32,902 nt of DNA from Candidatus Cloacimonetes bacterium HGW-Cloacimonetes-1. Lineage in GTDB: Bacteria; Cloacimonadota; Cloacimonadia; Cloacimonadales; Cloacimonadaceae. Shown here piece by piece: positions 1 through 32,902 of this stretch. Under the pieces are notes generated by a model. That model ran no database searches. It was not told the origin of the DNA and saw only the letters and a list, made by a program, of their open reading frames with translations. The translations under genes were made by a program, and so were the position numbers. The stretch is from positions 1 to 32,902 of the forward strand of contig PHBQ01000024.1 of NCBI GenBank assembly GCA_002841975.1. Direction: 5' to 3'. Numbering within the stretch: the first letter of the stretch is position 1; every line of letters begins with the position of its first letter.

Positions 1-84
1 AGGGAGGGATTCGAACCCTCGGTAGACTTTTGACCTACACACGCTTAGCAGGCGTGCGCCTTCAACCGGCTCGGCCACCTCTCC
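1..84 (-). tRNA. tRNA-Ser(GCT), 3' end cut by the window edge
   Basis: Read on the minus strand the gene starts GGAGAGGTGGCCGAG, a typical serine tRNA 5' end. The anticodon arm is CACGC-CTGCTAA-GCGTG, giving anticodon GCT, which reads AGC/AGU serine codons. A long class II variable arm (about positions 18-36) precedes the T arm GAGGG-TTCGAAT-CCCTC. Only three bases of the 3' acceptor strand remain before the window edge, so the gene continues outside. It lies 54 bases downstream of a second serine tRNA on the same strand. Confidence 0.95.
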
Positions 85-108
85 ATTTATGGGATTCACA
101 CTATGTAA

Positions 109-124
109 ACAGGGTTTCCCCTGT
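109..124 (-). other. GAAA-capped hairpin between the two serine tRNAs
   Basis: On the minus strand ACAGGG-GAAA-CCCTGT forms a perfect 6-bp stem with a GNRA tetraloop in the spacer between the two serine tRNAs. It is not followed by a T tract, so it is not a standard terminator. It could be a processing landmark in a shared tRNA precursor, or it could be chance. Confidence 0.4.
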
Positions 125-138
125 CTAATATTTCTATC

Positions 139-224
139 TGGCGGAGGATGAGGGATTCGAACCCCCATGGGCAGAACCCGGCGGTTTTCAAGACCGCTGC
201 CTTACCAATTAGGACTAATCCTCC
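139..224 (-). tRNA. tRNA-Ser(TGA)
   Basis: The minus strand folds as a class II tRNA. Acceptor GGAGGAT pairs with ATCCTCC. The anticodon arm is GCGGT-CTTGAAA-ACCGC with anticodon TGA. The variable arm contains GGG-TTCTG-CCC, and the T arm is GGGGG-TTCGAAT-CCCTC. The discriminator is G and a CCA end is encoded (139-141). The D stem is short (CCT/AGG). It starts 22 bases after the pgi stop codon, so it may be cotranscribed with pgi or have its own promoter overlapping the pgi end. Confidence 0.93.
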
Positions 225-246
225 GTAAGAGTTTTAACCTTCAATC

Positions 247-1614
247 CTAATCTGGATTTTTTGTCAATACATTTCTTTGGGAGAGGTAGGCTGTGATCTC
301 GGAAAGCTCCCGTTCAAAACCGGGTTTCCCCATCATAGCATAGGTCGCAATCTTGCCTGCTTCTACTCCGGGCTGATCCAGGGGATCGATGTGAAACAGT
401 TTGCCGGTAAAGACTGTCTGAATTTCATAGAGCATTATAAACTCCCCTATGCTCTCTTCATCCAGAGAGGGAAGGATTATGTTGGCATTGGGGCGACCGG
501 CCTTTGTAAGGGCTATTTCGGTGGCTGTGCGCTCTGTATTGAGCAGGACGCTAAGCTTTTTCCCGCCCAGATAGTTCACTTCTTCCCGATCGGGGTGCAG
601 ATCCGGGATGATGTAATCATGCTTAAACTTTTCCACCGTCAAAAAGGTGAGTACTTTGTCATTGGGACCTTCTGCATAGAGCTGGATCTGAGAATGCTGA
701 TCTGTAGTCCCCAGAGCTTTGACCGGAGTCTGTCCCACGAAAACTTCTTTGCCCTTGCGATCAAAACGTTTACCCAGGCTTTCCGCCCAGAGCTGGCGAT
801 ACCAATCGGCAAAATCGTAAAGAGCGTTGGTATATGGCATCATCACGGAGATGTTTTTGGAATCCCGACTATACAAATAGTGCAAGAGACCGTTCAAATA
901 TGCTGGATTATTCCATTTATCTAGGGTTTCACATCTTGTCTTCATGTTCCCTGCCCCTCTCAGTAAAGCGGCAATATCAATGCCGACAAAGGCGGAGGAG
1001 ACGAGTCCTACGTCTGTGAGCACAGAGAATCTGCCACCCACGTTATCCGGTACGATGAAGGATTGATAACCTTCCGCGCTAATCACTTTACGTAAAAAGC
1101 CTTTCTCCCGATCCGTGGTGATCACGATACGTTTGGCATAGTCCGTGGGATATTTCTCTTTCAAGATCGAGGTCAGGATCATATAACCCGCCATGGTCTC
1201 TGCCGTGGTGCCGGATTTGGTAATCACATTGAAGATAGTGGTATCGAGATTGATCTGCGCGAGTATTTCGTGCAAGAAAATAGGATCTACATTATCATAG
1301 ACAAACAGTTTACGACTTAGTTCCCGCTCTGTCTTGAGCGCGGAATAAAGTGCCTTGTTCCCCAGTGCCGAGCCACCAATCCCCAATACTACCATTGTAT
1401 CAAACTTGGGGTCAAGGTTCCGGATAAAGCTCTCGATATGGCTGATGTCCGATTCCGGCAAATCGTAAAAGCCCAGGATATTACTCTTTCTGTCTGCCAT
1501 AATCTCTTCATGAGCTTGCAGACATGCATAATAGTAGTCGTCCACTTTTGATGTTTTGATACCGCAGGGGATCTGGGGAGAATTCAATAAATTCTGATAA
1601 TCAAATACTAACAT
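247..1614 (-). CDS. pgi: Glucose-6-phosphate isomerase
   Basis: Interconverts glucose 6-phosphate and fructose 6-phosphate in the cytoplasm (glycolysis and gluconeogenesis). At 455 residues it matches the short bacterial form (Bacillus-like, about 450) rather than the 550-residue enterobacterial form. Visible family landmarks are GIGGSALGN near residues 78-86, the sugar-phosphate SIS segment TKSGTTAET at 132-140, the PGI signature NVGGRFSVL at 191-199, QLWAESLGK at 274-282 and GTTDQHSQIQ at 302-311. The start is backed by GAGGA a few bases upstream. It lies 15 bases after ptsI and is the last protein gene of the hprK-ptsH-ptsI-pgi block, so a sugar-phosphate enzyme is tied to a regulatory PTS. 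Two serine tRNAs follow. Confidence 0.96.
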   Translation of the reverse strand: MLVFDYQNLLNSPQIPCGIKTSKVDDYYYACLQAHEEIMADRKSNILGFYDLPESDISHIESFIRNLDPKFDTMVVLGIGGSALGNKALYSALKTERELSRKLFVYDNVDPIFLHEILAQINLDTTIFNVITKSGTTAETMAGYMILTSILKEKYPTDYAKRIVITTDREKGFLRKVISAEGYQSFIVPDNVGGRFSVLTDVGLVSSAFVGIDIAALLRGAGNMKTRCETLDKWNNPAYLNGLLHYLYSRDSKNISVMMPYTNALYDFADWYRQLWAESLGKRFDRKGKEVFVGQTPVKALGTTDQHSQIQLYAEGPNDKVLTFLTVEKFKHDYIIPDLHPDREEVNYLGGKKLSVLLNTERTATEIALTKAGRPNANIILPSLDEESIGEFIMLYEIQTVFTGKLFHIDPLDQPGVEAGKIATYAMMGKPGFERELSEITAYLSQRNVLTKNPD

Positions 1615-1629
1615 GATGTCCTCGCTTCT

Positions 1630-3357
1630 TTAAAAATCGTAGTATGCTTTCATGTCCTGGAAAATCAGTTTCTCAACTGCTTTGAGAGAACTGCTAAAAT
1701 CAAAGTTTTGCACCATCTCATCCAATTTCTCATCACATTTCCGGATAATGGCTTTGACCTGAAAATACCGGTTGGGATTCACGCTCAATTCACGCATCCC
1801 CATTCCGCAAAACAGCGGGATATACTCCGGCATCGATGCCATCTCTCCACAGATAGAAACTGGGATGTTTTCGGCTTTGGCATTACTAAGTGTCTGCCTG
1901 ATTAACGACAAGACTGCAGGATGATGCTGCACATAGTACTTTGATACTGCATCGTTGTTACGATCGACAGCTAATGTGTATTGCACCAAATCGTTGGTGC
2001 CAATGCTAAAGAAATCTGCCACTTCCGCCAGATCGGCAGAGCACAACGCAGCGGACGGAATCTCGATCATTACTCCCAGTGGGATCTCATGATCATAGGC
2101 AACTTCGTCCATTTCAAACTGTTGCATACATTCAAACACAATACTTTTAGCTGCTATAAAATCCGCAGCATCGATGACCATAGGAAACATGATTTTAGCG
2201 CTTCCTGCTACAGAAGCCTTTAGGATTGCCCGGATCTGGGTGCGGAACAATTCCGGATGTGCCAGAGAAAATCTGATGCCCCGATTACCCAGATTGGGAT
2301 TGTCTTCCTTTCCCACATTGAGCAGGTGCGAGAGCTTGTCTCCACCCAGATCAAAAGTGCGAATGGTGACCGGTTGCGGAGCCATTTTGGAGAGCAAATC
2401 ACGATAGATCTCGGTTTGCTCTTCTTCGGAGGGGAGTTTATCCCGATTGAGATATAAAAATTCTGTTCTAAAAAGGCCAATTCCATCACAGCCAAGTTCC
2501 ACTATAGCATCTAATTCCTCAGGTAATTCGATATTGGCGCGGACATCTATCTTCCGGCCGGAAATAGTCTCTGAGTTCAGGTCTCGTTGCAAGGATAATT
2601 CGGCTTGTTTAGAGATATACTTGTTTTGCAACTGGTGATAGTAATCCAAAGTTCTGCTGTCAGGATTGATGGTTAGAATGCCATCAAAACCGTCGATCAC
2701 CAATAAATCGCCGTCCCGCACCGTAGTCATTACGCTTGGCAGTGACACGATAGCTACGATATTGAGGGCTCTGGTCAGGATTGAACAATGGGAATTGAGG
2801 CTTCCCTTTTCGGCGCAATATGCTTTGATCCCGTTTTTGCCGAGTCTGGTCACCATACTCGGGGTGATTTCCCGCATCAGGTAAACAATATCGGCGTCAC
2901 TTTCGATCACATCTGCTGTTACTTCATCCAAAAGCTGCGCAATCAATCGGTTTCCAATGTCTTTGTAATCCGTTACCCTCAGGGCAAAGAACTCATTTTC
3001 CAGGTCTTGAAACTGCTTTGCGATTTCCTCATAGGTAGAATAAACGGCTTGAGCAGCAGAATACAATTTGTCCCTGATCCCATTAATAACACGGATGTTG
3101 ATGTCAGGATCCTGCAAAATCAGCATATGAGTACGGAAAATGTCTTTATCGGATTCGTTGATATCACTACTGTTCAAATAGTTCAGGATATCCTGTTCTA
3201 TATGATGCAGTGCCAGTTCAAAGCGGGTTTCTTCTTCCGAGATTTGGCCTTCTGAGATGTATTTGTGCGTGATATTATAGCTTTTGGGGTTGATGATCTT
3301 GGCAGTACCAATATGTAAACCGCTGTTGACTGCCACACCGTGCATAATCTGCATCAT
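1630..3357 (-). CDS. ptsI: Phosphoenolpyruvate-protein phosphotransferase (PTS enzyme I)
   Basis: Enzyme I takes phosphate from PEP and passes it to HPr. The 575-residue length is standard. The phosphorylated histidine is His190 in the segment SLNSHCSILTRAL; family members usually read GGxTSHxAIxAR, so this stretch is somewhat divergent. The C-terminal PEP-binding barrel shows FDLGGDK, the arginine-rich GIRF stretch, GTNDLVQYTLAVDR and the active-site cysteine in ICGEMAS. The start overlaps the ptsH stop by four bases (ATGA), so translation is coupled; the first two codons are both ATG. No sugar-specific EII gene is seen in the window, which suggests a regulatory or incomplete PTS, although EII genes could lie elsewhere. 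Confidence 0.96.
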   Translation of the reverse strand: MMQIMHGVAVNSGLHIGTAKIINPKSYNITHKYISEGQISEEETRFELALHHIEQDILNYLNSSDINESDKDIFRTHMLILQDPDINIRVINGIRDKLYSAAQAVYSTYEEIAKQFQDLENEFFALRVTDYKDIGNRLIAQLLDEVTADVIESDADIVYLMREITPSMVTRLGKNGIKAYCAEKGSLNSHCSILTRALNIVAIVSLPSVMTTVRDGDLLVIDGFDGILTINPDSRTLDYYHQLQNKYISKQAELSLQRDLNSETISGRKIDVRANIELPEELDAIVELGCDGIGLFRTEFLYLNRDKLPSEEEQTEIYRDLLSKMAPQPVTIRTFDLGGDKLSHLLNVGKEDNPNLGNRGIRFSLAHPELFRTQIRAILKASVAGSAKIMFPMVIDAADFIAAKSIVFECMQQFEMDEVAYDHEIPLGVMIEIPSAALCSADLAEVADFFSIGTNDLVQYTLAVDRNNDAVSKYYVQHHPAVLSLIRQTLSNAKAENIPVSICGEMASMPEYIPLFCGMGMRELSVNPNRYFQVKAIIRKCDEKLDEMVQNFDFSSSLKAVEKLIFQDMKAYYDF

Positions 3358-3620
3358 TCCTCTCCAAATTTGGAGGCAATCAGTTCACTGATTTCACTGA
3401 TCAAATAGTCTTCATCGACTCCATCTGCAAGCAGTTCGATCTCTGAACCGCCTTCTGCGGCAAGCATCATGACGCCCATGATACTTTTACCATTTACCTT
3501 CATGCCATCTTTGACCAGGAAAAACTCCGAACGGTATTTGGTGGCTGCTCGTACTATCAAGGCAGACGGACGCGCATGCAAGCCCAGTTTGTTCGCTACT
3601 TTAATAACTTGGCTTTTCAT
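3354..3620 (-). CDS. ptsH: Phosphocarrier protein HPr
   Basis: Small (88 residues) cytoplasmic phosphocarrier between enzyme I and PTS or regulatory targets. His15, the site phosphorylated by enzyme I, sits in GLHARPSA. Ser46, the site of HPr kinase, sits in NGKSIMGVM. Both are at the canonical positions, so this HPr should respond to both enzyme I and HprK. The gene overlaps the end of hprK by 20 bases and the start of ptsI by four. The unbroken overlap of kinase, substrate and enzyme I genes argues for fixed stoichiometry. Confidence 0.96.
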   Translation of the reverse strand: MKSQVIKVANKLGLHARPSALIVRAATKYRSEFFLVKDGMKVNGKSIMGVMMLAAEGGSEIELLADGVDEDYLISEISELIASKFGEE

Positions 3621-4584
3621 CTTTCACAGGCTTGATTTCAAAGTTTTTCATGATGGTTTTCTTGCGTATTTCATCCTGGACTTTACGATTGAAATCTTCC
3701 GAAGCATCATAACCTACGCCCTTGAGGATCATATTCATAGCAGCTACTTCGACGATCACGGAAACTGTCTTACCGGGAGACACCGGCAAATAGATGATGG
3801 GGATTTTGACGCCTAAGTGTTCTGCATAGTTATTGACCAGGCCGATCCTTTCATAATCCATGTTTTCTTGCCAGGGCATGAGCTCAATCTGGACGTCTAT
3901 ATGTTCTTGACGGCGCACTCTTTCAATGCCAAACATGCGTTCCACATTGATAAATCCTACGCCACGTATTTCCATAAAATGTCCAAACTCACGTCCGGAT
4001 TTTCCCATCAAGAGGTCGTCTATGTAACGCAAAGTAATGAGATCATCACCGACTAAGCTGTGACCACGGTGCACCAAATCCAGGGCGCATTCACTTTTCC
4101 CGATTCCGCTCTTTCCAGTTAGAAGAATACCCAAGCCAAAGACATTGACCAAAGTAGCATGGATCGTCTTTTCGAGTGCAAATATATCTTGTAAATACTT
4201 GGTTAGATGTTGGATTAAATTGATGGTAGAAAGCCGGCTGGAGAGCAAAGCAACATTTAGGTCATTTGCCAGATACTCCACCATGGGCGGAAGGGTTAGC
4301 CCCTTGGAGATGATGATGCACGGGATATTGGTTTTGAATATATCTCGCATTCTTTCAATCAGGGAATCCTCGCTCAAGGTCTGAAGATAGCGGACTTCGG
4401 TCTCGCCAAAGACTTGGATGCGATCCGATGAAAACACTTCCAAATAGCCGGACAGTGCCAAGCCGGGACGGTTGACATGTGGTGCTGTAATCTTTTTTAC
4501 CAAGGTTTCAGGTTCTGTGACCAAGGATAGTGCCAGGTCTTTTTTCTTGGCATCAAAGAACTCGCGTACTGTGATTTCTTTCAT
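3601..4584 (-). CDS. hprK: HPr kinase/phosphorylase
   Basis: Phosphorylates and dephosphorylates Ser46 of HPr in response to energy and metabolite state. The 327 residues match full-length two-domain HprK. The N-terminal domain spans about residues 1-130. The C-terminal kinase domain has a Walker A loop at 157-164 (GKSGIGKS), a conserved histidine just before it (His142), a VGDD pair near 178-181 and the HprK signature EIRGVGFINVERMFG at about 205-219. AGGA precedes the start codon. The gene lies directly downstream of the terminator that closes hpf, so it may have its own promoter in the 96-base gap or depend on readthrough. In Proteobacteria hprK likewise sits near rpoN. Confidence 0.95.
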   Translation of the reverse strand: MKEITVREFFDAKKKDLALSLVTEPETLVKKITAPHVNRPGLALSGYLEVFSSDRIQVFGETEVRYLQTLSEDSLIERMRDIFKTNIPCIIISKGLTLPPMVEYLANDLNVALLSSRLSTINLIQHLTKYLQDIFALEKTIHATLVNVFGLGILLTGKSGIGKSECALDLVHRGHSLVGDDLITLRYIDDLLMGKSGREFGHFMEIRGVGFINVERMFGIERVRRQEHIDVQIELMPWQENMDYERIGLVNNYAEHLGVKIPIIYLPVSPGKTVSVIVEVAAMNMILKGVGYDASEDFNRKVQDEIRKKTIMKNFEIKPVKDEKPSY

Positions 4585-4626
4585 ATTTATCCTGTTATCT
4601 GTTGTTTGGAGTTCTGGTAGCTGTTA

Positions 4627-4669
4627 TAAAAAGAGAGCCTCTACCCGCGAAACCGCAAATAGAGGCTCT
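4627..4669 (-). terminator. Rho-independent terminator after hpf
   Basis: On the minus strand a perfect 10-bp stem (AGAGCCTCTA at 4669-4660, TAGAGGCTCT at 4643-4634) encloses a smaller GCG-GTTT-CGC hairpin. It is followed by CTTTTTA. It lies 11 bases past the hpf stop and so separates the metK-to-hpf run from hprK-ptsH-ptsI-pgi. Confidence 0.85.
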
Positions 4670-4680
4670 ATACTCATTGT

Positions 4681-5217
4681 TTAAGGTTCAAACAGTTTGA
4701 AGTGCTCGTCGTCTTTGCGTACCAATACATTGATCCGATCAGTTTCGACATTTTTGAAGATCAGGTATTCATCTTTGATAAAGTCCACTTTGTCCAGGGC
4801 TTCCTGAACGGAAAGGGTTTCAGGGACGACTCGTTTGGTCTTCAGTGTCTTTCTGGATTTATTGGTCCCATTAATGTGAATTAGTGAGGCTCGGGAAAAA
4901 TCATCAAACTGGTCTTTCAGGGCTTTCTTTTGGTGATCTGTCACCTTGTCTTTGAGTTTTTTGATTTGTACTTCCATCTTGTCTAAAGCATTGTCGATGG
5001 ATTGATACATATCCATCTCTTCAGCTTCACTTTGAAGGCTAAATTTCGAGGCATGAAGCGATATCTCACATATGTTTCTGCTATTTTCCAGCGCCAGTGT
5101 TACATGAACGGTAATGATGTGATCAAAGTACTTCTTTACCTTTAAACAAGAGTTTTCCACATGGTCACGAATAGCTTTTGTGAGTTCGAAATGACGTGCA
5201 GTAATCGTTATCTGCAT
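4681..5217 (-). CDS. hpf: Ribosome hibernation promoting factor, long form
   Basis: Binds the 30S decoding site and, in the long form, drives formation of inactive 100S ribosome dimers in slow growth. The 178 residues contain an N-terminal S30AE/YfiA domain (about 1-100, starting QITITARHFELTKAIRDHV) and a C-terminal dimerisation domain (about 125-178) with the typical LSVQEALDKV and INVLVRKDD segments. A strong AGGAGG lies upstream of the start. It is 18 bases after lpdA and closes its transcription unit with a terminator. The link of hpf to rpoN is conserved in Proteobacteria, where the short form is usual; here it is the long form. Confidence 0.95.
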   Translation of the reverse strand: MQITITARHFELTKAIRDHVENSCLKVKKYFDHIITVHVTLALENSRNICEISLHASKFSLQSEAEEMDMYQSIDNALDKMEVQIKKLKDKVTDHQKKALKDQFDDFSRASLIHINGTNKSRKTLKTKRVVPETLSVQEALDKVDFIKDEYLIFKNVETDRINVLVRKDDEHFKLFEP

Positions 5218-5235
5218 TTTTCAAGACCTCCTGTC

Positions 5236-6636
5236 TTATATTTTGTGGATGGACAACAAGCGAATATCTTCGACGGATTCCATAATCGCCTCGGATAGCG
5301 TGGGATGAGCAAATACTATGGATTCTACATCTTCGGCAGTGACTCCCATTGAGATCATAATCCCGCCCTGTGCAATCAATTCTGCAGCTTGAGGACCGAT
5401 GATATGCATCCCTACCAGTTGCTGATTGTCTGCTCGGGCAATTGTTTTGACAAAACCGAAAGTGTTGCTCATAGCCATTGCTTTTCCATTGGCGGCAAAA
5501 GGGAATTTCCCTATTAAGATCTCGCCGAATTCTGCTTTAGCTTGTTCTTCGGTGTATCCCACTGAACCGATTTCCGGATCCGTGAAAGTACACCTTGGGA
5601 TGTTTACATATACAAATTTATGAGGGTGGTATGCGCTCTGCATCACCCGTGACTTGATGTGTTCGACAGCGAACAAACCCTGTTTACTGGCGGTGTGCGC
5701 CAGCATCATTTTAGCCGTCACATCTCCAATCGCATAGACGTTTGGAAGGTTCGTTTGCATCATGTCGTCAATGCAAATAGCTCCGCGTTCGGTAGCCAAA
5801 TCCAGCCCTTGCCAATCGATATTGTTCACAGGGACTCTTCCTACACTCATGAGGACTCTCTCCACCTCTAGGGTGGTGTCGTTTGAAAGCTGAAGAGCTA
5901 CCCCTGTTTCGGTCTCGGTTGCAGCTTGCACTGCTGTATTGAGAACCACCTTGATGCCTTTCTTTTTCAAAGCCATGGCGAGGCGTTTTGAGATTTCTTC
6001 GTCTTCGGTAGAAACCAGGCGGGGCAGGAATTCTATGATGTGTACTTCGACGCCGAAGGTGGCAAAGATGGATGCAAATTCGCAGCCAATGACTCCTCCA
6101 CCGATGACAGCCAAACTGCGCGGCAGTTCCGACATCCGGAGCATCCCTGTGGACGACAATATCCGCTGTTCGTCAATCTTGATTCCGGGTAGTTCTTTGG
6201 AATCTGAGCCGGTGGCGACAATAACAAACTCTGCACTGTATTGAGCTCCACTACTGGCGGTCAGGACATATTTATCATCGCTTCGAGTAACTGATACGAC
6301 AGCATCTTTGATTATCGGGATTTTCCGTTTACGAAACAGGAATTCGATACCGCTGACCAATTGCTCCACGATTTTGTTTTTGCGTTCAAAAATGTTCCGG
6401 TAATCAAATATGTTCGTCTGAGGGTTCAGCCCAAAGCTTTCGGCTTCTTGGACTTCCCGCACGATCTCGGATGATTTTACCAGTGTCTTGGTGGGGATAC
6501 ATCCCCAGTTCAAGCAAATGCCACCGATCCGTTCTTTTTCAAAAACTGTAGTTTCGATTCCATACTGATTCAAGCGAATTGCCGACTCGTATCCTCCGGG
6601 CCCACCACCGATAACTGCCACCTGAGTATGTTCCAA
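5236..6636 (-). CDS. lpdA: Dihydrolipoyl dehydrogenase (E3)
   Basis: FAD enzyme that reoxidises dihydrolipoamide using NAD+. It serves 2-oxoacid dehydrogenases or the glycine cleavage system. The N-terminal FAD site is VAVIGGGPGGYESA. The redox disulfide is Cys41/Cys46 in GGICLNWGCIPTK. The NAD-binding GGGVIGCEFASIFATFG lies mid-protein, a YAIGDV segment follows, and the C-terminal catalytic HPTLSE contributes the active-site histidine from the other subunit. The length of 466 is normal. It sits 12 bases after rpoN and 18 before hpf, an unusual insertion in the rpoN-hpf pair. No lipoyl E2 gene is nearby, but gcvH, a lipoyl carrier, is encoded at about 27.2 kb, so glycine cleavage is one plausible partner. 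Confidence 0.93.
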   Translation of the reverse strand: MEHTQVAVIGGGPGGYESAIRLNQYGIETTVFEKERIGGICLNWGCIPTKTLVKSSEIVREVQEAESFGLNPQTNIFDYRNIFERKNKIVEQLVSGIEFLFRKRKIPIIKDAVVSVTRSDDKYVLTASSGAQYSAEFVIVATGSDSKELPGIKIDEQRILSSTGMLRMSELPRSLAVIGGGVIGCEFASIFATFGVEVHIIEFLPRLVSTEDEEISKRLAMALKKKGIKVVLNTAVQAATETETGVALQLSNDTTLEVERVLMSVGRVPVNNIDWQGLDLATERGAICIDDMMQTNLPNVYAIGDVTAKMMLAHTASKQGLFAVEHIKSRVMQSAYHPHKFVYVNIPRCTFTDPEIGSVGYTEEQAKAEFGEILIGKFPFAANGKAMAMSNTFGFVKTIARADNQQLVGMHIIGPQAAELIAQGGIMISMGVTAEDVESIVFAHPTLSEAIMESVEDIRLLSIHKI

Positions 6637-6648
6637 TCCAAACCTCCG

Positions 6649-8112
6649 TTACGATTTAATTTTTCTGAGCCGGCTATTCAAGATACCCAGTTCATCACGA
6701 TATTTTGCGATTATCCGACGGGAGATATTCAGCCCGTCTTCTTTCATTTTTTCTACCAATTCCTGATCGCTCAGGGGATTGTCCTTTTGTTCCTGATCGA
6801 TCATGCGGATGATATTGGATTTTACTTTTTGCCGGGATATAGACTCATAGTTATCGTCCATCCCCGCCGTAGATGTAAAGAAATCCTTGAGCGCACAAAT
6901 GCCGTAAGGTGTTTCGGCATACTTGTGTTTCACTACACGTGAGATTGTTGATTCACTGACGCCCAAGTCCTGAGCGATCACCGAATATGTGAGCGGTAGC
7001 ATTAATCCTGATCCATTGTAAAAGAAATCATGCTGATACTTGATGATAGAGAGTGACACCCGTTCCAAAGTCCGCATCCGCATATAGATAGATTTGATCA
7101 GGAACTTGGCAGAATTGATCTTTTCCCGGACATAGTGCATGGTGTCTTTATCAAAAAATCCCCGGGACAACATCTTGCGATAACGGGGGCTGATAATAAT
7201 ATTGGGAGTGATTTGATCGTTGATAATCACGACATACTCCCCATCGACCATCTTGAGTGTGATATCCGGATAGACATAGCTTGCATTGGTGGTCAATATC
7301 CTCAATCCGGGCTTGGGATCCAGCTTTGAGATTTGATCACGCATGGCAAAGACCGTGTCTTCGGATACTCCAAAATGGGAGGCAATCTTTTGATATCTGC
7401 GATGAATCAGATTTGAAAACTCCTCTTCAATGATGCCTATCAAGACGCAATTGTCCTTTTGCTCGTCTGTCAATTGAGCAATTAGGCACTCTGCGATGTT
7501 GCGAGAACTGATCCCTTTGGGTACAAAATTGAGCATAATCTGGTGTATTTCTTCGCTGCGCTGCGGCTCAATATCATAGGTACTTGCCAGTATGGCAATA
7601 TCAAAATCGGGGGGAAGGAAGCCATAGATATCGCAGTTATCCAAAAGATCCACAGCAAAGTCAAATTCTTCTTCACTGAGGCTATAGGGATATAACTGTT
7701 CCATAAATTTGTCGCGGCTATCCTCTTCATAGCGTACCATAGTCTCCGTATGTTCGGTCTCGGATTCACCTTGCCAGCCATCGGAACTTTGATGATAGTC
7801 GTTCCATTGGTCCAGGATTTCTGTCAGCTCCTTCGCTTCATTCATGGTCTCGGAGTGTTCAGGACTGGGTTCAGTCTCCTCTATGGGTACATTGCTCTCC
7901 GGAGGGTCCGATTCAAAAGAACGATCATCAAGGTCTTCTTCGTCCTTTTCGTCTCGTAATTCCAGCAAAGGGTTGTTTATCAGCTCCTGCTTGATAAAGG
8001 ATTCTAATTCCAAAATAGGCAGAGCCAACATTTTCAGGGACTGCAACATCTTGGGCTTGAGTGCCAATTCCTGTTTTTGTCTTTGGTGTAAAGATTGATT
8101 TAATGAGCTCAT
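6649..8112 (-). CDS. rpoN: RNA polymerase sigma-54 factor
   Basis: Alternative sigma factor for -24/-12 promoters that needs AAA+ activators. The glutamine- and leucine-rich region I is clear at the start (LNQSLHQRQKQELALKPKML, then LKMLALPILELESF). An acidic linker follows, then the core-binding and helix-turn-helix parts. The near-invariant RpoN box appears as SRRIIAKYRDELGI close to the C-terminus. I chose ATG at 8112, directly after the lptB stop (TGATATG) and consistent with translational coupling; an upstream in-frame TTG at 8124 would overlap lptB and has no better ribosome site. I found no clear sigma-54 promoter or activator gene in the window. Confidence 0.95.
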   Translation of the reverse strand: MSSLNQSLHQRQKQELALKPKMLQSLKMLALPILELESFIKQELINNPLLELRDEKDEEDLDDRSFESDPPESNVPIEETEPSPEHSETMNEAKELTEILDQWNDYHQSSDGWQGESETEHTETMVRYEEDSRDKFMEQLYPYSLSEEEFDFAVDLLDNCDIYGFLPPDFDIAILASTYDIEPQRSEEIHQIMLNFVPKGISSRNIAECLIAQLTDEQKDNCVLIGIIEEEFSNLIHRRYQKIASHFGVSEDTVFAMRDQISKLDPKPGLRILTTNASYVYPDITLKMVDGEYVVIINDQITPNIIISPRYRKMLSRGFFDKDTMHYVREKINSAKFLIKSIYMRMRTLERVSLSIIKYQHDFFYNGSGLMLPLTYSVIAQDLGVSESTISRVVKHKYAETPYGICALKDFFTSTAGMDDNYESISRQKVKSNIIRMIDQEQKDNPLSDQELVEKMKEDGLNISRRIIAKYRDELGILNSRLRKIKS

Positions 8113-8113
8113 A

Positions 8114-8860
8114 TCACTGTACAAAAGTCGGATTTGTTAAAAACCTATCACCGAGGTATAACTGTTTTGCTTTTTCATCATTAATCAACTCCCATGAGGA
8201 ACCCGAAACAATAATCTTTCCCTCGTATATAATATAAGCGCGATTGACGATTTTCAAAGTCTCAATTACGTTATGATCGGTTATCATGATCCCGATGTTT
8301 TTATCTCTCAGCCTGCCAATGATATCCTGAATATCTGCCACGGCAATGGGATCGACTCCGGCAAAGGGTTCGTCCATAAAAATGAAATTCGGATTGGTAG
8401 CCAAAGACCGGGTTATCTCCAGTTTTCGACGCTCACCTCCGGATAGTGTATATGCCTTCTGGGTGGCAACTTTGGTCAGGTTGAGCTCTTCCAGGCTCTC
8501 TTCCAGTCTCCGTTTTTGTTCTGATTTGCTGATCTTGAGAGTTTGCAGGATAGCCAGAACGTTTTGTTCCACGGTTAGTTTGGAAAAGATAGAGGGTGCT
8601 TGTGCCAGATAGCCCATACCCTGCCTGGCTCGTTTGTACATCGGCATGTGGCTGATATCTTTATCGTTGTACCAGATTTTCCCATCGTTGGGCTTTGCCA
8701 AGCCAATGATCATATAAAAGGTAGTGGTTTTTCCGGCTCCATTGGGACCCAAAATACCTACAACTTCACCCTGAGTGATATCCATACTGAGGTCGTTAAC
8801 CACTCTACGCTTGCCATATATCTTCACGAGATTTTCCGCTCGAATCTTATGTAAATCCAT
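8114..8860 (-). CDS. lptB: LPS export ABC transporter ATP-binding protein
   Basis: Cytoplasmic ATPase that powers LptFG to extract LPS from the inner membrane. The 248 residues carry Walker A GPNGAGKT (38-45), a Q-loop near 87, the signature LSGGE (139-143), Walker B FIFMDE (159-164) and the TDHNV switch histidine. The C-terminal YLGDRF motif distinguishes LptB from general ABC ATPases. It lies after lptA and abuts rpoN, the conserved Proteobacterial order. LptF and LptG are not in the window. A good promoter-like sequence lies just upstream, leaving almost no leader; the nearest AGGTGA is 13 bases before the start codon, farther than usual. Confidence 0.95.
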   Translation of the reverse strand: MDLHKIRAENLVKIYGKRRVVNDLSMDITQGEVVGILGPNGAGKTTTFYMIIGLAKPNDGKIWYNDKDISHMPMYKRARQGMGYLAQAPSIFSKLTVEQNVLAILQTLKISKSEQKRRLEESLEELNLTKVATQKAYTLSGGERRKLEITRSLATNPNFIFMDEPFAGVDPIAVADIQDIIGRLRDKNIGIMITDHNVIETLKIVNRAYIIYEGKIIVSGSSWELINDEKAKQLYLGDRFLTNPTFVQ

Positions 8861-8865
8861 AGGTT

Positions 8866-8895
8866 ATATAATATCACCTCATGTTTATTTGTCAA
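8866..8895 (-). promoter_or_regulatory. Candidate sigma-70-type promoter for lptB/rpoN
   Basis: On the minus strand TTGACA (8895-8890) is followed after 16 bases by TATTAT (8873-8868), in the 31-base gap between lptA and lptB. The predicted start of transcription would fall at about 8861, essentially on the lptB start codon. This could be an internal promoter giving a near-leaderless lptB-rpoN transcript. It is motif evidence only. Confidence 0.45.
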
Positions 8896-9980
8896 GAGTT
8901 GTTATGAAACTTGTACGTCCCCCGGATGCTCTTCTTCATATTCATAAAATCAAGCTTGTTGTCTTTATTAAAGTTAGCCTCCAGATACTCTCCGGTTGCA
9001 GAGTTCATAAAATAGTCCTTTTTCTCGGTTTTCTCCTGCAGATAGTAATAGGAGACCTTGTCTTCAGCACGGAAGCGGCTGATGTTTTCATCACGAAAGA
9101 GGATTTCTATAAAGCCGGCAGAGACCCGGTTGGTCTGAGGAGCATTTCGTTCTTCTGCAAACATCACTACACATGAATCTCGCAATTCTGCGCGTTCCAG
9201 CTTGCGATCTTTGAAAAACAGATAAAACTCTCTGGCACGTGCAGTGGCATACTCCGATATAAAGCTGGGTTCACCGGAAAATACGGCTTTGTCTTCCTTC
9301 AGGAAGTAGATCAAAAAGTCACTATTCGTCTGATAGTCCTTACTCTTTGTCTTCACGTTGAAGGTAGCTATCAGTTTTCGCTCTTTGTCAAAAAACTCCA
9401 TTTTGTCTGCTTCTACATAGAGAGTGTCTTGCTTCCCTGTCCACAGTTTTGGCTTCTCGATCAGGTAGGCGTAACCACTTTTACGATCCCAAAAACCATA
9501 TCCGCATTTCAGAGTGGCGTTTTCTTCGCGGTCATAGGACTGCACGTCGCCCCAGGCAGTCAATTTGTCTTCTTTTTTGTTGAATGCAGCATTGTTGGCT
9601 TTGAACCATCTCAGGCTTCCGGATGGCTTTTTTTCGGTGATGAGTACTTTCCCGCCCAGGTTCATGACCTCCGGGATGCGGTAATATGCCACACTGTCCG
9701 CACTCATGGATAGCGTGTCGTTTGATACTTTCACGTTACCATTGAGGCGTGCAATCTTTTGTTGCTCAAAAATCATCGCCCGGTTGCTTTTAAATTCGGT
9801 CTTTCCATAATAAAAATGCACGTTTCCCAAAAGCTCTAGGATTTGTTCCTCACCCACCTTGGATAAAAACAGTTTATCCGAATGGATCAGACGAAACTTT
9901 TCCGCCGGCTTCGCTTTTGGTGCTGCCCACAAGGGAAGCAACAGCAAGATCAGGATCAGGCTACCAATTGATGTCTTCAT
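8892..9980 (-). CDS. lptA: LptA/OstA-family LPS transport protein (periplasmic), long form
   Basis: Predicted periplasmic bridge protein carrying LPS between inner and outer membrane. A hydrophobic signal peptide occupies about residues 1-20, ending in LPLWAAPKA. The rest reads as repeated OstA-like beta units (for example ELLGNVHFYYGKTEF, ARLNGNVKV, LTAWGDVQSYD) in which a term resembling 'GNV' or 'GDV' is followed by alternating strands. With 362 residues it is about twice the length of E. coli LptA, so it could form a longer bridge or correspond to an LptD N-terminal-like protein. ATG 9980 is preferred (AAGGG six bases upstream); a GTG one codon earlier is possible. It overlaps lptC by about 20 bases. 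Confidence 0.8.
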   Translation of the reverse strand: MKTSIGSLILILLLLPLWAAPKAKPAEKFRLIHSDKLFLSKVGEEQILELLGNVHFYYGKTEFKSNRAMIFEQQKIARLNGNVKVSNDTLSMSADSVAYYRIPEVMNLGGKVLITEKKPSGSLRWFKANNAAFNKKEDKLTAWGDVQSYDREENATLKCGYGFWDRKSGYAYLIEKPKLWTGKQDTLYVEADKMEFFDKERKLIATFNVKTKSKDYQTNSDFLIYFLKEDKAVFSGEPSFISEYATARAREFYLFFKDRKLERAELRDSCVVMFAEERNAPQTNRVSAGFIEILFRDENISRFRAEDKVSYYYLQEKTEKKDYFMNSATGEYLEANFNKDNKLDFMNMKKSIRGTYKFHNNS

Positions 9981-10530
9981 CACTAACCCTTCCCTCGGCT
10001 GAGACTACATCCATTTCGGCATAAGATACTTTGGAATCTGTTCTCAAATTTGTGCCCCTCAGGGTCGTCTCCCCTCTGGTCAATACTACTTTGTCGGGAG
10101 CTACGATTTGATCGACATTCCGATTCCACACGATCCGTCTGGCTTTGATATTGCCATTTGTCGAATTGATTCGGACGTTTCCATTGGCATAAATGAGGTT
10201 TCGCGCATCGTCCACGATCGTGGTATCGGCAAATATGGTGCTCTGCAATTTGTTAAACTTGTCAAAAGTGGTGATTCGTACGTCCCAGGCATTCAGTATC
10301 TTGCGGTCATAAAACCGCTCTATCTTCTTAGCTTCTAGGATATAAGACTTCCCGGGGCCCACATATTCTACAATCCGGACTTTATAGCTGGTTTCATCCG
10401 GTAAGGATCTATCCAGCACCGGAGTTTTGACATTCAAGTCCAGGCGTTTGCACCCGAATGATGCCAAGATCAGCAGTACTGTAAAAAGCCTAAGTGATAT
10501 CTTGCAAATACTGCAGAACTGTCTTTTCAT
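9961..10530 (-). CDS. lptC: LptC-like LPS export protein
   Basis: Predicted inner-membrane-anchored periplasmic protein that receives LPS from LptB2FG and hands it to LptA. The 189 residues start with a hydrophobic segment (about 12-26) ending in ASFGC, so it is either a membrane anchor or an imperfect lipoprotein signal with Cys27. The body shows the LptC/OstA beta pattern (NAWDVRITTFD, IYANGNVRINS, SAEGRVS). Identification rests mainly on this pattern and its place between kdsC and lptA. Its start overlaps the kdsC end by 41 bases, with AGGGA placed upstream. Confidence 0.8.
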   Translation of the reverse strand: MKRQFCSICKISLRLFTVLLILASFGCKRLDLNVKTPVLDRSLPDETSYKVRIVEYVGPGKSYILEAKKIERFYDRKILNAWDVRITTFDKFNKLQSTIFADTTIVDDARNLIYANGNVRINSTNGNIKARRIVWNRNVDQIVAPDKVVLTRGETTLRGTNLRTDSKVSYAEMDVVSAEGRVSDEDINW

Positions 10531-11053
10531 AGATCCCTATATTCTTCAGAACATAGTCGATACACTCTCGTGCAGCACCCTGGCCACCATTGCGGGTAGC
10601 TATGTAATCGGTAATATTTCTGATCTCCGGCATGGCGTCTGCAGGACAACACGAAAGTGCAGCAAGCTGCATCACAGGTATATCGTTCCAATCATCACCC
10701 ATATAGATCACTTGCGAAAAGTTCAATCCCAGCTTACTCAAAAGCTCCTCTGTGATATCCAGCTTACGCTTGATACCCTGGAGAACATGAGGAATTTTGA
10801 GGTCTTCACAACGACGACTCAAAGCCTTGGAACTCCTTCCGGTGATCACTGCCGGGATCAAACCGGCTCGATTCAAGAGGAAAAATCCCATTCCATCGTG
10901 AGCATCAAAATTTTTGCTCTCCAGCATTTCGCCGGAGTAGATTATCTTGCCATCGGTCAATACGCCGTCACAATCAAAGATCATCATGCGGATATCTTTC
11001 CAGATTACCGGCTTCTTGATGGGTCTGGAAAACGTACTCAAATCATAATTCAT
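10490..11053 (-). CDS. kdsC: 3-deoxy-D-manno-octulosonate 8-phosphate phosphatase
   Basis: HAD-family phosphatase that converts Kdo 8-phosphate to Kdo, the inner core sugar of LPS. The nucleophile and acid pair are Asp27 and Asp29 in IFDCDGVLTDG, the KdsC form of HAD motif I. Motif III/IV appears as YMGDDWNDIPVM. At 187 residues it lacks a large cap, as in the tetrameric KdsC family. It follows kdsA after one base, so the enzymes for consecutive steps are adjacent. Confidence 0.93.
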   Translation of the reverse strand: MNYDLSTFSRPIKKPVIWKDIRMMIFDCDGVLTDGKIIYSGEMLESKNFDAHDGMGFFLLNRAGLIPAVITGRSSKALSRRCEDLKIPHVLQGIKRKLDITEELLSKLGLNFSQVIYMGDDWNDIPVMQLAALSCCPADAMPEIRNITDYIATRNGGQGAARECIDYVLKNIGIYEKTVLQYLQDIT

Positions 11054-11054
11054 A

Positions 11055-11861
11055 TTAACTATCCAAAGCCTGTTTCAAGCGTATGCATTTCTCCAGCAAT
11101 TCCGGCAATTGATCCAGGGGAAGCATACTGGCGGAATCGCTCATAGCCTCCATGGGATTGGGATGAGTCTCGATAAACAAACCATCCACCATACCTGTGG
11201 CTATTGCTGCCTGCGCCATCATTGACGCATATTCCGGAGTTCCACCGGAAATGCGATTGATTGAAGGGCGTTGTAAACTGTGCGTCACATCATAGACCAC
11301 GGGATATTTGGCATATCTCAGCATGGCAAAACTGCGGAAATCCACGACCAGATTGTGGTATCCAAAACTGGTTCCCCGCTCTGTCTGCAGAACTTGATAG
11401 TTGTTGGCAGATGTCACTTTTTCGATGGCGGGGATCATATCTTCGGGAGCCATAAACTGCCCCTTTTTGATATTAACAATCTTGCCGGAGAGAGCTGCAG
11501 CGTGAAGCAATTCCGTCTGCCGACTCAAGAATGCGGGGATCTGGATAATATCGCATACTTCTGCGATAATCTCCACTTCCCACGTTTCGTGCACATCGGA
11601 TAGTATTGGAAGACCAAATTCGGATTTGATCCGCGATAATATCTGTAAACCTTCCTTCAGTCCGGGACCGCTATAAGAGGTTTCCGAAGTCCGGTTTGCC
11701 TTTTTGTAAGAAGATTTAAAGATCAGCAACAGTCCAAACTGCTCTGCAATTTTCTTCAGCTCTGCGGCAGTTTCCAGCATCACGTCGTCATCTTCGATCA
11801 CGCAGGGACCTGCGATCAGAAAGAAAGGCTTGGCATGTAATAACTTTTCGTATAAATCCAT
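11055..11861 (-). CDS. kdsA: 3-deoxy-8-phosphooctulonate synthase
   Basis: Condenses arabinose 5-phosphate with PEP to form Kdo 8-phosphate. The 268 residues form one TIM barrel with family landmarks IAGPCVIE (16-23), FKSSYKKANRTS, DVHETWEVE, the GTSFGYHNLVVDFRS segment, DVTHSLQRPS and the C-terminal GLFIETHPNP with DSASMLPLD. The start codon directly abuts the stop of the preceding membrane protein (TAGATG). It is followed by kdsC, then the Lpt genes, consistent with an LPS synthesis and export operon. Confidence 0.95.
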   Translation of the reverse strand: MDLYEKLLHAKPFFLIAGPCVIEDDDVMLETAAELKKIAEQFGLLLIFKSSYKKANRTSETSYSGPGLKEGLQILSRIKSEFGLPILSDVHETWEVEIIAEVCDIIQIPAFLSRQTELLHAAALSGKIVNIKKGQFMAPEDMIPAIEKVTSANNYQVLQTERGTSFGYHNLVVDFRSFAMLRYAKYPVVYDVTHSLQRPSINRISGGTPEYASMMAQAAIATGMVDGLFIETHPNPMEAMSDSASMLPLDQLPELLEKCIRLKQALDS

Positions 11862-12191
11862 CTATTCTCTATCCTTATGATTCATGATATAGAGCACCAT
11901 AAAGCCCAAAACGGCCACCACAATGATCCCGGAAATCATGATAATCACAGATTGGTGCGCATAGCCCATAAAGGGCAAAGGCTCTCTCCGGGGCTGCCAC
12001 TTTGAATCCGGCTTTATATCCGGGTCATAGTCGGAAGGCTGGTCGGTATATGAGGATCTGATCGTCTTGTAATAACTGTAGTTTTTGGGGTTGTCCAGGG
12101 CATCAAATGTATAGTCCACAACGGAATAGACAGCAAGAGCCATCAGGGATATTAGAAACAGCCAGAACAATATCTTCAGATCATTGTGCAT
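11862..12191 (-). CDS. Small two-helix membrane protein of unknown function
   Basis: I do not recognise this 109-residue protein. It has a hydrophobic helix near the N-terminus (about residues 6-24, LKILFWLFLISLMALAVYSV) and another near the C-terminus (about 81-105, SVIIMISGIIVVAVLGFMVL). A polar middle loop rich in tyrosine, aspartate and proline joins them. Such a hairpin would place both ends on the same side. It lies 10 bases after metK, and its stop codon touches the kdsA start, so it is cotranscribed with Kdo synthesis genes. ATG 12191 with AGG upstream is preferred over the adjacent TTG. Its place suggests a role in envelope biogenesis, but that is inference. Confidence 0.75.
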   Translation of the reverse strand: MHNDLKILFWLFLISLMALAVYSVVDYTFDALDNPKNYSYYKTIRSSYTDQPSDYDPDIKPDSKWQPRREPLPFMGYAHQSVIIMISGIIVVAVLGFMVLYIMNHKDRE

Positions 12192-12201
12192 CAATACCTG
12201 C

Positions 12202-13377
12202 TTATTTTAGTTCTATCACTTTTTCCCAAGGTAATTCCAGATCGTAACGGCCAAAGTGACCATAGGCCGCAGTAGATCTATATATCGGATTTCTGAGGTC
12301 GAGCTTCTGGATTATTCCCTTTACTGTCAAGTCAAAATTACTGCGGATCAAGTCTTCCAGCTTGGAATCTTCATACTTACCGCTGTTAAATGTATCGACC
12401 ATGATCGACACCGGCTCGGCTTCACCGATCACAAAGCTAAACTGGAGCAAACATTCGTCTGCCAACCCGGATGCTACCACGCTCTTAGCGATGTGGCGCG
12501 CCATATATGCGGCACTTCTGTCCACCTTTGTGGCGTCCTTTCCGGAAAATGCTCCGCCGCCATGCTGAGCCCATCCACCGTAGGTATCGACGATGATCTT
12601 TCTTCCCGTCAGTCCCGTATCGGCAGCAGGTCCGCCATCTGTCCACATCCCCAGAGGGTTGATCATGATGTTGCAGTTTGAAGCATCAAATGGGAGTTCG
12701 CTTTCGGATTGCATATCGTCGATTGTGGGTTGCACTACCAGACGCATGATCTCTGCCTTAAGCGCGTTAAACTGCTGCTCGTTCACTGGCATATGATGTG
12801 TGGAAATTACCAGAGTTTGCAGATCGACGGGGACTCTATTCACAAATTTGAATGAGACTTGGGATTTTGCATCCGGCATCAGTTCCGGAAGTGTTCCGTT
12901 TTTGCGGACTTCGGCAAGATGCTGTAACAGCTTGTGAGACATGGCAATTGGGATGGGCATCAGGTGTCTGGTTTGATTGCAGGCATAGCCAAACATCAAG
13001 CCCTGATCACCGGCACCCTGGTTTTCATTGAGTGCCACTTCTTGTTGATGCAAATAGTTGATAATCTTACAATTGTGATCAAATCCTTTATGGGGGATGG
13101 TATATCCGATTTCCGATATAGTTTTGCGTACTACTTGCTCGATCTCGGAAGTGGGTATTTCTTTATTACAGGCGATCTCGCCGGCCAATACGACCGTATC
13201 TTGAGTCGTCAAAGTTTCACATGCCACTCTGGACATGGGATCCACGGCCAAATGTGCATCTAAGATTGCGTCCGATATCTGGTCACAAACTTTGTCAGGA
13301 TGCCCTTCCGAAACGGATTCGGAAGTGAAAACAAACTGATTGAAGTTCTTCTTGTCTGGTGTGTGTAATGCTGCCAT
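12202..13377 (-). CDS. metK: S-adenosylmethionine synthase
   Basis: Makes S-adenosylmethionine from methionine and ATP in the cytoplasm. The 391 residues match the family. Landmarks are EGHPDKVCDQISDAILD (starting at residue 24), the ATP motif GAGDQG (121-126), and the phosphate loop GGGAFSGKD (273-281), followed by KVDRSAAYMAR. AAGGAG lies eight bases upstream of the start. It heads the long minus-strand run into the Kdo/Lpt genes. Its leader ends in a terminator hairpin directly before the ribosome site, so expression is probably controlled by premature termination. Confidence 0.97.
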   Translation of the reverse strand: MAALHTPDKKNFNQFVFTSESVSEGHPDKVCDQISDAILDAHLAVDPMSRVACETLTTQDTVVLAGEIACNKEIPTSEIEQVVRKTISEIGYTIPHKGFDHNCKIINYLHQQEVALNENQGAGDQGLMFGYACNQTRHLMPIPIAMSHKLLQHLAEVRKNGTLPELMPDAKSQVSFKFVNRVPVDLQTLVISTHHMPVNEQQFNALKAEIMRLVVQPTIDDMQSESELPFDASNCNIMINPLGMWTDGGPAADTGLTGRKIIVDTYGGWAQHGGGAFSGKDATKVDRSAAYMARHIAKSVVASGLADECLLQFSFVIGEAEPVSIMVDTFNSGKYEDSKLEDLIRSNFDLTVKGIIQKLDLRNPIYRSTAAYGHFGRYDLELPWEKVIELK

Positions 13378-13380
13378 TCA

Positions 13381-13570
13381 TTTTCTCCTTTTTTATACAA
13401 ATAAAAAAACCGACTCGCTAAAGCCGGTTTTCGTAAAAAAGGGAAAATCCGCGCTTTAGCACATTTATAAGGCGGAGCAAAGAGCAAAATTACCGCCATC
13501 TATATCACCGATAAAGCTTTACGTAAACCAAGGGCTTGCGCCGTTTACTGCTAAACCGGATAATGAACAC
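13381..13570 (-). promoter_or_regulatory. Structured metK leader with terminator/antiterminator, SAM-II-like candidate riboswitch
   Basis: Between tRNA-Lys and metK the minus strand holds three elements. First, a hairpin GTAAAC-GGC-GCAA-GCC with closing GTTTAC (13548-13523). Second, a stem GGCGG/CCGCC (13497-13493 and 13475-13471) with a 17-base loop, followed by ATAAATGT-GCTAAAGC (to 13453). The stem, the 17-base loop and the ATAAATGT..GCTAAA tail resemble the SAM-II aptamer layout as I recall it. Third, a terminator ACCGGCT/AGTCGGT (13428-13409) with a T run. GCTAAAGC (13460-13453) is the exact complement of GCTTTAGC inside the terminator (13424-13417), so an antiterminator can form. I could not confirm the SAM-II pseudoknot pairs. 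Confidence 0.5.
13403..13428 (-). terminator. Leader terminator (attenuator) in front of metK
   Basis: A 7-bp stem ACCGGCT/AGTCGGT (one G-T pair) with loop TTAGCG is followed by six or more T residues on the minus strand. It ends about 10 bases upstream of the metK Shine-Dalgarno, so it would stop transcription before metK when formed. It may also end the tRNA-Lys transcript. Confidence 0.75.
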
Positions 13571-13646
13571 TGGTACACCCTCGGGGATTCGAACCCCGGA
13601 CCCACTGATTAAGAGTCAGTTGCTCTACCAACTGAGCTAAGGATGC
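13571..13646 (-). tRNA. tRNA-Lys(CTT)
   Basis: Minus-strand cloverleaf: acceptor GCATCCT with AGGGTGT (two wobble pairs), D arm with GCTCAGTTGGTAGAGC, anticodon arm ACTGA-CTCTTAA-TCAGT with anticodon CTT, T arm CCGGG-GTTCGAAT-CCCCG (approximate register), discriminator A and encoded CCA at 13571-13573. It lies upstream of metK on the same strand and may share its promoter, in which case the tRNA 3' end is trimmed from the metK leader transcript. Confidence 0.95.
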
Positions 13647-13659
13647 ATAGCGTTGAGCC

Positions 13660-13687
13660 ATAAAATCTGAAATGCCTTTCATGTCAA
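13660..13687 (-). promoter_or_regulatory. Candidate promoter for tRNA-Lys (and metK)
   Basis: TTGACA (13687-13682) is followed after 16 bases by TTTTAT (13665-13660) on the minus strand. The expected start is about 7 bases upstream of the mature tRNA-Lys 5' end. Position and motif agree, but the -10 box matches the consensus at only four of six bases. Confidence 0.5.
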
Positions 13688-13747
13688 GCAGATTGTAAAA
13701 CAGTAAGGCAAATGTAGATTGGAAGTGCACAGAACTGAAACTTGCTA

Positions 13748-13809
13748 GATTTTCTCGTGCTACTCTCGTGTTCCCCTCGTGAAGCCCTTGTCGCCACGAG
13801 GGAATCACC
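13748..13809 (+). repeat. Intergenic 11-bp-unit repeat element, copy A
   Basis: Four consecutive 11-base units fall in register: GATTTTCTCGT, GCTACTCTCGT, GTTCCCCTCGT and GAAGCCCTTGT (13748-13791). After a short spacer an inverted unit CACGAGGG (13795-13802) with AATCACC follows, which can pair with CCCTCGTG at 13774-13781. The flank GGAAGTG..CCACCA (about 13812-13825) resembles the flank of copy B. It lies between the divergent tRNA-Lys/metK and the C10-like gene. Confidence 0.75.
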
Positions 13810-13835
13810 CGGGAAGTGCTCCACCAACACCTGAG

Positions 13836-14160
13836 ATCGGAGGAGAGCGGAATCCTGTTCTACGATTTGACCCTGTCGTTTATTGCCCAAAAAGTAATCC
13901 CTAAAACCTGAAATCCAATAATTACCTTGACAACGATTGCACAACTGAAATAAGATGCACGAAGACTTGAGGTCTTATAGAAATTGTGTTTAGGCTATAG
14001 ACATTCACTATACGGCGAAGGTGCCTTTGATTGACGGATAATTCTGGTAAATCAGGTGCCAAAATAATGTAGATAAATAGGCTATCAAAGGAATTGTAGA
14101 CCCTTTGATTATTCGATCCTGTCGGTTTGGCAGTTAGGCTTTTTGAACCCGGAGTTCACT
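13836..14160. other. Intergenic region upstream of the C10-like gene
   Basis: No gene is supported here. The strand leading into the C10-like gene has CCTTTGAT at 14024-14031 and 14102-14109 with the complementary ATCAAAGG at 14084-14091 between them, so two alternative stems are possible. AGGTGCC also occurs twice (about 14019 and 14054). I do not see a convincing promoter pair. Confidence 0.4.
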
Positions 14161-15810
14161 ATGAAGATTCGACTTATATTATGCTTTTTGTTGTTGTTTT
14201 CCCTCTCAATTTATGCAGAGTATGTTCCCTGTACTGTTGCCCTGCAAGTAGGCACCTCATATTTTTCCCATCTTGGTGGCAGTATCGACAGCGTACCCAT
14301 TGTCACCCCCTATCCCGCAAGCAAGTCAATTGCAGATCTATATATCCTAACATTTGAGCCACGAGGTTTCGTAATTGTAGCCGCAGATGACAGATCTGTG
14401 CCGATCTTGGCATACTCTTTAACTGCAACTATAGCCCTCGAACTGCCACCACAGTCGGAGTGGTTGCTGAGCCAATACTCTCAATCCATCCGGCAAATTC
14501 AGCAACATCCGGAGTGGAGCGTTCATCCGGAGTGGGCTCAATTACGACAAGGAGATTTCCCCGCTGCGGTTCAGCGAAGCGTAGCACCTTTACTCTGCAC
14601 TGGATGGAACCAGAACTGGCCATACAATTCTCTGTGCCCAGAGGATCCGGACGGACCCGGAAATCATGCTTATGCGGGAGCAGTTGCCACGGCAATGGGG
14701 CAAATCCTCCGGTATTGGAATCATCCTGTCATCGGAAGTGGCTCTCATAGCTATAATTCCGATTCATATGGAATGCAAAGTGCGGATTTTGGCAATACTG
14801 TCTACGATTGGTCGGCGATGGCAGATACGGTGATCACCGAAAATTCCGCCGTTTCGACCTTGCTCTATCACTGTGGTGTAGCGGTGGATATGGAATACGG
14901 AACTGACTGCAGTGTGGCTTCCTCGGCCCTGGTGCGAGATGCCTTAGTTATCAATTTTGGATATACCAACACAGCCCTGCACTATTACGGAAACTATTAC
15001 AGCACTGCACAGTGGACGAATCTGTTGCGAACAAATCTGGATCAGATGCGTCCGGTATATTACTGTGGACAAAATGCGGAAAGTAGCCATGCTTTTGTGA
15101 TCGATGGCTATCAGGGCACGAGTTACTTTCATGTGAATTGGGGGTGGAGCGGTGCTTACGACGGTTATTACTATGTGAGCAATCTCAGTCCCGGCACTGC
15201 ATCATTTATTCAAAACCAATCGGCAATCATGAATATCTGTCCTGTAATCCCAGCGACATACTCTCTGACCGGAACTGTTCATACTACTTGTAATACCGCA
15301 CTGGAAAATGTTGTGGTGACGATTGATGATACAAATCACAGCGGATCTACGGATGCGAACGGCAACTATTGCATCGCCGGTGTTTCGGAAGGTGTATATT
15401 TCGTAACTGCTACCAAAGAGGGATATCATGCGGTAACCACCACTGTGGAAATAGGGGCAAATCAAAGCACTGTTCAAGATTTTACCATGGTGGAGCTGGA
15501 GCCTGTTGCCAATGCTGACCATCTGGCGGGAGCGGAGACGTTCTCCCGATGCTATCCCAATCCCTTTCGGAGAGATACCAATATCAGTCTCGGGATCGCC
15601 AAAGAGCAGGAACTCGTTGTGATCGAAATCTACGAAATGCGGGGTCGAAAAATACACACTCTGTATCAAGGTGCAATGAATTCCGGGAAGCAAGTTATAC
15701 ATTGGGATGCTACGGATAACAGTGGGACAAAAGTAAGCTCCGGCCTTTATCTATGCCGCATTACCATCGGTGATAAACAACAGATTCTCAAAATGATGCT
15801 AGTCCAGTAG
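14161..15810 (+). CDS. Secreted C10-peptidase-like protein without catalytic cysteine, with T9SS-type C-terminal domain
   Basis: This 549-residue protein has a signal peptide (1-19) and an N-terminal propeptide-like region. A streptopain/C10-type domain spans about 150-360, then a carboxypeptidase-regulatory-like beta domain (about 368-450). A C-terminal sorting-type domain follows with CYPNPFRRD, IYEMRGRKI and SSGLYLCRI. C10 peptidases carry GCVATAxAQI with the nucleophile Cys; here the segment reads YAGAVATAMGQILRYW, with Ala174 (GCA) at that place. The catalytic His310 (SHAFVIDGY) and NWGWSG are kept. It is therefore probably a non-proteolytic binder, or an unusual enzyme. ATG 14161 has GGAG upstream and starts the signal peptide; an upstream TTG is less likely. 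Confidence 0.85.
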   Translation: MKIRLILCFLLLFSLSIYAEYVPCTVALQVGTSYFSHLGGSIDSVPIVTPYPASKSIADLYILTFEPRGFVIVAADDRSVPILAYSLTATIALELPPQSEWLLSQYSQSIRQIQQHPEWSVHPEWAQLRQGDFPAAVQRSVAPLLCTGWNQNWPYNSLCPEDPDGPGNHAYAGAVATAMGQILRYWNHPVIGSGSHSYNSDSYGMQSADFGNTVYDWSAMADTVITENSAVSTLLYHCGVAVDMEYGTDCSVASSALVRDALVINFGYTNTALHYYGNYYSTAQWTNLLRTNLDQMRPVYYCGQNAESSHAFVIDGYQGTSYFHVNWGWSGAYDGYYYVSNLSPGTASFIQNQSAIMNICPVIPATYSLTGTVHTTCNTALENVVVTIDDTNHSGSTDANGNYCIAGVSEGVYFVTATKEGYHAVTTTVEIGANQSTVQDFTMVELEPVANADHLAGAETFSRCYPNPFRRDTNISLGIAKEQELVVIEIYEMRGRKIHTLYQGAMNSGKQVIHWDATDNSGTKVSSGLYLCRITIGDKQQILKMMLVQ

Positions 15811-15832
15811 AGGCAAGCACCGTCAGTTGGTA

Positions 15833-16543
15833 CTACTTTCGCCGCAGGATATTAAGCCGCAGCTCTTCCGGGAACTTTTCGATGGCATAGCGTAGCATGG
15901 TACGCGGCATCTGTAGACAATATTGATCCACGAAACGATGTTCTGCCTCAAAATCCCGATTTCCGGCTTCACGGAGCATCCAGCCCACCGCTTTGTGGAT
16001 CAGATCGTGGGGATGCTTCATGAGCAGTAAAGCCAGTTCAAAGGTCAGTTCAAACCTGCCCTTCCTGATAAATGCGTAAGTGGCTACCATTGCAATGCGT
16101 TGATGCCACATATTGGGGCTGGCTGCCAATTGATAGAGTTTTCGGGGATCCCGGTCCAAGAGATAATCTCCCAAGATCAGATGCGCGGAGCTATCTACCA
16201 GATCCCAGTTATCGACATGATCCAGGTACTGCAGATAGAACTCTGCATACAGGGCTTTTTCTGAGAGTAGCTTCGTCTTTTGATACTTGAGGACCAAGGT
16301 CATCAACGCGGTGAGGCGATATTCGTGGATCCGTGTACAGAGCAGGGCTGCCAGATCGTTCAGATCTGCCGTGGCATAGAACGACCGGGATATCTTCCGC
16401 TGATCCGGCACGGAAATACTGAGGAAAGTATCCTCTCCCCCATAACCACCGGGGAAAGCTTTAAAAAACTGCTGTTTAGAGCTCGCACTGCGTGGATTGG
16501 CCTGCTCTGCCAATGCGGCTTTGATGGCGTCAAGTGTTGTCAT
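15833..16543 (-). CDS. DNA alkylation repair protein, AlkD-like
   Basis: HEAT-repeat DNA glycosylase that removes bulky cationic alkyl bases without base flipping. The 236 residues begin with the family segment FFKAFPGGYGGEDTFLSISVPDQRKI. Positions matching the Bacillus cereus AlkD active site are present: Trp113 and Asp117 (in DNWDLVDSS), Arg149 (WHQR) and Trp188 (GWMLREAG). Activity is thus expected. It starts 15 bases after aroA with AGAGGAA upstream, so the two are likely cotranscribed. It converges with the C10-like gene, 22 bases away, with no visible terminator between. Confidence 0.9.
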   Translation of the reverse strand: MTTLDAIKAALAEQANPRSASSKQQFFKAFPGGYGGEDTFLSISVPDQRKISRSFYATADLNDLAALLCTRIHEYRLTALMTLVLKYQKTKLLSEKALYAEFYLQYLDHVDNWDLVDSSAHLILGDYLLDRDPRKLYQLAASPNMWHQRIAMVATYAFIRKGRFELTFELALLLMKHPHDLIHKAVGWMLREAGNRDFEAEHRFVDQYCLQMPRTMLRYAIEKFPEELRLNILRRK

Positions 16544-16558
16544 AAATTCCTCTATAAT

Positions 16559-17794
16559 TTATTTATCAATAGCGTGAAGGATGTCCCAAAACTCTAGGAA
16601 GGACTTTGTCACGGATGCCGTCTCACTGAGCCTGAGTACGGGATAAAATCTGCACAGCAAAGCACCCGCCATCATCAAGCGATGGTCGTTTTGGGTTTCA
16701 AGCACTGCTGCCGGTGGGATATGGTGCATGGGATAGACGGTGAGAGCATCCGCAGCGAGGGTGTAATCTGCCTTGATGGCATCCAGGATGGCTGTGATCC
16801 CGGTGATGCGATCGGATTCCTTGTACTTCAGATGCGAGATGCGGTTCAGGCAAAGCGGAGCGGATCCAAAGAGCGCCAGACATGCCAGGATTGGCACCAG
16901 ATCCGGATTGTTCCCGCAGTCGATCATCCCACCTTGGAGCGTAGATTGGTGTACCTCCAAGTGGTCTGCATGGATGTCTATTTTGGCACCGAGGGAGAGC
17001 AGGATATCGACGATTGCCGCGTCCGGTTGCCGGGAGTAACTGTAGTTTAGCTCGCAGCTTAAGCCATCCTCTAGGAGAGTTCCCAGACAGATAAAGAAGG
17101 CGGCACTCGACCAGTCCGCTTCGATGAACATGGGAGAATCCAGCTGATATTGTTGGTTGCCGTCAATAGAGACAGAACCGGAATCTGCGGTATAGCGAAT
17201 CCCACAGGCAAGAACGAGATCCATAGTGAGGTCCAGGTAGGCACGGGATACTAAATCTGCCGGTATCTTGAGGTGCAGCGGTTGCTGCATAGTAGGTGCG
17301 ATCAGGATGAGGCTGCTGTAGAACTGACTGCTGATATCCGCAGGAAGGCTGACCGTGCCTCCGGTTAAGCGTTTACCGTTGATATACAGCGTACCGCCCT
17401 CACCGGTAATATCTGCCCCCAGCTCTCGCAACGCCTTCAGCAATGGCTCGATGGGGCGTCTGATGAGTTGATCTGAGCTCCTGATGACGGAGGATTGACC
17501 CTCTCTGACGGCACAAACAGCTATCCACAAACGCAAAGCTGTGGCAGATTCATGAAAATAGTAGTGATTGTCAGCAGGAACATCGGCATCAGGATAAAGC
17601 ACTACACCATCTCCCACCCGGGAGCTGAATCCCGTCTGCAACAGGGCAGTTTGCATTTCCAGCACATCCGCACAGCTACTATAGTTCTGGTACTGCACAG
17701 TTTGACGGCAGATCGCCTGGATCGCCAGCAGACGTTGCAGTATAGACTTTGATCCCGAAAATTTGATGCACCGCATCGACTCTGAGTATTGCAT
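16559..17794 (-). CDS. aroA: 3-phosphoshikimate 1-carboxyvinyltransferase (EPSP synthase)
   Basis: Transfers the enolpyruvyl group of PEP to shikimate 3-phosphate, the sixth step of the shikimate pathway. The 411 residues show the substrate loop as SGSKSILQR (13-21; Ser replaces the usual Pro), the DLVPILACLA segment, the KESDRI motif, a QNDHRLMMAGALL stretch and the C-terminal VTKSFLEFW. The sequence is rather divergent and slightly short of the usual 425-450, but all core motifs are seen. AAGGA lies upstream of the start. No other shikimate gene is in the window. It is divergent from the dCMP deaminase gene. Confidence 0.9.
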   Translation of the reverse strand: MQYSESMRCIKFSGSKSILQRLLAIQAICRQTVQYQNYSSCADVLEMQTALLQTGFSSRVGDGVVLYPDADVPADNHYYFHESATALRLWIAVCAVREGQSSVIRSSDQLIRRPIEPLLKALRELGADITGEGGTLYINGKRLTGGTVSLPADISSQFYSSLILIAPTMQQPLHLKIPADLVSRAYLDLTMDLVLACGIRYTADSGSVSIDGNQQYQLDSPMFIEADWSSAAFFICLGTLLEDGLSCELNYSYSRQPDAAIVDILLSLGAKIDIHADHLEVHQSTLQGGMIDCGNNPDLVPILACLALFGSAPLCLNRISHLKYKESDRITGITAILDAIKADYTLAADALTVYPMHHIPPAAVLETQNDHRLMMAGALLCRFYPVLRLSETASVTKSFLEFWDILHAIDK

Positions 17795-17841
17795 TAAGTT
17801 TCCTTTTTACATCGCATTAAGTGTGGCAATTACTCAGTGGC

Positions 17842-17870
17842 TTGACAGATTTATGTCAAGCTTAATATTG
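17842..17870 (+). promoter_or_regulatory. Candidate promoter and palindrome between aroA and the dCMP deaminase gene
   Basis: CTTGACA (17841-17847) and TGTCAAG (17854-17860) form a 7-bp inverted repeat with a 6-base centre. It places a TTGACA box on both strands. On the plus strand TAATAT/ATATTG lies 15-17 bases further on, a fair promoter for the deaminase gene. On the minus strand the -10 match toward aroA is weaker. The palindrome could also be an operator. Confidence 0.4.
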
Positions 17871-17889
17871 TGATTCAAGGGGAGGAATT

Positions 17890-18366
17890 ATGAACGACAG
17901 ACCTTCGTGGCAAAAGTACTTTATGGAAATGGCAAAGCTGGCATCAAAACGCTCGACCTGCCTACGCAGGCATGTGGGTGCTATCTTGGTACGCGACAAT
18001 CAAATCCTATCCAGCGGATACAATGGCAGCCCCAAGAACATTCGGCACTGTGCCGAAGCGGGATGTTTGAGGCAACAAAACAATGTCCCCTCCGGTGAAA
18101 AGCATGAACTGTGCAGGGGAGTACATGCGGAGCAAAATGCCATAATCCAAGCCGGAATCAATGGCAGCTCGACCAAGGGGTCGATCTTGTATTGCACCCA
18201 TCAGCCATGTAGCATCTGTGCCAAGCTGATCATCAATGCCGAAATCACTACTGTTTATATAGCGGATTCCTATCCGGATGCCTTGGGTGAAGAATTGCTG
18301 GCCGAGGCAGGAGTTGAATTGATTTTGTACAATCCCGAAGACGAATCTCTGCAGAGATTGATTTAA
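17890..18366 (+). CDS. dCMP deaminase
   Basis: Converts dCMP to dUMP for thymidylate synthesis. The 158-residue protein is a ComEB/dCMP-deaminase-type zinc enzyme. The zinc ligands are His79 in VHAEQNAI and Cys107 and Cys110 in [11 protein letters not shown]-like CTHQPCSIC; Glu81 is the proton shuttle. [19 protein letters not shown] at the start and GYNGSPKN are typical of the family. An additional cysteine/histidine set (His53, Cys54, Cys59, His72, Cys75) may bind a second zinc, as in phage T4 enzyme relatives. A GGGGAGGAA ribosome site precedes ATG. It is a single-gene unit closed by a strong terminator. Confidence 0.93.
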
Positions 18367-18371
18367 AACAA

Positions 18372-18402
18372 AACAGACCGTTTCTCAACGGTCTGTTTTT
18401 TT
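18372..18402 (+). terminator. Bidirectional rho-independent terminator
   Basis: Perfect 11-bp stem AACAGACCGTT/AACGGTCTGTT with loop TCTC, followed by a T run on the plus strand. The minus strand reads TTTTGTTTT after the same stem, so it can also end the convergent LruC gene. Confidence 0.9.
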
Positions 18403-18424
18403 ATCTTGGATCAGAGAGATATGT

Positions 18425-20407
18425 TTATGGAGTTTGGTAGATATATTGTTCGTCTCTGTAGCCGGGCTTATCCATATACCAATCGGGGTATGAAGTGCCA
18501 CTGCTTTGAGCCCAGTTTTTGAACATCAGATATGCTCTGGTGGTCTGTGCTCGTTCCACCGGATAATCCCAACTGGAGGCAATATTGACTCCCCAAGGCA
18601 GGTTGTTGGCTGTTTTATAATACCTGTTTTGAGCAGCGTTACTACTATCATCACCCGTTCCAAAGAGGGCTGTATTCATTTTACTGGTGGGTGCATAGTT
18701 TGCTAAGTGAACTTCATGGGAGCGTACACCGCGAACGAAAATGAATGGATTGTAGGGAGGTTGCCAAGCCAGAGCAGTCGCAGAGACTGGTGTATTGAGC
18801 TTGAACGTCACTCCAAACGTTACGGGTTGATAGTATGTAACACCCGGTTCTGTATTGATGAACGTGGGTTGCTGGGGAATCAAATCAAAGGCATTGTTAA
18901 AGAAACGGAGTACAGATTTACTGCCATCTGTTTCATGATTGAATAGCTGAGGATTGGTGGGTGTGATATTTATCATGTTGCTACTCACAAAAGGTAACTG
19001 AACGGCAAAACCATTGCTGTAGCGAGCACCAACTGCTCTCAGCTTGAAATTCATCTCGACTTTTTTGACCAGGTTTCCGGCTTTGGTGATTTGGTTGTAA
19101 TTGTAGTCTATCACCATATCGTTGAAGTCGTAGTCACCTTTGGCAGGCCAGAGATCTTCAAAAGACAGACTGCCCCAATTATTTTCGCCAAATGTGTAGT
19201 TGTTGAATGCCAGCTCCGGATCGTTTGGATAATCGTCAAATCTGTCATTGATGCCATCACCATCAGTGTCAATAGGTGTATCAATCGGGGGTACATCATC
19301 GATATCGACGGCTTCGATAGGGCTGACAGTCACGTAAAATACTACATCGTTAAAATCGTCATCACTACCACCTGCGGAACGCGGAAGATCCTCAAAGCCT
19401 ATCAGCAGCCTGTCTGTGAAATCGTCATACACCAAGATACTGTGTTGACGCTTGGCAGGATTGCTTTCAATAGTGTTGAGGGCAGGTGTTGAATAGTATA
19501 AAGGAACTGTAGTACTGACATTTGAACCGCTTTGGAAACCATCGGCAGCCAGGAACCAACCTATTGTAGTGCCCGGGAAGTATTCACCGAGGAAGACTTT
19601 GTTTCCGGAAGCCAAACCACCCCCACTGCCATTTAGAGACGCATTGGGCAGTACCAGAGTTTTAGTTGAGACATCTGTAGCTGCTGCGGGAGGAGTCGCG
19701 GTATTATAAGTATGAAATCCCAGAGCATTTCTATATCCGGCACCTTCTGTTACAAAGGTGATCCACACATTGGCGTGCTCGATTATTTTGATATTTGTTT
19801 GGTTTGCAGTATTCAGATAATCCGGGTGATATGCCGGAACGGATCTGCTCTCCGGTAATGTGGCATTGATACGTTGTAAAAAACTTGCAGAGATTACGTC
19901 ATTGGTCATACCGGACGGTACACCGTTGCTATTGTAAGTGATACCGGGGAGATACGACCATGCTTTGGACTGGGGTTTAAAAAAGCCTTCCCCACCCTTG
20001 ATAGTGTTCATCACACCGCCATAAAGCTTGGAGACTGTATTACCCACGATCGAAAGCTCTTCCGTAGTCATAAAGCCAACTGCCCATACCTTGGCAACAT
20101 TCGATGGGATAGAAATAACTGTTCTAAACTTACCATCTGTTCCCGTAGCACCCTTGCCAATGACCTTGCCATCCTCTCTGGGATTGGCATCAAATAGTTC
20201 AAATACTACATTGGATACGGGTGCGCCATCATTGGCTTGCACCTCTAAATTGATATCCACATTCCTGGCAGTCTGCCAGTTAAAATCGTCGCTGACCACA
20301 AGGTCATCCATGGGGATGAACACATTTGTGTTTTCGCTCTTGGAACATGCACTCATACCGATCCCAATGATCAGCATAATTACCATAAATCTTATTGTTC
20401 TATTCAT
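18425..20407 (-). CDS. LruC domain lipoprotein with DUF4114-like region
   Basis: Large (660 residues) predicted lipoprotein: a hydrophobic signal ends at Cys21 (GMSACSKS). A beta-rich region with a carboxypeptidase-regulatory-like segment covers about 45-120. A DUF4114-like region spans about 210-362 with the marker GFEDLPRSAGGSDDDFNDVVF (broken by no gaps, residues 337-357). A calcium-binding TSP3-like loop DTDGDGINDRFDD follows (380-392). The LruC region (about 400-650) includes FEDLWPAKGDYDFNDMVIDY-type residues. LruC proteins were described as Leptospira outer-membrane antigens; related proteins occur in Bacteroidetes-like bacteria. The function is unknown; surface display and calcium-stabilised adhesion are plausible. 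GAGGTGA precedes the start. It stands alone. Confidence 0.85.
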   Translation of the reverse strand: MNRTIRFMVIMLIIGIGMSACSKSENTNVFIPMDDLVVSDDFNWQTARNVDINLEVQANDGAPVSNVVFELFDANPREDGKVIGKGATGTDGKFRTVISIPSNVAKVWAVGFMTTEELSIVGNTVSKLYGGVMNTIKGGEGFFKPQSKAWSYLPGITYNSNGVPSGMTNDVISASFLQRINATLPESRSVPAYHPDYLNTANQTNIKIIEHANVWITFVTEGAGYRNALGFHTYNTATPPAAATDVSTKTLVLPNASLNGSGGGLASGNKVFLGEYFPGTTIGWFLAADGFQSGSNVSTTVPLYYSTPALNTIESNPAKRQHSILVYDDFTDRLLIGFEDLPRSAGGSDDDFNDVVFYVTVSPIEAVDIDDVPPIDTPIDTDGDGINDRFDDYPNDPELAFNNYTFGENNWGSLSFEDLWPAKGDYDFNDMVIDYNYNQITKAGNLVKKVEMNFKLRAVGARYSNGFAVQLPFVSSNMINITPTNPQLFNHETDGSKSVLRFFNNAFDLIPQQPTFINTEPGVTYYQPVTFGVTFKLNTPVSATALAWQPPYNPFIFVRGVRSHEVHLANYAPTSKMNTALFGTGDDSSNAAQNRYYKTANNLPWGVNIASSWDYPVERAQTTRAYLMFKNWAQSSGTSYPDWYMDKPGYRDEQYIYQTP

Positions 20408-20689
20408 TATTCACCTCAATTTGTTGTTCAATGCCTATATAATAAACAAAAAGCCTTCCATAAACACACAAAACGTTATTGTCTTGCCTTACAAAGGAGT
20501 ACTACAAGTAATGACTTTGTTTTGAGTGCGATATTTACACGCATCTTACAATTTTTGTCGCATAATATGCAACATCATTGTATCTGCTTTTCGCTACGCG
20601 ATCTGATATATATGTAGAAACGCCATGCCATCAGAAACTGGAGTTATTCGTTCCCTGTCCAACTCTCTGATAGTGTGGTGGTACTTCCT
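20408..20689. other. Intergenic region upstream of the LruC gene
   Basis: No gene is supported. On the minus strand a TATTATATA box (about 20438-20446) could serve as the -10 element for the LruC gene but has no good -35 partner. The stretch 20664-20688 (read on the minus strand GGAAGTACCACCACAC, then AGAGAG) resembles the flank of repeat copy A, so the repeat element probably extends into it. Confidence 0.4.
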
Positions 20690-20748
20690 TGGAGAAGCCC
20701 TCGTCGCGGCAAGGGCTTCACGAGGGAGTCACGAGGGAGTCACCTCGG
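20690..20748 (-). repeat. Intergenic 11-bp-unit repeat element, copy B
   Basis: Read on the minus strand it contains GACTCCCTCGT twice and GAAGCCCTTGC once in 11-base register, then an inverted unit ACGAGGGCTTC that is the exact complement of GAAGCCCTCGT. The layout matches copies A and C. It lies between the divergent LruC and ECF transporter genes. Confidence 0.8.
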
Positions 20749-20950
20749 AAACAAGGCAGGGACAATGCCATTGATAGATGTTGACATTATCGCTATTATC
20801 GGAAAGCTGGCTTCATGCCGAGTGTTGATATACATCCTTGTATCAATACCTATGGGTGCGAGTATGGAAACGACTGCACCTCCCGTGTTTGGAAAGGCTA
20901 CTGATTTTGCTTGAGCAAAGCATAGCCTATTAGTTTGAAAGGAATAGGTT
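20749..20950 (+). promoter_or_regulatory. Structured leader of the ECF transporter operon
   Basis: Three or four hairpins lie here. TTGATA..CA-TCCT-TG-TATCAA (20825-20846) has a 2-base bulge. GGTGC-AGT/ACT-GCACC spans 20855-20880. TTTGC-TTGA-GCAAA spans 20906-20919. AGCCTATT/AATAGGTT (20924-20931 with 20943-20950) is 8 bp with one G-T pair; its 11-base loop displays the AAAGG ribosome site, and the start codon follows directly. I recognise no known riboswitch class. Translation control by folding is possible but unproven. Confidence 0.35.
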
Positions 20951-21481
20951 ATGTTGAAACGATTTAGCACCAAAGACCTCATTATCATTGCGTTACTGTC
21001 CGGACTGGGCATAGCGGTCAAACCCTTGATCAGTCCTTTGATAAAAATGGTGTCTGCACCCTTAATGCTTCCCGGCGGATCACTTGCCGGCGGCTTTTAT
21101 ATGATGTGGCTCACTCTGGCAATTGCCTTGGTTCCGCGCTTTGGCACAGGCCTTTTGTTCGGGATCGTGCAGGCAATATCTATCTTCGCCTTGGGTTGGT
21201 TTGGCAATCATGGCGCTTTGAGCTTGATCAGTTATACACTACCCGGATTACTGGCAGATATCGTAGCTTTGGCATTCAAACGGAAATCCACACTGTGGTG
21301 TCAGATCACCTTGTGTGCAATTGCCAATCTGACAGGGGCATTGATCATGGCGGCAGTGATATTCCGACTCCCGATGATCCCGATGCTGGTATCCGCCTCC
21401 ACGGCGATTGCATCCGGTGCTCTGGGTGGTTTCCTGGCATATTTGATGTATGTTCAGCTCTATAAATTGAGGTTGTTATGA
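20951..21481 (+). CDS. ECF transporter S component (substrate-binding membrane protein)
   Basis: A 176-residue integral membrane protein with about five to six hydrophobic helices. It sits in front of genes for two ECF ATPases and EcfT, which identifies it as the substrate-specific S component. The N-terminal helix IIIALLSGLGIAVKPL has the small-residue pattern used by S components to dock on EcfT. A glycine-rich loop GGSLAGGFYMMWL follows, then a helix with RFGTGLLFGIVQAISI. The architecture recalls YkoE or other vitamin-type S components, but I cannot assign a substrate. AAAGG lies eight bases upstream of ATG inside a hairpin loop. The last bases overlap the start of the next gene (TTATGAAAAG). 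Confidence 0.85.
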   Translation: MLKRFSTKDLIIIALLSGLGIAVKPLISPLIKMVSAPLMLPGGSLAGGFYMMWLTLAIALVPRFGTGLLFGIVQAISIFALGWFGNHGALSLISYTLPGLLADIVALAFKRKSTLWCQITLCAIANLTGALIMAAVIFRLPMIPMLVSASTAIASGALGGFLAYLMYVQLYKLRLL

Positions 21482-22407
21482 AAAGAATAGTATTGGTACT
21501 TGGGTTGTTAATTTGGGCAGGAGTCATGATGGGAATACGGATCGTCGATGCAAAAGGCATGGAACACAACTACAGTTATGAATATTTCCGCAAATTACCG
21601 CAGACAGAAACTGTGTCCTTTAGCACCAAAGGTGAAGTCACCAAGAAAAATACCTGGAAGGGCTATCGTTTTGACAAATGGTTACAATCTATGGATCTGG
21701 GGAGCTTTCGCAATCTCCGTCTGGAATCCGAAGATAGATATATGGTCAGTTTAACCCGCAGTGAAATCGATACTACCGAATGCTGGATTGTGTTTAACCG
21801 GAATGGCGAGGATTTGAATGAAGAGAATTTCCGGATTATCTTTCCTCGGTTGCGGGAATTGTATTGGATCAAGAGTCCCAATCTGATCGTCCTTGAAGAC
21901 TTTCAGAGCTTGGGCTTACCAAAGACTTTCCTGTTTATGTCACAACAGCTTAACAATCTGGAATTGTGCAAGGATCCGGATCCTTTCAAGGATATTCAGG
22001 GCTACAAAGTGGATGATTTGTTTCGCAAAGTATTTCAGGTCGATGCCGCTGATGTGGTTATGGTCAGTGCAGATGGGCTGAAGATTCGCCTCAGCTATCC
22101 CAAGCATCTGGAAGGAGCGGTTTTGGAACTGAGGGAAGACAATTCGCTCAATCTCAAGAGTCCGCAAATCCCCGGCGGTATGTGGATCGCAGACATCGTG
22201 TATATCCAAGCCGGAAACACTGCCTTGATTAGCGACAAGGGTAGATCGCAACTAATAGATCTGGCGCTGAAACTGGAGTGGAAACTCAGCCCCAAGAATG
22301 AAGTACTGCTCTTGTCTGCAACCGCACAAAGCGTTTCCTCGCTGAACGAATTGATGAGTATGGACAGCATCGACGACAGTTTACAAGGCTTTTCTATCCA
22401 ACCCTAA
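21478..22407 (+). CDS. Exported protein with two sulfite-oxidase-fold-like repeats, ECF-transporter partner
   Basis: A 309-residue protein with an N-terminal signal or anchor (about 4-20). The segment TWKGYRFDKWLQSMDLG (about 60-76) and the following LRLESEDRYMVSLTRSEI then FPRLRELYWIKSPNLIVLEDF match the pattern of the oxidoreductase molybdopterin-binding (sulfite oxidase) fold. A second copy appears at about 175-250, with GYKVDDLFRKVF, VVMVSADGLKIRLSY and MWIADIVYIQAG. No cysteine stands where a molybdenum ligand would be expected, so binding rather than redox is likely. Its ATG overlaps the S-component stop by four bases, and the ATPase genes follow. It may present a ligand to the S component from outside; the ligand is unknown. 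Confidence 0.6.
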   Translation: MKRIVLVLGLLIWAGVMMGIRIVDAKGMEHNYSYEYFRKLPQTETVSFSTKGEVTKKNTWKGYRFDKWLQSMDLGSFRNLRLESEDRYMVSLTRSEIDTTECWIVFNRNGEDLNEENFRIIFPRLRELYWIKSPNLIVLEDFQSLGLPKTFLFMSQQLNNLELCKDPDPFKDIQGYKVDDLFRKVFQVDAADVVMVSADGLKIRLSYPKHLEGAVLELREDNSLNLKSPQIPGGMWIADIVYIQAGNTALISDKGRSQLIDLALKLEWKLSPKNEVLLLSATAQSVSSLNELMSMDSIDDSLQGFSIQP

Positions 22408-22411
22408 GCAA

Positions 22412-23092
22412 ATGCTCCAGATTATAGATTTAGCAGTCAGCTTTTCAAGCCCTGTGGAGGGCGACAGCAGTGCACAGATCTTCCGAAACCTGAGTTTTGA
22501 TTTTGAACCAGGGAATATTTATGCAATTCGAGGAAGCAATGGCAGTGGCAAGACTACCTTACTCAATACCCTTGCAAACATCATTCCGGAGCATATCAAA
22601 GCCGAAAAATACGGCCATGTGTACTGGAATGGAATCTTGCTGAACGATACTCCCCTCAAAGAAATGTATCATTATGTATCATATCAAATGGCCGATCCGG
22701 ATCATCAAATCTTCTTTCCCACCATAGAAAGTGAGATCATCTATGCACCGGAGAATCTGGGGCTCTCTCATGATGCCATCGAAACACGTCTGGAAGCAAG
22801 TCTTCAGCGATTTCAGCTATCCAGCATCCGGTCCAAAGATGCTGCAAAACTATCAGTGGGACAAAAGAAGATAGTGCTCTTTGCAGTGCTCAATGCCCTC
22901 GACTCCCCTATAATTTTACTGGATGAACCTAGCTCCGGCCTATCCGGAACCTCGTTGAGAATGCTGACCGAGTGGTTATTGGAGCTGAAGGCATCCGGAA
23001 AACTGATCATCATTGCAGATCATAAATCCGAAATCCTGGCACTGGCAGATCACTCCATTGATATGGATCGGCTGCAGGGGCAGGGACTATGA
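22412..23092 (+). CDS. ecfA1: ECF transporter ATP-binding protein (first)
   Basis: One of the two ATPases that drive the energy-coupling module. In 226 residues it has Walker A GSNGSGKT (41-48), Q-loop Gln92 in SYQMADPDHQIFFPTI, a pattern typical of EcfA/CbiO, the signature as LSVGQ (147-151), Walker B IILLDEP (167-173) and switch His204. The signature glutamine in place of Glu/Gly-Gln forms is common in EcfA. It starts four bases after the previous stop and its own stop overlaps the next start (ATGATAG), so the two ATPases are coupled. Assignment as A1 versus A2 is by order only. Confidence 0.9.
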   Translation: MLQIIDLAVSFSSPVEGDSSAQIFRNLSFDFEPGNIYAIRGSNGSGKTTLLNTLANIIPEHIKAEKYGHVYWNGILLNDTPLKEMYHYVSYQMADPDHQIFFPTIESEIIYAPENLGLSHDAIETRLEASLQRFQLSSIRSKDAAKLSVGQKKIVLFAVLNALDSPIILLDEPSSGLSGTSLRMLTEWLLELKASGKLIIIADHKSEILALADHSIDMDRLQGQGL

Positions 23093-23733
23093 TAGTTATC
23101 CGGGACATGAGCTATTCCTGGGGGCAGGATAAGCCTCTTTTTGAGCACTTGGATATAACAATCTCTGCGAACAAATCCATCCTGTTGACCGGTGATAACG
23201 GAGCAGGCAAATCCACACTGCTGCGCCTCATTATCGGTGCGCTCCAGCCCAATTCCGGATCTATCACCTATAATGAAATAGATACATATAGACCACAATG
23301 TCCGCTGTTTGCCGAGGCGTTTTACTTGTCCCAAAATACTACTGAAAACCTGGTGGGGATCAGCCCTTTTGAGGATCTCTCGATCTGGTTGATGGCACAA
23401 CCTCCGATCGTAGAAAGGCACGAACTGGAACCGTTACTGGACAGCTTTGGCGTGGCAGACCTGGCTCACCAGCCTATAGCGCACCTCTCGACCGGAGAGA
23501 AACGCCTAGTGTCTTTGTGTATGCTACCCCAGCTAATGCACAAGTATTGGATTCTGGATGAACCCTTTGCGGGCCTGGACGCGATCAATAGAAAGAGATT
23601 GCTTGAACTGATCATTGCCAAGCAAAAGCTGCACAGGGGTCTCATTCTGGTTAGTCACGATGTCGATACCCTCACCCATCTCATGGACGAAACCTGGGAA
23701 ATCCGGGATAGAAGCCTGAGCAGGAGCCTGTAG
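23089..23733 (+). CDS. ecfA2: ECF transporter ATP-binding protein (second)
   Basis: Second ATPase of the coupling module, 214 residues, shorter than typical EcfA (about 280) and without a C-terminal extension. Walker A is GDNGAGKS (35-42), Q-loop Gln82 lies in YLSQNTTENLVG, the signature is LSTGEK (133-138), Walker B WILDEPFAGLD (154-164) and switch His190 in VSHDVD. The differing Q-loop sequences suggest a heterodimer with the first ATPase. It overlaps the first ATPase by four bases, and its stop shares a base with the GTG start of ecfT. Confidence 0.9.
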   Translation: MIVIRDMSYSWGQDKPLFEHLDITISANKSILLTGDNGAGKSTLLRLIIGALQPNSGSITYNEIDTYRPQCPLFAEAFYLSQNTTENLVGISPFEDLSIWLMAQPPIVERHELEPLLDSFGVADLAHQPIAHLSTGEKRLVSLCMLPQLMHKYWILDEPFAGLDAINRKRLLELIIAKQKLHRGLILVSHDVDTLTHLMDETWEIRDRSLSRSL

Positions 23734-24458
23734 TGCATCCCCTTACTTTGATTGCAGTGGTCGTGTGGATTACTTCCCTATCCTTGGTGGTAGACAGCTT
23801 GCTTACACTGGGTGGCTTGCTGATCATCAGCGTGTTGATGGCAATCTTTTTAAGTGGAGACTATGGACAGCGCTTGGGGCATCGGTTGGTGAAACTGCTC
23901 CCTTTGTTTATCAGTGTATTCATCCTCCAAGTCATCTTTAGGAAAGGAGATGTAGCACTGCTGGATCTGGGATGGCTCCGCATTAGTCGCAGCGGTGTAT
24001 TAGCCGGCTTGCAGATATGTATCCGTTTTGCTACCATTATCTGCAGTGCATCGGCGATGGTAAAGCTCAACTACAACGATTTCCGCATCGCCTTTAGTGC
24101 TATACGTTTACCGGAAGAAATAGCGTTTATGGTTTCCTATGTGATTCACTTTGTTCCGCTGCTGGAGGAGAGGTTTCGCCAGAGCCTGGCAACAGTACGC
24201 AGACGGGGAGTAAAGATCGAGAGCCTGCATTACAAAGACAAAATACAATTGTACAAGGCACTTACAATAGCAGTTTTAGCAGGGATATTGAGTAAAAGCG
24301 GATTGCAAGCCATAGCCTTGGAATTGCGGGGGTTCAGATCTGTTGGCAAACCTACCAAGTACTTCCAGCAGCGCGTAGGTCTAAAGGATTCTTTGGTTTA
24401 CTATGTGATGATTATACTGAGCTTGATTATTTTAGGGAAACATCAAAGCTATCTATAA
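23733..24458 (+). CDS. ecfT: ECF transporter transmembrane coupling protein EcfT
   Basis: Integral membrane scaffold (241 residues, CbiQ family) joining the ATPases to the S component. Hydrophobic helices fill the N-terminal part, followed by a cytoplasmic helical region. The two arginine-containing coupling motifs appear as VRRRGV (near residue 153) and LELRGFRSVG (near 195), which insert into the ATPase grooves. The start is GTG in TAGTG, coupled to the preceding gene. The 3' end overlaps the convergent metallophosphoesterase gene by 32 bases. Together with the three genes before it this makes a complete group I-style transporter plus one accessory protein. Confidence 0.9.
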   Translation: MHPLTLIAVVVWITSLSLVVDSLLTLGGLLIISVLMAIFLSGDYGQRLGHRLVKLLPLFISVFILQVIFRKGDVALLDLGWLRISRSGVLAGLQICIRFATIICSASAMVKLNYNDFRIAFSAIRLPEEIAFMVSYVIHFVPLLEERFRQSLATVRRRGVKIESLHYKDKIQLYKALTIAVLAGILSKSGLQAIALELRGFRSVGKPTKYFQQRVGLKDSLVYYVMIILSLIILGKHQSYL

Positions 24459-25230
24459 TCTGTTGGTTCAAATCATAGGCAGTGACTTTGATAGAAGTCG
24501 TGGTGCGTTCCACGATGCAATAGTTGTTTACTTTGCGGAATTTCACAGTCTGTTTGTTGAGGCTGGAATTGTCGTACAAAGGTGCTCCACCTCCTGCCGT
24601 AGTGATGTAATAAATTCCCCCCAATTCTGAGCGCTCATAGCCATGATCGTGCCCAGCAAATACAGCTTTGACCGTGTATTGCTGTAACAACTTGGGCATA
24701 TACAGGTTCAAGCCCAGTTCATCACCATGCTTTCCGGAGCTAAATATCGGATGGTGCATGAAGATAAAGATTGGCTTCCCTTGGAAAGATTCAAGCTGTG
24801 TCTGGAGCCATTTATACTGTTCGGATCCGGGACCTATTTTGAGAGTGGTATCCAGAGCTATCCACACGATTGAATCGTGCTCTACCGTATAATAGGTACG
24901 CCCATCAAGAATCGGGAAGTTGAGCAAAAAGAGCTGAGTATTACGTTCATGATTGCCTTTGGCGATATATAGGGGGGCAACCTTCGTGATCGGATCGTTG
25001 ATGGCGTGAAAGCGGTCATATTCTTTTTGACTGGTTCCATAAGTATTCAAATCCCCGGTGTGAAAGACTGCCGTGGGCTGATATGCTGCAATATATGCGG
25101 CAATTTTACCATTGATTTCATATCCGTCACGAGTGTCCCCAAAAACCGCAACTACGGCATTCAGGGCAACTGTACAGACGATCAATAGGAAGATGAGGAT
25201 ATATTTAGCGCGCATTGCGCAGCATCTCAT
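24427..25230 (-). CDS. Exported metallophosphoesterase (calcineurin-like)
   Basis: Dinuclear-metal phosphoesterase of the calcineurin-like family, 267 residues, with an N-terminal hydrophobic signal (about 9-27). The metal-binding motifs run in order: VFGDTRDG, HTGDLNTYG, KGNHERN, MHHPIFSSGKHGD and FAGHDHGYER. The substrate cannot be told; related proteins are purple-acid-phosphatase-like or act on nucleotides and phospholipid headgroups. The start could be ATG 25230 or ATG 25215; the former has AGG upstream and overlaps the end of the glycosylase gene. It is the last gene of a minus-strand run starting at gmk. Confidence 0.87.
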   Translation of the reverse strand: MRCCAMRAKYILIFLLIVCTVALNAVVAVFGDTRDGYEINGKIAAYIAAYQPTAVFHTGDLNTYGTSQKEYDRFHAINDPITKVAPLYIAKGNHERNTQLFLLNFPILDGRTYYTVEHDSIVWIALDTTLKIGPGSEQYKWLQTQLESFQGKPIFIFMHHPIFSSGKHGDELGLNLYMPKLLQQYTVKAVFAGHDHGYERSELGGIYYITTAGGGAPLYDNSSLNKQTVKFRKVNNYCIVERTTTSIKVTAYDLNQQIIDSFDVSLK

Positions 25231-25897
25231 AATGAACCTGAAAGCGTTGCAGATCTTCCCAGGCAGGACGTTTCCAATTGGGATTCCGCAACAATGCCGA
25301 TGGATGATAGGTTACATATGCCGGTCGATCAAACAACGTGAGGCTCTGTTCCCGCAATACCGTCATGGATTCTTTGGTATTCAGCAAAGTCTGCGCTGCC
25401 ACCAACCCCAATAGTAAAAACACTTTGGGCTGCACAATCTGGATTTGTTCCATCAAGTATGGCATGCAGGAGCTACGTTCATCGGCTTCGGGATTGCGAT
25501 TACCGGGAGGGCGGCACTTTACAATATTACAGATATAGGCTTCTTCCCGGGGGATATGTATTGCCAAAAGCATCTTGTCCAAAAGCTGTCCGGCCCTTCC
25601 TACAAATGGCCTGCCCTGGATATTCTCCTGTTCGCCGGGACCTTCTCCGATCACCATCACTGTGGCATTGGGATCTCCATCACCATAGACCAGTTTGATC
25701 CGTTCTTCATGCAGCTTGCACTTAGTACAAGCAGCATAGGCCTCCGCCAGACTGGCTAATTGAGCTGCTTTATTCTGAGACACTACAGTAGGAACCGGAG
25801 GGGCAGATGCCCGTGATATATCCGCTGATCTGTAAATCTGGCTGATCCCGCAATTCTGGAGCAGCTCCAAATGTTGCTTCAGAGCGCGTATGGACAT
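25205..25897 (-). CDS. Uracil-DNA glycosylase, family 4
   Basis: Iron-sulfur uracil-DNA glycosylase that starts base-excision repair of uracil. In 230 residues the four cluster cysteines match the family spacing: Cys57 and Cys60 (CTKC), Cys128 (KCRPPGNRNP) and Cys144. Motif A is GEGPGEQENIQGRPFVGRAG (84-103), and the C-terminal HPSALLR is at 198-204. The N-terminal 45 residues are a less conserved extension, common in members that start with a helical segment. It follows the omega-like gene by six bases and overlaps the next gene. Confidence 0.93.
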   Translation of the reverse strand: MSIRALKQHLELLQNCGISQIYRSADISRASAPPVPTVVSQNKAAQLASLAEAYAACTKCKLHEERIKLVYGDGDPNATVMVIGEGPGEQENIQGRPFVGRAGQLLDKMLLAIHIPREEAYICNIVKCRPPGNRNPEADERSSCMPYLMEQIQIVQPKVFLLLGLVAAQTLLNTKESMTVLREQSLTLFDRPAYVTYHPSALLRNPNWKRPAWEDLQRFQVHYEMLRNAR

Positions 25898-25903
25898 ACA
25901 AGA

Positions 25904-26296
25904 TTAATCTTCGTCCTCGTCGTCGTCGTCGGCTACGTCGATAAAATCTACTTCATCGTCATCGGCAAAGGGTTCGAAGTTTTCAGTTTGAATATCATCG
26001 ACAAATTTAGCGCGATCGTCTATCGTTTCATCGATGATCAGATCGTTATCTTCGTCATCAAATGGGTTTTCTTGTTGTGCCATTAACAATTCGGCTTCTG
26101 CTAATTCGATGATATAGTCAGGGATGTCGTTTTCGGCCACATGTTCCATCGAGATCTCTGTGATCTTTTCGGTAAATTTCTGTTTCACATAGGATGGAAG
26201 TTGGTTAATTCTTTGTACTTCCAGGTTCGACAACATACAGAACAAATAGTTCATGTTGTTTTTCTCGAGGAAGGTCTCAATCTTTTTATTGATCAT
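25904..26296 (-). CDS. Probable RNA polymerase omega-like protein with acidic tail
   Basis: This 130-residue protein sits immediately after gmk, the usual place of rpoZ. Residues 1-62 can be read as a divergent omega: the helix FLEKNNMNYLFCMLSNLEVQRINQL resembles the omega segment around 'NRFELVLLAAKRARQL', and ITEISMEHVAENDI resembles 'VALREIAEG'. The rest (about 76-130) is a strongly acidic tail of Asp/Glu runs. The start is set by AGGAG eight bases before ATG 26296, and the reading overlaps the gmk end by 11 bases; a longer reading from 26410 lies inside gmk and lacks support. The call is inference from context and weak pattern similarity. Confidence 0.6.
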   Translation of the reverse strand: MINKKIETFLEKNNMNYLFCMLSNLEVQRINQLPSYVKQKFTEKITEISMEHVAENDIPDYIIELAEAELLMAQQENPFDDEDNDLIIDETIDDRAKFVDDIQTENFEPFADDDEVDFIDVADDDDEDED

Positions 26297-26918
26297 GGTT
26301 TTCTCCTGTACATAGGAATCCTGCAATGGGGTTGATGTATTTGTCTGTGCGATTTTCTTCCGCACGAACAATCGAGATGACGTCTCTAACTGCAGTTTCC
26401 AAGTCGTCATTTATCACAAGGTAGTCGTATCTGTCAATATGTTCCAGTTCAGTTATCGCAATTTTTAGTCTTTTTTCGATTTCTTCCATCGAGTCGGTGT
26501 CTCTTTTGATGAGGCGATCCTTCAGGATATCCATGGAAGGGGGGACGATAAATACTTTCACATATGGGATATCTGTAGAACTGATCAGGGCTGCTCCCTG
26601 CACATCGATATCCATGATGACATGTTTACCCGCTTCCAGTCTGCCTTTGATAAAGCTAATGGAGGTTCCATACCATTTACCAAAGACAAGAGCGGATTCC
26701 AAAAAATCTCCGGCTTCTTTACGGAGCAAAAACTCCGGCTCGTCCACAAAATGGTAATGAATTTTATTCTCTTCGGTACCGCGTGGCTGCCTGGTAGTAT
26801 AGGAAACAGAGTAGTCGATATTATCCGTCATTCTCCTCACCTCATTCAGAATAGTGGTTTTGCCACCACCGGAAGGAGCGGAGAGGATAATCAGGAATTG
26901 TTTATTATGCTCTATCAT
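26286..26918 (-). CDS. gmk: Guanylate kinase
   Basis: Phosphorylates GMP to GDP. The 210 residues start with the P-loop SAPSGGGKTTI (14-24), then the GMP-binding SVSYTTRQPRGTEENKIHYHFV and the FLESALVFGKWYGTS segment, all typical. The lid and adenine-binding parts follow (KRDTDSMEEIEKRLKIA). No clear Shine-Dalgarno precedes ATG 26918. The gmk-omega pairing downstream is the common bacterial arrangement. It is 77 bases downstream of gcvH on the same strand with no visible terminator between. Confidence 0.95.
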   Translation of the reverse strand: MIEHNKQFLIILSAPSGGGKTTILNEVRRMTDNIDYSVSYTTRQPRGTEENKIHYHFVDEPEFLLRKEAGDFLESALVFGKWYGTSISFIKGRLEAGKHVIMDIDVQGAALISSTDIPYVKVFIVPPSMDILKDRLIKRDTDSMEEIEKRLKIAITELEHIDRYDYLVINDDLETAVRDVISIVRAEENRTDKYINPIAGFLCTGENHDQ

Positions 26919-26995
26919 AATTTATGACAACGGTGCAAAAGACTTTTACCCAGTGATTTCAAGGCATTGGAACTATTGGCTACCGCGTTCTATTA

Positions 26996-27376
26996 CTATG
27001 CTTCGATCAGTTTTTGATATTCTGCCGGAGAAAGCAAATTCTCTAGCTCTTCCATGTTTGAAAGTTTGATTTTGTAAAGCCAACCATCTTCAAAGGGAGA
27101 TTTGTTGATCATGTCCGGAGTATCTTCCAATTCGCCATTCTTTTCATCCACTTTTCCACTGAGTGGGCTGTTGATATCTTCAACTGCTTTTACAGCTTCA
27201 ATGGATCCACAGGGCTCGGATGAAGAGACTTTGGTTCCCGGTTCAGGAAGCTCTACATAAACGATGTCGCCTAATTCATGCTGGGCAAAATCTGTGATCC
27301 CGATGGTAGCAATGTCACCGTCGATTCTTATCCATTCGTGTGTCTCGGTGTAATATAAGTCATCAAGTACTAACAT
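26996..27376 (-). CDS. gcvH: Glycine cleavage system H protein
   Basis: Lipoyl carrier of the glycine cleavage system, shuttling the aminomethyl group between P, T and L proteins. The 126 residues match the family size. The lipoyl lysine is Lys63 in SIEAVKAVEDINSPLSG. Other landmarks are YTETHEWIRIDG, GITDFAQHELGDIVYVELPEPG and the C-terminal SPFEDGWLYKIK. GGAGG six bases upstream fixes ATG 27376; the open frame continues upstream to 27490 but that part has no ribosome site. No gcvP, gcvT or lipoate ligase gene is nearby; an L protein candidate, lpdA, is at about 6 kb. It might also act in lipoate transfer. Confidence 0.93.
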   Translation of the reverse strand: MLVLDDLYYTETHEWIRIDGDIATIGITDFAQHELGDIVYVELPEPGTKVSSSEPCGSIEAVKAVEDINSPLSGKVDEKNGELEDTPDMINKSPFEDGWLYKIKLSNMEELENLLSPAEYQKLIEA

Positions 27377-27603
27377 TTCATCCTCCAGATGATCTATGTG
27401 ATATTTTTTTTCCAAGTCTGAAACTTGCTGATTTGTGTCAAGTATAAGTTCGAAACCTGTGCCCATCCTCTTTTTCCATATATCATTCATAGCGTTTACC
27501 GGAGAGAGGATTTGAGATATGAAATCAAGTGCTATCCTGCATATTTTCCCCCAAAAACATAGATACTACCAAGGATTTTGGAAACCCCTTGCTTCAATCG
27601 CAG
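27377..27603. other. Upstream region of gcvH
   Basis: About 220 bases hold no supported gene. The gcvH frame stays open to 27490 without a usable ribosome site. I see no glycine-riboswitch features that I could defend, and no clear promoter. The repeat element copy C follows. Confidence 0.4.
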
Positions 27604-27670
27604 GTGATTCCCTCGTGATTCCCTCGTGAAGCCCTCGTCGGACCAGCGATTCACGAGGGAATCGCCTCGG
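27604..27670 (+). repeat. Intergenic 11-bp-unit repeat element, copy C
   Basis: Two exact GATTCCCTCGT units (27606-27616 and 27617-27627) are followed by GAAGCCCTCGT (27628-27638). After a spacer comes the inverted unit GATTCACGAGGGAATC. This is the most regular of the three copies. It sits between the gpx-like gene end and the gcvH upstream region. Confidence 0.85.
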
Positions 27671-27699
27671 TTGCAGCCGGGATGGATTGTGGTGCCAGA

Positions 27700-28266
27700 T
27701 TATTGGTTCAGTGCTTTCTCCACGGATTTGATAACTTTCTTGCTCATAGGATTTGTGGCAGGGGAAAATCTATCGATCACGACTCCGTCCCGGGAGATCA
27801 CAAACTTGCTGAAGTTCCATGAGATGTTGCCCCCGTGGGCTGGATTTGTGGTTTTGGAAGTAAGATACTGATACAGGGGATGGATGTCATTACCTTTTAC
27901 AGATATCTTTTCAAACATCGGAAAGCTGACTCCAAAATTGATCTGGCAAAACTGCTGGATGTCGTCATTGGTCCCGGGTTCCTGGTTCATGAAATTGTTG
28001 GCGGGAAAACCGAGGATGACAAAACCGTCCTTCTCATATTTGCTATATAGTTCTTGTAAGTCCTTGTACTGCTTTGTGAATCCACATTTACTGGCAGTAT
28101 TGACTATCATCACTACTTTGCCTTTGTAGTCCGACAGTTTTACAATCTTACCATCAATAGCGGTCATCTCAAAATCATAAATTTTGGTCGCATACATCAT
28201 GTTTATCCCTCCTAAGATGATGATTAATAGGGCAATATTCATTGCCAGTTTGTTAAGTCTGTGCAT
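27700..28266 (-). CDS. Exported glutathione peroxidase-family protein
   Basis: Thiol peroxidase of the glutathione peroxidase family, 188 residues from ATG 28266 (AGGAG upstream; an earlier ATG at 28296 lacks one). A hydrophobic N-terminal segment (about 8-24) suggests export to the periplasm. The catalytic residues are Cys61 (NTASKCGFTKQY, a cysteine rather than selenocysteine form), Gln95 (NQEPG) and Trp150/Asn151 (ISWNFSKF). The segment that usually reads FPCNQF is FPANNF here, so that cysteine, the usual resolving residue or its neighbour, is absent. Reductant and resolving mechanism are therefore uncertain. Another cysteine is Cys107. Confidence 0.9.
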   Translation of the reverse strand: MHRLNKLAMNIALLIIILGGINMMYATKIYDFEMTAIDGKIVKLSDYKGKVVMIVNTASKCGFTKQYKDLQELYSKYEKDGFVILGFPANNFMNQEPGTNDDIQQFCQINFGVSFPMFEKISVKGNDIHPLYQYLTSKTTNPAHGGNISWNFSKFVISRDGVVIDRFSPATNPMSKKVIKSVEKALNQ

Positions 28267-28438
28267 TTTTCTATTCTCCTCGGGTGAATTCGGCATGGCA
28301 TACAGTGGGATTAATCTCCTGGCTTAGGCGTATGACGTCAAACCGAAAGTTTCCTTATAGAAAGAATAGTCTGGATTAATCGCTAAACAAGCCAATACTG
28401 TTTATTATACGGAGTTCTCTGAACATCTATATTGTTGT

Positions 28439-29092
28439 TTATTCGTAAACCTTGTCTTCTATCCGGAGCTTGGTGAGATAGATCAGTTCGCAAGCTCCAC
28501 CTCCATCATCAGTACGAGTCAGGCTACTGGACCAGGTAGAAAAAACCCGTTCTCCTTTATAGACTTTGAGTCTCACGAGATAGCCTTCCAGTTCCACTTT
28601 CATCCCTTTCTTGCCACGCTTGATAGCTCTACGGATGTTTTCATTGGCAGGGATCAAATGATTGTTTGACATATGGTTTGCTACATATCGGACATCTACT
28701 TGAGATGGATCTTTGATATAAAACAGGCAGTAGCGTACTACCTGATTGAACTTGAGGTATTGCATTTGATTGGGCACTTCCCCCCATACCAGAGCATAGT
28801 CGCAAGGAGAAAGTCTATTCATAAATTTGCCCCGGTAATTGTGTTTACTGACCAGCAAGCCCGAGATCCGATACCGTGCCAAAGCGCGGAAGACAACGCG
28901 TTTATTACCTCGCTCGAGGATCGGGATAGAATCACCGGTGGCAGCAGTTTGTAGCGGTTCTGCACTGAGATCCAGCTCCGGTAAAGCTTCAAGATCACTC
29001 GCTTCCGGGCGCATGGATGTCCAGTATGCCACCCAGGCCAATCCTCCAAAGATTACGAAAATCACAACCATGATGATCGTGGATACACGCAT
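28439..29092 (-). CDS. Conserved hypothetical membrane-anchored protein
   Basis: The 217-residue protein has one N-terminal transmembrane helix (about 3-24), then a mainly beta soluble part likely outside the cytoplasm. I recall unnamed proteins in other Gram-negative bacteria with the same set of motifs, ARYRISGLLVSKHNYR, LSPCDYALVWGEV, ANHMSNNHLIPANENI and a terminal SSLTRTDDGGGACELIYL. That recollection is not a named family. The near-invariant look of the C-terminal motif suggests a functional site. ATG 29092 with GAGAGGA is preferred over an upstream TTG at 29107. It precedes the gpx-like gene on the same strand with 172 bases between. Confidence 0.75.
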   Translation of the reverse strand: MRVSTIIMVVIFVIFGGLAWVAYWTSMRPEASDLEALPELDLSAEPLQTAATGDSIPILERGNKRVVFRALARYRISGLLVSKHNYRGKFMNRLSPCDYALVWGEVPNQMQYLKFNQVVRYCLFYIKDPSQVDVRYVANHMSNNHLIPANENIRRAIKRGKKGMKVELEGYLVRLKVYKGERVFSTWSSSLTRTDDGGGACELIYLTKLRIEDKVYE

Positions 29093-29320
29093 ATCATTTC
29101 CTCTCAAGTGACCATTAAGTTTCTGCCGAGCACTATAAGCTTGTCATGAAGCCATGTCTTCTGTAACATCATGTCTCCAATTCTGGATCTGTCGCATCCT
29201 TATCTGGATATTGTAACTTGTCAATCTACAAATTGATATTTCTGATACTTGTAACCCTGCTGATATGGATCTGGGAATAAGAGTAAGATTAGACTTGTCT
29301 GAAATGTTGCTTGCCTTATT

Positions 29321-29347
29321 ATCTATTATAACAGTATTATAATAGAT
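29321..29347 (+). promoter_or_regulatory. 11-bp perfect inverted repeat over a TATAAT box upstream of mscS
   Basis: ATCTATTATAA (29321-29331) and TTATAATAGAT (29337-29347) are perfect inverted repeats with centre CAGTA. The right arm contains TATAAT (29338-29343). It lies 28 bases before the start codon of the MscS gene, so it may be an operator overlapping the -10 box. The -35 element is not clear (TTGCCT lies 21 bases upstream). Confidence 0.5.
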
Positions 29348-29375
29348 GTGTACAACACAATTCAAGGAGTATGAT

Positions 29376-30179
29376 ATGCCAGATAGTACAGCTGTATTTT
29401 TATCCGCATGGGGCAGCATTGTGGACAAAGCGCCCCATTATATGATCACCTACGGAGCAAAGTTATTGGCAGCAATCCTGATCTACATCATTGGGAAGTG
29501 GGTTGCCAGAATGGTGTCAAACCTGCTGCGCAGGATGATGAACCATGGCAAAGTTGACGCATCTTTGGTCTCTTTTATCGGCAACCTAGTCTATGCCATC
29601 CTGCTGGTATTCGTCATTGTTGCTGCCATCAGCAAGCTCGGGGTACAGACCACGTCGTTTATAGCCCTCATTGGTGCCGCCGGTTTGGCAGTTGGCATGG
29701 CCTTGCAAGGTTCTCTTTCCAACTTTGCGGCAGGTGTGATGCTGATCCTGTTCAAACCATTCAAAGTTGGAGATACTATCACCGGTGCAGGAATGACCGG
29801 CAAGGTTCATGATATCGGGATCTTTCACACTATCATCCTCACCAGTGACAACCGTAAATTGATCATTCCCAATGCAAAACTATCCGCAGATTCGATCACT
29901 AACTTTAGTGCTATGCCAACCCGGAGGATAGAGCTGAGTATTGCCGTTCCAGCCACGTCAGATATCATTGTGGTACGTGATCTACTAACCGGAATCCTGG
30001 GTTCTGAAGAGCGTGTTTTGAAGGATCCTGCACCGGTAGTGAACCTCAATGATGCCAATGCGGTTACCATTACATTTGGCTTGTATGCTCACGTGAAGAG
30101 CACGGAACTCGGCAGTATCCAGTCCGCTTTAGTAGAGAAAATCAAGACCAACCTCACAGCAAAAGAAATCTGGAAATAA
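29376..30179 (+). CDS. mscS: Small-conductance mechanosensitive channel, MscS family
   Basis: Membrane channel opening under osmotic downshock. The 267 residues have three hydrophobic helices (about 15-40, 60-85, 90-115). The glycine/alanine-packed pore helix reads GLAVGMALQGSLSNFAAGVMLI, followed by the cytoplasmic beta domain FKPFKVGDTI, KVHDIGIFHTIILTSDNRKLIIPNAKL. The length matches the short single-domain MscS. AAGGAG precedes ATG 29376; an earlier ATG in frame at 29346 has none. It is followed after 12 bases by the DUF3078 gene on the same strand, so the two are probably cotranscribed. Confidence 0.95.
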   Translation: MPDSTAVFLSAWGSIVDKAPHYMITYGAKLLAAILIYIIGKWVARMVSNLLRRMMNHGKVDASLVSFIGNLVYAILLVFVIVAAISKLGVQTTSFIALIGAAGLAVGMALQGSLSNFAAGVMLILFKPFKVGDTITGAGMTGKVHDIGIFHTIILTSDNRKLIIPNAKLSADSITNFSAMPTRRIELSIAVPATSDIIVVRDLLTGILGSEERVLKDPAPVVNLNDANAVTITFGLYAHVKSTELGSIQSALVEKIKTNLTAKEIWK

Positions 30180-30191
30180 AGGAGTAAACCC

Positions 30192-31061
30192 ATGAAAAGC
30201 CTGTTTATCTACCTATTTATTATTATATTGATCCCGGTTGCATTGACTGCTGAGGATTGGAAGTTCAGCTCGGATATGAGCCTTTCCTTGACCCAAAGCG
30301 CGTACAGTGACTCCTGGCAAGGCACGGAACTCAGCAGTATCACATGGCTAGCAGCATCAAATTCTACAGCCGAGAAACAGCTGAAACCCTGGCTCAACAA
30401 TAAATCAACTTTAAAGCTCGGCTTTGGGCAAACGCACCTGCAAAAGATCAATGCCAGTGGTGACAAGTATTGGGAACAACCGGATAAATCTACAGATAAG
30501 ATAGATCTGGAATCCGTTTTGCGGATTAACACCGGAGGCTGGGTAGATCCCTTTATCGCAGGCAGATGGGAATCTCAATTTATCGATAAGTCGGACGCTG
30601 CCAAACTGCGGGTGATCAACCCCATGCTCTTAACAGAAACCGCCGGTATAATTCGAACCCTTATTCAAAATGACAAGACTACATTCAACGCTCGTTTGGG
30701 TGGAGCTTTCCGCGAATTCATCGATCGTGATGCTTTACAAACGGCAGGAGACCGGAAGACCGAGACTACTACCGATGGTGGTATCGAAATGGTATCCGAA
30801 TTCAAGCATGGGTTTAGCCCCGTTGATGCCAATTTCAAATCCAGACTTCAGGTCTATCAAGCCTTGATCAATTCCAAAAGCGATGACCTGAACGAGGATT
30901 GGAAGTCTCCGGACATGGTGTGGGAAAACGTCCTTACAGGTAAAGTATGGGGGATTGTTTCCGCCAGTTTGACCTTTGAAGCAAGATACGAAAAAGAAGC
31001 CGTGCACGAACTGCAATGGAAACAGATCTTGGGTTTGGGAGTCAGCTACTCCTTATTCTAG
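30192..31061 (+). CDS. DUF3078-type predicted outer-membrane protein
   Basis: A 289-residue exported protein: signal peptide 1-20 (ends LTAEDWK), then alternating polar/hydrophobic beta strands up to a terminal aromatic residue (GLGVSYSLF), as in outer-membrane beta barrels. The early WKFSSDMSLSLTQSAYSDSW, the WLNNKSTLKLGFG stretch and the KSTDKIDLESVLRIN part match the DUF3078 style of Bacteroidetes-like bacteria. Function unknown. AAAGGAG lies upstream of ATG. It follows mscS and is closed by a terminator, so a membrane-channel gene and an outer-membrane protein form one unit. Confidence 0.75.
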   Translation: MKSLFIYLFIIILIPVALTAEDWKFSSDMSLSLTQSAYSDSWQGTELSSITWLAASNSTAEKQLKPWLNNKSTLKLGFGQTHLQKINASGDKYWEQPDKSTDKIDLESVLRINTGGWVDPFIAGRWESQFIDKSDAAKLRVINPMLLTETAGIIRTLIQNDKTTFNARLGGAFREFIDRDALQTAGDRKTETTTDGGIEMVSEFKHGFSPVDANFKSRLQVYQALINSKSDDLNEDWKSPDMVWENVLTGKVWGIVSASLTFEARYEKEAVHELQWKQILGLGVSYSLF

Positions 31062-31082
31062 TCTTAATACATATCTTACTAA

Positions 31083-31117
31083 AACAAAGCCCGGCTTCAC
31101 AGTCGGGCTTTGTTTTT
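31083..31117 (+). terminator. Rho-independent terminator after the DUF3078 gene
   Basis: A 14-bp stem (AACAAAGCCCGGCT with AGTCGGGCTTTGTT, one G-T pair) has loop TCAC and is followed by a T run. It ends the mscS-DUF3078 unit. Confidence 0.92.
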
Positions 31118-31118
31118 A

Positions 31119-31146
31119 TTGACACTCCGGTAGCCGTCTATATTTG
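31119..31146 (+). promoter_or_regulatory. Weak promoter candidate upstream of the pyridoxamine kinase gene
   Basis: TTGACA at 31119-31124 follows the terminator directly. The -10 match is poor (TATATT after 14 bases or TATTTG after 16). If real, it would place the start of transcription near 31152, downstream of the TTG at 31144, and so support the GTG start of the kinase. Confidence 0.3.
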
Positions 31147-31179
31147 GATATCATACAAAAACACCGGAGTAAAGACGAA

Positions 31180-32028
31180 GTGAAACAAAGAAGTAAAAGA
31201 GTACTAGCCATCCACGATCTTTCCAGTTTTGGCCATACGTCCTTGATGGCAATCATCCCGATCTTGTACAGTCGGGGAATCCAAGTATGTGCCTTGCCTA
31301 CAGCACTGTTGTCCAGTAATACGTGTTACGAGGACTATGTGATGCAGGATACGACAGATTTGATGCAATCTATGCCCCTCCATTGGGTAAAGCTGGGCCT
31401 TGAATTTGATGCCATCTACAGCGGATTTTTGGGAAGTCCTGTGCAAGCCAATATCGTGAACGATCTCATTTCGAAGTATCGCACCGAAAGCACTTTGATC
31501 ATAGTAGATCCCGTCCTGGCAGATGATGGCAAGCTCTATTCCTGCTATGACGAGCAGATGGTTGATGCCATGAAGACTCCTCTCCATCGCGCCGACATTA
31601 TCACTCCCAATTTCACAGAGGCGTGCCTGCTAACAAACACCGTTTATCGGCTAGATCCTGATGAACCTTGCATCCGTGACATCTGTACCAAACTGGCAGA
31701 GCAGGGACCTCGACACATCGTGATCACAAGTATCCCCGGCAGCGACCCCAGGCAAACTCACATCGCATATTACAACACTATTACTCAATACTTCCAGCTA
31801 TACCCCTGCGATTATATGCCCTGCTTCTATCCCGGTACCGGAGATGTCTTTACTACGGTTCTGCTGGCAGATGTCCTGAACGGTATTCCGCTCGAGCTTG
31901 CCATCCCCAATGCCAGGGACTTTGTATTTAATGCGATCAAGCTTTCTTTGGACGTCGATAGTCCCCATCAGGAAGGTCTTTGCTTGGATATAGTACTCAA
32001 TCAATCCGGAGGATTTTATGTCCGTTAA
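31180..32028 (+). CDS. Pyridoxal/pyridoxamine kinase
   Basis: Ribokinase-fold kinase phosphorylating vitamin B6 vitamers. The Firmicutes-like pyridoxamine kinase pattern is clear: RVLAIHDLSSFGHTSLMA, LPTALLSSNTCYED, FDAIYSGFLGSPVQ, IIVDPVLADDGKLYS and DIITPNFTEACLLT. The catalytic region FYPGTGDVFTTVLLADVLNG has the anion hole and Asp base. The frame opens at TTG 31144, but GTG 31180 has GGAG ten bases upstream and leaves 282 residues, so I chose it with moderate certainty. The stop overlaps the next gene start by 11 bases. A PLP-dependent gcv system (gcvH) is in the window but not linked. Confidence 0.85.
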   Translation: MKQRSKRVLAIHDLSSFGHTSLMAIIPILYSRGIQVCALPTALLSSNTCYEDYVMQDTTDLMQSMPLHWVKLGLEFDAIYSGFLGSPVQANIVNDLISKYRTESTLIIVDPVLADDGKLYSCYDEQMVDAMKTPLHRADIITPNFTEACLLTNTVYRLDPDEPCIRDICTKLAEQGPRHIVITSIPGSDPRQTHIAYYNTITQYFQLYPCDYMPCFYPGTGDVFTTVLLADVLNGIPLELAIPNARDFVFNAIKLSLDVDSPHQEGLCLDIVLNQSGGFYVR

Positions 32029-32851
32029 ACGTATGTGTATCACGGATTTTGATGGCACGCTCCTGGGCAGTGACCGCAAGGTATCGGATGCCAATCTGCT
32101 CACTCTAGCGGAGCTTCCTCAACATGACGTAATCCGTGTATTGGCAACAGGCAGGTCTTTGTGGAGCCTGAAACGTGTGATAGATCAAAGCTTCCCTCTG
32201 GATTATGTAATCTTTGCCACAGGTGCGGGAGTCATGAACTGGAAGACCCAGGAAATGATCTATACCTGCAATCTCTCCCGCGCCGATATTGTTCGCACCA
32301 ACTCCATACTGAACAGCTATGATGTGGACTACATGATTCACTACCCCATCCCGGATACGCACTTCATGCATTATTGCACAAAGCATGGTCTGCAAGATTA
32401 TTGGGATCGTATAGACTATTACCGCGCCTTTTCCAAAGAGCTAACAGATGTAGATTTCTCCGCAATCAATGAGGCAACCCAGTTCATGGCGATTGCCGAA
32501 TCCACCCAGGAAGCTGTGTATCAGGAGCTCGTGACTGCCCTCAAACCGCTCAATTGCATACGTACCACTTCACCGATCGATCTGAAATCACTGTGGATAG
32601 AGATATTTGCCGAACCGGTTTCAAAAGGACGGAGTTTGAAGTATCTGGCAGATCTACTCGATTGCCGGATTGAAGATGCTATGGTGATCGGGAATGATTT
32701 TAACGATGAGGATATGCTCTGCCTCTGCCCCAATGCTTTTGTGACTGCCAATGCTCCGGAGGAACTACGGATCAAACACATCAATGTGGCACATCATGAT
32801 CGGGATGGCTTTAGCGAAGCCGTGCAAATGTGGCAGCGCAATACTTGGTGA
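32018..32851 (+). CDS. Cof-type HAD-IIB phosphatase
   Basis: Haloacid-dehalogenase phosphatase with a C2B cap, 277 residues. The nucleophile Asp10 and Asp12 lie in TDFDGTLLG, motif II is LATGRSLW, the conserved lysine is in SKGRSLKYLADLL and motif IV is VIGNDFNDEDMLC. Substrate is not evident; Cof-type enzymes often act on sugar phosphates, pyridoxal phosphate or flavin mononucleotide. It overlaps the kinase gene by 11 bases with GGAGGA upstream, so a role in vitamin B6 phosphate balance (kinase plus phosphatase) is attractive but inferred. The 51 bases after the stop hold nothing I can name. Confidence 0.9.
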   Translation: MSVKRMCITDFDGTLLGSDRKVSDANLLTLAELPQHDVIRVLATGRSLWSLKRVIDQSFPLDYVIFATGAGVMNWKTQEMIYTCNLSRADIVRTNSILNSYDVDYMIHYPIPDTHFMHYCTKHGLQDYWDRIDYYRAFSKELTDVDFSAINEATQFMAIAESTQEAVYQELVTALKPLNCIRTTSPIDLKSLWIEIFAEPVSKGRSLKYLADLLDCRIEDAMVIGNDFNDEDMLCLCPNAFVTANAPEELRIKHINVAHHDRDGFSEAVQMWQRNTW

Positions 32852-32902
32852 GCAAGTTTAGGTTCTTTATCTTCAAGAAATGGTAGAAAGCTCTGCCCAA
32901 AA

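Follow-up and report, generated by a model that had tools for sequence, protein, structure and literature searches.

A putative compact riboswitch of the SAM-II type with a terminator/antiterminator platform in the metK leader of Cloacimonadota

The metK leader of Candidatus Cloacimonetes bacterium HGW-Cloacimonetes-1 contains a putative riboswitch (minus strand, 13500-13405), which combines a compact aptamer of the SAM-II type with a terminator/antiterminator platform. Very probably, this element is a riboswitch of SAM-II fold with a reduced loop and P2a region, controlling metK by SAM-dependent transcription termination. We regard the feature as real and its class assignment as clear, and the proposed mechanism appears well supported by the sequence. 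The element is a variant of the known SAM-II riboswitch; its reduced aptamer and its location directly behind a tRNA gene are unusual. All coordinates refer to the window, i.e. the whole stretch of 32,902 nucleotides analyzed (contig PHBQ01000024.1), unless another contig is named.

Anatomy of the metK leader

Between tRNA-Lys and metK, the minus strand reads GGCGG-UAAUUUUGCUCUUUGCU-CCGCC-UUAUAAAUGU-GCUAAAGC-GCGG, followed by a terminator hairpin of 12 pairs with a 4-nt loop and a T tail (Table 1). A previous sequence-only reading had described a 5-bp stem with a 17-nt loop, then ATAAATGT and GCTAAAGC, and a terminator directly before the ribosome site. Stem and loop were located as claimed, the positions of ATAAATGT and GCTAAAGC (13460-13453) were found to be correct, and the hairpin indeed lies immediately ahead of GGAG and the metK start codon. 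Furthermore, GCTTTAGC within the terminator (13424-13417) complements GCTAAAGC exactly. The P1 loop comprises 17 nt in the host and 16 nt in nearly all relatives.

Table 1. Features of the tRNA-Lys/metK locus (window coordinates)
Feature	Position	Strand	Basis or details
Putative promoter of the tRNA-Lys/metK unit	13660..13687	-	TTGACA 13687-13682, 16-nt spacer, TTTTAT 13665-13660
tRNA-Lys (anticodon CTT), probably first gene of the transcript	13571..13646	-	ARAGORN and Rfam
P1 5' strand GGCGG	13493..13497	-	Sequence; covariation
Loop strand UAAUUUUG, predicted to correspond to the third strand (AUUUG) in the major groove of SAM-II/SAM-V	13485..13492	-	AUUU invariant in alignment A1; motif also in the classical SAM-II of the phylum
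P2 5' strand CUUUGC	13477..13482	-	Invariant in 34/34
P1 3' strand CCGCC	13471..13475	-	Sequence; pair analysis of relatives
P2 3' strand GCUAAAG, also predicted antiterminator 5' strand	13454..13460	-	Invariant; antiterminator pairing
Tail CGCGG, lengthens the predicted antiterminator; P2a minimal or absent	13449..13453	-	C13453-G13424, C13451-G13425, G13450-C13426, G13449-C13427; G13452 bulged
Intrinsic terminator; inner GCUUUAGC (13424-13417) is the antiterminator partner	13405..13432	-	Terminator scan; loop conservation; folding
Shine-Dalgarno GGAG of metK	13385..13388	-	Sequence
metK, S-adenosylmethionine synthetase, 391 aa, ATG at 13377	12202..13377	-	Pfam PF00438, PF02772, PF02773
Genes 3' of metK, separated by short gaps or overlapping: 110-aa ORF (no Pfam match), kdsA-like, kdsC-like, lptC, lptA/OstA-like	8892..12194	-	Pfam; order in relatives

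The genes kdsC, lptC and lptA were found in this order after metK in all ten relatives compared, and kdsA in nine of them. The switch may therefore gate these LPS genes too, unless they have internal promoters; if they are co-transcribed, outer-membrane genes would be tied to the SAM level. Elsewhere in the window, a molybdenum/tungsten cofactor riboswitch (RF01055) was detected at 20804-20916 on the plus strand with 39.8 bits, which exceeds the cut-off.

Conservation and fold of the aptamer

The genome set comprised 125 genomes of the phylum, 50 of them from the host's own Cloacimonadota family. A first DNA search revealed the same stretch in 15 more genomes of this family. A pattern search and a covariance model (R1), for which 34 distinct aptamers, all of the compact form, served as input (alignment A1), extended the finds to 43 of 50 family genomes, with E < 1e-15 at metK sites. 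The core AATGTGCTAAAG plus CTTTGC, which is nearly invariant, the stem and the terminator loop were conserved in 43/50 genomes. metK could be identified in 43 of the 50, and the R1 match was located just upstream on the same strand in 42 of these; the sole exception was G006, where metK runs into the contig end. Matching contigs belong to Candidatus Cloacimonadota, among them Ca. Syntrophosphaera thermopropionivorans. Outside the family, the same element precedes metK in G062, a genome from a second family of the order; this copy (L101) has a perfect 5-bp P2a, UCACA/UGUGA, as in typical SAM-II. Such conservation is far beyond chance, and we consider it the real evidence for the element.

The metK leaders of 19 genomes from other families of the phylum yielded no Rfam RNA above cut-off, and the viral contigs searched gave zero matches. 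Pattern matches beyond Cloacimonadota (WOR-3, Pelagibacteraceae, Helicobacteraceae, Firmicutes) lacked both the terminator and the metK neighborhood and appear to be chance hits. The host leader as a whole folded only moderately better than shuffled sequences (z = -2.2), as is expected of a pseudoknot aptamer.

The stem proposed by the sequence-only reading (13497-13471) covaries among relatives. P1 pairs 4-30, 5-29, 6-28, 7-27 and 8-26 of alignment A1 include two with changes on both sides. The covariation score of P1 and P2 combined was 0.101, as compared to 0.047 +/- 0.009 for shuffled alignments, with none of 500 shuffles as high, and slid pairings scored 0.005-0.056. The outermost pair was open in 10 of 34 aptamers; P1 therefore comprises 4-5 bp.

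P2 consists of the pairs C13482-G13454, U13481-A13455, U13480-A13456, U13479-A13457, G13478-C13459 and C13477-G13460, with U13458 bulged. The sequence-only reading had recognized the order of SAM-II elements, which was borne out, but had found no convincing pseudoknot pairs; this second point did not hold, as the six pairs of CUUUGC with GC.AAAG are possible in all 34 aligned aptamers. They are 100% kept with zero variation. Hence, covariation cannot prove P2, and its support is the identity with the known fold; apparently, it is the equivalent of P2 in SAM-II and SAM-V.

The crystal structure of SAM-V was found by its authors to be superimposable on SAM-II (PMC6061858). There, the adenine of SAM pairs with the bulged U47, the sulfonium faces O4 of U9 and U20 within the U20:A48.U9 triple, and the aminoacyl end contacts A50; contacts in SAM-V/SAM-II comprise U8, U9, U10, U19, U20, G21, C22, U47, A48, A49 and A50 (PMC6061858). 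The equivalents, assigned by manual alignment, all map to invariant positions in the metK leaders. For the host these are U13458 (= U47), the uridines of AUUU in the loop, U13479, A13457 and A13455 (= A50), and the identities of U9, U20, U47 and A50 are invariant at the equivalent positions. We infer that SAM is the ligand and that a triplex is formed. Position 18 is U in the compact form and A or C in classical members of the phylum; U18 would pair with A50, the SAM-V contact of the aminoacyl end. In the compact form, P2a has two pairs at most, and these are disrupted in some members (L016, L045). In SAM-II, this helix has 5 bp in 60% of members and 2 bp in metX (PMC6061858). A P3 hairpin was sought between P1 and the 3' strand of P2, where only about 7-10 nt are located, and none was found.

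The sequence-only reading had left the choice between a divergent SAM-II/SAM-V and a new class. The relatives point to a reduced SAM-II, and a new class that binds another ligand (SAH, methionine, MTA, or both SAM and SAH), with the SAM-II likeness arising by convergence or pocket drift, is a minor and improbable rival. Such a class would account for U at position 18, the shortened turn and P2a and the Rfam scores below cut-off, and control by SAH or methionine would suit metK too. However, the identities contacting adenine (U47), sulfonium (U9, U20) and the aminoacyl end (A50) are all invariant, and classical SAM-II with the same element order occurs within the phylum.

Orphan second copies of the aptamer were observed in two different genera (L098:1364-1416, minus strand, G045:C36; L099:1489-1541, minus strand, G059:C20). 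Both have GCUAAGG in place of GCUAAAG, i.e. A50, the base contacting the SAM aminoacyl end, is changed to G. No tRNA or metK was seen beside them; in one case, a TTGACA box lies shortly before the aptamer and is matched on the downstream side by a short ORF whose function is unknown. These copies may have decayed or changed their ligand.

Expression platform and the tRNA-Lys transcript

Pairing of GCUAAAG and its tail with CCGGCUUUAGC of the terminator was analyzed in 41 leaders. Standard pairs occupied 96.9% of cells, as compared to 16-52% when the strands were slid. This agrees with the pairing 13460-13453/13424-13417 suggested by the sequence-only reading: terminator-loop letters opposite the core vary mostly in a G-U-compatible way (U replaces C where it faces G, and G replaces A where it faces U), whereas any of the four letters may occur at the adjoining loop position. 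Shuffling of the 3' letters gave no strong separation (25/500) because the aptamer fixes the 5' side.

Minimum free energy folding of transcripts cut just past the loop produced the antiterminator in 37 of 41 leaders. With permuted loops, which served as the control for terminator-loop complementarity, this fell to 6%, and with the whole region permuted to 3%. When the P2 strands were blocked to mimic the bound state, the terminator was obtained in 39 of 41. Full-length leaders gave 20 antiterminators and 21 terminators; the two states are therefore near balance. The conserved terminator loop and the folding thus back the earlier proposal that GCTAAAGC is shared by aptamer and antiterminator.

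Sequence and folding models together support an OFF switch, in which SAM would promote termination and the aptamer/terminator and antiterminator would be mutually exclusive. RNA polymerase probably starts before tRNA-Lys and would transcribe first the tRNA, then the aptamer. When SAM occupies the groove of P2, where it would lie against AUUU, GCUAAAG would be kept paired with CUUUGC in the pseudoknot, the terminator would form and transcription would halt ahead of metK. In the absence of SAM, GCUAAAGY(G)CGG would pair with CCGGCUUUAGC and block the terminator, allowing transcription to proceed into metK and the genes that follow. tRNA-Lys would be made in either case. SAM-II switches mostly act on transcription (PMC6061858); an example is S. 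meliloti metZ (PMC9373788).

Adjacency to tRNA-Lys, pointed out by the sequence-only reading, is recurrent and not incidental: in the host, tRNA-Lys(CTT) lies on the same strand, and 36 of the 41 unique leaders from the family have it upstream, or 37 including one at 742 nt. The remaining four leaders had no tRNA match, three of them with less than 430 nt of upstream sequence. In 15 leaders, the distance from the tRNA to the third P1 base is 8-15 nt, which corresponds to about 6-13 nt from the tRNA CCA to P1; this gap is too short for a separate promoter outside the tRNA. TTGACA occurs at about the same place before the tRNA in 35 of 37 relatives, and no comparable conserved box was found between tRNA and aptamer in the relatives compared. 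A strict promoter scanner did not call the host's TTGACA/TTTTAT pair; the mean best promoter score before the tRNA was 9.4, as compared to 7.7 for shuffles and 7.5 upstream of P1. Co-transcription of tRNA-Lys and metK is likely, and because of the short distance and the conserved box, tRNA, switch, metK and the Kdo/Lpt genes probably form one transcript. If so, a metabolite switch would be located directly behind a tRNA gene, and its terminator would at once end tRNA transcription and gate SAM synthesis. The tRNA-aptamer gap of the host is long, about 70 nt (13504-13570, minus strand), and contains a hairpin (GTAAAC..GTTTAC) as well as a weak box, TTTACG-17-TATAGA; it may therefore harbor a second promoter.

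Location shortly after tRNA-Lys in many relatives would also suit a plain terminator ending the tRNA transcript, followed by a metK leader whose core is a protein-binding or processing site without metabolite control. We consider this highly unlikely, as a plain terminator needs neither the invariant CUUUGC/AAUGUGCUAAAG core nor a complementary loop, and as the copy of the second family (L101) has core, terminator and metK but no tRNA within 680 nt upstream.

We tentatively suggest a minimal SAM-II subclass that can dispense with P2a and has a pair between position 18 and A50. It might serve as a SAM-gated tRNA-gene terminator; expression of SAM synthetase and of the Kdo/Lpt genes for LPS would then depend on gated read-through of transcription from tRNA-Lys. 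The two orphan copies carrying A50G may have shifted to another ligand. In a literature search of incomplete coverage, we found no report of this element or of any riboswitch from Cloacimonadota, and no clear precedent for placing a riboswitch immediately after a tRNA gene.

Comparison with known SAM riboswitches

Rfam assigned no family to the leader at cut-off. The Infernal scan proposed by the sequence-only reading failed by score, although the architecture fits. At a permissive threshold, RF01726 matched in the window with 17.0 bits, aligned over the full model length; RF00521 and SAM-V (RF01826) were not listed. Gathering cut-offs are 36 bits for RF00521 and 44 bits for RF01726. RF00521 matched neither the window nor any of the host-family metK leaders tested, and RF01726 exceeded its cut-off in none of the 125 genomes. 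Other Rfam matches on 13370-13580 (ToxT thermometer, STnc430, preQ1-II and others) were all below cut-off and mostly matched U-rich terminators. When the 125 genomes were scanned with RF00521 and RF01726 (E up to 1), most matches were due to chance, and such matches were present in control genomes too.

Within the phylum, RF00521 matched in other families, namely in G095 (41.1 bits, a tandem pair), G123 (34.1 bits) and G072 (34.1 bits), which alone formed the classical comparison set. They share with the compact form the spacing and the order of P1, AUUU (GUUU in G072), UUGC and GCUAAA. R1 aligned end to end on all four classical members exactly at the Rfam match sites, although these matches were weak (E 0.19-1.5, 14 kb). 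Because architecture, spacing and end-to-end alignment are common to both, we call the element a compact, divergent SAM-II, albeit one failing the Rfam score test. Apparently, a Cloacimonadota branch of SAM-II switches is invisible to present Rfam models. With its short turn and nearly absent P2a, the compact form provides a natural test of the minimum size of the SAM-II pocket.

The tandem pair (L048:1417-1575, minus strand, G095:C136) precedes a gene other than metK; the first copy has a terminator, and the second overlaps the ribosome site and is probably translational. Two classical SAM-II-like elements are located on one contig of G123 (L049:1-50 and 1263-1338, plus strand, G123:C10). One, cut by the contig end, lies directly before metK, the other after metK and before another gene, and both end in a ribosome site.

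Like SAM-II (RF00521, SAM_alpha, including the in-phylum tandem pair), the compact form has the order P1 - (G)AUUUG - UUGC - P1' - GCUAAA, a P2 pseudoknot with a bulged U, and an expression platform that, like that of S. meliloti metZ, is a transcription terminator. It differs in a turn of about 3 nt from AUUU(G) to the P2 strand, as compared to 5-6 nt in classical members, in little or no P2a, in U18 instead of A or C, in one extra P2 pair (C-G) and in its sub-cut-off score. All 60 positions of the long-loop SAM-II model (RF01726; Bacteroidetes, marine) were aligned at 17.0 bits, with UGCUAAAGC; the loop of the model is longer than that of the candidate, and the score is far from the 44 bits required. 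SAM/SAH (RF01727) likewise is a small H-type pseudoknot preceding metK (PMC2864571), but gave no Rfam match with the candidate. SAM-V (RF01826, Pelagibacter) shares the same pocket, U8-U10, U19, U20, U47 and A48-A50 (PMC6061858), whereas the candidate has no P3 hairpin, gave no match to the SAM-V model up to E = 10, and would act by a terminator instead of ribosome-site sequestration.
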